Below, in pieces: positions 1 through 51,435 of a DNA stretch of 51,435 nucleotides (positions are counted from its first letter, which is position 1; every line of letters starts with the position of its first letter). The position numbers and the translations under genes were made by a program. Where the stretch lies: NCBI GenBank assembly GCA_902515355.1, contig CABXUA010000007.1, positions 1-51,435 on the forward strand, in the 5' to 3' direction. The notes beneath the pieces were generated by a model, which saw only the letters and a list, made by a program, of their open reading frames with translations, was not told the DNA's origin and searched no databases. Origin of the DNA: an uncultured Pelagibacteraceae bacterium. GTDB lineage: Bacteria > Pseudomonadota > Alphaproteobacteria > Pelagibacterales > Pelagibacteraceae.

Positions 1-2
1 AA

Positions 3-608
3 GGTATAGAATGGTATTGCAAAAGATTAAAAAAAAATTCAAAAACAAGAATTTCTTACTTTTATCTCAGTAAAAAATCGTCGTTTATCGATTTAAAAGA
101 GGTTAATGGTTTTCAAGTAAAATCATGGAAATCACTTGAGCATAATTTTTCTTATTTAATAAAAGTTTTTAATCATTACAAAAAACTTTACCCAAAATCT
201 TACAGGAATAAAATTCACGGTGATCTGACACTCGATAATGTTATGTTTTACAAAAACGAGGTTAGCATAATTGATTGGGAGTTTTTTGGTGCTAAAGAAA
301 AATTAAAAGGTTATGATCTAGCTTATTTATTTTTATCTGCTGCGTGTATTCCTTATTTCAAAAAGAAATTTTCTTTAAAAGATGAAAAATTATTTATAAA
401 TTTATGGAAAATTTTAATTAAAAACAAATACAGCAAAAAAATTTTGCAAAATCCATTTAATTATTTCGAAAAAAATATTAAATCTGACTTAGTGTTAAAC
501 AAAGCTATGAAAATATCTAAATCAAAGTTTTTTCCTTTTTTGACAAGAAGACATCACAAAAAAAAAATTTTAGAAATTATAAAATCTATTAATAAATATG
601 AAAAATAA
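3..608 (+). CDS. APH/choline-kinase-like phosphotransferase, 5' truncated
   Basis: The frame is open from base 3, so the protein begins left of the window and only its C-terminal ~201 residues are visible. Bases 216-239 encode HGDLTLDN, the catalytic loop (Brenner-type motif) of the aminoglycoside phosphotransferase/choline kinase fold. The metal-binding segment IIDWEFF follows about 16 residues later. The ATG at 243 lies after the catalytic loop and cannot be the real start. Members of this fold move the ATP gamma-phosphate to small hydroxyl substrates such as sugars, choline or amino acids; the substrate cannot be read here. It overlaps the next glycosyltransferase gene by 11 bases, so the two are probably co-transcribed. 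That suggests a role in making or priming a surface polysaccharide rather than drug resistance, which is inference. Confidence 0.75.
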   Translation, partial: GIEWYCKRLKKNSKTRISYFYLSKKSSFIDLKEVNGFQVKSWKSLEHNFSYLIKVFNHYKKLYPKSYRNKIHGDLTLDNVMFYKNEVSIIDWEFFGAKEKLKGYDLAYLFLSAACIPYFKKKFSLKDEKLFINLWKILIKNKYSKKILQNPFNYFEKNIKSDLVLNKAMKISKSKFFPFLTRRHHKKKILEIIKSINKYEK

Positions 609-1395
609 AGTTTCAATCTTAATGACTGTTTACAATGCTGAAAAATATTTGAAGCAGTCTATTTATAGCGTAATTAATCAAACTTATAAAAACTGGGAAC
701 TTATTATTGTGGATGATTGTTCAACAGATAAATCACTTTCAATTATAAAAAGGTTCAAAAATAAAAAATTTAGAATATTTCCTCTTAAAAAAAAAATAGG
801 CAGAACAAAGGCTTTGAATTTTGGTTTAAAAAAAATTAAAGGTAATTATGTTGCAATATTAGATGCTGATGACATATCAAATAAAAAAAGAATTGAAACT
901 CAAATAAATTTTTTTAAAAAAAATAATAAAGATTTTTTAGTAGGGTCTTGGTACAAAATAATCGATAAACATGGTAAATTTGTTAAATTAATTAAAACAA
1001 ATACTGACATAAATAAAATATATGAAAAAATGACGGTAAATAATATTTTTTGTCATAGTTCAATAATGTTCAGAAAGAAACTATTATTTAAAATAGGTGG
1101 GTATCCAAAGGAATTAACCTACAGTCAGGACTATGGTTTTATTTTAAAAAGTATGAAAATTAGAGTTCCAAAAATAATTCCCAAATTATTAACTATTAGT
1201 AGAAGACATGATGAGTCTATGACTTATTATAACAAATTAAAAAAATATATAAATTTAGATAAGATTATAGTTTTAATTTATATATTTAAAAATTTTAAAT
1301 TTAATTTATATTCTGGAATGCTTTGGAATTTAAGATTTTTTAAATCTTTATTTGAATTTTTTATGATAAAACTATTCACAATTTTCAAAGTTTAG
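598..1395 (+). CDS. family 2 glycosyltransferase
   Basis: This 265-residue protein is a typical GT-A inverting glycosyltransferase. The N-terminal strand VSILMTVYNAEKYL leads to V-D39-D40 (nucleotide binding), and L-D89-A-D91-D92 is the metal-binding DxD motif. A later QDYGF element sits where the catalytic-base region (ED/QD) of GT2 enzymes lies. The C-terminus is basic and hydrophobic and could rest on the inner face of the membrane. It would transfer a sugar from a nucleotide-sugar donor to a growing glycan; donor and acceptor are unknown. The start overlaps the upstream phosphotransferase gene by 11 bases, and the next methyltransferase gene begins 18 bases downstream, so the three look like a surface-polysaccharide operon that continues to the left. 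Confidence 0.88.
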   Translation: MKNKVSILMTVYNAEKYLKQSIYSVINQTYKNWELIIVDDCSTDKSLSIIKRFKNKKFRIFPLKKKIGRTKALNFGLKKIKGNYVAILDADDISNKKRIETQINFFKKNNKDFLVGSWYKIIDKHGKFVKLIKTNTDINKIYEKMTVNNIFCHSSIMFRKKLLFKIGGYPKELTYSQDYGFILKSMKIRVPKIIPKLLTISRRHDESMTYYNKLKKYINLDKIIVLIYIFKNFKFNLYSGMLWNLRFFKSLFEFFMIKLFTIFKV

Positions 1396-1413
1396 TGCAA
1401 AACTTATTTACTA

Positions 1414-2334
1414 ATGAAAAAATTCTTAAAACTTATTTATAACCTAGTTAAATATCCAGCCAGTTTAATTTTCTTCAAAACCCCTTTGAAGAAAATACTT
1501 ATTTCTTATATGAAAAATTACCGATCTATAAAAAATCGTGGTTTGCTATTCAAATTTATAAGTAAGTTATTTTGGGAAGAATATTATAACAAATTAGATC
1601 TTAAAGAGAAAGACAGGATCAGAGATCTTACTCTTTCATTTGGTGAAGGAAAATTATGGGCTAGTCAATATTACAAAGAGAAACTTCGAACTTTTGATGA
1701 TTTGAAAAAAATAAAAATAGGAAGTATGACTAAATTCGATTGTAACATAATCTACACTAAAATTTTTAATTATATAGAAGATTTATTAAAAACATTTGAC
1801 CATAAGAATATTTATCTTCTTCAAATTGGATCTTCCTCTGGTAGAGATTTGAACTTCTTTAGAAACTATTTTCCAAAAATAAATTTCATATCTACCGATA
1901 TTAACGACGAGATTTTAAATTTTCAAAAAAAAAACTATAATTATCCAAATTTTAAATTTTTTAAATTGTACGCAAAAAATATTAAAGAATGCATCAAACA
2001 CTTTGATATATATGAAAAAAAAAAAATTATCTTTTCTATTGGCTCAGCTCAATACTTTTCACCTGTAGAGTTAGATATCTTTTTTAATGCAATTTCAAAA
2101 CTAAATGATGTTGAGTTTTTTTTAGATGAGCCGATTAGTATTAATTTTCTCAACCAAAATAAACATTCCTCCCATAGGCATGACATAAGTTACAATCATA
2201 AATATGATGAGTATGCTGAAAAAAATGAGTTAATTATTGTCAAAAAGAAAATTACATTTCCTTTTGATAAAAAAAATTTAGATCATTTAGATACTTGTAA
2301 TTACTTCTTACAGTGTAGATCAAATAATTCTTAG
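1414..2334 (+). CDS. putative class I SAM-dependent methyltransferase
   Basis: The protein has 306 residues. A Rossmann-type nucleotide-binding start, YLLQIGSSSGRDLNFF, is followed about 16 residues later by STDIND, where an acidic residue would hold the SAM ribose. This is the layout of motifs I and II of class I methyltransferases. The ~130 residues before it are basic and match nothing I recognise; they may recognise the substrate or contact the membrane. It follows the glycosyltransferase by 18 bases on the same strand. It converges on the minus-strand VTC gene with a 5-base gap and no visible terminator. The substrate is unknown; methylation of a glycan or lipid is plausible from context. 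The fold is a fairly safe call, the function is not. Confidence 0.62.
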   Translation: MKKFLKLIYNLVKYPASLIFFKTPLKKILISYMKNYRSIKNRGLLFKFISKLFWEEYYNKLDLKEKDRIRDLTLSFGEGKLWASQYYKEKLRTFDDLKKIKIGSMTKFDCNIIYTKIFNYIEDLLKTFDHKNIYLLQIGSSSGRDLNFFRNYFPKINFISTDINDEILNFQKKNYNYPNFKFFKLYAKNIKECIKHFDIYEKKKIIFSIGSAQYFSPVELDIFFNAISKLNDVEFFLDEPISINFLNQNKHSSHRHDISYNHKYDEYAEKNELIIVKKKITFPFDKKNLDHLDTCNYFLQCRSNNS

Positions 2335-2339
2335 ATTAA

Positions 2340-2966
2340 TTATATATAAATTCTTTGCTGATGAGGTTTATTATAAAGCAAATTTATTCCTTCACAATAT
2401 TTTGTGTATCTTACTCTTTGCATTGGAATGAAATCAGAAAATAAATTTAAATTTGAAATTATATCACTTGACGATTTTAGTTCTAAAACTAGTGTTTCAT
2501 TATCATTAAAAATTTTATTAAAAGTAACACCTTCATATTTGATATCGTAATCTATTGTAAATCTGCAGTTTTTTAAAATTAAATACTCTCTAGTGTAAGA
2601 TACTTTAATAACTGGATCACAGTTTCCATATTGTTGAACAAAAATACCATTTTTAAAATAGTAATTATTTAGATCACTGGATATTTTTTTATTAACTTTA
2701 TATTTTCCTTCAACACTAGTTATTTTAGTTTCTAAATTTTTTGACGGATTTTTTTCTTCAGGATAATGTCTTATTCTCACTTTCTTTCTTGGCACACAAC
2801 CTTCTTCTGAGTCTCTATACATTTCAAAAAATTTATTATCAAAGTAGATACTGCTAATTTTTCTTTTGGGGTAAAGTTCTTTTACATTAATAAATTGTAA
2901 ATGACTTCTTAGTTTATTAAGATCGCTAATGTGTAATTTTATTTTTTCTTCTAATCTAAAGCTCAT
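2340..2966 (-). CDS. VTC-domain protein (polyphosphate polymerase-like)
   Basis: The 208-residue protein is a compact VTC domain, the triphosphate-tunnel fold that in yeast Vtc4 makes polyphosphate from ATP. Charged pairs line up along the chain as expected for a tunnel: R4/E6/K8 near the start, S39-I-Y-F-D43, R64-I-R66, E79-T-K81, R126/Y128, E162-L-K164, and R184/R186 with R-Y-T-K189 near the end. Its start overlaps the end of the CotH-type gene by 4 bases (ATGA), so the two are translationally coupled. Yeast Vtc4 adds SPX and membrane parts; here only the catalytic-type domain is present, and the DUF4956 membrane protein nearby may supply the membrane part. Bacterial VTC-domain proteins are annotated as polyphosphate polymerases mostly by homology, so the product made here is not established. 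Confidence 0.82.
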   Translation of the reverse strand: MSFRLEEKIKLHISDLNKLRSHLQFINVKELYPKRKISSIYFDNKFFEMYRDSEEGCVPRKKVRIRHYPEEKNPSKNLETKITSVEGKYKVNKKISSDLNNYYFKNGIFVQQYGNCDPVIKVSYTREYLILKNCRFTIDYDIKYEGVTFNKIFNDNETLVLELKSSSDIISNLNLFSDFIPMQRVRYTKYCEGINLLYNKPHQQRIYI

Positions 2967-5293
2967 TCTACGAATTTAATTTCAGATTTATTATCAAACT
3001 CAGTTTTCTTATAATTACTTTCATCACAAGTTACGTTTTTTATTTGTAATAAACCACCTGAAAACTCTTGTTTTTTGTTAAAAGCTTGAAAGCAGACCTT
3101 TGTATCACTAATCACACTATCAGCTATTTTAGCTATAGAATAATCTTTTGAAACAATTGCATAATTTGAGTTTTTAATTATCGTATTTTCTATTAAAATA
3201 TTGCTCTTCTCTCCTACTGAAATGGCTTTATCTCCACAATTTTCTAAAAATGATCTATTAACTTTATAGGCGCCATAAGAAAAGTCCATACAGTCATTTT
3301 TGCTATTATTTACCTCAATATTTTCAAAAGTTAACTTTGAAAAGTCACTATCCATTGCATCAAAAGCCGAGTTTAAGATTGAGAGTTTACTAACCGAGCC
3401 AGAAGAACGTACAAAGTTGACAGCATCTTCACATTTAGATCCATCTGAAGAAAATTCAATTTTGTTTAACTCAATATCATAAAAATTCACACATCCTGTT
3501 AAATTTCTTTCATCAAATGAGTAGATATTTGAAATTAATTTAGAGCTATCATTTAAGTAAAATTTCCATTCACTGAGCAAACCATTTTTGAAAACAATGC
3601 GGTCTTTGTTTGAATTTCTTTTGATGTTTATTACTCTATTTTCTCTGTCTATATTTAAAGATGGTTTTCCTATTATCAATATATCAGTATTATCTATTCT
3701 GTTAATTTCTATTTTGTCATTAATATTTTTTTGATAGTCCCAACCATTTAATGGGTCATCTGTTTTTAATTTACCCAAATAAATAAGATCATTCTGATTT
3801 TTGTCTTTGAGTTTTTGAGATATAAGTTGGAGCTTTTCATCTTCATTTAATTGAATATTTTCGCAGGCTTGATTATAAATATTGCAGGAAATAAATTCTT
3901 TATCTGAATTTGTATTGTATATAATTCTCCTTTCTTTTTTAATATCATATGTATCATTTGGTTTTACAAAAGCTTTATTTTCTAAGTCAGCTTTAATTTG
4001 ATAAATTAAATTGTCATTAAATTTACTTAAAATATTTAAGCTTTTTTTTATTTTAGCAAAGGCTTTTTGAGTTTCATCCTGACTTATTTGATATCCATAT
4101 TTATTTAATTTTTTGTTAAACTGTATTAAATCTATTTTACTAAGTAATTTTTCTGCATCTTTTGCGCCGTATCTTACTGAAGGAATTACGTGTTCTTGTT
4201 CTCCATCAGTCCAGTGATTAAGATTTTTATTTAAAAAAGAAAAATGTCCATCGTAGTAAATAGGATGATATTTTTGACTTAGAGCATCAAAATAAAATCT
4301 TCTGTCATTTTTAGGCATTATATGATCATTGTTCATTGAAATAGCTAATGCGTCAAAAATATGTAATCTTTCAAATAAATCTTTATTTAAAAAAACTTTT
4401 TCAATAAAATAATAATCAGTATTATCGTTAGGTAACTTTTCAGTATAATGTATTTGGCCTAAGTGATTGAGCAAAGAAATACTTTGACTAGATATCTTAA
4501 ACGCAGAATCATTTTTTTTTGACCAATTAGAATTTACTATTCTTGCTTTTGATAAATTTTGTTTATGTCTATTATCTAAGAACGCAAATCTTTCATCTCC
4601 CTCAATTATCGGAGACTCCCTCCTTAATTTTGACTCCAAAAACTCTTTAACAATTTTTTCTTGAAAAATAAATTTTTTTGAATTTTTGCCATGTATCACA
4701 TTTACGTATGTTGTTTTAGGAGACAAAAAACCTAGTTCAGAATACAAAGTACTAGCAAAAATTTCGTTGTCGTATTGCCTTGCCTGAGGTAAAAATAGAA
4801 TAAATTTTGTTATTCCGAAAATATGTCCATCACTTAAATTAATATTAAGACTAGGCAATATCGAAGCATCTCTTTGATCATGAATTAAATCTCCATGAAC
4901 TCTTACCCTCGCGTCTAAAAAGCAAAATTGTTTACCATCTTTAAACATAATAATTTTTGCTTTTGATCTTGGTCTTGAGTCTGGGTCTGAGAAGTTTCTC
5001 CAATAATTATATTTTTTTTTATTTTCCTCACTTTTAACAAGACTATTAAGCAAAGACTTTCTCCAGGCTCTAGTTGACTCAAACTCTATTCCTAAATTAA
5101 ATTTTTTAAAATTTTTGGGGTGCAAATACAACGAATTAGAATAACTTAAATTTTTACAATTCTTCTTAGTTAAAAATCCTTGTATGTTATAATCAATTTG
5201 AGGATTCTTATCTAGCCTAGATGCGTATATGCCAAGAGAAATGATTGCAAAAAACAGCAAAGCAAATAGGGTTAAATTTTTTAAAATCTTCAT
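2963..5293 (-). CDS. CotH-kinase-like protein fused to a beta-helix domain
   Basis: From the ATG at 5293 the product has 776 residues. It begins with a basic-hydrophobic-ASR segment of about 25 residues, a signal peptide or anchor. The longer reading from 5365 would run into the divergent FkbM gene and bury this signal, so 5293 was chosen. Residues ~125-370 resemble the CotH kinase family: RVHGDL, ITKFILFLPQARQYDNEIFA, an N-N-D-H stretch near 320, and IYYDGHFSFLN near 345, where CotH proteins carry the catalytic acidic residues. From ~545 to the end come short strand-turn repeats with DCMDFSYG and GDKAISVGEKS...VSKDYS, a right-handed parallel beta-helix. CotH of Bacillus phosphorylates spore-coat proteins; Pelagibacterales make no spores, so the target here is something else, probably outside the cytoplasm. 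Confidence 0.72.
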   Translation of the reverse strand: MKILKNLTLFALLFFAIISLGIYASRLDKNPQIDYNIQGFLTKKNCKNLSYSNSLYLHPKNFKKFNLGIEFESTRAWRKSLLNSLVKSEENKKKYNYWRNFSDPDSRPRSKAKIIMFKDGKQFCFLDARVRVHGDLIHDQRDASILPSLNINLSDGHIFGITKFILFLPQARQYDNEIFASTLYSELGFLSPKTTYVNVIHGKNSKKFIFQEKIVKEFLESKLRRESPIIEGDERFAFLDNRHKQNLSKARIVNSNWSKKNDSAFKISSQSISLLNHLGQIHYTEKLPNDNTDYYFIEKVFLNKDLFERLHIFDALAISMNNDHIMPKNDRRFYFDALSQKYHPIYYDGHFSFLNKNLNHWTDGEQEHVIPSVRYGAKDAEKLLSKIDLIQFNKKLNKYGYQISQDETQKAFAKIKKSLNILSKFNDNLIYQIKADLENKAFVKPNDTYDIKKERRIIYNTNSDKEFISCNIYNQACENIQLNEDEKLQLISQKLKDKNQNDLIYLGKLKTDDPLNGWDYQKNINDKIEINRIDNTDILIIGKPSLNIDRENRVINIKRNSNKDRIVFKNGLLSEWKFYLNDSSKLISNIYSFDERNLTGCVNFYDIELNKIEFSSDGSKCEDAVNFVRSSGSVSKLSILNSAFDAMDSDFSKLTFENIEVNNSKNDCMDFSYGAYKVNRSFLENCGDKAISVGEKSNILIENTIIKNSNYAIVSKDYSIAKIADSVISDTKVCFQAFNKKQEFSGGLLQIKNVTCDESNYKKTEFDNKSEIKFVE

Positions 5294-5347
5294 CTTCAAT
5301 AAAAATATATTTAATTTTGATTTTATGCAATATACTATTAGAAAACT

Positions 5348-6220
5348 ATGAGTTTTAAGGTACAAATTAAAAAAAAACTTAGAAAAAATTTATTTTTTTT
5401 CAATATTATTTTGTTTTTATATAAGTTAGTTAATTTTCCTAAAAATCTATTTAAGAAATTTAAAAGTTTATCCATCAAAAAAAAGGCGTTTCAGGAATAT
5501 GAGAGAAATTCAGGAATTTTAAAAATAAATTATGCTGGGTATGATTTAAAATTTAAAGCAATTTCTGCAAAAAATTATTACCACTTAATTACTGGATCTC
5601 AAAATGAGCATTTGTTTTTTAAAAAACTTTTTAATAAAATTTCCGATGGAATGGTAGTATATGATATTGGAGGGCACGTTGGAATGTACACCCTTCCATT
5701 TGCTAAAATAGTTGGAAAAAATGGAAAAGTATTTGTGTTTGAACCTGATAAAAACGGATATGAAGCGATTAAAGTAAATTTAGATTTGAATAATATTGAA
5801 AACGTAAAACTATTTGACTGTGCTATGAGTGACAAGTCGGATTTAGCTGAATTTTTTTTGAGACCCGATAAAGATACACATAGTTTATTCGAAGAAACTC
5901 TTGCACCCTCAAAAACAGGAGCTCAAAAAAAAATTAATGTACAGTCTTACACGATTGATGATTTAATTTTACGAAAATTGGCTCCTCCGCCTAACTTTAT
6001 AAAAATTGATACAGAGGGAGCTGAATTAAAAATATTAAATGGAATAAAAAAAAATTATTCCTCTTTAAATTACATATTTATTGAAATACATCCTAATGCT
6101 TTAAAGTTGGAAAATATTTTAAATCCTGAGGAAAAGGTTGAAGAAAAATTAAAAGAAATCGGTTTTAATAAATTTGAGTATTACGACAATATACACTTAC
6201 TTGCTATGAAGGGAGATTAA
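5348..6220 (+). CDS. FkbM family methyltransferase
   Basis: The protein has 290 residues. SAM motif I is V-V-Y-D106-I-G-G-H-V-G, the acidic loop is FVFEPD, and the C-terminal half has FIKIDTEGAELKILNG and FIEIHP, all hallmarks of FkbM-type O-methyltransferases. The first ~45 residues are very basic with a hydrophobic stretch, perhaps for membrane contact. These enzymes often methylate sugars in surface glycans or secondary metabolites; the substrate here is unknown. The gene diverges from the CotH-type gene with a 54-base gap and converges on DUF4956 with a 9-base gap. It therefore sits on the opposite strand inside an otherwise minus-strand set, which looks like a later insertion. Confidence 0.88.
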   Translation: MSFKVQIKKKLRKNLFFFNIILFLYKLVNFPKNLFKKFKSLSIKKKAFQEYERNSGILKINYAGYDLKFKAISAKNYYHLITGSQNEHLFFKKLFNKISDGMVVYDIGGHVGMYTLPFAKIVGKNGKVFVFEPDKNGYEAIKVNLDLNNIENVKLFDCAMSDKSDLAEFFLRPDKDTHSLFEETLAPSKTGAQKKINVQSYTIDDLILRKLAPPPNFIKIDTEGAELKILNGIKKNYSSLNYIFIEIHPNALKLENILNPEEKVEEKLKEIGFNKFEYYDNIHLLAMKGD

Positions 6221-6229
6221 CCGCACTAT

Positions 6230-6877
6230 TTAAGATTGAATATCAGCTCTTATACTTATTATGTCTTTATTTTTTTCAATCGAATTCTTAAAATTTAGTA
6301 AATCATCTCTACTTTGAAAAACTAGTCTATAAACATAAATCTTTTTTTCAATATCAAAAAATAAATTAATAATATTTTTTTTGTTTTCTATTTCTTTAAT
6401 TTCATTTTTGGCATTGATCTCCATAGTAAAATTTAAATTTCCATCCCCAAATGAATATTGAAAAATATTAATTTTAAAATTTTTCAGAATTCGGTCTGCA
6501 AAATTTATTCCAAATATAACTACAATCACTAGCAAACCTAGAAGGACAGCTAAGAAAAGTGATACGCTTGAAACTATTCCAAGAGTTAACAAAGCAAAAA
6601 ACATAACTAATTCAAAAGGACTTTTAACTGGATTCCTAAACCTAACAATTGAGAGGGCGCCAATCATTCCAAGAGATAAAGCTATGTCATCTTTAATAAC
6701 CGAAGTTATAATTAAGGCAATATTTGGTAACAATAAATATGATCCTAGGTGATGATAAGTGTTTGCCCATCTTTGACCAGAAATTACTAATGCTTGACGG
6801 ATAGCAAATCCAGTAATTGTTAAAAATGAAACTTTAACTACATGCGGATGAAGCAATAAAGACAAAATGTAATCCAT
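6230..6877 (-). CDS. DUF4956 membrane protein
   Basis: The 215-residue protein has an N-terminal membrane half with about four hydrophobic segments (roughly 10-30, 45-60, 90-108, 108-126) and a soluble C-terminal half of ~85 residues. The conserved DUF4956 signature is clear at residues 67-90 (SLGMIGALSIVRFRNPVK...), with R79 and R81 at a membrane edge. No biochemical function is known to me for the family. DUF4956 genes are often found beside VTC-domain and CotH genes in other bacteria, and the same three families occur together here. A reasonable but unproven idea is that it forms the membrane channel or scaffold through which a VTC-made polymer passes, as Vtc1 does in yeast. Confidence 0.83.
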   Translation of the reverse strand: MDYILSLLLHPHVVKVSFLTITGFAIRQALVISGQRWANTYHHLGSYLLLPNIALIITSVIKDDIALSLGMIGALSIVRFRNPVKSPFELVMFFALLTLGIVSSVSLFLAVLLGLLVIVVIFGINFADRILKNFKINIFQYSFGDGNLNFTMEINAKNEIKEIENKKNIINLFFDIEKKIYVYRLVFQSRDDLLNFKNSIEKNKDIISIRADIQS

Positions 6878-7002
6878 ATTAAACTAAATATATTAAACAA
6901 TTTTAATAAGCAATAAATAAATACTTGCTAAGTACAATAGAATTATATTCTTTTTTTTATTTTGTTATGATTAAGTATTTTTAAAATAGTTAAATATTTT
7001 TT

Positions 7003-7077
7003 GGGCATGTAGTTCAGTGGTAGAACGCTACGTTGACATCGTAGAGGTCGCTAGTTCGATCCTAGCCATGCCCACCA
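7003..7077 (+). tRNA. tRNA-Val (GAC)
   Basis: A complete cloverleaf is visible. The acceptor stem GGGCATG pairs with CATGCCC (7067-7073), the D stem is GTTC/GAAC, the anticodon stem CTACG/CGTAG encloses loop TTGACAT (anticodon GAC), and the T arm is GCTAG-TTCGATC-CTAGC. Discriminator A and an encoded CCA end at 7077. It reads GUC and GUU valine codons. It lies between the DUF4956 gene and a small methyltransferase-like gene at the edge of the variable region. I saw no repeat of its 3' end nearby that would mark an attachment site. Confidence 0.97.
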
Positions 7078-7099
7078 AAAATTGATAACATTTGTTTAA

Positions 7100-7804
7100 A
7101 TGATAGCTTATATAGATTTGTTTAAAAAATTTTTTCCAAAAAAAATTTATTTTTTTTTCAAGAAAATTTACCATATTTTAAGATTCTATAATATTTTCAA
7201 TCCTAATTATAAATCATCAGATAAAATTAAATTTGGAGATGATAATACTGGAAAATATCTTAAAGATAAAATACTTCACTCTAAAATATTCTTAGAGTAT
7301 GGTTCTGGCAACACTACAATTCTTGCATCTAAAAATAATATTAAAAATTTTTCGGTAGAAAGTGACAGAAATTTTTATTTCTATCTTAAAAAAATGGGAT
7401 TAAGAAATTTATATTTCTATAGTTTAGGATACGTATCTTTTTATTCCTATCCCTTATTTGAAAGTTCAATTTTTAAAAAATATTATTCTAATAAAGCCAA
7501 ATTGTATGCTAGTGAAATATTAAATAAGCTAGAAAATGAATCAAATCATCCAGATTTAATTTTAATAGACGGAAGATATAGAGTTTTATGTATGCTTTTT
7601 GTTTATAATTTTCTTAAATCAAAGAATTTATTTAAGACTTGTGTAATTTTAGATGATTTTAAAGATAGAGAATATTACAATGTTATTAAGAAATTTTTTA
7701 ATGTTACCTTGATTGGTAGACTTGGTATTTGTTATATTAAGGAAACGAATAAAGATGAAAAAATTGATATTCTAATAGAAAAATATTCTTATGACGAAAG
7801 ATAA
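7100..7804 (+). CDS. putative Rossmann-fold methyltransferase-like protein
   Basis: The 234-residue protein has FLEYGSGNTTILAS near residue 70, which looks like SAM-binding motif I. FSVESD follows about 17 residues on and LILIDGRYRV near residue 155, a pattern seen in small class I methyltransferases and in uncharacterised surface-locus proteins. The ~60 residues before this are basic and hydrophobic and may anchor the protein at the membrane. The gene starts 22 bases after tRNA-Val and overlaps the following nucleotidyltransferase gene by 14 bases, so the pair is co-expressed. I do not recognise a named family or a substrate. Confidence 0.5.
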   Translation: MIAYIDLFKKFFPKKIYFFFKKIYHILRFYNIFNPNYKSSDKIKFGDDNTGKYLKDKILHSKIFLEYGSGNTTILASKNNIKNFSVESDRNFYFYLKKMGLRNLYFYSLGYVSFYSYPLFESSIFKKYYSNKAKLYASEILNKLENESNHPDLILIDGRYRVLCMLFVYNFLKSKNLFKTCVILDDFKDREYYNVIKKFFNVTLIGRLGICYIKETNKDEKIDILIEKYSYDER

Positions 7805-8201
7805 AAAAAATAATGACGTAGCTTCAGATTCATATAAGTGGGATAATAAAAAACCTACCGCTCAGATGTTAGGCAGATGGCAGCCTTTTCATGAGGGGCA
7901 TTATGCATTGTTTGAAGAAATAATAAAAAAAACTGGACAAGTTTGCATTCAGATAAGAGACGTGCAAGGTGTTGAAGATAATCCTTTTAATTTTGAAACA
8001 ATTAAAAAAGATATAGAGGAAAAATTAACTCCCAAATACAAGAATAGATTTAAAATTATCTTAGTTCCTAACATAACAAATATTTGTTATGGGAGAGGAG
8101 TAGGTTATAAAATAGAGGAAATAGTTCTTTCAGAGGAAATTCAAAAAATTTCAGCTACAAAAATTAGAGCAAAAATGAGAAAAGAAGGCAAATTAACCTA
8201 A
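7791..8201 (+). CDS. small nucleotidyltransferase (cytidylyl/adenylyltransferase-like)
   Basis: The product has 136 residues. G28-R-W-Q-P-F-H34-E-G-H37 is the HxGH-type nucleotide-binding motif, and I120-S-A-T-K-I-R126 is the second conserved motif of the nucleotidylyltransferase superfamily (NMN adenylyltransferase, pantetheine-phosphate adenylyltransferase and CTP:glycerol-3-phosphate cytidylyltransferase folds). Such enzymes join NMP from CTP or ATP to a phosphorylated small molecule and release pyrophosphate. The ~25-residue leader before the motif is unusual for the smallest members and recalls proteins annotated as adenylyl/cytidylyltransferases near capsule or sulfate-activation genes. 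It overlaps the preceding gene by 14 bases and ends 47 bases before the 5S rRNA. Activation of a surface precursor is plausible; the substrate is unknown. Confidence 0.72.
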   Translation: MTKDKKNNDVASDSYKWDNKKPTAQMLGRWQPFHEGHYALFEEIIKKTGQVCIQIRDVQGVEDNPFNFETIKKDIEEKLTPKYKNRFKIILVPNITNICYGRGVGYKIEEIVLSEEIQKISATKIRAKMRKEGKLT

Positions 8202-8214
8202 TCAATTTTTTTAG

Positions 8215-8243
8215 TTTACAGGAGTTAATAAAAACACTATAAA
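8215..8243 (+). promoter_or_regulatory. sigma70-type promoter of 5S rRNA
   Basis: TTTACA (8215-8220) and TATAAA (8238-8243) are separated by exactly 17 bases. The expected transcription start, 6-7 bases after the -10 box, falls at 8249-8250, the first base of the 5S acceptor-like stem. The fit of spacing and start makes this one of the most convincing promoters in the window. It implies that 5S is transcribed on its own rather than from a 16S-23S operon. Confidence 0.7.
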
Positions 8244-8248
8244 ACTTT

Positions 8249-8364
8249 GCCTGGTGATTATTGCGAAGGGGTTACACCCGATCCCATTCCGAACTCGGAA
8301 GTTAAGTCCTTCAGCGCCGATGGTACTTTGCCTTAAGGTACGGGAGAGTAGGACGTTGCCAGGC
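8249..8364 (+). rRNA. rrf: 5S ribosomal RNA
   Basis: The sequence contains the standard 5S core: loop A/B elements ACCCGATCCCATTCCGAACTC, a GTTAAG segment, CGCCGATGGTACT, and GAGAGTAGGACG near the 3' end. The terminal stem pairs GCCTGG (8249-8254) with CCAGGC (8359-8364). The mature ends may differ by one or two bases. No 16S or 23S gene is in the window, so this copy stands alone, as in known Pelagibacter genomes. It is followed after only 9 bases by rpmJ, with no terminator between. Confidence 0.96.
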
Positions 8365-8373
8365 TTTAAAATT

Positions 8374-8499
8374 ATGAAAATAGCTAGCTCACTAAAATCA
8401 TTGAAAAAAAGAGACCTGAACTCTAAGCTTGTCAAACGCAGAGGCAAGCTTTACGTTATCAATAAAAAAAATCCTAAATTTAAAGCTCGTCAAGGTTAA
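8374..8499 (+). CDS. rpmJ: 50S ribosomal protein L36 (bL36)
   Basis: The 41-residue product starts [14 protein letters not shown] and ends [13 protein letters not shown], a standard alphaproteobacterial L36. It has none of the Cys/His residues that bind zinc in the C+ form of L36, so it belongs to the zinc-free type. The ATG at 8374 was chosen because any longer reading would run back into the 5S gene. It starts 9 bases after the 5S end and probably shares its transcript, which would need processing to free the rRNA. L36 is assembled late into the large subunit near the 23S domain that contacts the elongation factors. Confidence 0.93.
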
Positions 8500-8513
8500 A
8501 AAATAGGAGGAAG

Positions 8514-9710
8514 ATGAAAATACTTTGTGTTTTGTACGATGATCCAAAAAAAGGTATGCCAAAAAACTACCCAATAGGATCACTTCCTAAGCTAGGAAAA
8601 TATCCAGACGGTATGACTTTGCCTAATCCAAAATCCATAGACTTTAAACCAGGCGAGTTACTTGGATGTGTTTCAGGAGAATTAGGTTTGAGAAAATTTT
8701 TAGAGTCTAACGGCCATAAGTTAGTAGTTACTTCAGATAAAGACTCTGAGGGATGCAAAGCCGATAAAGAGTTAATTGATGCAGATATAGTTATATCTCA
8801 GCCATTCTGGCCTTATTATTTAACGAGAAAAAAGATTGAATCAGCTAAAAATTTAAAAATGGCAATTACCGCTGGAATTGGTTCAGACCACGTAGATTTA
8901 CAAGCAGCTATGGACAATAAAGTAGACGTTGTAGAGGTTACTTATTGTAATTCAAGATCAGTAGCTGAACATATTGTAATGATGATACTATCTTTAGTAA
9001 GGGACTATCACAACCAACACTCTATAGTAAAAGCTGGTGGTTGGAACATAGCTGATGGAGTTCAAAGATCATATGATGTGGAAGGTATGCATGTTGGCAC
9101 AGTTGCTGCAGGGCGTATAGGTTTAGACGCTTTAAGAAAAATGAAACCCTTTGATGTGCATTTACATTATTTTGATAGGCACAAGTTACCAGACTCAGTA
9201 GAAAAAGAATTAAATCTCACTTTCCATGAATCAGTCGAATCTTTGGTAAAGGTTTGCGACGTAGTTACAATTAATTGCCCTCTCCATCCAGAAACTGAAA
9301 ATTTATTTGATGATAAGCTGATAAGCAAAATGAAAAAAGGTGCCTACATTGTTAATACTGCTAGAGGAAAAATTTGCAATAGAGAGGCAATTGCAAAAGC
9401 ACTAGAATCTGGACAACTCAGCGGATACGCTGGAGATGTTTGGTTTCCTCAACCTGCACCCAATGATCATATTTGGAGAACAATGCCGAACCATGGAATG
9501 ACTGCACATACTTCAGGAACTTCTCTATCTGCTCAAGCAAGGTATGCTGCTGGAGTCAGAGAAATATTAGAATGCTTTTTTGATAAAAAACCTATAAGAG
9601 AACCTTATCTGATTGTCAAAAATGGACAACTTGCTGGTATGGGAGCTCACTCTTATAGCAAAGGTAGCGCGACTGGCGGATCCGAAGAAGCAGCTAAATA
9701 CAAAAAATAA
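8514..9710 (+). CDS. fdh: NAD-dependent formate dehydrogenase
   Basis: The 398-residue enzyme oxidises formate to CO2 with NAD+, without metal, in the cytoplasm. It belongs to the D-2-hydroxyacid dehydrogenase superfamily, and the formate-specific features are visible: long N-terminal segment with PNPKSIDF, YCNS (substrate-binding Asn), a Rossmann loop VGTVAAGRIG, FDRHKLP (acidic NAD selectivity residue), NTARGKI (catalytic Arg), WFPQPAP (Gln) and TAHTSG (catalytic His). The start has a strong ribosome site, AGGAGG, 15 bases after rpmJ. The transhydrogenase genes follow 7 bases after its stop. It completes oxidation of one-carbon units, a known energy source in SAR11. NADH made here could feed the proton-driven transhydrogenase next door to give NADPH (inference). 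Confidence 0.94.
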   Translation: MKILCVLYDDPKKGMPKNYPIGSLPKLGKYPDGMTLPNPKSIDFKPGELLGCVSGELGLRKFLESNGHKLVVTSDKDSEGCKADKELIDADIVISQPFWPYYLTRKKIESAKNLKMAITAGIGSDHVDLQAAMDNKVDVVEVTYCNSRSVAEHIVMMILSLVRDYHNQHSIVKAGGWNIADGVQRSYDVEGMHVGTVAAGRIGLDALRKMKPFDVHLHYFDRHKLPDSVEKELNLTFHESVESLVKVCDVVTINCPLHPETENLFDDKLISKMKKGAYIVNTARGKICNREAIAKALESGQLSGYAGDVWFPQPAPNDHIWRTMPNHGMTAHTSGTSLSAQARYAAGVREILECFFDKKPIREPYLIVKNGQLAGMGAHSYSKGSATGGSEEAAKYKK

Positions 9711-9717
9711 ACCAATT

Positions 9718-10809
9718 ATGATAGTTGGTTCAATTAAAGAAGACGCTACATTAGATAAAAGAATATCTATTACTCCAGAAACTTCAAAAAATTTAAACGA
9801 CCTAGGATTGAAAATTTATCTTGAAAGCAAATACGCAGAACATCTTGGTATTTCTGATGAAAAATATTCTAATGTAAAATTTTTTGATGACCCAAAAGAG
9901 CTAACTAAAAATATAGATTTGTTAGCTCAAGTAAACTGTCCTTCTACTGAAACAATTAAAAATTTAAAAGAAAACTCTATAATTTTGGGAATACTTAACC
10001 CTAATAAAAATAAGAAAATTTTAAACAATTTCTTAAAACAAAAAATTAATCCATTTTCCCTTGAGTTATTACCTCGAATTACCAGAGCTCAGTCAATGGA
10101 TGTTTTATCATCACAAGCTAATCTTGCTGGCTATCGAGCTGTAATTGAGTCAATTTATGAATTTGAAAAAGCCATACCGATGATGATGACTGCAGCTGGT
10201 ACTGTTCCTGCAGCAAAAGTTCTAGTAATTGGTGCTGGAGTAGCTGGTTTACAAGCAATTGCTACAGCAAAAAGATTAGGTGCTATAGTATCTGCTACAG
10301 ATGTTAGAGCAGCTTCAAAAGAACAAGTAGAAAGCTTGGGAGGAAAATTTTTAGTAGTTGAAGGTTCAGAAAATTTAGAAACAAAAGATGGGTATGCAAA
10401 AGAAACAGGAGAAGAATTTAAAAAAAAACAATCAGAAATGCTCGAAAAAGCTGTAGCTAATACAGACATAATCATTTGTACTGCGCTTATTCCTGGAAAA
10501 TCAGCGCCAAGAATTATTAATGAAAAAATGATTAGTGGTATGAAAAAAGGATCAGTTATTTTTGATTTAGCCTCAATCCAAGGAGGGAACTCTGCTTACT
10601 CAGAAATAGATAAAATAGTAATTAAAAATGGAATAAAGATAATTGGAATTGGAAATGTTATGAACAAATTACCTGTTACTGCGTCAAGTTTATACGCCAA
10701 AAATATATTTAGTTTTATTAGAAATCTATTTAGTAAAGAAAAAAAACAATTTGTTATAAACATGGAAGACGAAATTATTAAAAATACTTTAATTAAAGAA
10801 GGAGACTAA
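9718..10809 (+). CDS. pntAA: NAD(P) transhydrogenase subunit alpha part 1 (domain I)
   Basis: This is the soluble NAD(H)-binding subunit of proton-translocating transhydrogenase, 363 residues from the ATG at 9718. Landmarks include RRxTITPET-like DKRISITPETSKNL near the start, LLPRITRAQSMDVLSSQANLAGY (R-Q-D of the hydride-transfer site), the Rossmann loop VIGAGVAGLQA, and VSATDVRAA with the NAD-selective acidic residue. An earlier in-frame ATG would overlap fdh by about 100 bases, and alpha subunits start close to MIVG, so 9718 is preferred. The split into AA, AB and B matches the three-subunit form of Rhodospirillum rubrum rather than the two-subunit E. coli enzyme. The enzyme drives NADPH formation with the proton gradient. 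Confidence 0.93.
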   Translation: MIVGSIKEDATLDKRISITPETSKNLNDLGLKIYLESKYAEHLGISDEKYSNVKFFDDPKELTKNIDLLAQVNCPSTETIKNLKENSIILGILNPNKNKKILNNFLKQKINPFSLELLPRITRAQSMDVLSSQANLAGYRAVIESIYEFEKAIPMMMTAAGTVPAAKVLVIGAGVAGLQAIATAKRLGAIVSATDVRAASKEQVESLGGKFLVVEGSENLETKDGYAKETGEEFKKKQSEMLEKAVANTDIIICTALIPGKSAPRIINEKMISGMKKGSVIFDLASIQGGNSAYSEIDKIVIKNGIKIIGIGNVMNKLPVTASSLYAKNIFSFIRNLFSKEKKQFVINMEDEIIKNTLIKEGD

Positions 10810-10810
10810 T

Positions 10811-11122
10811 ATGGAAATTGATCCATTTATATTCAGATTTAGCATATTTATTTTAGCAATATTTGTAGGTTACTACGTTGTTTGGAGTGTTACGCCATCT
10901 CTACATACCCCTTTAATGTCAGTAACAAATGCTATTTCTTCTGTAATTATTGTTGGAGCTATAATCGCTGCATTAGCGAGCTCATCAAATAATATTTTTG
11001 AGATATCAAATATTTTTGGATTTTTGGCTATAGTTTTAGCTTCTGTAAATATTTTTGGTGGTTTTTTGGTTACTCAAAGAATGCTTCAGATGTATAAAAA
11101 AAAGAAGAAAATTAAAAAATGA
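10811..11122 (+). CDS. pntAB: NAD(P) transhydrogenase subunit alpha part 2 (membrane)
   Basis: The 103-residue membrane protein contains about three hydrophobic segments and the conserved VVWSVTPSLHTPLMSVTNAISSVIIVGAI core, in which the T-N-A-I-S-S stretch lines the proton path of the transhydrogenase membrane domain. It starts one base after the pntAA stop and overlaps pntB by 4 bases (ATGA), so subunit synthesis is coupled. It forms domain II together with the N-terminal helices of PntB. The C-terminus is a short lysine-rich tail, consistent with a cytoplasmic end. Confidence 0.94.
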   Translation: MEIDPFIFRFSIFILAIFVGYYVVWSVTPSLHTPLMSVTNAISSVIIVGAIIAALASSSNNIFEISNIFGFLAIVLASVNIFGGFLVTQRMLQMYKKKKKIKK

Positions 11123-12516
11123 TTTCAGCTAATTTATCAGCAGTCTTTTACTTAATTTCAGGAATACTTTTTATTTTGGCATTAAGAGGATTATCTTCTC
11201 CAGAAACTTCAAGACAAGGAAATTTATTTGGTATCTTAGGAATGATAATTGCTATTACTGTCACCTTTTTAACAGTTGGCAACTTCTCAATTGCTATGAA
11301 TTACGTCTTATTATTTTTATTAATAGGAGGTGCTATAGGAGCCTTTATTGCATTTAAAATACCAATGACAGCAATGCCTGAACTAGTAGCTGGTTTTCAT
11401 AGCTTAGTAGGTCTTGCTGCAGTTTTTGTCGCTATATCTGCTTTTTTAAATCCTCAAGCTTTTAACCTCGGTATTCCAGGAGACATTAAACTTGCAAGTT
11501 TGATAGAAATGTCAATTGGAGCAGCAGTTGGAGCTATAACTTTTTCTGGATCCATTATTGCTTTTTTAAAACTCAGGGGGATAATGTCTGGCTCACCTAT
11601 AACTTTTATAGGTCAACACCTTTTTAATTTAATTCTTGGAATATCAATTGCTGTATTAATATATTTTTTATGCTCCACTCAGTCAGAAATTTTCTTTTGG
11701 GGAATGATTCTAATTTCTTTCTTGATTGGTATTTTATTAATTATTCCAATTGGTGGAGCTGATATGCCGGTAGTAATTTCAATGCTTAACTCTTATTCAG
11801 GTTGGGCAGCCGCTGGTATTGGTTTCACTTTAGAAAATACAGCTTTAATTATAACAGGGGCTTTAGTTGGTTCCTCAGGAGCTATATTGTCTTACATAAT
11901 GTGTAAAGGAATGAATAGATCTTTTTTCAGCGTAATTTTAGGTGGGTTTGGTGGAGACTCTAAAACTAGCAAAGAAGATAAAAAAGACCAAAAACCCGTT
12001 AAAAGTGGAAATGCTGAAGATGCTGCTTTTTTACTAAAAAATGCATCCTCGGTTATTATTGTACCTGGATACGGAATGGCAGTTGCGCAAGCACAACATG
12101 CTTTAAGAGAAATGGTAGATGTTTTAAAAAAAAATGACACAAAAGTTTCTTATGCTGTTCATCCTGTAGCTGGAAGAATGCCTGGTCACATGAATGTTTT
12201 GTTAGCAGAGGCAAACGTACCTTACGATGAAGTTTTTGAATTAGACGAAATTAACAACGACTTTGCAAATACAGATGTAGCATTTGTTATAGGAGCAAAC
12301 GATGTAACAAATCCTGTAGCTAAAACTGATCCTCAAAGCCCTATTTATGGAATGCCAGTTTTAGATGTAGAGAAGTGCAAGTCAGTCCTATTTGTTAAAA
12401 GAAGTTTATCACCAGGTTATGCTGGAGTTGATAATGAGCTTTTTTATAGAGAAAATACTATGATGCTATTTGCTGATGCTAAAAAAATGACCGAGGATAT
12501 TGTAAAAAATATTTAA
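11119..12516 (+). CDS. pntB: NAD(P) transhydrogenase subunit beta
   Basis: The 465-residue protein joins about eight or nine N-terminal membrane helices to a cytoplasmic NADP(H)-binding domain. The membrane part has IPMTAMPELVAGFHSLVGLAA, with the conserved His of the proton channel, and GGADMPVVISMLNSYSGWAAA. The soluble part begins after ~285 with VIIVPGYGMAVAQAQH, an NADP-binding loop. HPVAGRMPGHMNVLLAEA, GANDVTNPVAKTDPQSPIYGMP and VKRSLSPGYAGVDN follow, all family signatures. It overlaps pntAB by 4 bases and is followed after 2 bases by the transaldolase-like gene, so the four genes with fdh look like one transcript. Its length is normal for the family. Confidence 0.95.
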   Translation: MISANLSAVFYLISGILFILALRGLSSPETSRQGNLFGILGMIIAITVTFLTVGNFSIAMNYVLLFLLIGGAIGAFIAFKIPMTAMPELVAGFHSLVGLAAVFVAISAFLNPQAFNLGIPGDIKLASLIEMSIGAAVGAITFSGSIIAFLKLRGIMSGSPITFIGQHLFNLILGISIAVLIYFLCSTQSEIFFWGMILISFLIGILLIIPIGGADMPVVISMLNSYSGWAAAGIGFTLENTALIITGALVGSSGAILSYIMCKGMNRSFFSVILGGFGGDSKTSKEDKKDQKPVKSGNAEDAAFLLKNASSVIIVPGYGMAVAQAQHALREMVDVLKKNDTKVSYAVHPVAGRMPGHMNVLLAEANVPYDEVFELDEINNDFANTDVAFVIGANDVTNPVAKTDPQSPIYGMPVLDVEKCKSVLFVKRSLSPGYAGVDNELFYRENTMMLFADAKKMTEDIVKNI

Positions 12517-12518
12517 AA

Positions 12519-13220
12519 ATGCCTAAAACAAAAATATTTTGTGATATAGCTGACTACAAAACAATAAAAGAGTTTAACAAAAAATCAATAGTTAATGGTT
12601 TTACCACCAACCCCAGTTTAATGAGAAAAGCTGGAGCAAAAAGTTATGAAAAATACTCAAAGCTTCTTTTAAAAATATGTAATAAGAAACCTATCTCATT
12701 AGAGGTTTTTGCTGATAATTTTCAAGAAATGGAAAAACAAGCTTATAAAATAAATTCTTGGGGGAAAAATGTTTATGTCAAAATTCCTGTGATCAATAGT
12801 AAAGGTATTTTTTCCGGACCTTTGATAAAAAAATTAAACAAAAAAAAAATTAAACTTAATATCACAGCTGTTTATACCGTTGCTCAAGTTAAAAAAATTA
12901 AAAGATGTTTAAATTATAAATCAAAATCTATTATTTCAATCTTTTCTGGAAGAATGGCCGATGCAGGAAAAGATCCTGTTCCAATAATAAAAAAAGCTAT
13001 TCAGATGACAAAAAAAAATAGAAATATACAAATACTTTGGGCAAGTACTAGAGAGCCTTATAACTATATTCAAGCTAAGCAATTTGGTTGTCAAATTATT
13101 ACTATGCCACCTAGTATTATCAAAAAAGTATCAAAATTTGGAAAGTCTCTAAAAAGACTTACTAAAGAAACTGTGGTAGCTTTCTTGAAAGATAGTAGAA
13201 AATCAAGATTTAAAATATAA
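12519..13220 (+). CDS. tal: transaldolase / fructose-6-phosphate aldolase-like
   Basis: The 233-residue protein belongs to the short transaldolase group. CDIADYKTI near the start, GFTTNPSLM (substrate phosphate/hydroxyl contact), VYVKIPV (Schiff-base Lys), LNITAVYTVAQV, FSGRMADAG and LWASTREPYN are recognisable. Compared with MipB/TalC enzymes, the chain is lysine-rich and ends with a basic tail. It would exchange three-carbon units between fructose-6-phosphate and erythrose-4-phosphate in the non-oxidative pentose phosphate pathway. Transketolase lies 7 kb away in the same window. It begins 2 bases after pntB and ends the operon, 26 bases before the convergent ydcF-like gene. Transaldolase versus aldolase activity cannot be told from the sequence alone. 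Confidence 0.85.
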   Translation: MPKTKIFCDIADYKTIKEFNKKSIVNGFTTNPSLMRKAGAKSYEKYSKLLLKICNKKPISLEVFADNFQEMEKQAYKINSWGKNVYVKIPVINSKGIFSGPLIKKLNKKKIKLNITAVYTVAQVKKIKRCLNYKSKSIISIFSGRMADAGKDPVPIIKKAIQMTKKNRNIQILWASTREPYNYIQAKQFGCQIITMPPSIIKKVSKFGKSLKRLTKETVVAFLKDSRKSRFKI

Positions 13221-13246
13221 ATTTTAATTAAAATAAATTATTACAA

Positions 13247-14035
13247 TTAAAAAATTTTACTGCTTTTCCCAGTCAAGTAATAAATTATCGAACCTGCTAA
13301 TTCATGAGCTGCCAAATGAAAATATTTAATATTTGAAGGGTAACTAGCAGAATACCATTCATTAGTTTCGAATTCTTTTTCTAAATTAAAATCCACTGGA
13401 TAAGCTTCAAAATTAAGATCCAACTTTTCCGCAACATTCATTGCTCTTTTCATGTGAGAAGCTGATGTTACTAATAACCAATTTTTATTTTTATTAATAT
13501 CGATGAATTTTTTTGAAAACAAAAAATTTTCATAAGTATTTCTCGATTTATTTTCAAAAATAATGTTTTCAATATTTACCCCCATTCTTTTATAAAATAT
13601 TTTTGCTACATCTGCTCCAGTTAGTTTTGGTTTTGAAAGTGTAGCTACTCCACCAGAAAATATTACTTTCGCATTTGGAAACTTTCTCATTAAATAAATA
13701 GATTCGGTAAGTCGATCAACATTATCATTCAAATTCATTTGATCATATTGATAAGTCAAAAATTCATTCATCCCACCGCCTAATATTAATATACCGTCTA
13801 CTTCTTTATTAAAGGTCCGGGGTATGGAATATGATCCCTCTAATTTCCAAAGAAAATATTTTCCTGTAGGTAAAATAACTATAATTATGAAAAGTATAAA
13901 AATAATTAAATTTACGAATTTATGTAATCTCTTTTTTGTAAAATTAAAAATTATTCCAACAAATAATAGAAATAAAAATATATTTACTGGATTAAAATAA
14001 AACCATAACTTTTTAGAAAAATAAAAAAAATCCAT
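13247..14035 (-). CDS. YdcF/ElyC-type DUF218 envelope protein
   Basis: The 262-residue protein has two N-terminal membrane helices (about 15-32 and 38-55) and a periplasmic-type DUF218 domain. DGILILGGG, DRLTESIYLMRKFPNAKVIFSGG, ADVAKIFYKRMGV, ENKSRNTYEN and WLLVTSASHMKRAM are the conserved segments of the family, including the S-R-N-T-Y-E-N signature. ElyC of E. coli belongs to this family and has been linked to peptidoglycan and lipid-carrier homeostasis; the biochemical activity is not settled. A ribosome site AAGGAG lies 6 bases before the ATG. The gene follows the initiator tRNA on the same strand by 22 bases and may be read from the rpsU-cspA promoter. Confidence 0.82.
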   Translation of the reverse strand: MDFFYFSKKLWFYFNPVNIFLFLLFVGIIFNFTKKRLHKFVNLIIFILFIIIVILPTGKYFLWKLEGSYSIPRTFNKEVDGILILGGGMNEFLTYQYDQMNLNDNVDRLTESIYLMRKFPNAKVIFSGGVATLSKPKLTGADVAKIFYKRMGVNIENIIFENKSRNTYENFLFSKKFIDINKNKNWLLVTSASHMKRAMNVAEKLDLNFEAYPVDFNLEKEFETNEWYSASYPSNIKYFHLAAHELAGSIIYYLTGKSSKIF

Positions 14036-14057
14036 AGATTCTCCTTGCGTTATATTT

Positions 14058-14134
<77 letters not shown>

Positions 14135-14142
14135 ATAAGAAT

Positions 14143-14346
14143 TTAAACTTTTTTAACGTTTATAGCCTGTAATTTTTCTTTTTCTTCTTTAATATCGAAC
14201 TTAATTCTTTGATCCTCTTTTAAAACTCTTAATCTCGATTTTTCAAGAGCAGAAATGTGTAAAAAAATATCTCTTTCTGTCTTGTCTTCAGTAATAAAAC
14301 CGTAACCTTTTTTTGAATTAAACCACTTTACTTTACCCAATGGCAT
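14143..14346 (-). CDS. cspA: cold-shock domain protein
   Basis: The 67-residue product is a single cold-shock domain (OB fold). GKVKWFNSKKGYGFIT carries the RNP1 motif and DIFLHIS the RNP2 motif, whose aromatic and basic residues stack on single-stranded RNA or DNA. Such proteins act as RNA chaperones, and in streamlined marine bacteria are often expressed constantly. The ATG at 14346 is preceded by AAGGAG six bases upstream. It lies 25 bases after rpsU, with a short perfect palindrome between the two, and 8 bases before tRNA-fMet. The C-terminal half is lysine- and glutamate-rich, a mild departure from E. coli CspA. Confidence 0.93.
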   Translation of the reverse strand: MPLGKVKWFNSKKGYGFITEDKTERDIFLHISALEKSRLRVLKEDQRIKFDIKEEKEKLQAINVKKV

Positions 14347-14364
14347 TTCATCTCCTTAATTTTT

Positions 14365-14383
14365 AATCGAATTAAATTCGATT
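14365..14383. repeat. perfect inverted repeat at the rpsU-cspA junction
   Basis: Two 9-base arms, AATCGAATT and AATTCGATT, are exact reverse complements around a single central base. The rpsU stop codon lies at the centre, and the cspA ribosome site begins about 8 bases downstream. As RNA, the last pairs would open to give an AT-rich hairpin with a small loop. It has no U tract after it, so it is not an intrinsic terminator. It could protect the rpsU 3' end or modulate cspA initiation. Confidence 0.45.
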
Positions 14384-14566
14384 TCTTAATTTTAGGAGTT
14401 TTTTTACTCTTTTAATATTTTCAGTTTTTATTCTCTTTTTTTTTTCAGATGGTTTTTCGTAATTGCTTTTCATTTTTATAACTTTAAAAAAACCTTCTCT
14501 TTGAAGCTTCCTTTTTAGGACTCTTAAAGCTTGTTCAACGTTATTATCTTTTACTTCTATTTTAAT
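14372..14566 (-). CDS. rpsU: 30S ribosomal protein S21 with an apparent ATT start
   Basis: The frame encodes (M)[18 protein letters not shown], then LQREGFF and [11 protein letters not shown], which is bS21 at its normal size (64 residues). No ATG, GTG or TTG lies at the correct position. An in-frame TAA lies five codons before ATT at 14566, so ATT is the best start (ATA two codons later is the only near alternative). A strong ribosome site, AGGAG, is 6 bases upstream of the ATT. The next in-frame ATG would remove the first 31 residues. S21 binds near the platform of the small subunit and helps initiation. AUU starts are known for infC, where they give autoregulation by initiation fidelity; a similar control is possible here. 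Confidence 0.85.
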
Positions 14567-14630
14567 AAAAAACTCCTGTTAAATTTTGAAAGGTAGTTAA
14601 CATTTAAAAAAAGAATTGTCCATAACGGAT

Positions 14631-15119
14631 TTAATATGGTCTTTTCGGAATATTACTTTCAAATTCTGATCTATATTTTTTTAATTTTTGGCTTATTGCA
14701 GGATATTTGCGACTAAGGATAGCAATAGCAAATAACGCAGAGTTTTTAGCACCTGCTTTTCCAATTGCTAAAGTTGCAACTGGAACTCCAGCCGGCATCA
14801 TCACAGTAGAATAAAGACTGTCCACACCATTCGTTACACTTGGCATTGGTACTCCGAGAACGGGGATAGTTGTTAAAGCAGCAGTCACTCCGGCTAAATG
14901 AGCAGCACCTCCAGCAGCACAAATAATTACTTCATAATCTTTTTTTTCAGCTTCAGAAATAAATCTTTCTAATCTTTTTGGAGTTCTGTGAGCAGATATT
15001 ACCCTTACATCATGTTTAATTCCAAATTCTTTAAACATTTCGCTACAGTGTTCCATAACATTCTTCCAATCAGATTTACTTCCCATAATTATTCCTACAA
15101 TTGGTTCTTTATTCTTCAT
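14631..15119 (-). CDS. purE: N5-carboxyaminoimidazole ribonucleotide mutase
   Basis: The 162-residue enzyme is a class I PurE, which converts N5-CAIR to CAIR in purine synthesis. It shows GIIMGSKSDW at the N-terminus (phosphate-binding S-x-S-D), VISAHRTP with the catalytic His, IICAAGGAAHLAG, and GVPMPS near residue 100. It overlaps the upstream trcR gene by 11 bases, and no purK follows, although purE and purK are usually adjacent; purK must be elsewhere if the pathway is intact. PurA, a later step of the AMP branch, is at 36.7 kb in this window. The gene ends a long minus-strand block that starts at tkt. Confidence 0.95.
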   Translation of the reverse strand: MKNKEPIVGIIMGSKSDWKNVMEHCSEMFKEFGIKHDVRVISAHRTPKRLERFISEAEKKDYEVIICAAGGAAHLAGVTAALTTIPVLGVPMPSVTNGVDSLYSTVMMPAGVPVATLAIGKAGAKNSALFAIAILSRKYPAISQKLKKYRSEFESNIPKRPY

Positions 15120-15708
15120 TATTAACTTCTCCCTCTTTGAGTTTTAATTTTTCTTCTTTCAGTTTTTCTTTTTTTTCTCTTTCTACTCTTCTTTTTGCTT
15201 TTGCCAAAGCCTTTTCAAAAACCTCTTGAGTGCATAAAGCCAAAATTACTGGGTCTCTTGCTTTTAAATTTGAAAAATTCCAATAACTTCTTTTCCTTAT
15301 TAAAGAAACAGTACCTTTTGTGCTTCCAACCAATTTGGATATTTGTCCATCAGTCATTTCTGGATAATTTTTTACCAACCAGAGAATTGCATCTGGTCTA
15401 TCTTGTCTTTTTGACAGAGGAGTATATTTTGGCTTTTTTCTCTCTTTTACTTCTACATTTTCACTTCTTTGTGTAAGTATTAAAGACTGTTCTGGATTTT
15501 TAGAACATTTGTCTATTTCATCTCTGGTAAGTTGTCCAGCAAGTATTGGGTTATAAGCTTTTATCCCCTTGGCAACATCTCCGTCAGCAATACCTTTAAC
15601 CTCTAATTCATGCAAATTACAAAAATTAGCAATTTGTTTAAAAGTTAAAGTCGTATTTTCTACTAACCAAACAGCAGTAGCTTTTGGCATGAAAGGTGTT
15701 TCTGACAT
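15109..15708 (-). CDS. trcR: DUF1013 cell-cycle regulator TrcR-like
   Basis: The 199-residue protein matches DUF1013, a family confined to alphaproteobacteria and annotated as cell cycle transcriptional regulator TrcR. Two helix-turn-helix-like segments are visible: FKQIANFCNLHELEVKGIAD near residue 25-45 and MTDGQISKLVGSTKGTVSLI near 120-140, each with the spacing of a DNA-binding helix pair. The PYNPILAGQLTRDEI-like segment (here AYNPILAGQLTRDEID) is a family signature. The last 35 residues are a charged Lys/Glu tail. It follows rpmE by 7 bases and overlaps purE by 11. The name rests on family assignment; its targets in SAR11 are unknown to me. Confidence 0.83.
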   Translation of the reverse strand: MSETPFMPKATAVWLVENTTLTFKQIANFCNLHELEVKGIADGDVAKGIKAYNPILAGQLTRDEIDKCSKNPEQSLILTQRSENVEVKERKKPKYTPLSKRQDRPDAILWLVKNYPEMTDGQISKLVGSTKGTVSLIRKRSYWNFSNLKARDPVILALCTQEVFEKALAKAKRRVEREKKEKLKEEKLKLKEGEVNNEE

Positions 15709-15715
15709 AGTCTAA

Positions 15716-15943
15716 TTAATTTTTTTTTCTAAGGTTGCTAAATCTCTTATTATACTTACTAACTCTTCCCTTATCTAAAATTTTTTGGGCACCACCAGTC
15801 CAAGCAGAGTGTGACTTAGGGTCAATATCTAATTTTAAAACATCATTTTCCTTGCCCCAAGTAGACCTGGTTTCGAATTCACTACCATCAGTCATGACTA
15901 CTTTTATTTTATGATAATCTGGGTGTATATTTTTCTTTTTCAT
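15716..15943 (-). CDS. rpmE: 50S ribosomal protein L31 (bL31)
   Basis: From the ATG at 15943 the product has 75 residues, starting [40 protein letters not shown] and RVSKYNKRF are bL31 signatures. A longer in-frame start at 15979 would overlap suhB and add 12 residues not found in the family, so the inner start is used. No cysteine is present, so this is the zinc-free (C-minus) type. L31 bridges the two ribosomal subunits. It is downstream of suhB by 28 bases. Confidence 0.95.
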
Positions 15944-15971
15944 GGAAAATGTTTTATATGATCTAGGTTTT

Positions 15972-16772
15972 TTACTCAATATTTTTTTCTAATAAATTTT
16001 TAAGCTCTTCGTGAATTTTTGAATTAGTGGCAATAATATTCTTTTTAGGGGATGCTTTTTTCTCTTTTTCTATAAAATCTACAAATCCACCGGCTTCTCT
16101 AACAATTATCAGTCCTGCAGCAATATCCCAATAATTTAGTTCTCTTTGCCAAAAGCCATCAAACCTTCCACATGCTACATTTGCCATGTCAAGAGCAGCA
16201 CTGCCAAACTTACGAATAGGAATATTAATTTTTCTAGAAATATTTTCAAATTCTTTAAAAATATCATCTCTGTTTTTACTGCTTGATCTTGGTCCACCAG
16301 TAACTAGCATGGCATCACTTAACATTTTTTTATTTGAAACTCTTATTCTGGAATTATTCAAAAACGCTCCTGAACCTTTTTCAGCAAAAAACATTTCATT
16401 TTTAATTGGATCAAATATCATTCCACTTACAATCTCACCTTTTTCTTCATAACCTACTGAAATTGCAAATTGAGGTATACCGTTTAGGAAATTTGAGGTT
16501 CCATCAATTGGATCTATGATCCATCTTTTTTCATTATTATTTGCGTTAATAACTCCAGATTCTTCGCTTAAAATTCCATAATCTGGATGTGCTTTTTGGA
16601 GCTCTTCAATAATAATTTTTTCTGAACGTTTGTCTGCAGCTGAAACAAAGTCGCCTGGCCCCTTAGAAGATACTTGTAATTTTTCCAACTCCCCAAAATC
16701 TCTTATTAATGATTTAGAAGCCTTAGTACAGGCTCTATAAATGATATTCATACTTGGAGAACTTATTCTCAT
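15972..16772 (-). CDS. suhB: inositol-1-monophosphatase family protein (SuhB)
   Basis: The 266-residue protein belongs to the Mg2+-dependent lithium-sensitive phosphatase family. GILSEESG (metal-binding Glu), [17 protein letters not shown] (metal-binding Asp pair with the nucleophile-activating Thr) and [15 protein letters not shown] (C-terminal Asp) are complete, so it should be active. It would hydrolyse inositol phosphate or related sugar phosphates. E. coli SuhB also joins the rRNA transcription antitermination complex; whether SAR11 uses it so is unknown. Its start codon shares one base with the efp stop (16772), indicating coupled translation. Confidence 0.92.
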
Positions 16773-17335
16773 TAATTAACTTTTTTTACATACTCTAAAG
16801 TTCTAGTGTCTAAAATAATTTTTTCACCAGACTCAATAAAAGGTGGCACAGTTATATTTATACCATTATCTAAAGTTGCAGGCTTATAAGAAGATGCTGC
16901 TGTCTGACCTTTTACTACTGCATCAGTTACTTGAATGGTGCATTCTATATTGTTGGGCAGATCTATCGATATAGGTTTTTCATCCATAAATGTAATTACC
17001 ACTTCTAGATTTTCACTTAAAAGTTTGTATTTTTCTCCTGTCAAAGATTTTGGTAAAGAAATCTGTTCAAAAGTTTTATTATCCATGAAATGGCAATTGT
17101 TTTCATCTAAATAAAGAAAATTAAATTTTTTTTCATCTAACTCTGCTTTATCAACGTTTTCACTTGACCTAAATCTTTCATTTAATTTTGTACCTTTGGT
17201 AATGCTTTTAAGTTCTACTTGATTAAAAGCGCCACCTTTTCCAGGTTTAACATGTTGAGTTTTAAGTACATTCCAATAATCATTCTTATGTTCTATTATC
17301 ATTCCCGGTTTTATTTCATTTGCTAATATTTTCAT
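16772..17335 (-). CDS. efp: translation elongation factor P
   Basis: The 187-residue protein has the three-domain EF-P layout: an N-terminal KOW-like domain and two OB domains. The tip loop reads H28-V-K-P-G-K33-G-G-A-F, with K33 in the position that is lysylated by EpmA/EpmB in E. coli; no modification gene is visible in this window. The C-terminal VVKGQTAASSYKPATLDNG and VPPFIESGEKI segments are family signatures. EF-P relieves ribosomes stalled on consecutive prolines. It shares base 17335 with thiE upstream and base 16772 with suhB downstream. Confidence 0.96.
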   Translation of the reverse strand: MKILANEIKPGMIIEHKNDYWNVLKTQHVKPGKGGAFNQVELKSITKGTKLNERFRSSENVDKAELDEKKFNFLYLDENNCHFMDNKTFEQISLPKSLTGEKYKLLSENLEVVITFMDEKPISIDLPNNIECTIQVTDAVVKGQTAASSYKPATLDNGINITVPPFIESGEKIILDTRTLEYVKKVN

Positions 17336-17937
17336 TAATTAAATTTCCTTATAGCTATCTCTGGTTTTAGAGTGGGGTTATTCCAAATATAACTTGAAAT
17401 TGCAATATAATTCGCACCCAAACTAATCAATTTTTTATAATTTTTATTAGTAATCCCTCCAATAACAACAATTGGTATTTTTGTTTTTTTTTTTGTTTCT
17501 TTAATAAGTTTCATTTTAGCTTTTTTTGCGTTAGGCTTTAATTTTGATTTAAAAAAAGATCCGATAGCTATATAGTTTACTTTGTATTTTATTGCTTGTT
17601 CAACTAATCTTTTTGATCCATGACAGGTTAATCCTATAATTTTTTTTTTTAATATTTTATTTGTTTGTCGATAAGAGGTATCAGATTGCCCAATATGACA
17701 ACCTGCAGCTCCAATTTCTTTTGCAATATTTGGATTATCATTAACTATTAATTTTACCTTATGTCTATTTGTTATGGTTTTAATTACTTTTCCAATTTTT
17801 AAAATTTTATTTTTTGGATAATTTTTTAGTCTTAATTGAAAATAATTAACCTTTTTACATGTAAGGACTTTTTCTAATACTGAATAGAAATCAGCATTGA
17901 TTTTGTTAGGTGAAATTAGATAAATAAATCTTTTCAA
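17335..17937 (-). CDS. thiE: thiamine-phosphate synthase-like protein
   Basis: The 200-residue protein has the ThiE TIM-barrel pattern: YFQLRLKN (usual QxRxK), LIVNDNPNIAKEIGAAGCHIGQSD (usual NDxxxxA...GxHxGQxD), a glycine-rich IAIGSF and PIVVIGGI near the end. It should join HMP pyrophosphate to thiazole phosphate. Some motifs differ: GLTCHGSKR replaces the common GxSxHxxxE, and FFKSKLKPNA replaces the FPTxTK phosphate loop. Many alphaproteobacteria have similar divergent copies in this operon position, so the function may be kept or changed. It lies between fba (3-base gap) and efp (1-base overlap). Confidence 0.75.
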   Translation of the reverse strand: MKRFIYLISPNKINADFYSVLEKVLTCKKVNYFQLRLKNYPKNKILKIGKVIKTITNRHKVKLIVNDNPNIAKEIGAAGCHIGQSDTSYRQTNKILKKKIIGLTCHGSKRLVEQAIKYKVNYIAIGSFFKSKLKPNAKKAKMKLIKETKKKTKIPIVVIGGITNKNYKKLISLGANYIAISSYIWNNPTLKPEIAIRKFN

Positions 17938-17940
17938 TTT

Positions 17941-18957
17941 TTAAGCGGCAAATTCTTTTTCTAGATTTTCTGACCACTCAGCTTTAGAGGACATGCCATT
18001 CATTTTAGCTCTATGATTAAATACACTATGAACCATTTTCGTATCCTTCATATTCTTCGACCATATTTTAAGAGCACTTTGCTGTAAAGCTCTACCATAT
18101 GAAAAAGAAATAAGAAAATTTGTATCATTAAGTTTGTTGATTTCATTTAAATTTCTAGTAGCTTCCTGTTCACTTTGTCCACCTGACAAAAAAGCTATGC
18201 CTGTTACATCAGTTGGTACGTTTTTTTTTAAACATTCAATTGTTTTTTTTGCTATTTCCTTTGAATTAGATTTATCTTTGCAATTAGATCCTGGTAAAAT
18301 CATATTAGGTTTTAAAATTGTGCCTTTAAGGAAAACTTTATGAATTTCTAATTCATTATAACATTCGTTAAGTACATTTGTCGTTACCTCATAACATTTA
18401 TTTATATCATGTTGTCCATCCATTAAAACTTCAGGTTCAACAATTGGAACCATTTTAGCTTCTTGAGCAAGTGCTGCATATCTAGCGAGAGCATGAGCAT
18501 TAGATTTAATTGCTTGAGAAGAAGGAAACTTATCTGAAATATTGTAAACCGCTCTCCATTTTGTAAATCTTGCACCTAGTTTGTAATACTCGTTTAATCT
18601 ATCTCTCAACCCATCTAAACCCTCTGTAACTTTTTCATCTTGAGATCCAGCTAAAGTTTTAGCTCCTTTGTCTACTTTAATTCCTGGTATAGAATTACTT
18701 TTCATAATTAGCTCTGGGATAGAAATTCCCTGTGAACTTTTTTGCTTCAAAGTTTCTTCAAAGAGAATAACCCCTCCAATATAATTTTTCATAGCATCTG
18801 AACTAAATAACGTTTCTCGAAAATTAAGTCTATTTTCTGGAGTCGAGTCAACGTTGACGCTTTTTAATCTTTTTTCCATAGTACCAGTGCTTTCATCAGC
18901 AGCTAAAATTCCCTTGCCTTTTGCTACCATTTTTTTTGCGATTTCTTCTAGTGTCAT
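17941..18957 (-). CDS. fba: class I fructose-bisphosphate aldolase
   Basis: The 338-residue enzyme is the eukaryote-type class I aldolase, which uses a Schiff base and no metal. Diagnostic segments include GKGILAADESTGTMEKRL at the start, GARFTKWRAVY with the active-site Lys-Trp-Arg, VEPEVLMDG, and KVFLKGTILKPNM, whose last Lys is the Schiff-base residue. FLSGGQSEQEAT and SFSYGRALQQ form the phosphate site. It splits fructose-1,6-bisphosphate or, in an organism without phosphofructokinase, mostly works toward gluconeogenesis. It follows pgk by 9 bases in a tkt-pgk-fba run. Confidence 0.95.
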   Translation of the reverse strand: MTLEEIAKKMVAKGKGILAADESTGTMEKRLKSVNVDSTPENRLNFRETLFSSDAMKNYIGGVILFEETLKQKSSQGISIPELIMKSNSIPGIKVDKGAKTLAGSQDEKVTEGLDGLRDRLNEYYKLGARFTKWRAVYNISDKFPSSQAIKSNAHALARYAALAQEAKMVPIVEPEVLMDGQHDINKCYEVTTNVLNECYNELEIHKVFLKGTILKPNMILPGSNCKDKSNSKEIAKKTIECLKKNVPTDVTGIAFLSGGQSEQEATRNLNEINKLNDTNFLISFSYGRALQQSALKIWSKNMKDTKMVHSVFNHRAKMNGMSSKAEWSENLEKEFAA

Positions 18958-18966
18958 AAGCGATAT

Positions 18967-20148
18967 TTATTTTAAAACACTTAGACCAGGCAAGTCTTTT
19001 CCCTCTAAATATTCCAAGAAAGCCCCTCCAGCTGTTGATAAGTGCGTAAAGGATAAATTTAATTTACTTTTATTTATTGCAGCAATGGTATCCCCGCCAC
19101 CTAGAATTGATATTAAAGAATTATTAACTGTATTGTCAGATATTTTTTTTGCTATTGAATTTGTACCTTCGGAAAAATTTTTATTTTCAAAATATCCGAT
19201 TGGACCATTCCAGAAAACAGTTTTAGATTGATCTATAATATTTTTGATTAATTTAATTGTTTTTGAACCAGCATCTAAAATTATTTCATCACTATTAATT
19301 TCATTTTTTTCTCTATTTTCAGCTTTTCCTTCGAAACTTTTTGATATTTTGTAATCTTCTGGAATTACAATATTGCAGTTATTCTTTTCTGCCTCGGAGT
19401 ATATTTTATATATTATATCGCTAGACTTTTCTTCAACAAGGGATTTGCCAACTTCAAAACCTCTATATGCTAAAAAATTGTTTGCCATAGCTCCAACTAT
19501 AACGATATTTTCTACATTTTTAATCAAACTCAATATCACATTAATTTTTGAGGATATTTTTGAACCCCCTATAATGCATGTAACTGGAGATTTTTTTTCT
19601 TTTAAAATTAAATTTATAGTATCAATTTCTTTTTTTAAAAGCGGACCTGCATAGCAGTCTTTTAAAAAATGTGTTATTTTGTGAATTGATGCCTGTTTTC
19701 TGTGAGAGCAAGAAAAAGCATCATTGATATATATATCTCCAAGTTCTGAGAGTTGCTTAGAAAATTTATCATCATTTTCATTTTCTCCTGGAAAAAACCT
19801 TATATTTTCTAAAAAAAGAATTTCACCTTGTTTTAAATTTAGACTTTTAGACTTCGCTTTTTCATCTATATTGTCAGCATAAAAAAAAATTTTAGTTCCA
19901 ATTTTTTTTTTTAAGAATTCAAAAATAGGCATAAGAGAAAATTTATTATCTTTTTTGCCCTCTGGCCTACCTAGATGAGAAACAAGAACTATCTTAGCAT
20001 TTTTTTTAATTAATTTTTCTACAAAGGGAATTACACTTAAAATTCTAGATGGATCTGAAATTTTTTCATTTTCAATTGGAACATTAAAATCTACTCTTAA
20101 AATGATTCTTTTGTCTTCAATGTCAAGGTTTTTTGGAAAAAATTTCAT
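18967..20148 (-). CDS. pgk: phosphoglycerate kinase
   Basis: The 393-residue monomeric kinase moves a phosphate between 1,3-bisphosphoglycerate and ADP. The N-domain has ILRVDFNVP, VLVSHLGRPEG and FLENIRFFPGE for substrate binding; the hinge has DAFSCSHRKQAS. The C-domain has IIGGSKISSK (family consensus GGAKxxxK), GAMANNFLA, FWNGPIGYFE and ILGGGDTIAA for nucleotide binding. It sits 14 bases downstream of tkt. In the typical alphaproteobacterial order a gap gene would separate tkt and pgk, and it is absent here. Confidence 0.96.
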   Translation of the reverse strand: MKFFPKNLDIEDKRIILRVDFNVPIENEKISDPSRILSVIPFVEKLIKKNAKIVLVSHLGRPEGKKDNKFSLMPIFEFLKKKIGTKIFFYADNIDEKAKSKSLNLKQGEILFLENIRFFPGENENDDKFSKQLSELGDIYINDAFSCSHRKQASIHKITHFLKDCYAGPLLKKEIDTINLILKEKKSPVTCIIGGSKISSKINVILSLIKNVENIVIVGAMANNFLAYRGFEVGKSLVEEKSSDIIYKIYSEAEKNNCNIVIPEDYKISKSFEGKAENREKNEINSDEIILDAGSKTIKLIKNIIDQSKTVFWNGPIGYFENKNFSEGTNSIAKKISDNTVNNSLISILGGGDTIAAINKSKLNLSFTHLSTAGGAFLEYLEGKDLPGLSVLK

Positions 20149-20162
20149 TTGTTTTTAATGAA

Positions 20163-22148
20163 TTATTTTTTAAGCAATGTTCTGGCAAATTCTACAACTT
20201 TATCACTATTTAGATCAAAGTGATTGTATATTTCATTGTAGGGAGCGCTTTTACCAAAATTTTCAAGACCAATTGAAACTCCATTATTATGAATATATTT
20301 TGCCCAACCTTTTACACTACCTGCTTCAATAGAAATTCTTGAACATGATTTTGTTTCTAGGATTTTTTCTTGATAATCTTTATCTTGTTTATCAAAAAGT
20401 TCTTGGCAAGGCATTGATATAACTTTTGTATCAATTTGCTCCTCTTTTAATTTTTTTTGTGCCTCCATAGCAATTTCAACCTCAGAACCAGAGGCAATTA
20501 ATATTAATTTATAATCGTGAGATGTAATATTAAGTTCATAGGCTCCAAAACTACATTTGTTTTTTTCAGACACATTTTTACTTACGTAAGGAAGTTTTTG
20601 CCTAGATAAAGTTATAGCGCTTGGATTATTTTTACTTTTTAAAGCTATCTCCCAACATTCTAAAGTTTCATTTATATCAGCTGGGCGAAAAACATTTAAA
20701 TTCGGTATAGCTCTGAGGCCTGTAAGTTGCTCAATAGGTTGATGAGTAGGTCCATCTTCTCCTAGACCGATGGAGTCATGAGAAAATATATATATTACTC
20801 TTAGACCCATCAACGCTGATAGTCTAATAGAAGGTTTGCAATAATCAGAAAAAATTAAAAAAGTTCCTCCATAAGGTATCAACCCGCCATATAATGCTAG
20901 ACCGTTCATTATAGATGCCATGCCGTGTTCTCTAACACCGTAATGGATATAGTTACCATTAAAATTCTTTGAAGAAATAACATTAGAATTTTTAGTTTTA
21001 GTGTTATTTGATCCGCTTAAATCCGCTGATCCTCCAATCAGTTCAGGTAAAAAACTAGACAATTTCTCAATTACTGCTGACGAACACTGTCTCGTTGCCA
21101 TTTCTGGTTTAGAACTAAAGTTTTTTGTTTTTTCTTCTTTTATAATCTTCTCAAGATTTTCGACATTAAATTCTTTAATCATTTTTTCCAATTCTCCCTT
21201 AATTTTTGGACTTATTTTAGCGAAAGTTTCTTCCCAATCTCTCTCGATTGACTCACCTTTTTTTCCAATCTTCCTCCATTCTTCTAAAATTTCTTTTGGT
21301 ATTTCAAAAGAATCCCACCTCCAATTCAATTTTTTTCTTACTAGTTCAATTTCTTCCTCACCTAAAGGAGAACCATGAGATGACGCTTTTCCAGACTTGT
21401 TAGGCGAACCATATCCAATTATAGTTTTACAAGATATTAAATTCGGCTTATTTGATCTTGATGCTTTTTTAATTGCATTTGAAATTTGTTTTTCATTATG
21501 GCCATTTATCTCTTGAAAGTTCCATCCATAACCTTCAAACCTTTTTTTAAAGTTATCTGAAACGCTTAAAGAGGTAGATCCGTCTATGGAAATTTTATTG
21601 TTATCAAAAAGAACGATTAAGTTTTTAAGTTTAAGATGACCAGCTAAACTCATTACTTCATGACTTACACCTTCCATCAAATCACCGTCACTGGCAATAA
21701 CATATGTTTTATGATTAATAATTTTAGTTCCAAATTTTTTTTTGAAAATTTCTTCCCCAATAGCAATACCAACAGAATTCCCTAGACCTTGTCCAAGTGG
21801 ACCAGTTGTAGTTTCTATTCCTGAATTTTTTTCGTACTCTGGGTGACCAGCACAAATAGAGTCGAGTTGTCTAAAATTTTTAATATCATTCAATGAAACA
21901 CTTTTATATCCAGTTAAATAAAGCAAAGAATATAAAAGCATTGAACCATGACCTGCTGATAAAATAAATCTATCTCTATTAATCCACCCAGGGTTTTTAG
22001 GATTAAACCTCAGGTGGTATTTAAAAAGTACTGACGCCACATCAGCCATACCCATAGGCATGCCAGGATGTCCTGACTTTGCTTTTTGCACAGCATCAAC
22101 TGATAAAAATCTAATTGCGTTTGCTAATTGCTTTAATTTTATAGTCAC
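20163..22148 (-). CDS. tkt: transketolase
   Basis: The 661-residue thiamine-diphosphate enzyme moves two-carbon ketol units between sugar phosphates. The N-terminal part has LSAGHGSMLLYSLLYLTGY, CAGHPEY, GPLGQGLGNSVG and the ThDP motif SDGDLMEGVSHE...NKISIDG. The middle part has the conserved ATRQCSS, YGVREHGM (catalytic Glu) and HDSIGLGEDGPTHQP. The C-terminal domain closes with SIEAGSVKGWAKY. Length is standard. It is the first gene of a minus-strand block that continues to purE, and diverges from the coiled-coil/zapA genes across a 61-base gap. Confidence 0.97.
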   Translation of the reverse strand: MTIKLKQLANAIRFLSVDAVQKAKSGHPGMPMGMADVASVLFKYHLRFNPKNPGWINRDRFILSAGHGSMLLYSLLYLTGYKSVSLNDIKNFRQLDSICAGHPEYEKNSGIETTTGPLGQGLGNSVGIAIGEEIFKKKFGTKIINHKTYVIASDGDLMEGVSHEVMSLAGHLKLKNLIVLFDNNKISIDGSTSLSVSDNFKKRFEGYGWNFQEINGHNEKQISNAIKKASRSNKPNLISCKTIIGYGSPNKSGKASSHGSPLGEEEIELVRKKLNWRWDSFEIPKEILEEWRKIGKKGESIERDWEETFAKISPKIKGELEKMIKEFNVENLEKIIKEEKTKNFSSKPEMATRQCSSAVIEKLSSFLPELIGGSADLSGSNNTKTKNSNVISSKNFNGNYIHYGVREHGMASIMNGLALYGGLIPYGGTFLIFSDYCKPSIRLSALMGLRVIYIFSHDSIGLGEDGPTHQPIEQLTGLRAIPNLNVFRPADINETLECWEIALKSKNNPSAITLSRQKLPYVSKNVSEKNKCSFGAYELNITSHDYKLILIASGSEVEIAMEAQKKLKEEQIDTKVISMPCQELFDKQDKDYQEKILETKSCSRISIEAGSVKGWAKYIHNNGVSIGLENFGKSAPYNEIYNHFDLNSDKVVEFARTLLKK

Positions 22149-22209
22149 TTTCAGATTACCTATATAGACTTAAAGTCTCTATATCAATATTATGGTATAA
22201 AATAAATAA
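22149..22209. promoter_or_regulatory. divergent control region between tkt and the zapA operon
   Basis: These 61 bases must hold the start signals for both directions. A short palindrome, GACTT-A-AAGTC (22167-22177), is flanked by TATA and CTATA. On the plus strand, TATAAA (22196-22201) lies 8 bases before the ATG at 22210, giving almost no leader. No clear -35 box was seen for either side, so the promoter call is tentative. Confidence 0.3.
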
Positions 22210-22533
22210 ATGAATTATTTAGAAGATAAAGAAAAAAAATTAAATAATCTAATTGATAGATTAAGCATTTTGTCTAGCAGTTATTCACAGTCGACAAACA
22301 ACGCAGAAAAAATTAAAATTGAAAAAAATCAATTAGAGGGTGAAAAAAAAGAATTAGAGAATAAACACACTAAGCTTTTGAGGGAACATAAATATTTAAA
22401 AAACAAAATAATTAAATTACAAGAGGAAGCAAACAAAAAAACTGAGAAGGAAGAACAATTTAGTCAGGAAATAGAGGATTTAAACCAAGAAACTGAGGAA
22501 CTGGTTGAGGAAATAGAAAAATGGCAAACGTAA
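22210..22533 (+). CDS. small coiled-coil protein upstream of zapA
   Basis: The 107-residue product is nearly all charged heptads (KIEKNQLEGEKKELENKHTKLL and on), with no signal peptide or membrane segment, so it should be one long coiled coil. A short coiled-coil protein of the DUF4164 type sits just before zapA in many alphaproteobacteria, and this gene has the right size and place. It overlaps zapA by 13 bases. A role as a division-associated scaffold is only suggested by position. Confidence 0.62.
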   Translation: MNYLEDKEKKLNNLIDRLSILSSSYSQSTNNAEKIKIEKNQLEGEKKELENKHTKLLREHKYLKNKIIKLQEEANKKTEKEEQFSQEIEDLNQETEELVEEIEKWQT

Positions 22534-22967
22534 ATATAAAATTTAACAATAAAGATTATTTGCTTTCTTGTGACGAAGGGCAGGAGGAGTCTTTAAAGAA
22601 ATTAACTGTCTTTCTTGATAAAAAGTACAAAGAATTAAAAGATAGACTTGGAAATATAGGTGAAAATAAACTTTTATTGATAACAACAATACAATTAATA
22701 GATGAATATTTTGATCTTAAAAATAGAGTTAACTCACAAAAAACAAAATTAGATGAACTATCTAAAAAATTTATAGAATTAAAATCCTTAGCAATTTCTT
22801 ACAAAGAAAAAAAAGATCTTGAAATTGATAACTTAAACTCTGAAATTGAAAGTTTTAAAAAAACTATAGAGGAGAGCTCCAATTTGTACGAGACAATGTT
22901 AGATAGAACCACAAAGTCTCTTGAGCAAATAATCGAGAAAACTGAATCTAAGTCTAAAATTCAGTAA
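22521..22967 (+). CDS. zapA: cell division protein ZapA
   Basis: The 148-residue protein starts with VNIKFNNKDYLLSCDEGQEESL, the ZapA N-terminal fold, followed by KLLLITTIQLIDEYFDLKN and a C-terminal coiled coil of ~70 residues, longer than in E. coli ZapA. ZapA bundles FtsZ filaments at midcell. It overlaps the upstream coiled-coil gene by 13 bases and abuts fau without a spacer. In many proteobacteria the 6S RNA gene sits between these two; here there is no room for it. Confidence 0.87.
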   Translation: MANVNIKFNNKDYLLSCDEGQEESLKKLTVFLDKKYKELKDRLGNIGENKLLLITTIQLIDEYFDLKNRVNSQKTKLDELSKKFIELKSLAISYKEKKDLEIDNLNSEIESFKKTIEESSNLYETMLDRTTKSLEQIIEKTESKSKIQ

Positions 22968-23525
22968 ATGCCAACTAAACAACAACTTAGAAATATTTAT
23001 TCCAGAGAAAGAAAAAAAAAATATTTTGAAATTGATCAAAATTTTTTTAAGCCCTTAATTAATTTATTAAATAAACTACAACAAAAAAAAAATGTTTTTT
23101 TATCATTATATTACCCCTCAAATTATGAAGTAAATACCTTAAAAATACTCAAACTATTGAAAGGAAAAAAAAATATAAAAGTTCTTCTACCGGTTATTAG
23201 ATCAAACAATAAAATGACTTTTACCAAATGGGATACTTTAGATGTTTTGAAAATAAACAGATTTGGAATACTTGAGCCAATCAATAAAAAAAAATCTTAT
23301 ATACCTAACGTAGCATTAGTGCCTCTTTTAGCTTACGATAAAAACAATTTTAGACTTGGATACGGAAAAGGATATTATGACAGGTTTTTTAATAAATATT
23401 TATCTTCAAATAAAGACATTCTTACCATTGGAGTTGCTTTTTCGTTTCAAAAATACAATAAACTTCCAACATCAAACTTTGATGTAAAACTAGATTATAT
23501 ATTAACTGAGAAAGGCATTATTTAA
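22968..23525 (+). CDS. fau: 5-formyltetrahydrofolate cyclo-ligase
   Basis: The 185-residue enzyme converts 5-formyl-THF to 5,10-methenyl-THF with ATP. The family signature RLGYGKGYYDRFF, the ATP/Mg loop, is present around residue 125-137, and the N-terminal QLRNIYSRERKK and FLSLYYPSNYEVNT segments match the folate-binding half. It begins on the base after the zapA stop. It is often listed as ygfA. With folP in the same window and formate dehydrogenase, it belongs to the one-carbon network that SAR11 uses for energy. Confidence 0.92.
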   Translation: MPTKQQLRNIYSRERKKKYFEIDQNFFKPLINLLNKLQQKKNVFLSLYYPSNYEVNTLKILKLLKGKKNIKVLLPVIRSNNKMTFTKWDTLDVLKINRFGILEPINKKKSYIPNVALVPLLAYDKNNFRLGYGKGYYDRFFNKYLSSNKDILTIGVAFSFQKYNKLPTSNFDVKLDYILTEKGII

Positions 23526-23530
23526 AGAAA

Positions 23531-24340
23531 ATGAATATCTTAATTTTAGGCGATGTATTTGGCCCACCTGGAAGAAAGGCAATATCAGAAAAATTACCAG
23601 ATTTAATAAAGAAAAAAAAAGCAGATTTCGTAATAATTAACGGGGAAAATTCCGGTGATGCTGGTGTAGGTATAACTAAAGCAATTGCTGAGGAATTTTT
23701 TAAAGTTGGAGCAGACGTAATTACCTCAGGCAATCATATTTGGGATGAAAAAGAAGCTGCAGAATTTATTACATCTGAAAAAAGATTATTGCGACCTATT
23801 AATTTACCTGAAGGCTCTCCAGGAAATGGCTTTGGTATTTTTAAGTCAAAAAATAATAAACGAGTAGCTGTTGTAAATTTAATGGGAAATATTTTTATGA
23901 AAAAATGCGACGATGTATTCAAAGCAGCAAATAATTTTATTAAAAAAGTAAAATTAAAAAAAGACGCTGATTTTATAGCAGTAGATGTACACGCAGAAAT
24001 AACCAGTGAAAAAATGGCTATGGGGTATTTGTTTGATGGTAAAGCAACAATAGTTGTTGGCACACATACTCATGTTCCAACTTCAGACCATATAATAATG
24101 GATAAAGGAACAGCATATCAAACAGATTTAGGTATGTGTGGAGATTATAAATCTGTAATCGGAATGAATAGAGACAACTCTTTAAAAAAATTTTTAAAAG
24201 ATCCATCTGCTGTGAGACATTTTCCTGCAAAGGGATCTGCTACTATTTCAGGATTGTTTGTTTCTGCGTCGGACGAAACTGGCTTAGCATTGAAAATTCA
24301 ACCAATTATTTTAGGTGGCTCTTTAGAGGAGAGAATATAA
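23531..24340 (+). CDS. ymdB: YmdB-family metallophosphoesterase
   Basis: The 269-residue protein has all metal-binding motifs of the YmdB (TIGR00282) family: ILGDVFGPPGR, NGENSGDAGVG, SGNHIWDEKE, VDVHAEITSEK and VGTHTHVPTSD. The Bacillus member cleaves 2',3'-cyclic nucleotides and affects biofilm gene expression; the natural substrate in alphaproteobacteria is unclear. It lies between fau (5 bases) and yebC (3 bases), a common arrangement. No signal peptide is visible, so it acts in the cytoplasm. Confidence 0.9.
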   Translation: MNILILGDVFGPPGRKAISEKLPDLIKKKKADFVIINGENSGDAGVGITKAIAEEFFKVGADVITSGNHIWDEKEAAEFITSEKRLLRPINLPEGSPGNGFGIFKSKNNKRVAVVNLMGNIFMKKCDDVFKAANNFIKKVKLKKDADFIAVDVHAEITSEKMAMGYLFDGKATIVVGTHTHVPTSDHIIMDKGTAYQTDLGMCGDYKSVIGMNRDNSLKKFLKDPSAVRHFPAKGSATISGLFVSASDETGLALKIQPIILGGSLEERI

Positions 24341-24343
24341 TAA

Positions 24344-25066
24344 ATGGCAGGTCATTCACATTGGGCAGGTATCAAACATAAAAAAGGACGACAGGATAAA
24401 CAAAGGTCAAATCTTTTTTCAAAACTATCAAGAGAAATAACGGTTGCAGCAAAACTTGGAGCTAAAGATCCTAGTTCAAATCCTAGATTGAGATCTGCGA
24501 TACAAGCTGCAAAACAATATAATATGCCAAAAGACAATATAGAAAGAGCTATTTATAAATCTGAACTTAATTTAAACGAAAGTTATGAAAATTTAAGGTA
24601 TGAGGGTTTTGGACCATTTAACGTTGCTTTCATAATAGAAACCTTGACTAATAATAAAAACAGAACCGCCTCTAATATTAGAACAGTCTTACAAAAAAAT
24701 GGTGGCAGGTTAGGAGAACATGGTTCAACAGCTCACCTATTTCAACATTGCGGTGTTATTCATGTTTCAAAAAAAGAATTTACAGATGAAAAAATTTTAG
24801 AAATGGCTATCAACGCAGGGGCAATGGATTGTAAAAGCAATTCAGATCACCACGAAATTATATCAAAGAAAAATGACTTTAATAAAGTTAAGAGTATAAT
24901 AGAAAAAAAAGTACAAACTCTTCAATATTTTGGGATACAATGGATACCTTATAATTATTTAGACACACCTGAAGAAGAAAACAAAAAAATTGTTAAAATT
25001 TTGGAATTATTAGATGATGATGATGACATTCAAAGAATATTCACAAACTGTAAAGTTCACTTATGA
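24344..25066 (+). CDS. yebC: YebC/PmpR family regulator
   Basis: The 240-residue protein begins MAGHSHWAGIKHKKGRQDKQ, the family hallmark, followed by LSREITVAAKLG, NMPKDNIERAI and YEGFGPFNVAFIIETLTNN. The family was first described as transcription regulators (PmpR), and recent work links members to relief of ribosome stalling at prolines. That would fit the presence of efp in this window. It overlaps the RuvC-like gene by 4 bases (ATGA). The acidic DDDDD stretch near the C-terminus is a small oddity. Confidence 0.95.
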   Translation: MAGHSHWAGIKHKKGRQDKQRSNLFSKLSREITVAAKLGAKDPSSNPRLRSAIQAAKQYNMPKDNIERAIYKSELNLNESYENLRYEGFGPFNVAFIIETLTNNKNRTASNIRTVLQKNGGRLGEHGSTAHLFQHCGVIHVSKKEFTDEKILEMAINAGAMDCKSNSDHHEIISKKNDFNKVKSIIEKKVQTLQYFGIQWIPYNYLDTPEEENKKIVKILELLDDDDDIQRIFTNCKVHL

Positions 25067-25551
25067 AAATTATTGGTATTGACCCTGGACTAAATGGGGC
25101 TATCGCTGTTTTGGAGAACAACAAAGTAAAAGAAATTTTTGATGTTCCAGTCATGCCTGAAGGAAAAAAAAACAAAAGACAATTAAATAGTGCGCAGCTA
25201 GTTAAAATGTTAAAAGATATTTCTTATAATAAAGAAGAAACTGTAGTTGTTGTTGAAAATGTGAGCGCTATGCCTGGTCAAGGTGTAACAAGCATGTTTA
25301 ATTTTGGTCAAACCTTTGGAGCTATAAAAGGAATTTGTGCAGCTTTAGGACTACCTATTTTTTTTGTTAGACCAGCAAAATGGAAAAAACATTTTGATTT
25401 AATTAATTCTTCTAAAGATGCCAGCAGGACAAAAGCCATAGAAATGTATCCCTCTATATCTGACCAACTGTCAAAAAAAAAAGACGTTAATAAGTCTGAT
25501 GCTATACTAATTGCAAGATTCTATAGTGAAACAAGGCTTAAAGAGGACTAA
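25063..25551 (+). CDS. RuvC-like Holliday-junction nuclease, non-canonical type
   Basis: The 162-residue protein has the RNase H-like RuvC fold: IIGID7PGLNG (first acidic residue), VVVVE65N (second) and D141-V-N-K-S-D146-AILIARF near the end (third and perhaps fourth). It occupies the usual ruvC place after yebC. The middle, MPGQGVTSMFNFGQTFGAIKGICAALG then PAKWKKHF, resembles the RuvC-like nucleases of phages and some reduced genomes more than classical E. coli RuvC. No ruvA or ruvB follows; tolQ starts 74 bases later. It probably resolves four-way junctions, but its helicase partners are not here. Confidence 0.75.
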   Translation: MKIIGIDPGLNGAIAVLENNKVKEIFDVPVMPEGKKNKRQLNSAQLVKMLKDISYNKEETVVVVENVSAMPGQGVTSMFNFGQTFGAIKGICAALGLPIFFVRPAKWKKHFDLINSSKDASRTKAIEMYPSISDQLSKKKDVNKSDAILIARFYSETRLKED

Positions 25552-25625
25552 AACAAACTTAATTTAAAAAAAGTTTTATATTTTAAGGTCAAATTCATGA
25601 CACATTCTAAAAGTATTGAATTGTG

Positions 25626-26306
25626 ATGGAACAAGAAATAGCAACTCAAGTTGTTGGCTTAGGGGGCGCAAATGATTTTACCTTATGGCAACTTTTCAAG
25701 AGAGCAGATTTTGTTGTTAAATCTGTTATTATCATACTTATAGCAAGCTCAATCTATTCTTGGGCATTAATATTTGACAAGTACAGAATGTTTAAAAAAA
25801 TTAATGAATCATCTCTAAAATTTGAAGACAAGTTTTGGAAATCTAAATCTGCAGAAAGTTTTAGTAAAACACTTCCTGCTAAGTCCGATGATCCCATAAC
25901 TCAAATATTTTTGACAGCTATGACTGAACTTGTAAAAACAAGATCAAAATCATCTGCGGTTCAAGCAGCAAGAGTTGAGAGAGTTTTAGAAATATCAACT
26001 GATAATCAAATTAAAAATATAGAAAAAAATTTTACGTTTTTGGCTACAGTCGGAGCAACAGCACCTTTTATTGGATTATTTGGAACGGTTTGGGGAATAA
26101 TGAATTCATTTCAATCAATAGCAATTTCCAGAAATACAAGTTTAGCAATTGTTGCCCCAGGAATAGCCGAGGCTTTATTTGCAACAGCTCTTGGTTTGCT
26201 TGCAGCAATCCCTGCTGTAATAGCTTACAACAAGTTTAATAGTGATTCCAAAAGATACATAGCAAGAATTGATAATTTTTGTAAAAGATTTTTATCTATA
26301 ATTTAA
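25626..26306 (+). CDS. tolQ: Tol-Pal system proton channel subunit TolQ
   Basis: From ATG 25626 the protein has 226 residues (a GTG one codon earlier is an alternative start). It has three membrane helices: about 30-47, then a pair near 140-160 and 175-200. FLATVGATAPFIGLFGTVWGIMNSFQ and IAPGIAEALFATALGLLAAIPAV-like segments are the MotA/TolQ/ExbB channel core with the conserved polar Thr residues. TolQ with TolR uses the proton gradient to move TolA and draw the outer membrane in during division. It opens the tolQ-R-A-B run. Confidence 0.95.
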   Translation: MEQEIATQVVGLGGANDFTLWQLFKRADFVVKSVIIILIASSIYSWALIFDKYRMFKKINESSLKFEDKFWKSKSAESFSKTLPAKSDDPITQIFLTAMTELVKTRSKSSAVQAARVERVLEISTDNQIKNIEKNFTFLATVGATAPFIGLFGTVWGIMNSFQSIAISRNTSLAIVAPGIAEALFATALGLLAAIPAVIAYNKFNSDSKRYIARIDNFCKRFLSII

Positions 26307-26310
26307 TATT

Positions 26311-26724
26311 ATGGCATTCAAATTTAATCGTTCTAGAAATGAACCAATGAGTGAAATAAACGTAACTCCTTTCGTAGATGTTATGTTAGTTCTTTTAATA
26401 ATATTTATGGTTACAGCTCCTTTGCTTACAGTTGGTGTTCAAGTTGATTTACCAGAGTCTGCAGCAGACTCTTTGCCTGATGATCAAGAACCATTAACAA
26501 TTACAATAAATTCTAAAGGTGAAATTTTTATTCAAGAACATCAAGTTACTTTTAAAAAAATTGTGCCTAAACTTTTAGCGATTGCAAAAAATAGAACTGA
26601 TACAAGAATATATGTTAGAGGCGATAAAACTATAAATTATGGAAGAGTTTTAGAGGTCATGGGGACTTTATCCGGGGCTGGTTTTTCTAAAGTGGCATTG
26701 ATATCAGAGCCTTACAAAAGTTAA
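26311..26724 (+). CDS. tolR: Tol-Pal system protein TolR
   Basis: The 137-residue protein has the ExbD/TolR layout: short basic start, then EINVTPFVDVMLVLLIIFMVTAPLL, a single membrane helix carrying the proton-binding Asp of the motor (residue 24, in PFVDVML). A periplasmic domain follows, ending in VMGTLSGAGFSKVALIS. It works with TolQ as the stator of the motor that energises TolA. It lies 4 bases after tolQ, and tolA starts 7 bases after it. Confidence 0.95.
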   Translation: MAFKFNRSRNEPMSEINVTPFVDVMLVLLIIFMVTAPLLTVGVQVDLPESAADSLPDDQEPLTITINSKGEIFIQEHQVTFKKIVPKLLAIAKNRTDTRIYVRGDKTINYGRVLEVMGTLSGAGFSKVALISEPYKS

Positions 26725-26731
26725 ATGAAAA

Positions 26732-27538
26732 ATGATAAGAAGCTTAATATACTCAATATCTTTTCATGCACTTATAATCTTACTTACTATTTTAAGCTTA
26801 CCTTTCATGCTTAGACAGCCAATAGATTTACCTCCAATAATTTCCGTAGATTTCATTCAAATCTCAGATAAAACAAATATACCTTATGCCCCCAAAGCAA
26901 GAAAAGTTATTGAAAAAGTAAAAGAGGAAGAAAAAAGAGTAGTCTCAGAACAAGCACCTCCTTCAGCAAAAGCAAAAGAAAAACCTGATAGAATTCCTAT
27001 GCCAGATGAAAAAAAAGAGGAAAAGCAATTGGTAAAAAAAAAACAAAATCCTGAGGAAGTAGAGCCTAAAATAAGACAATCATCTGAATTTGAAAAAAAA
27101 GAAATTATAGACACCAATCAGATTGCAGCATTAATTGATAAGGCTAAGCAAGAAGAGGCTTTAACTGAAAAAACATCTAGTAAACTAACTCAAAGCAGTG
27201 TTAAAAATTCTTTTGCTACTGGACTTACTTTGTCACAAGAAGATGCTCTAAGAGCCCAAATATTTGGTTGTTGGAGCATTCCTTTGGGATTACCGTATGA
27301 TGACAATCTTTTAGTTAGAATAAAACTTAAATTGAAGAAAGATGGAACTATAATGAAATCTGAAATTTTAGATCATGAAAGAATGAATAGACCAGATCAA
27401 AAGTTTTATAAGATTTTGGCAGAAAGTGCTTTAAGAGCGGTTAGAATTTGTCAACCACTCAAAGTACCTACAACTGGTTATGAGAAATGGAAAGATTTAC
27501 AACTTAATTTCAATCCAACAGAAATGCTTAAGGGTTAA
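26732..27538 (+). CDS. tolA: Tol-Pal system protein TolA
   Basis: The 268-residue protein has one N-terminal membrane helix (about 7-26) with the SFHALIILL pattern that includes the Ser-His pair contacting TolQ/TolR. A charged, proline- and lysine-rich linker follows (about 55-150), and a C-terminal domain from ~165 with [26 protein letters not shown] resembles TolA/TonB C-domains. The linker is much shorter than the ~170-residue helix of E. coli TolA, in keeping with genome streamlining or a thinner periplasm. Its position between tolR and tolB supports the identity. Confidence 0.88.
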
Positions 27539-27540
27539 AT

Positions 27541-28878
27541 ATGTATAAATTAATCTTTATAACTCTAATTCTATTTTTCAATACTACATTTGCTAATAGT
27601 TTGATAAAAGTAGATATAACAAGGGGAAATCTAGATCCTTTACCTATAGCTGTCTCACCACTTCATGTTGACCCAAAATCTGAAAATCAAGAAAACGTTA
27701 AAGTAAAAGAATTAGGAGATAAAATTTCTAAAATTATAGAGAATAATTTTAGATCTACTGGACTATTTAATCCACTAGCTAAGGATGCATTTGTACAAAA
27801 ACCTGACATTGCGCATCTAAAACCAAGGTTTGAGGACTGGAGATTAATTAAAGCGCAAGCTTTAGTGACAGGTAAAATTATAGTTAAAGATGAAAAATTG
27901 AAAGTAGAGTTTAGGCTTTGGGATTTAACAGCTTCTAAAGAAATGATTGCTTTAGCTTTCACTACAACACCTAGTAATTGGCGTAGAGTAGCTCACATTA
28001 TATCTGATAAAATTTATCAAAGGTTAACTGGAGAAGACGGATATTTTGATACAAGAATAATATATGTGGCTGAGAGTGGACCAAAAGATAGACGAACAAA
28101 AAAATTAGCAATTATGGATCAAGACGGAGCTAACACAAAATACCTAACTCTTGGAAATGAATTAGTTTTAACCCCAAGATTTAATCCAGCAAATCAGCTG
28201 GTAACATATTTGTCCTATTTTAGAAATCTTCCAAGAGTATATTTATTGGACATTGAAACTGGAGTACAAGAAGTAGTGGGTAATTTTCCGGGTATGACTT
28301 TTGCTCCAAGATTTTCTCCTGATGGAAAAAAAATAATAATGAGTTTTGCCAAAGATGGAAATTCAGATATTTATACAATGGATCTTGAATCAAGAGTTGT
28401 AGAAAGAATTACTGACCATTCTTCTATAGATACTTCGCCATCATATTCCCCGGATGGAAAATATATAGCTTTTAATTCAGACCGTAGCGGACTTCAGCAA
28501 ATATATGTTATGAAAAGCGATGGGACCAATGTTAAAAGAGTTACTTTCGGAAATGGTTTATACGGAACCCCAGTGTGGTCTCCTCGAGGAGATTTAATTG
28601 CTTTTACAAAAGTTAGGAAAGGCAGATTTTATATCGGAGTTATGAGAGTTGATGGAACAGGTGAGAGATTATTAACTGAAAATTTTTATCAAGAAGCTCC
28701 TTCTTGGTCACCTAATGGAAGGGTTTTAGTATTTTACAGAGAAACGAAGTCTGGTGCAAAAGGGGAGGGATTCTCAGCCAAATTATGGTCTATTGATATT
28801 ACTGGCTATAATGAGAGGAAAATAAAGACAGAAACCGATGCTTCTGACCCATCCTGGTCCTCATTGCTCTCAAAGTGA
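27541..28878 (+). CDS. tolB: Tol-Pal system beta-propeller protein TolB
   Basis: The 445-residue protein has a clear signal peptide ([20 protein letters not shown]). A small N-terminal alpha/beta domain is followed by a six-bladed beta-propeller with repeated [35 protein letters not shown] and WSPNGRVL units. The [14 protein letters not shown] segment is a family hallmark. TolB binds Pal in the periplasm and hands it to TolA. It is 2 bases after tolA. pal follows after 80 bases, the largest gap in the Tol cluster. Confidence 0.96.
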
Positions 28879-28914
28879 GGATATTATTATGTAATTTACA
28901 CTTGAATAATCTAA

Positions 28915-28920
28915 TATAAT
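28915..28920 (+). promoter_or_regulatory. possible -10 box upstream of pal
   Basis: A perfect TATAAT lies 38 bases before the pal ATG in the 80-base gap after tolB. The nearest -35-like element, TTTACA (28895-28900), is only 14 bases upstream of it, shorter than usual. A separate pal transcript would fit the high abundance needed for this lipoprotein and the terminator directly after pal, but the match may be chance in such AT-rich sequence. Confidence 0.33.
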
Positions 28921-28958
28921 TTGAAATATTCCAGCAACTTAAACCATAAGGTGAAAAT

Positions 28959-29432
28959 ATGAAATTTAAAATTAATTTAAGAACAGTAATTCTAGTGTTG
29001 TTAGCTTCTTTCGCGTTAAGTGCTTGTGCTACGCAAAAAAAAGCTGGCATGGAAGGCGATGTTTACACTGGAAGTGAAACTGTAAAATACTTAGCAAGTG
29101 GTGTTCCAGACAGAGTTTTCTTTGCTACTAACAAATCAAGTTTAACAACAAAATCTAGAGATACATTAAGAAAGCAAGCAACGTACTTAAGAAAGAACAA
29201 AAATCTTAATATTACTATAGAAGGTCACGCTGATGAGAGAGGCACTAGAGAATACAACTTAGCATTAGGTGAGCGAAGAGCTAACGCTGCTAAAGATTAT
29301 CTGATGACCTATGGTGTTTCAGGAAACAGAATATCTGTAATTAGTTATGGAAAAGAAAAACCTGTTAATACAGCTTCTACTCCATTAGCTTGGTCTCAAA
29401 ACAGAAGATCTGTTACTGTAAAAGTTAATTAA
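28959..29432 (+). CDS. pal: peptidoglycan-associated lipoprotein Pal
   Basis: The 157-residue protein has a lipoprotein signal ending L-S-A-C23, where C23 would be lipidated, and an OmpA-like peptidoglycan-binding domain. DRVFFATNKSSLT, IEGHADERGTREYNLALGERRANAAKDYL and SYGKEKPV carry the residues that grip diaminopimelate. It links the outer membrane to the cell wall and is moved by TolB/TolA. A ribosome site AAGGTG precedes the start. It is closed by the intrinsic terminator at 29458. Confidence 0.96.
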   Translation: MKFKINLRTVILVLLASFALSACATQKKAGMEGDVYTGSETVKYLASGVPDRVFFATNKSSLTTKSRDTLRKQATYLRKNKNLNITIEGHADERGTREYNLALGERRANAAKDYLMTYGVSGNRISVISYGKEKPVNTASTPLAWSQNRRSVTVKVN

Positions 29433-29457
29433 AAATAGTAGAATTTACTAAAATTTA

Positions 29458-29492
29458 AGACCCTTTAGCTAAAACTGAAGGGTCTTTTTTTT
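29458..29492 (+). terminator. intrinsic terminator after pal
   Basis: AGACCCTT (29458-29465) pairs with AAGGGTCT (29478-29485) to form an 8-bp stem with a 12-base loop, followed by a run of T to 29492. It begins 25 bases after the pal stop and is the only clear intrinsic terminator I found in the window. It precedes cpoB by 28 bases, so the Tol operon is at least partly split here. Confidence 0.88.
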
Positions 29493-29520
29493 GCCATTAT
29501 CTATAACTAAAGAAAGAACA

Positions 29521-30483
29521 ATGAAAGTACTTAAGTTTTTAAATATAAATTTGCTCCTGGCATTTTTGATTTTGACTTTCATAAATACTAAAGTGAATTC
29601 AGAAGAAGAACAAATGGACTCTATTGTTAATCAAATTCAAATTATTACAAAAGATTTAAAAACTTTAGAAAAAGCTGTTTATAAATCTTCTGACGTAACC
29701 TCAACCTTTTCTGCAGATAGTCTAAACGAAGATGTTTTAACTAAACACTTGCTAAAATTAAATGAAATAGAAAATCAATTTAGAGAATTAACTAATAGGT
29801 TTGAGGAAGTTAATTTTAAGTTAGACAAACTTTCAAACAGAGTAACAAAAATTCAATCAGATACTCAGTTAAGAATTACTGACCTAGAGAAAAGTGGTTC
29901 AAATAATATTAATCAAGAAAATAAAAAAAATGTTAATTTACCAGGAACAGATAAGCCACAAGACTTCGGTGCAGCTCCAGGGTATAAAAAAACTTCAAGC
30001 TTACCTGAAACACAACAAACACAATCAATCGAAACAGCAGGAACAGTAATTACTGAAAAACCAGAGACAGCCGAGTCACTATTGCCTGATAAACCAGCCG
30101 CAGAACAATATGAGTTTGCTGTAAGTTTTATGAAAATTGGCGACTATGAAACTGCTGAGTTTGCTTTAAAAGAATTTATTGATAAAAATAAGGATCATGA
30201 TTTAGCTGGTAACGCGCAGTATTGGTATGGAGAGACATTTAGAATCAGACAGCTTTATTCTGATGCAGCATCCGCATACTTGGATGGATATCAAAATTAT
30301 CCAAAAAGTAAAAAAGCTCCTGATAATCTTTTAAAACTTGGTATTACTATGGTTCAACTAGGGGAAAAAGATCAAGGATGCGCAATGATAAATGGAATTA
30401 AAAAACAGTATCCAAAAGCTAGTAAGTCTGTGCTACAAAAAGCTCAATATGAGCAAAAAAAATTCAAATGTGCAAAGTCTTAA
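29521..30483 (+). CDS. cpoB: Tol-Pal system protein CpoB (YbgF)
   Basis: From ATG 29521 the product has 320 residues and a signal peptide (MKVLKFLNINLLLAFLILTF...VNS). An earlier in-frame start lies in the T run of the pal terminator and would hide the signal. The N-terminal third has heptad repeats (KHLLKLNEIENQFRELTNRFEEV), the trimerising coiled coil of the family. The C-terminal third, from AAEQYEFAVSFMKIGDYETAE, has TPR-like repeats that end with KLGITMVQLGEKDQGC. CpoB couples peptidoglycan synthesis and outer-membrane constriction. The start of tilS overlaps its end. Confidence 0.88.
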   Translation: MKVLKFLNINLLLAFLILTFINTKVNSEEEQMDSIVNQIQIITKDLKTLEKAVYKSSDVTSTFSADSLNEDVLTKHLLKLNEIENQFRELTNRFEEVNFKLDKLSNRVTKIQSDTQLRITDLEKSGSNNINQENKKNVNLPGTDKPQDFGAAPGYKKTSSLPETQQTQSIETAGTVITEKPETAESLLPDKPAAEQYEFAVSFMKIGDYETAEFALKEFIDKNKDHDLAGNAQYWYGETFRIRQLYSDAASAYLDGYQNYPKSKKAPDNLLKLGITMVQLGEKDQGCAMINGIKKQYPKASKSVLQKAQYEQKKFKCAKS

Positions 30484-31471
30484 AAACACACTTAAAAAGA
30501 ATAAAAAAATTCAAGAAATTTACTTAAATTTTAAAACAAATTTAAAAAAATTTACCAAAAACAAAAGATTTATTGTGGCAATATCTGGCGGTCCAGATAG
30601 CCTAGCGCTTGCTGCATTAAGCAAGTTATATCAATTGGACCACAAAACAAAAGTCTTTTTTGTTTTAATAGATCATGGAATTAGAAAAAACTCAAATAAG
30701 GAAGCCAAACAAGTAAAAAAAATTTTAAATAAAAAAAAAATAATTTTAAATGTGATTAGAAATGATAAAAAAATCATAAGAAACATTCAAAATGAAGCAA
30801 GAAATATAAGGTACAGTCTACTTTTAAAGTACTCTAAAAAAAATAAAGCTAATTACATTTTAACCGGTCATCATAGTGATGATCAGATAGAAACTTTTTT
30901 TATAAGACTTTCTAGAGGTAGCGGAATTCAAGGCCTGTCATCTATGAAAAAAATTACAAAATTAAGCAAAGATATTAAATTAATAAGACCACTCTTGGAT
31001 TGTAAAAAAAAAGATTTAGTTTTTATCGCTAAAAAATCTTTTGGAAGTTATATCAAAGATCCTAGCAATACAGATAAAAAGTTTCTTCGAGTAAAAATTA
31101 GATCTTTAAAAAAAAATTTGGAAAAAAGCGGGATTTATCATGATCAAATTATAAAATCTATAAACAATCTTGCTTCTACCAGAGACATATTAAATGAATA
31201 TTTAGAAAAAGTTTCATTAAAATATGTAAAAAGAAAAAAAAATGAAACTTTGATAAATATAAAAAAACTTTATTTTGAGTCAAAAGAAGTAAAACTAAAA
31301 GTTTTAAGCCATGAAATAAAAGATTTTTCTGAATCATATTATCCACCTAGATCAAAAAAAGTTCTTTATGCATTAAAAAAAATCGAATCTCTTGACAGAG
31401 TGAAATTAACTCTCGGTGGGTGTTTTTTAGAAAAAAGAGGTGACTTTTTGTCCATTAAAAAAGAGATATAA
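30449..31471 (+). CDS. tilS: tRNA(Ile)-lysidine synthase
   Basis: From the ATG at 30449 the product has 340 residues. The PP-loop ATP-pyrophosphatase motif S46-G-G-P-D-S is preceded by FIVAI, and ILTGHHSDDQIETFFIRLSRGSG is the second TilS signature. The enzyme attaches lysine to C34 of the minor tRNA-Ile so that it reads AUA codons, which are very common in this AT-rich genome. The start overlaps cpoB by 35 bases; a GTG at 30470 (14-base overlap) is an alternative. The C-terminal anticodon-binding domain appears short compared with E. coli. The next gene is ftsH, as in many bacteria. Confidence 0.92.
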   Translation: MSKKNSNVQSLKNTLKKNKKIQEIYLNFKTNLKKFTKNKRFIVAISGGPDSLALAALSKLYQLDHKTKVFFVLIDHGIRKNSNKEAKQVKKILNKKKIILNVIRNDKKIIRNIQNEARNIRYSLLLKYSKKNKANYILTGHHSDDQIETFFIRLSRGSGIQGLSSMKKITKLSKDIKLIRPLLDCKKKDLVFIAKKSFGSYIKDPSNTDKKFLRVKIRSLKKNLEKSGIYHDQIIKSINNLASTRDILNEYLEKVSLKYVKRKKNETLINIKKLYFESKEVKLKVLSHEIKDFSESYYPPRSKKVLYALKKIESLDRVKLTLGGCFLEKRGDFLSIKKEI

Positions 31472-31544
31472 AGCTAAAAAACAATAATATCGTTACAATT
31501 TTACTAATTTGCCTTATTTACAATAGAATGTGCTTTTATTAATA

Positions 31545-31572
31545 CTTGTTATTAAATTAAAAATACCTATTT
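31545..31572 (+). promoter_or_regulatory. sigma32-type (heat-shock) promoter of ftsH
   Basis: CTTG (31545-31548) is followed by exactly 17 bases and CCTATTT (31566-31572). This agrees with the heat-shock promoter consensus described for alphaproteobacteria (CTTG, 17-18 bases, CYTATNT). The start site would be at about 31578-31581, so the ftsH message may begin at or just before its ATG, and no ribosome site is seen there. The rpoH gene is 6.5 kb downstream. Confidence 0.55.
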
Positions 31573-31580
31573 ATTATAAT

Positions 31581-33476
31581 ATGAATTTAAAAAATTTAGC
31601 AATGTGGGCAATGATAGTTCTCCTATCCGTAGGGCTATTCAATTTATTTCAAAACCCTGAAAGAGCAAATGTCTCAAAAGATAAAATTGCATTTTCTCAA
31701 TTTTTATCTGAGGTAGAAGCAGGAAGAGTTGTTGAGGTAGAAATTCAAGGCAACAATATTAACGGCCAATTATCGGATGGATCAAATTTTAATACATTTT
31801 CACCTAACTATCCAAACCTAGTTGAAAAATTATCCGAAAAAGGAGTCAGTATTGTAGCTACTCCACTTGAGGATAAAATGCCTTCATTACTAGGTATATT
31901 ATTATCTTGGTTCCCGATGTTATTGCTCATTGGAGTTTGGGTATTTTTTATGAGACAGATGCAAGGTGGAAAAGGCGGAGCTATGGGTTTTGGAAGATCA
32001 AAAGCAAAACTATTAACTGAAGCTCAAGGTAAAGTTACATTTAATGATGTAGCTGGAGTTGAGGAAGCAAAACAAGAAGTTGAAGAAATTGTTGAATTTT
32101 TAAAAGATCCTAAAAAATTTAGTAGGCTTGGAGGTAAAATTCCAAAAGGCGCATTATTAATTGGTCCTCCGGGTACAGGAAAAACTTTACTGGCTAGAGC
32201 AATTGCTGGAGAAGCAAATGTACCTTTCTTTTCTATATCTGGATCAGATTTTGTTGAAATGTTCGTGGGTGTTGGAGCATCTAGAGTTAGAGACATGTTT
32301 GAACAAGGAAAAAAACACGCTCCTTGTATAATTTTTGTAGATGAAATTGATGCTGTTGGTAGAAGCAGAGGCGCTGGTTTAGGCGGAGGTAACGATGAAA
32401 GAGAACAAACACTTAACCAGCTTTTAGTGGAAATGGATGGATTTGATACTAATGAAGGAATAATTTTGATAGCAGCAACTAATAGACCTGATGTGTTGGA
32501 CCCAGCTCTTTTAAGACCAGGAAGATTTGACAGACAAGTTGTTGTACCTAATCCAGATATTATTGGCAGAGAAGCAATTCTTAAAGTACACGTTAAAAAA
32601 ATTAGCACTGGCCCAGATGTAAAATTAAGAACTATAGCTAGAGGTACACCTGGATTCTCAGGAGCAGACTTAGCAAACTTAATAAATGAATCAGCACTAT
32701 TAGCGGCAAGAAAAAACAAAAGAGTAGTTACAATGTCAGATATTGAAGAGGCTAAAGATAAAGTAATGATGGGAGCAGAAAGAAGATCTATGGTAATGAG
32801 TGAAGATGAAAAGAAACTTACTGCTTATCATGAAAGCGGTCACGCAATTGTAGCTCTTAATGAAAAAGTATCTGATCCTATACATAAAGCCACTATAATA
32901 CCTAGAGGTAGAGCGTTAGGTATGGTAATGAGATTACCTGAGAGAGACCAGTTATCAGTTACAAGAGAAAAAATGTACTCAGATATAGCTGTTGCTATGG
33001 GAGGAAGGATAGCAGAGGAATTAATTTTTGGTTATGAAAAAATTACATCTGGAGCTTCATCTGATATTGATATGGCAACTAAAATGGCAAAAAACATGGT
33101 TACAAGATATGGAATGAGTAAAGATTTAGGAACCGTAGCTTATGGCGAAAATGAAGATGAAGTTTTTCTTGGAAGACAGATTGCAAGACAACAACACATG
33201 TCCGAAGAAACTGCTAAAAAAGTTGACTCTGAAGTGAAAAAAATTGTTGATACAGGTTATGATAGAGCTAAACAAGTTCTAACAGAAAAGATTGATGATC
33301 TTCATAAATTAGCTAAAGCTCTTCTGGTATATGAGACGTTATCTGGCGACGAAATAAGAGATCTAATTTTAAAAAATATTAAACCTACAAGATCATTTAA
33401 AGACGACAGTGAAAGTGACGATAAAGAATCATCAGCTCTAGATTCATTAGGTCTTAAACCCAAACCAGCAGTTTAA
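31581..33476 (+). CDS. ftsH: ATP-dependent zinc metalloprotease FtsH
   Basis: From ATG 31581 the protein has 631 residues, the normal length. It has two membrane helices (about 5-22 and 103-122) around a small periplasmic domain. The AAA+ module has Walker A G195-PPGTGKT, Walker B IIFVDEID and the second region of homology [20 protein letters not shown]. The zinc site is H417-E-S-G-H421. It degrades membrane proteins and unstable regulators such as sigma32 and LpxC in E. coli. The longer GTG start at 31530 would lie across the heat-shock promoter and was rejected. The sigma32-type promoter closes a feedback loop with RpoH if both work as in E. coli (inference). Confidence 0.96.
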
Positions 33477-33487
33477 AATAGCCCTGC

Positions 33488-34555
33488 ATGAATAAATATT
33501 ACACAAGAGCGTGTAATTTTTATTACGGGAAAAATGCTGCTAAATTAATAAAAAAAAAACTTGCCTTGCCTCTTTGTGGCGATAAAAATATAGCATTCGA
33601 TAAGATTGAAATTTTTAAAAGAAATAAACATAATACTCTTTCAAAAATTATTAGTTTTAAAAAAATTAAATCTTTAGCTCCTCTTTGTAAAAGCAAAGTA
33701 AAAAAAGATTTAAAAAAAATAACTTTAAAAAGAAAAAATTTTCTTAACAATGTTGATTTTAATAAACCTACGATAATGGGAATTTTAAATTTAACACCTG
33801 ATAGTTTTTCTGATGGAGGAAAGTTTAATAATGAAAAAAAATCCTACCTACATATAAGCAATATGATTAAAGCGGGTGCAAAAATTATTGACGTTGGTGG
33901 GGAGTCTACCAGACCGGGTTCGAAAACTATCCCTGTGAAATCAGAATGGAAAAGAATAGAAAAAGTAATAAAAAATTTTAAAAAAAGACATAAAAATATT
34001 TGTCTATCTTTAGATACAAGAAAATCAGAAATTATGCTTAAAGGAGTTAAATCTGGAGTAAATTTAATAAATGATGTTTCTGGATTTAATTATGATGAAA
34101 CTTCTTTAATTAAATTAAAAAAATTTAATATTTCTAAAGTAATACATCACATGCAAGGAACACCTAATACTATGCAAAAAAATCCTAAATACAAAAATGT
34201 TTTGCTAGATATCTATGATTTTTTTGAAAAAGTAATTAAAAAGATTAATAATAGGAAGATAGTTTTAGATCCTGGAATTGGTTTTGGTAAAGATCTGAAA
34301 CATAATTTGACTTTAATTTCTAAGATATCTTTGTTTCATAGTCTAGGATTTCCAATATTGATCGGAACATCTAGAAAAAGATTTATTGCTCAAATATCAG
34401 GAGAATATGATAGTGAGGAGAGAATTGGGGGAACTTTGGCATCTGTATTATTTTTATTATCTCAAGGTGTACAAATTTTTAGAGTACACAACGTTAAAGA
34501 AGTCAATCAAGGAATATTAGTATTTAAAGAAATATTGGCAAATTTTAAAAATTAA
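33488..34555 (+). CDS. folP: dihydropteroate synthase
   Basis: The 355-residue protein is longer than E. coli FolP because of an N-terminal region of ~90 lysine-rich residues with LPLCGD, a form common in alphaproteobacteria. The catalytic TIM barrel then follows: IMGILNLTPDSFSDGG (substrate loop 1), IIDVGGESTRPGS (loop 2), LSLDTRKSEI, LINDVSGF, VIHHMQGTPNTMQ, VLDPGIGFGKDLKHN and LIGTSRKRF. It joins pABA to dihydropterin pyrophosphate in folate synthesis. It lies 11 bases after ftsH and ends on the first base of glmM, the ordinary ftsH-folP-glmM arrangement. Confidence 0.94.
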   Translation: MNKYYTRACNFYYGKNAAKLIKKKLALPLCGDKNIAFDKIEIFKRNKHNTLSKIISFKKIKSLAPLCKSKVKKDLKKITLKRKNFLNNVDFNKPTIMGILNLTPDSFSDGGKFNNEKKSYLHISNMIKAGAKIIDVGGESTRPGSKTIPVKSEWKRIEKVIKNFKKRHKNICLSLDTRKSEIMLKGVKSGVNLINDVSGFNYDETSLIKLKKFNISKVIHHMQGTPNTMQKNPKYKNVLLDIYDFFEKVIKKINNRKIVLDPGIGFGKDLKHNLTLISKISLFHSLGFPILIGTSRKRFIAQISGEYDSEERIGGTLASVLFLLSQGVQIFRVHNVKEVNQGILVFKEILANFKN

Positions 34556-35886
34556 TGAAAAATAAATATTTTGGAACTGACGGAATAAGAGGTACAGTTA
34601 ACCAAGGAAATATTACTGGAGAAAAATTTTTTAAATTTGGTTTAGCTTCCGGAACTTATTTTAAAAATCAAAAAAAAACTAAACAAATTGCAATAATAGC
34701 AAAAGACACAAGACTCTCAGGTTACACTCTAGAACCAGCTTTAGTATCAGGACTAGTGTCAGGTGGAATGCACGTTTTTACTTTAGGTCCTTTACCTACT
34801 AACGGATTAGCAATGTTAACAAAATCTATGAGAGCAAATATGGGTATAATGATTACCGCATCTCACAATCCTTATTTTGATAATGGTTTAAAATTATTCG
34901 GGCCTGACGGTATGAAATTATCCGACAAAATAGAAAAAAAAATTGAAAAATTAATTGATGCTAAAAATACAAAACAACTCACTAACCCAAAGTTACTAGG
35001 TAGAGTTAAACGTTTAGAAGATGGAAATGACAGGTACATTAAAATATTAAAGAATAATTTTCCAAATAATTTTCACTTAAAAGGCACTAAGATAGTTTTA
35101 GATTGTGCAAATGGAGCTTGCTATAAAGCTGCCCCGAAATTATTAAAAGAACTTGGTGCTAAAGTAGTTTCCATAGGGGTAAAACCAGATGGTTTTAATA
35201 TCAACGAAAAATGTGGATCAACTTATCCATCTAAAATTAGATCAGCTGTAAAGAAATATAGAGCTAATGTTGGCATATCTTTTGATGGGGATGCAGATAG
35301 AATAATTATGTGTGATGAAAAAGGTAAAATTGTTGATGGCGACCAGATCATAGCCATGCTTGCTAGAAGATGGAAGTCAAAAAAAATATTAAAAGGAGGG
35401 GTTGTCGGAACTCTGATGTCGAATTACGGATTGGAAAAATTTTTAAGTAATGAAAATATAAGATTTTCTAGATCAAAAGTAGGTGACAGATATGTTAAAG
35501 AAAGAATGAAGAAATTAAATTTTAATCTTGGCGGAGAGCAATCAGGTCACATAATCTTAGGAAAATTTGCAACAACAGGAGATGGTTTATTAGTAGCATT
35601 AGAAGTTTTATTTTCTTTAAGGAAAGGTAAAAAAGCTAGCAAACTGCTAAATGTTTTTAAACCTTTGCCTCAAATATTAGATAACGTTGATGTTAATAAC
35701 AAAAATATAATTAATAAAAAAAAATGTATAAATGCTATCAAAAAAGCTAATAAACTTATGGGAAAAAAAGGAAGAATCTTAGTTAGAAAATCTGGCACAG
35801 AACCAAAAATTAGGATCATGGCTGAGTCTTATGACAAGAGTTTAATTTTAAAATGCATAAAAATAATTAAAAGGTCAATAAAGTAA
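34555..35886 (+). CDS. glmM: phosphoglucosamine mutase
   Basis: The 443-residue enzyme converts glucosamine-6-phosphate to glucosamine-1-phosphate for peptidoglycan and lipopolysaccharide. It has YFGTDGIRG at the start, the phosphoserine loop GIMITASHNPYFDNG (Ser about 102), the metal loop ISFDGDADRIIM, LGGEQSGH (sugar-binding) and the C-terminal phosphate site VRKSGTEPKIRIM. All catalytic parts are intact. It shares one base with folP and is followed by thiD after one base. Confidence 0.97.
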   Translation: MKNKYFGTDGIRGTVNQGNITGEKFFKFGLASGTYFKNQKKTKQIAIIAKDTRLSGYTLEPALVSGLVSGGMHVFTLGPLPTNGLAMLTKSMRANMGIMITASHNPYFDNGLKLFGPDGMKLSDKIEKKIEKLIDAKNTKQLTNPKLLGRVKRLEDGNDRYIKILKNNFPNNFHLKGTKIVLDCANGACYKAAPKLLKELGAKVVSIGVKPDGFNINEKCGSTYPSKIRSAVKKYRANVGISFDGDADRIIMCDEKGKIVDGDQIIAMLARRWKSKKILKGGVVGTLMSNYGLEKFLSNENIRFSRSKVGDRYVKERMKKLNFNLGGEQSGHIILGKFATTGDGLLVALEVLFSLRKGKKASKLLNVFKPLPQILDNVDVNNKNIINKKKCINAIKKANKLMGKKGRILVRKSGTEPKIRIMAESYDKSLILKCIKIIKRSIK

Positions 35887-35887
35887 A

Positions 35888-38885
<2,998 letters not shown>

Positions 38886-38920
38886 TTCGTTTGTTTATAT
38901 ATAAATTAAATAATAAATTT

Positions 38921-39904
38921 TCAATTACTTAGTTTATTCAATAAATCGAGCATTTTTTTGTAGTCATTTGGTAATGTAGAGTCAAAATGCATAAATTTAT
39001 TATTTTTTGGATGAAAAAAACCTAAGCTTTTTGCATGAAGAGCTTGTCCCATCAAATTTTCTAAATTATTTTGAAAATTTTTATCAATTTTTTTAAATTT
39101 AATATTTTTTTTTCCATACGATTTATCGCCCAATAAGGGGTTTCCTTTAAATTTCATATGAACTCTTATTTGGTGTGTTCTCCCTGTTTGGAGCTCACAT
39201 TCTATTAAACTAATTTTTGGAACATCTTTAATGTTATAAACCTTTTGAGTCACATAATTTGTAATAGCCTTTTTTCCTCTAACTTCACTCACCATCATTA
39301 ATTGTCTATTTTTTTTATTTCTTGTAATGAATGTTTCAATTTTTCCTTTTAAAGGTCTAATAACTCCCCAAACTAATGCTAAGTATTTTCTTTTAATGGA
39401 GTGTTCGTTAAATTGTTTAGCTAGTTTGAAATGAGCTAAATTATTTTTTGCAACAACAAGTAATCCGCTAGTACCTTTATCAATTCTATGAACAATACCT
39501 GGTCTTAAACTACCGTTGATGTCGGATAATTTTTTCTTATACTTATAAATTAAAGCATTTACCAATGTATTTGTGTAATTTCCTGCTCCAGGATGAACAA
39601 CCATACCAACAGGTTTGTTGATTACTAAAATATCATCGTCTTCAAAGACTATATCAATTTTAATTTTTGTTGGTCGAATTGTAGTATTTTCATCCTTTAT
39701 TATTTTAACAATAATTTTTTCATCTATTTTCACTTTTTTTGATGGAGATGAAACAACCTTATTATTAATTTTTACATTTTTTGACTCTATTATCTTTTTA
39801 AGTCTAGACCGTGTAAGATCTACTATTCTCTCTGTTAATATTAAATCCAGTCTTTTGCCCGCCTCTTCTGGTTTAATTGAGAATTTAATTGTGTTATTAA
39901 TCAT
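38921..39904 (-). CDS. rluD: 23S rRNA pseudouridine synthase RluD-type
   Basis: The 327-residue protein has an N-terminal S4 RNA-binding domain (KRLDLILTERIVDLTRSRLKKIIESKNVKINNKV) and a pseudouridine synthase domain with GIVHRID142KGTSGLLVVAKN, where D142 is the catalytic aspartate. VINKPVGMVVHPG and LQTGRTHQIRVHMKFKGNPLLGD complete the RluA/RluD family blocks. E. coli RluD modifies three uridines in helix 69 of 23S rRNA. Assignment to RluD rather than RluC rests on domain order and the usual neighbour rpoH. It diverges from tRNA-Arg across 23 bases. Confidence 0.92.
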   Translation of the reverse strand: MINNTIKFSIKPEEAGKRLDLILTERIVDLTRSRLKKIIESKNVKINNKVVSSPSKKVKIDEKIIVKIIKDENTTIRPTKIKIDIVFEDDDILVINKPVGMVVHPGAGNYTNTLVNALIYKYKKKLSDINGSLRPGIVHRIDKGTSGLLVVAKNNLAHFKLAKQFNEHSIKRKYLALVWGVIRPLKGKIETFITRNKKNRQLMMVSEVRGKKAITNYVTQKVYNIKDVPKISLIECELQTGRTHQIRVHMKFKGNPLLGDKSYGKKNIKFKKIDKNFQNNLENLMGQALHAKSLGFFHPKNNKFMHFDSTLPNDYKKMLDLLNKLSN

Positions 39905-39927
39905 TTAAATTTAAGTTATCATTTTTT

Positions 39928-40004
39928 GCGTTCGTAGCTCAACTGGATAGAGCGTCTGACTTCGGATCAGAAGGTTGAGGGTTCAAATCCTTCCGGACGC
40001 ACCA
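39928..40004 (+). tRNA. tRNA-Arg (TCG)
   Basis: The acceptor stem GCGTTCG pairs with CGGACGC (39994-40000), with one T-G wobble. The D arm is visible, the anticodon stem TCTGA/TCAGA holds loop CTTCGGA (anticodon TCG), and the T loop is TTCAAAT. CCA is encoded at 40002-40004. It reads CGA and perhaps other CGN codons. A possible -10 box TATCAT (39917-39922) with weak -35 TTATTA (39894-39899) gives a start at the first base. The stop codon of the convergent glycosyltransferase lies one base beyond CCA. Confidence 0.97.
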
Positions 40005-40005
40005 T

Positions 40006-40821
40006 TTAGACTATCCAATCTCTGAATTTTGATTTATTTTCCAAAATGTATTCTGGAAAATCATCATTAAGATCAATTTTTTTAAATTTATAATCCCTTT
40101 CAAATATGTCTTGATAATTTTTTATTCTTTTTTCAATATTTTTAATATTAGTAAATTTTTCTTGATTAAATTCTTGGTGCGCAAAAGATTTAATCTTTTT
40201 TGATATACTTTCAGGACTTTTTAAGTAACTGAAATGCCAGCCTCCATCAAGAATTAACTGAGGTTCTTTGGGTTTATAAAACTTCCAAATAGATCTTTTT
40301 TTAGTTTTTATATTTCTTAGCCACTGAGGAGATTTTAAAAATTTTTTTTGGCAAATTTTTGTGCCACTCCAATTTTTTTCAGTAGTATTTAAGATATTTA
40401 TTTTTGATTGAAAATTTTTTTGAATAAAACAACCATAACGATATTTTTTATTAAATTCAGTAATTTTTTTTGGGTTAGGTATTTCATCAATATCTGAAAT
40501 CATTATCAAATCTTCCTCTGTAGAGTTTCGATAACCTCTTTCTAAAGAATTTCTCTGAAATTGATCCCTTAAATGAGATCCCTCCCAATCCTTTTTAAAA
40601 CTTTCTACCTCTTCAGGTAAATTATCTATTATTAGATATTCAATTTTATCTTTAAATTTTGAAAAATTTTTAATATCAAAATTTAATTTTTTTTGTTTGC
40701 CCGCATGATCTCTAGTAGCTTCGGCTATAACAAATTTATTTACAAAACTACTTAGCGTATTTAATCTGATATCTAGAACAAGATCTTCATCAAAATACAT
40801 AAAACAATCTATTAATTTCAT
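40006..40821 (-). CDS. family 17 glycosyltransferase
   Basis: The 271-residue protein matches glycosyltransferase family 17, which contains beta-1,4-GlcNAc transferases. It starts MKLIDCFMYFDEDLVLDIRL, then KFVIAEATRDHAGKQKKLNF, LRDQFQRN, LIMISDIDEIPNP (a DxD metal site) and LDGGWHFSYLKSPE, which are all conserved in the family. No membrane helix or signal is seen. It sits 1 base past the 3' end of tRNA-Arg and 3 bases after the ABC-2 permease, on the same strand as the exporter. It may modify a glycan or lipid that the exporter moves, and looks like an accessory gene placed at a tRNA. Confidence 0.85.
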   Translation of the reverse strand: MKLIDCFMYFDEDLVLDIRLNTLSSFVNKFVIAEATRDHAGKQKKLNFDIKNFSKFKDKIEYLIIDNLPEEVESFKKDWEGSHLRDQFQRNSLERGYRNSTEEDLIMISDIDEIPNPKKITEFNKKYRYGCFIQKNFQSKINILNTTEKNWSGTKICQKKFLKSPQWLRNIKTKKRSIWKFYKPKEPQLILDGGWHFSYLKSPESISKKIKSFAHQEFNQEKFTNIKNIEKRIKNYQDIFERDYKFKKIDLNDDFPEYILENKSKFRDWIV

Positions 40822-40824
40822 GTC

Positions 40825-41616
40825 TTATTCACCTATATTTATTAATGTTCCTCTTTCCCTGGCCCCTGAGTGAGAGAGATAAAAAATAATTATACCCATT
40901 ATGAAATATAAAAATGAAATCATGGCACTTTTAAGTATTGAATAATAATTTATAACTTCATTAATAAGAATATTCCTCATTTCCTCAAATATATGAACTA
41001 AAGGTAAAACTTTGGAAATTATTTGAAGCCACTCAGGCAATATTTCTATGGGGTAATAAATACATCCTAACGGCGCTAAAAAAAAGAGACTAGCCCAAGC
41101 AATATTTTCAAAAGAGGGACCAAATCTTAGAAGCCCAGAGGTAACAAGAAGACCTAAAGTTACCCCAAAAATATAAAGGCTTATTAGTAAAAAAAGTAAA
41201 GGCAAACCAAGTTCAAATATTGAAACTCCAAATAAAGGTATTGCTAGTATAGCTGCAGGAACTAAACCTATCAAAGTTCTAAATATTGCTGTGATAGTAA
41301 GAGCAGTAATAATTTCACTTAATTTTATTGGAGCAATGAAAAGATTAGTAAAATTTCTGCTCCAAATCTCCTCAAGAAACATCATATTGTAACTTATACT
41401 TGATCTAAATAAAAAATCGTAAAGTATAGCTGCAGACAAAATAATACCTACTGTATTATTATAGTAATCCGAGCTTAAGGTAAAAAATTTAGAAATAAAA
41501 CCCCACAAGAAAATTTGAATTGAGGGCCAATAGATTAAGTCAAGTATTCTTGGCAAAGAACTTCTTATCAAGTAAAAATGTCTAAGACTTAGTCCATAAA
41601 TTTTATGCCACCTCAT
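40825..41616 (-). CDS. ABC-2 type exporter permease
   Basis: From the ATG at 41616 the protein has 263 residues and about six hydrophobic helices with the ABC-2 layout. The start at 41616 was chosen because AAGGAG lies 5 bases before it; a TTG at 41631 would add five residues. FLEEIWSRNFTNLFIAPIKLSEII is a typical ABC-2 coupling region, and the FFLAPLGCIYYPIEILPEWLQIISKVLPLVHIFEEMR segment resembles those of drug, capsule or lipopolysaccharide exporters. It overlaps the ATPase gene by 14 bases. Substrate unknown. Confidence 0.88.
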   Translation of the reverse strand: MRWHKIYGLSLRHFYLIRSSLPRILDLIYWPSIQIFLWGFISKFFTLSSDYYNNTVGIILSAAILYDFLFRSSISYNMMFLEEIWSRNFTNLFIAPIKLSEIITALTITAIFRTLIGLVPAAILAIPLFGVSIFELGLPLLFLLISLYIFGVTLGLLVTSGLLRFGPSFENIAWASLFFLAPLGCIYYPIEILPEWLQIISKVLPLVHIFEEMRNILINEVINYYSILKSAMISFLYFIMGIIIFYLSHSGARERGTLINIGE

Positions 41617-42337
41617 TATTACTCCTTGCAATTTTTAAGAATGTATCTTCCAGATTTTTTCTTCCATGTTTTTCAATAAGTTCTTTACATGTTCCTTTGT
41701 CAACTATTTTACCCTCCTTCATCATAATAACATTGTCACAAAGTCTATCTACCTCTGACATGTTGTGAGAAGCCAATAAAATTGTTAATTCATTTTTTTT
41801 CTTATATTGCTCAATATAATTTCTTACAAAATCCCCAACGTCGGGATCCAAGCTTGCTGTAGGTTCATCCAAGAATAATAATTTTGGTTTGTTAATTAAG
41901 GATTTAGCCAAGGAAACTCTATTTTTTTGCCCAGAGGATAATTCTCCGGTTTTTTTATTTAAATAATTAATTAAATTTAAATCACTTGCAATTTCACCTA
42001 TTCTTAATTTGAGATTTTTTACTCCATACAATCGTCCATAAACTTCTAAATTCTGTTTAACAGTTAATTTTTTGGGTAGTTCGACATAGGGAGATGAAAA
42101 GTTAATTAAACTTAAAAGTAAATTTTTTTCAGATTTGTTGATATCCTTACCATCAATAAATATATTTCCGCTTGAAGGCTTTATAAGACCAAGCATCATA
42201 CCAATCGAAGTAGTTTTTCCACACCCATTTGGACCAAGCAAACCCAGTGTTTTATTTTTTTCGATTGAGAAATTAATATCATTGACTGCTACAACTGAAT
42301 TAAATTCTTTAGTTAAATTTTTTACTTCTAATTTCAT
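41603..42337 (-). CDS. ABC transporter ATP-binding protein
   Basis: The 244-residue ATPase has Walker A G35-PNGCGKTT43, an LSSGQKNR signature, Walker B LLFLDEPTASLDP and the switch His in LLASHNMSEVDRLCD. The domain type is that of ABC-2 exporters (NatA/CcmA-like). It pairs with the overlapping permease downstream to form a homodimeric export system. It follows tsaC by 2 bases. With the adjacent family 17 glycosyltransferase it may export a glycosylated product, which is inference from position only. Confidence 0.93.
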   Translation of the reverse strand: MKLEVKNLTKEFNSVVAVNDINFSIEKNKTLGLLGPNGCGKTTSIGMMLGLIKPSSGNIFIDGKDINKSEKNLLLSLINFSSPYVELPKKLTVKQNLEVYGRLYGVKNLKLRIGEIASDLNLINYLNKKTGELSSGQKNRVSLAKSLINKPKLLFLDEPTASLDPDVGDFVRNYIEQYKKKNELTILLASHNMSEVDRLCDNVIMMKEGKIVDKGTCKELIEKHGRKNLEDTFLKIARSNNEVA

Positions 42338-42339
42338 TT

Positions 42340-43293
42340 TTAGCTAGCCGCATGCTTTAGTCTATCATTAATAGCGACCCCTATTCCCTTATAAGGAATC
42401 TTAACAACAGAAATTTTTTTGTACTTAAGTTTTTTAATTTTTCTTAAAATTCTATACAAATTTTTTGCTGCCTCATTTAAATTTGATTTTTTACTTAAAT
42501 TAAAACTATTTTTCTTATTTTTATATTTTTTACCAAAAACTATAAATGCGTCATTTTTTTTTGCTTTATTTTGATTAAGCTTCATTGGAATGTTTGGCGA
42601 ATAATGCTTTTTTAGGGATCCTGGGGATCTTATTATTTTTTGTGATTTTACCATAGAAATTTTTTTCTTTAAGATTTTGCTTATTTTTAAGCCCCCAATA
42701 ATCCCCGGTCTAAGTATCCCAGCCTTATTGGTTAAGTCTATAACTGTAGACTCCAAACCAAATTTAGCATTTCCACCATCAATGATTATTTTTATTTTAT
42801 TTCTGAATTCTTCAGCAACATCTTTAGCACTAACTGGACTAACGCTAGATGATTTGTTTGCACTTGGAATAGCTAATGGAAAATTTAATTTTCTTAATAT
42901 AGTTCTGGTTTTTTTATTGCTAGGAAATCTTACTGCAACTGTTTTCAGTTTTGCCGTAGATAAATTAGATATTTTTGATGATCTCTTTTTTTTAACAACA
43001 AATGTTATCGGACCAGGACATAGTTTTTTATATAATTTTATAAAATCGTTATTAATTTCAATATCCCTTGATGCTTTATTTAAATTATAATAATGAATTA
43101 TTAATGGATTTTTTTTAGGCCTTTTTTTTATTGAGTATATTTTTTTTATAGATTCATCAGAGTAAGCATTTCCAGCTAAACCATAAACAGTTTCAGTAGG
43201 CAAACCTACAATTTTATTTTTTTTCAAATATCTTAATGTTTTAGAAAGGGTATTTTTGTTGAATTTTAATATATTTGAATAGATATTTTTCAT
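42340..43293 (-). CDS. tsaC: L-threonylcarbamoyladenylate synthase (Sua5 type)
   Basis: The 317-residue protein has the YrdC fold in its first ~205 residues: NKIVGLPTETVYGLAGNA, IYSIKKRPKKNPLIIHY, LCPGPITFVVKK, VAVRFPSN, PLAIPSANKSSSVSPVSA and GLESTVIDL. About 110 residues beyond that form the extra Sua5 domain, so this is the longer Sua5 type rather than the short TsaC. It makes threonylcarbamoyl-AMP from Thr, bicarbonate and ATP for t6A37 in tRNAs that read ANN codons, including AUA. It diverges from xseB across only 21 bases. Confidence 0.93.
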   Translation of the reverse strand: MKNIYSNILKFNKNTLSKTLRYLKKNKIVGLPTETVYGLAGNAYSDESIKKIYSIKKRPKKNPLIIHYYNLNKASRDIEINNDFIKLYKKLCPGPITFVVKKKRSSKISNLSTAKLKTVAVRFPSNKKTRTILRKLNFPLAIPSANKSSSVSPVSAKDVAEEFRNKIKIIIDGGNAKFGLESTVIDLTNKAGILRPGIIGGLKISKILKKKISMVKSQKIIRSPGSLKKHYSPNIPMKLNQNKAKKNDAFIVFGKKYKNKKNSFNLSKKSNLNEAAKNLYRILRKIKKLKYKKISVVKIPYKGIGVAINDRLKHAAS

Positions 43294-43314
43294 AATGTTA
43301 TTATTATGTATTAA

Positions 43315-43539
43315 ATGAAAAGCAAAAATATTCTAGCTGACATTAAAAGTAAATCTTTAAAAGAAACAAAAGAGGAAATTAACAAAATTTTAAAGAAATT
43401 GGAAAAAAATGAGGTAAATTTAGAGAACTCAAAAGACGATTATCAAAGGCTTATTCGTCTAAATAGTCATATGGATATTTTATTTAAAAAAAAATTCAAG
43501 GAAATATCAACTTCGTTAAAAAAAATTAAAAATAAATGA
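43315..43539 (+). CDS. xseB: exodeoxyribonuclease VII small subunit
   Basis: The 74-residue protein is helical and charged, with LKETKEEINKILKKLEKNEVNLENSKDDYQRLIRL, matching the XseB coiled-coil hairpin (family pattern EeLEeIVxxLExGelsLEeSlxxyexG). The usual Gly in that pattern is replaced by Arg-Leu here. The small subunit binds XseA to form the single-strand exonuclease VII. It is found before ispA-dxs in many proteobacteria, which supports the call. It overlaps ispA by 4 bases. Confidence 0.78.
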   Translation: MKSKNILADIKSKSLKETKEEINKILKKLEKNEVNLENSKDDYQRLIRLNSHMDILFKKKFKEISTSLKKIKNK

Positions 43540-44411
43540 CAAGAAAAAAACTTATATTTAATGCAAAAAAAACCGACGAATTTTTGAAAAGATATTTAAA
43601 TAAACAAAAACAAACTAATTTGCTTAAAGCCATGAGGTATGGAACTCTATCTGGAGGGAAGAAAATAAGATCTTCAATAATTATTAATACAGGGAAGATT
43701 TTTAATTTAAATCTGAATAAACTTTTAAATGTATGTGGAGCTGTGGAATGTATACATTCTTACTCTTTAATCCATGATGATTTACCCTGTATGGACAATG
43801 ACAAAATTAGAAGAGGAAAATTAGCCACCCATGTTAAATACGGAGAGTCCACAGCTGTGTTAGCGGGCAATTCTTTGTTAACTCTTGCATTTGAAATGAT
43901 AGCAGACAAAAAATATAACATAAGCAAAAACTCAAAAGTTGAACTAATTAAAGAATTGGCGCTATGCTCTGGTCACACTGGAATTGCTGGAGGACAACAA
44001 CTTGATTTAAGTTACGAAAAGAAAAAAAAAAGTTTTAAACAAATTATACATATGCAAAAGAAAAAAACTGGGAAATTATTTAATTTTTGTTGTTTTGCTG
44101 CCGGTAGCATAGCTAATAAAAGCAATAAACAGAAAAAGTCATTGAGCAACCTAGGCGAAGATATTGGTTTGCTATTTCAATTGGCAGATGATTTTATAGA
44201 CGTTAAAGGATCAAAAAAATTAGCAGGTAAACCTATTAAAAAAGATAAAAAAAAAGGTAAATCGACCCTAATCAATCTTTTAGGATATAAAAGAGCATAT
44301 AACTATGCAAATAAATTAAAAAACAGTATATTAAGAAAGTTAAAAAAACATGGAAACAGAGCTAAAGACCTGAATGATACTGTTGAATTTATATTACAAA
44401 GGAAATTTTAA
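43536..44411 (+). CDS. ispA: farnesyl/geranylgeranyl diphosphate synthase
   Basis: The 291-residue protein is a trans-prenyltransferase. [18 protein letters not shown] is the first aspartate-rich motif (the DDxxxxD form typical of bacterial farnesyl diphosphate synthase), GGQQLDL follows, and [10 protein letters not shown] is the second Asp motif. GKKIRSSII near the start binds pyrophosphate. It makes the C15 (possibly C20) precursor used by IspB for the quinone tail. It overlaps xseB by 4 bases and dxs by 1 base, the common xseB-ispA-dxs operon. Confidence 0.94.
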
Positions 44412-46321
44412 TGTCTAAATTATTGGAAAAAATAAATTTCCCTGCAGATCTTAGAAAGTTTGAAAAAAATCAACTTAAACAGATCTCAGACGAATTAAGA
44501 AACGAATTAATAGATGTTGTGTCCGAAACAGGTGGTCATCTAGGAGCTGGCTTAGGAGTAGTTGAACTTACGGTAGCTTTACATTATGTATTTAATACTC
44601 CTAAAGACAAATTGGTTTGGGATGTTGGACACCAATGTTACCCACATAAAATAATTACTGGAAGAAAAAATAAAATTAGAACATTGAGACAAGGAAGAGG
44701 TCTATCTGGATTTACTAAAAGATTAGAGAGTGAATATGATCCATTTGGTGCTGCACATAGCTCAACTTCAATTTCGTCTACATTAGGAATGGCAGTCGCA
44801 AAAAAGTTATCTAACGATAGCAATAATGTAATTGCAGTAATTGGAGATGGTGCAATGAGTGCCGGGATGGCATATGAAGCCATGAACAATGCTGGAGCTT
44901 TAAAATCAAAATTGATTGTAGTTTTAAATGATAATGACATGTCAATAGCTAGGCCAGTTGGAGCTATGAGCAAATATTTACCAAAATTACTTTCGGGAAA
45001 GATTTATTTCAGCTTAAGAGAAACTGTAAAATTAATTATTTCTGCGTTTTCAAAAAGATTCAGTCAGAAAGCAGGTAAAGCTGAAGATATTTTGAGAGGT
45101 ATAGTAACAGGAGGAACTTTATTTAGCGAACTGGGATTCTATTATATAGGTCCAGTTGATGGTCATGACGTTAATAATTTAGTTACAATTTTTGAAAATG
45201 TTAAGAACTCAAATCACGAAGGTCCTATCCTTATACACACTGTGACAAAAAAAGGAAAAGGATATAAACCAGCTGAAGAATCGGGTGACAAATATCATGG
45301 AGTTACTAAATTTAATGTTGTAACTGGAGAGCAAAGCAAAAAAAAATCTAACAAACCTGCATATACAAAAATATTTGCTGAAACTTTAATAAAACATGCA
45401 GAAAATGATACAAAAATAGTGGGAATTACAGGTGCTATGCCCTCTGGGACAGGGTTAAATCTATTTGAAAAAAAATTTCCAGAAAGAATGTTTGATGTAG
45501 GCATTGCAGAACAACATGCAGTCACTTTTGCTGCTGGGTTGGCAACAGAAGGATATAAGCCATTTGCTGCAATCTATTCTACTTTCCTTCAGAGGGCATA
45601 TGATCAAGTTGTTCATGATGTTGCTATTCAATCACTTCCAGTAAGATTCGCAATAGACCGAGCAGGATTAGTAGGAGCAGATGGACCAACTCACGCAGGA
45701 TCTTTTGATATAACATACCTTTCTACTTTACCTAATTTTGTAGTTATGGCAGCAAGTGATGAAGCGGAGTTAGTTAAAATGGTAAATACTTCCGTTAAGA
45801 TAAATGATAGACCCTCAGCTTTTAGATATCCACGAGGAAATGGTATAGGTATTGAAATTCCTGGCATACATGAAGTTTTAGAGATCGGAAAAGGAAGAAT
45901 AATTAAAGCAGGAAAAAAAGTAGCATTATTAAATTTTGGGGCAAGATTACAGGAATGTAAAAAAGCATCTGAGATTTTAACAAAAAAAGGCATAGACATT
46001 ACAATTGTAGATGCACGTTTCGCAAAACCGCTGGATGAAAAATTAATTATGGAAATAGCTACAAATCATGAAGTAGTTATAACAATAGAAGAGGGTTCAA
46101 TTGGTGGATTTGGATCGCACGTAATGCAATTATTGTCTGACAGAGGAGTGTTTGATAAGGGATTAAAATTTAGATCAATGTTTTTACCTGATATTTTTCT
46201 AGATCAAGATAGCCCAGATAAAATGTACGAAACTGCTGGATTAAACGCGAAGTCGATTGCTGACAAAATTGAGGATACTCTTAAATCAAATATAGTATTA
46301 GCAAAAAATAAAAGCTTATAA
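44411..46321 (+). CDS. dxs: 1-deoxy-D-xylulose-5-phosphate synthase
   Basis: The 636-residue thiamine-diphosphate enzyme begins the non-mevalonate isoprenoid route from pyruvate and glyceraldehyde-3-phosphate. [59 protein letters not shown]...[35 protein letters not shown] (catalytic Glu) and [15 protein letters not shown] are all present. It completes the xseB-ispA-dxs run. Its stop abuts the stop of the convergent aroC at 46321/46322, so transcription of both has no spacer. It depends on thiamine, which this lineage makes partly by salvage. Confidence 0.97.
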
Positions 46322-47401
46322 TTATCCGCACTGAGCTCTATTTAAAAGGTAATGATCTAAAAGAACACAAGATAGCATAGCCTCTCCTATAGGAACAGCT
46401 CTTATACCTACGCAGGGATCATGACGACCTTTAACAGAAATTTTTGTATTTTTTCCCGCTTTGTTTATTGTTTCTCTATTTGTCAAAATTGAAGAAGTTG
46501 GCTTAACAGCAAAAGATGCAACGATATTCTGTCCAGAGGAAATTCCTCCGAGAATGCCTCCCGCATTATTAGATTTAAAGTTTACTTTTCCTGATTTATT
46601 TCTGATTTCATCATTTTCTTCTCCACTTAAAAATGCTGAATTCATACCTGCACCAATATTTACACCTTTAACTGCATTTATACTCATCAATGCAGCAGCT
46701 ATATCGCTATCTAATTTTGAGTAAATTGGTGCACCTAATCCAACAGGGACTCCTGAAGCTCTCAATTCTATAATTGCTCCACATGAAGAACCAGATTTTC
46801 TTACTGCTAATAAATATTTTTCCCAAGATTTAACTGATTTTTTATCTGGACAAAAAAATGGATTTTTTCTAATTTCTGAATTTTTCCAATTATCTTTATC
46901 GCAAGACATCAGACCAAGTTGTGTCACAGCTCCAATTATATTAAATTTTGGACCTAATATTTTTTTAAGTATAATTTTTGCAACTGCACCTGCAGCGACT
47001 CTACATGCTGTCTCTCTAGCAGACTGACGTCCCCCTCCTCTGAAATCTCTTATTCCGTATTTCTTAAAATACGTAAAATCAGCATGTCCGGGTCTAAATT
47101 TATTTTTTATGGTTTCATAATCCCTAGACCTTTTATCTTCGTTATGAATAATAATTGATATAGGCGTTCCTGTGGTTTTACCTTGAAACAAACCAGACAA
47201 TATATTTACCTTGTCTGACTCTTTTCTTTGTGTAGTAAATTTTGACTGGCCTGGGCGCCTTTTATCCATATCTTTTTGTATTTCCCTCTCAGATATAGGT
47301 ATATTAGGAGGACAACCATCAATTACACAGCCTATTGCTGGTCCATGTGACTCTCCCCATGTTGTAAATCTAAATATTTTACCAAAAGTATTAAAAGACA
47401 T
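46322..47401 (-). CDS. aroC: chorismate synthase
   Basis: The 359-residue FMN enzyme makes chorismate from EPSP, the last step of the shikimate route. [23 protein letters not shown] at the start, [44 protein letters not shown] and [15 protein letters not shown] are signatures, with the two active-site His residues (in GESHG and RPGHAD). It stands alone between convergent dxs and divergent pdxH (34-base gap). Intact and of normal length. Confidence 0.97.
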
Positions 47402-47435
47402 AGTTATTTAATGTATAAATTATTTTAAAGAATAT

Positions 47436-48068
47436 ATGAATCAAAAAAATGGCAAAAATTCACTTGGCATAGATGCTTGTTTCGAGGATTTGGATAATCC
47501 TATTGATTTATTCAAAAAATGGTTCTCAAAAGCTAAAGTTAGCGAAATTAACGATCCAAATGCTTTAGCTTTAGCTACGTCTGACAAGACTAACCAACCA
47601 AACGTTAGAATGGTTTTGTTGAAGGGACTTAGCGACAAGGGCTTTGTTTTTTACACTAATTTTGAAAGTAGAAAAGGCAACGAACTTAAAAATAATCAAA
47701 AAGCATCTATGTGCTTTCATTGGAAAAGTCTTAGAAGACAAATTAGAGTAATTGGTAAAGTAGAGCAAGTGACTGACAAAGAAGCTGATGAATATTTTAA
47801 TTCTAGACCTTACAAAAATAGAATTGGAGCTTGGGCATCTTCCCAATCTAGGGTATTAGACAAAAGGGAAAATTTTTTAAAAAAAATTAAAGAATTCGAG
47901 AAAAAATATTCTGATGAAAAAAAAGTTCCAAGACCACCACATTGGTCGGGATGGAGGGTTTTACCAACTGAAATAGAATTTTGGTTAGATGTAGAAGGAA
48001 GAGTTCATGAAAGATTGAATTATAGAAACGATAATGGAAAATGGACCAAAGAACTTTTGTATCCTTAA
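47436..48068 (+). CDS. pdxH: pyridoxamine 5'-phosphate oxidase
   Basis: The 210-residue FMN oxidase makes pyridoxal phosphate. VRMVLLKGLSDKGFVFYTNFESRKGNEL binds the flavin and phosphate, followed by CFHWKSLRRQIRVIGKVEQV, RIGAWASSQS, and the C-terminal PPHWSGWRVLPTEIEFW with the conserved Arg-Leu-x-P in part. It allows use of pyridoxine or pyridoxamine taken up from outside. Its stop overlaps that of the convergent ispB-type gene by 4 bases. Confidence 0.95.
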   Translation: MNQKNGKNSLGIDACFEDLDNPIDLFKKWFSKAKVSEINDPNALALATSDKTNQPNVRMVLLKGLSDKGFVFYTNFESRKGNELKNNQKASMCFHWKSLRRQIRVIGKVEQVTDKEADEYFNSRPYKNRIGAWASSQSRVLDKRENFLKKIKEFEKKYSDEKKVPRPPHWSGWRVLPTEIEFWLDVEGRVHERLNYRNDNGKWTKELLYP

Positions 48069-49078
48069 AATGATCTATTTAAACTAAATCCAGTTAGATT
48101 CTGTAAAACTGATTTATCTTGACTGTCTTCAAAAATTCCTAAAGCATCTCTAGAAACATTTACAAAATATTCTGCTCTTTTCAAACTTTCTTGTACCGCT
48201 TTATATTTATTGATAAGCACTAAAGTTTCACTGAAATCGTCTTCGTTTCTTTTTTCTTTTTTTAATATCTCTAACAGAAAATCTCTTTCTTCACCATTCG
48301 CTCTTTGAAAAATTATAATTAATGGTAACGTAGTTTTTCCCTCGTAAAAATCCTTACCTATTTCTTTTCCAAAAATTATTTCTTTTGAATAATAATCTAA
48401 AGCATCATCAGCTATTTGAAATGCCAAACCAAGATTTTTTCCATAAGACTCTAGGGCTTCTTTTTCTTTTTCGTTGCTACCAGCAAGACAAGCTCCAGTT
48501 CTAGTGGATGCTGCAAATAAGGAAGCTGTTTTTAGATTTATAATCTTTATATAAGTTTCTTCCAAAAGATCAGCCTCACCTTTATGTTGAAGTTGTAAAA
48601 CTTCACCTTGCGCAATTTTAGCCGATGTAGATGATAATAGTTTCAAAATTTCAAGATCGCCATCATCTACCATAATCTCAAAACATCTGCTTAATAAATA
48701 ATCTCCTACCAAAATTGATGATTGATTACCCCAAATAGAGTTTGTAGTTTTTATGCCTCTTCTTAGTGTGCTTTCATCAATTACATCATCATGTAGTAGG
48801 GTTGCTGAATGAATTAGCTCAACACAAGCAGCTAAGTTAATGTCTCTATTTCCCAAATCATATCCTGCAAGCTTAGCGGAACCAAGTGTAAGCATTGCTC
48901 TCATTCTCTTTCCCCCAGAGGTAAAATGATGTTTGCTCATTTTGTTAATTAGATCTACTTTACTTTGAAGCTTTGAATCAATTAGACTTTCTACCTTAGA
49001 CAGCTTTTTTGAAACTAAATTTTTTAAATCTAAATAAGCCGAATTAACGGATTTCTTTAGTGGTATTACTGAACCCAT
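48065..49078 (-). CDS. ispB: polyprenyl (octaprenyl-type) diphosphate synthase
   Basis: The 337-residue protein is a long-chain prenyl synthase. GGKRMRAMLTLGSAKL binds IPP, LLHDDVIDESTLRRG is the first Asp-rich motif (DDxxD), QGEVLQLQHKG follows, and QIADDALDYYSKE is the second Asp motif with GKDFYEGKTTLPLI after it. It makes the quinone side chain; chain length (8 to 10 units) cannot be read safely. It uses FPP from IspA, encoded 5 kb away. The stop overlaps that of pdxH by 4 bases. Confidence 0.93.
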   Translation of the reverse strand: MGSVIPLKKSVNSAYLDLKNLVSKKLSKVESLIDSKLQSKVDLINKMSKHHFTSGGKRMRAMLTLGSAKLAGYDLGNRDINLAACVELIHSATLLHDDVIDESTLRRGIKTTNSIWGNQSSILVGDYLLSRCFEIMVDDGDLEILKLLSSTSAKIAQGEVLQLQHKGEADLLEETYIKIINLKTASLFAASTRTGACLAGSNEKEKEALESYGKNLGLAFQIADDALDYYSKEIIFGKEIGKDFYEGKTTLPLIIIFQRANGEERDFLLEILKKEKRNEDDFSETLVLINKYKAVQESLKRAEYFVNVSRDALGIFEDSQDKSVLQNLTGFSLNRSF

Positions 49079-49222
49079 ATTTCCATTCTAATTGATTTTT
49101 TTAGCAATAAATTTTTTAATTTAATCAGAAGTGACGCACCTTCAATTCAACTAGGAGTAGCGAATAAAATAATTAAAATTTAATTCTAGTACTGATATAA
49201 GTATATAGTTTTAATCATTAAT

Positions 49223-50035
49223 ATGTTTTGGATTTTCAAAAAGAAAAAAATAGTGCCCCACGTTAGACTAAGTGGTGTTATCGGTTCTGCCGGAAGATTT
49301 CGACAAGGAATGGATCTATCTGGACAACAGGAAATTTTAAAAAAAGCTTTTTCATTCAAGAAGCCCAAACATGTTGCTATTTCGATAAATTCTCCAGGTG
49401 GTTCACCGGTTCAGTCTCATTTAATATTTAGCTACATTAGACAATTAGCAGACGAAAACAAAACTAAGGTAATTATATTTGCTGAAGATGTAGCTGCTTC
49501 TGGAGGTTATTTTATTGCGTGTGCGGGAGACGAAATATATGCAAACGCTAGTTCAATTATAGGTTCGATTGGAGTTATTACCGCTTCTTTTGGCTTTAAA
49601 GAAATGATCAGGAAAATCGGTATAGAAAGAAGAATTTATACAGCTGGAAAAAATAAGAGTACTCTAGATCCTTTTGTTGATGAGAAGGAAGAGGACGTTC
49701 AAAGATTAAAAAAACTTCAACTAGAATTACATGGGCATTTTATAAAAATAGTTGAAAAAAGTAGAGGCAAGAAATTAAAAGATCCTGAAAAAAATAATAT
49801 CTTTACTGGCGAATTTTGGTCTGGCGAAACTGCTTTGAATTTAGGACTGATTGATGGAATAGGAAATGCAGATCAAGTACTTAAGGAAAAATTTGGAAAG
49901 GAAGTTGTTATTAAAAGATTCGAAAAACCAAAGGGTTTTATTGCCAAAAAACTCTCGTCCTCTATAGAAAACCAGTTGGACAATTTAGCAAGCACTTTAG
50001 AGGAAAGAGCGATTTGGCAAAAATTTGGTTTATAA
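49223..50035 (+). CDS. S49-family signal peptide peptidase-like protease
   Basis: The 270-residue protein is a short SppA/SohB-type serine protease. SINSPGGSPVQSH forms the oxyanion turn, EDVAASGGYFIACAGDEIYAN has the catalytic Ser in ASGGY, IIGSIGVI follows, and GKNKSTLDPF carries the catalytic Lys (family GxYKsxxxPf). There is no obvious N-terminal membrane helix, only a basic start, so it may be peripheral. It would cut leftover signal peptides or membrane fragments. A 144-base gap with weak AT-rich promoter-like sequence lies upstream; glyQ starts on the next base after its stop. Confidence 0.88.
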   Translation: MFWIFKKKKIVPHVRLSGVIGSAGRFRQGMDLSGQQEILKKAFSFKKPKHVAISINSPGGSPVQSHLIFSYIRQLADENKTKVIIFAEDVAASGGYFIACAGDEIYANASSIIGSIGVITASFGFKEMIRKIGIERRIYTAGKNKSTLDPFVDEKEEDVQRLKKLQLELHGHFIKIVEKSRGKKLKDPEKNNIFTGEFWSGETALNLGLIDGIGNADQVLKEKFGKEVVIKRFEKPKGFIAKKLSSSIENQLDNLASTLEERAIWQKFGL

Positions 50036-50920
50036 ATGCCAAAAAAAAAAAAAATTATAAAAAATAAAAATTTTTTATCTTTTCAAGATATTATAATGAA
50101 TTTGCAAAAATTCTGGGGAAAATTCGGATGTATTATTTTACAACCTTACGATCTAGAAGTAGGAGCCGGAACTTTTCATCCCGCCACAACCTTAAGATCT
50201 TTGGGGGCAAAACCTTGGAAAGCTGCTTATGTTCAGCCATCAAGAAGACCAACAGATGGGAGATATGGGGAAAATCCAAATAGACTTCAACATTATTATC
50301 AGTTTCAAGTAATTATAAAACCTTCTCCTAAAAATATAAAACAAATTTATTTAAAAAGTTTAACATCGATAGGAATAGATGTAAAAAACCACGATATAAG
50401 ATTTGTAGAGGATGACTGGGAGAGTCCAACTTTAGGAGCGGCAGGTCTTGGTTGGGAAGTATGGTGCGACGGTATGGAAATTACACAATTTACTTATTTT
50501 CAACAGATGACGGGTTTAGAATGTGATCCTGTACCTGTAGAGCTAACCTATGGACTTGAGCGATTATGTATGTTTGTTCAAGGAAAAGATAATGTTTTTG
50601 ATTTAGATTGGAATAATGAAGGAACAAAATACAAAGAAGTATTTATGCAATCAGAAAAAGAATTTTCAGCATATAATTTTGAATTTGCAAATACAGAAAA
50701 TTTATTGAAAAATTTTCAAATAGTTGAAAAAGAATGTTCCGCACTTTTAGAAAAAAAACTTGCCTTACCTGCTTATGATCAATGTTTGAAAGCTAGCCAT
50801 TTATTTAATTTATTGGACGCGCGAGGAGTTATCGGTGTCGCCGAAAGAACAGGATATATTAACAGGATAAGGGAACTAGCCAAAGGTTGCGGAGCAATGT
50901 GGTTAAGTACTCAAACTTAA
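50036..50920 (+). CDS. glyQ: glycyl-tRNA synthetase alpha subunit
   Basis: The 294-residue subunit has the class II catalytic signatures of the bacterial alpha2-beta2 enzyme: [105 protein letters not shown] and [11 protein letters not shown]. It forms glycyl-adenylate. The N-terminus has a ~10-residue lysine run from the homopolymer at 50040-50052, which could invite slippage. It lies directly after the S49 protease gene and is 3 bases before glyS. Confidence 0.97.
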
Positions 50921-50923
50921 TTT

Positions 50924-51435
50924 ATGCCTGAGTTTCTACTTGAGCTTTATAGTGAGGAAATTCCACCTCAATTACAAATTAGTGCTAGAAAAGAACTCAA
51001 ACAGTTTATTCAAAAATTTCTCGAGGGTGAAAGTGTAAAATATCATAGTTTAGTTGATTATTCCTCACCCACTCGTTTAAGCATTCGTATTAAAGGTTTA
51101 CCAGAAAAAATAAAAGTCTCCTCAAAAGAAGTAAGAGGTCCAAAAGTTGGAGTTATAGAGGATATTCTTAACAGATTTGTAATGGCTCATAATGGTAAAA
51201 AAAAAGATGTTTTTGAAAAAGAAACCGATAAAGGAAAATTTTATTTCATTAAAACCAAAGCTCAAGAAATTTCAGCAAAAGAAGTTTTGACTAAAATTAT
51301 CCTAAATTCCATCTCATCTTTAAATTGGAAAAAATCAATGAAGTGGTCAGATAATAATCTAATTTGGGGAAGGCCCCTTAGATCAATATTAGCTATTTAC
51401 AATAAAAAAATTTTACCTTTCAGTTATGGACACCT
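50924..51435 (+). CDS. glyS: glycyl-tRNA synthetase beta subunit, 3' truncated by window
   Basis: The frame starts at ATG 50924, 3 bases after glyQ, and runs open to the window end (about 170 of ~700 residues). MPEFLLELYSEEIPP is the usual GlyS start, and LVDYSSPTRLSIRIKGL and VRGPKVGV, then MKWSDNNLIWGRPLRSI match the N-terminal tRNA-binding part. It partners the alpha subunit in charging tRNA-Gly. The rest lies outside the window. Confidence 0.95.
   Translation, partial: MPEFLLELYSEEIPPQLQISARKELKQFIQKFLEGESVKYHSLVDYSSPTRLSIRIKGLPEKIKVSSKEVRGPKVGVIEDILNRFVMAHNGKKKDVFEKETDKGKFYFIKTKAQEISAKEVLTKIILNSISSLNWKKSMKWSDNNLIWGRPLRSILAIYNKKILPFSYGH

Follow-up and report, generated by a model that had tools for sequence, protein, structure and literature searches.

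A conserved VTC, CotH-fold and DUF4956 gene cassette in Pelagibacterales as a candidate envelope system for a phosphate polymer

Introduction

Do three neighbouring genes of a SAR11 bacterium form one system, and could that system make a phosphate polymer at the cell envelope? The question is raised by a locus in the window, as we call the whole 51,435-nucleotide stretch of DNA that was analysed, which comes from an uncultured Pelagibacteraceae bacterium. A sequence-only reading had proposed that a VTC-domain protein makes an anionic polymer, that a DUF4956 membrane protein passes or anchors it, and that an exported CotH-kinase fusion modifies or displays a surface target. The gene set itself is already known from Gram-positive Pel operons, which are adjoined by genes for CotH, a polyphosphate polymerase, DUF4956 and DUF4832 (Whitfield et al., 2020, PMC7112168). 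A 2025 study gives the triad of S. intermedius as SIR_1592-1594 and reports that no such synteny was detected outside Pel loci (PMC12345266).

Results

The three genes form a conserved cassette in Pelagibacterales

Three minus-strand genes were found where the sequence-only reading had placed them. The VTC-domain (triphosphate-tunnel) gene (2340..2966, minus strand) encodes a soluble protein of 208 aa and was identified by PF09359 (E = 5e-19). As claimed before, it shares 4 bases (ATGA, 2963-2966) with the next gene (2963..5293, minus strand), whose 776-aa product joins a CotH fold, assigned by a family profile and a predicted model, to a right-handed beta-helix. The third gene (6230..6877, minus strand) encodes the 215-aa DUF4956 membrane protein (PF16316, E = 5.6e-8). 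Missing from the earlier layout was an FkbM-family methyltransferase gene (5348..6220, plus strand; TIGR01444, 1.7e-31), which lies antisense between the DUF4956 and CotH genes; hence the triad of the window is not one unbroken run. Among 36 complete loci only the window has this insertion, the other 35 having no FkbM gene there, and the FkbM gene is probably not part of the cassette. The CotH gene likely starts at ATG 5293, which leaves it divergent from the FkbM gene with a gap of 54 bases; a TTG start at 5365 is less likely and would overlap the FkbM start. The CotH product carries an N-terminal hydrophobic segment, and glycosyltransferase genes surround the cassette in the window and in several relatives' loci, in agreement with the proposed export; the context is surface-glycan-like. 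A PHO-box-like pattern in the window was rejected as a candidate, with 5 matches against 2.9 expected and as many reached in 19 of 100 shuffles.

Of 147 Pelagibacterales genomes, 15 had the VTC gene, 16 the CotH protein and 17 DUF4956; all 15 VTC genomes also had the other two. Chance was excluded as the source of the VTC/DUF4956 co-occurrence (Fisher p ~1e-18). VTC was found in 23 of 101 genomes of the window's genus; carriers of the cassette were about 10% of the genomes in the order sample and 23% of those in the genus sample. We mapped 42 VTC loci from fetched surrounding DNA, 36 of them free of contig-end cuts; the VTC, CotH-fold and DUF4956 genes were together in all 36. The gene order was DUF4956–CotH–VTC in 32 of these loci, and VTC preceded CotH in the other 4. 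One additional gene lay between DUF4956 and CotH in five loci: the FkbM gene in the window and, in the four others, a gene encoding 340-350 aa with no convincing Pfam match. One genome (G044) held three divergent copies of the cassette. The sites varied, with glycan genes or housekeeping genes as neighbours (named by sequence inspection); in loci L034 and L048, for instance, the cassette lies between ilvC and leuA. Being found at differing sites, it behaves like an accessory module that is gained and lost. The three genes are a real, conserved cassette.

The cassette occurs in genomes of other phyla in which PelG was not found

Full-length relatives of the CotH/beta-helix protein were found in 4 more genomes among 299 Pseudomonadota genomes, with a contiguous triad in 4 of 4. 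A DUF4956 scan over ~85,000 species gave at least 575 relatives, of which the best 80 were examined. The VTC gene was in the same stretch in 80 of these best 80, mostly adjacent and often overlapping, and a CotH-fold gene was also present in 53; the best 80 are those most similar to triad-type queries, so that the 80/80 is valid for that subset of DUF4956. Their phyla included Planctomycetota, Actinomycetota, Bacillota, Chloroflexota, Spirochaetota and others. The co-occurrence of the families suggested by the sequence-only reading was thus borne out in both surveys. Some alphaproteobacteria had a DUF4956-like/VTC pair without CotH (loci L110-L112). No relative was found in viral contigs scanned with the window VTC protein, a single-protein query that reaches close relatives only.

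PelG was missing from all 147 Pelagibacterales genomes (completeness of the window's own genome, 75%) and from 48 of 49 other genomes with fetched loci, many of them incomplete; the cut-off was reached in 1. The lack of PelG in these genomes indicated that the arrangement is not Pel-specific.

The VTC protein keeps the tunnel residues of Vtc4

PF09359 matched the window VTC protein with 69 bits against a cut-off of 23 and spanned the whole domain (residues 8-198). The protein consists of the VTC domain alone, with no SPX and no transmembrane part. A phmmer search of the PDB with this protein alone gave no match; the VTC family profile was required, and its best matches were Vtc4 chains (1.3e-14). 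NCBIfam gave only a sub-threshold match to cyaB (E 0.09).

Of 17 Vtc4 tunnel positions compared, 15 were invariant in 41 of 41 SAR11 rows (R196, K200, R264, R266, Y268, E279, K281, K294, Y359, R361, R373, D377, E426, K428 and K458), and these were also kept in at least 77 of 80 rows from other phyla. The charged tunnel residues are therefore in place, as the sequence-only reading had stated. The window protein has Thr in place of S457 of Vtc4, and conservation is lacking at K300. A yeast VTC carrying R264A/R266A/E426N is catalytically impaired (PMC9911596); all 41 SAR11 rows share these three residues with Vtc4, as do at least 79 of the 80 rows of other phyla. The conservation suggests that the bacterial VTC of the cassette would make polyphosphate from ATP. 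No demonstrated activity of a bacterial VTC was found in the literature searched.

The SAR11 VTC proteins fell into four groups; VTCs from other phyla were the sister of one of them, a group of five (support 0.87). A single VTC clade for all beta-helix-type loci was not recovered; the best clade omits 14 of 54, so the monophyly of the beta-helix type is not established.

DUF4956 is a candidate membrane partner of VTC

PF16316 matched the window DUF4956 with 33.1 bits against a cut-off of 30.6. In the predicted model (pLDDT 84.6), about five membrane helices precede a C-terminal ferredoxin-like domain (residues 145-215), which resembles SbtB/ACT regulatory (ACT/PII-like) domains with a modest Z of ~8; structure matches covered this ACT-like tail only, with none over the transmembrane part. 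The membrane domain of SIR_1592 is described as MgtC-type (PMC12345266). In 124 sequences R79, F80, R81 and G100 were invariant, and position 85 was always K or R. The channel of yeast VTC contains basic residues, K24 and R31 of Vtc1 among them (PMC9911596), to which the RFR and K/R charges of DUF4956 appear comparable in kind. Such fixed positive charges would suit a polymer-binding partner of a polyanion polymerase, and on the strength of this conservation DUF4956 might serve as a channel. Together with the VTC gene in the best 80 of at least 575 DUF4956 loci, they strengthen the earlier suggestion that DUF4956 is the membrane partner of VTC.

The exported protein is probably not a standard kinase

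The window CotH/beta-helix protein alone had no Pfam match; among 32 family members, PF08757 matched 7 and PF13229 matched 5. The family profile matched B. cereus CotH (5jd9) with E = 5.9e-14. In the predicted model (pLDDT 82, pTM 0.84), residues 63-427 (4013..5107, minus strand) aligned with 5jd9 (Z 19.3, 301 residues aligned, rmsd 3.8), and residues 523-776 (2966..3727, minus strand) aligned with AlgE4 as a right-handed beta-helix (Z 21.0, 229 residues aligned, rmsd 2.8). The latter domain also resembles the folds of AlgG, polygalacturonase and pectate lyase.

B. subtilis CotH requires D228 (D228Q is inactive) and D251 (PMC7821199). As landmarks for these two positions, we used the two Asp residues of 5jd9 with the same 23-residue spacing. 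The metal-binding Asp (D251) corresponds to D348 in the window protein and was Asp in 32 of 36 beta-helix-type members; E212 is kept as well. At the D228 position the window protein has H324. His stands there in 32 of the 36 beta-helix-fused members, namely 28 of 32 from SAR11 and all 4 from other Pseudomonadota, and not one has Asp. A loop residue inserted next to this position makes the column uncertain by one, but no conserved Asp lies there; the Asp that adjoins the His in the window protein is not conserved. CotH proteins that lack the beta-helix, by comparison, had the catalytic Asp in 46 of 48 rows, which include triad members from other phyla and a second triad in one genome (G277).

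Columns with at least 90% conservation numbered 18 of 200 in the beta-helix and 5 of 290 in the CotH part. Most invariant residues sit in the beta-helix as an Asp/Lys cluster with roughly one-coil spacing (D623, D645, D648, D650, D667, D670, D688, K689, S692, E695, K716, D717 and K740), which may be like that of metal-dependent enzymes acting on acidic polysaccharides. With the catalytic Asp lost and the invariant residues mostly in the beta-helix, members of the beta-helix-fused subfamily are unlikely to be standard CotH Ser/Thr kinases. The proposal that the CotH part acts as a kinase on a surface target is thus weakened, because the Asp essential in CotH is His here.

Carriers of the cassette tend to lack ppk1

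The cassette had been put forward as a second polyphosphate route besides ppk, which did not fit the genomes: neither ppk1 nor PPK2 was found in the window's own genome (75% complete), and PPK2 was found in 0 of 147 Pelagibacterales genomes. In the order sample, ppk1 was present in 3 of 15 VTC carriers vs 69 of 132 others (p 0.027); in the genus sample, in 6 of 23 carriers vs 43 of 78 others (p 0.018); both p values ignore kinship and completeness. Functional replacement of ppk1 by the VTC cassette is a lead.

A large, labile phosphate buffer outside the cell or in the periplasm is described for SAR11 (PMC4525184; PMC7250820), which is reported to be without polyphosphate storage (PMC4525184), and periplasmic polyphosphate synthesis is said not to occur in bacteria (PMC7250820). 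A tie between the cassette and the buffer is suggestive but unproven, and the cassette is too rare to be a general explanation of it.

Discussion

We tentatively read the locus as a three-gene envelope cassette in which VTC and DUF4956 make and move a phosphate polymer and the exported protein handles this polymer or a surface glycan, with a probability of about 0.42. On the inner side of the membrane, VTC would polymerise ATP phosphate to polyphosphate or a close phosphate polyanion. DUF4956 would be its dedicated membrane partner, with RFR-K charges that bind the polymer and pass or anchor it and an ACT/PII-like domain that possibly senses a metabolite. The exported CotH-fold/beta-helix protein would receive or use the polymer, or act with it on a surface glycan. 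The identity of the polymer, its translocation and the role of the exported protein are what we infer here. The tunnel residues, the triad co-occurrence, the DUF4956 charges and the scarcity of ppk1/PPK2 count for this reading. TTM enzymes with other activities share the tunnel residues, which counts against it. The S. intermedius study bears on both sides: deletion of the DUF4956 or CotH homologue alters the amount of Pel and reduces aggregation, whereas the mutant lacking the VTC homologue SIR_1593 still aggregates, with no change named for it in the available part (PMC12345266). The reported lack of polyphosphate storage in SAR11 and of periplasmic polyphosphate in bacteria counts against it too.

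The cassette could instead be an accessory module of a surface polysaccharide, in which the exported protein binds, cuts, epimerises or anchors an exported glycan, no polyphosphate is exported, and VTC/DUF4956 either have a regulatory part or provide or detect a phosphorylated cofactor. The beta-helix is the best conserved part, with its Asp/Lys cluster and its likeness to AlgE4, AlgG, polygalacturonase and pectate lyase; glycosyltransferases lie around the window locus and several relatives, and the Gram-positive homologues affect Pel (PMC12345266). However, such a module does not need full conservation of the VTC polymerase residues, PelG is absent, and some loci, such as L034 and L048 between ilvC and leuA, have housekeeping neighbours; we therefore hold this reading to be somewhat unlikely. 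It is improbable that VTC is a TTM hydrolase or nucleotide-signal enzyme (e.g. a tripolyphosphatase) in a regulatory cassette. The diversity of TTM activities and the ACT-like tail of DUF4956, which suggests ligand sensing, speak for it, but the profile similarity is specifically to Vtc4, cyaB matched only below threshold, and linkage to a membrane protein better suits a polymerase-translocase.

A counterpart of the yeast VTC polymerase-translocase, in which VTC and DUF4956 push polyphosphate over the inner membrane and the His-type CotH/beta-helix protein uses or holds it, is likewise unlikely; if true, some SAR11 bacteria and many other phyla would have ATP-independent phosphate chemistry, or would store phosphate, beyond the cytoplasm. 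We regard it as quite improbable that the extracytoplasmic CotH-fold domain takes its phosphoryl groups from exported polyphosphate, or that this polymer supplies the labile phosphate pool in the SAR11 periplasm. Such a role would account for the link of a polyphosphate-type polymerase to a kinase fold in an extracellular setting poor in ATP, and the SAR11 buffer is large (PMC4525184; PMC7250820); yet His replaces the catalytic Asp in the beta-helix subfamily, and because carriers are few (~10% to 23%) and Prochlorococcus also has the buffer, the cassette cannot be its general basis.

For the preferred reading of VTC and DUF4956 as makers and movers of a phosphate polymer, the residue patterns strengthen the earlier polymer idea on the VTC/DUF4956 side. 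What is new is that the cassette occurs in genomes without PelG, across a range that runs from Pelagibacterales to Planctomycetota, Actinomycetota and Bacillota; this makes it general instead of Pel-specific and gives DUF4956 a clear partner. Since a gene set known from few biofilm loci is far wider, it may be an overlooked route by which bacteria make and handle a phosphate polymer at their surface. Polyphosphate export in bacteria becomes testable, and an envelope phosphate polymer, if true, would bear on the phosphorus management of SAR11 in phosphate-poor oceans.

Three known systems come closest to the cassette. The Gram-positive Pel triad consists of the same three families in contiguous genes, its CotH-fold protein being exported and its DUF4956-like membrane protein carrying an ACT domain; in the SAR11 exported protein a beta-helix takes the place of FN3 and a His that of the catalytic Asp, and neither DUF4832 beside the cassette nor PelG was identified. 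Like the yeast VTC complex (Vtc4 with a Vtc1/Vtc3 channel), the cassette links a polymerase domain that has kept the key tunnel positions, with Thr for S457, to a membrane protein with fixed basic residues, whereas the SAR11 VTC has neither SPX nor fused transmembrane helices and its membrane partner would be DUF4956. The Bacillus spore-coat kinase CotH (5jd9/5jda) has the same predicted fold, metal Asp (D348) and Glu (E212); the SAR11 protein differs from it by the His at the Asp228 position and the fused beta-helix, in a bacterium without sporulation.

Variation in cassette content and copy number

An FkbM methyltransferase gene (window 5348-6220) lies between the DUF4956 and CotH genes, antisense to the cassette, an insertion found only in the window among the 36 complete Pelagibacterales loci (1/36). 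A different gene, encoding 340-350 aa, separates DUF4956 from CotH in four loci of a single sub-lineage (L038, 6822-7844; L044, 10546-11595; L052, 6513-7541; L054, 4645-5667); a Pfam search with it gave no convincing match. G+C content was 22-27% over the glycan/cassette region (window 1-8000) and 31-36% in the flanking core genes (window 8001-13000), and in this low G+C the former resembles an accessory region.

The whole cassette can occur repeatedly: one genome of ~1.2 Mb (G044) carries three very divergent copies (L035, L036 and L037). Genome G277 contains two types, the beta-helix type and a second one (L113) consisting of VTC, DUF4956 and a long exported CotH protein with the canonical catalytic Asp. 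Partial sets were also found. For a lone CotH/beta-helix gene (L043, 796-3114), no VTC or DUF4956 neighbours were seen within the stretch read; the same genome has a full cassette too. At three alphaproteobacterial loci outside the Pelagibacterales set (L110-L112), VTC is paired, without CotH, with a DUF4956-like gene whose match to that family is weak.

In C. perfringens, ~225-aa 'tubulin/FtsZ GTPase' genes adjoin VTC and CotH (CP4_0460-0465; PMC2879425); their products are probably DUF4956 proteins.
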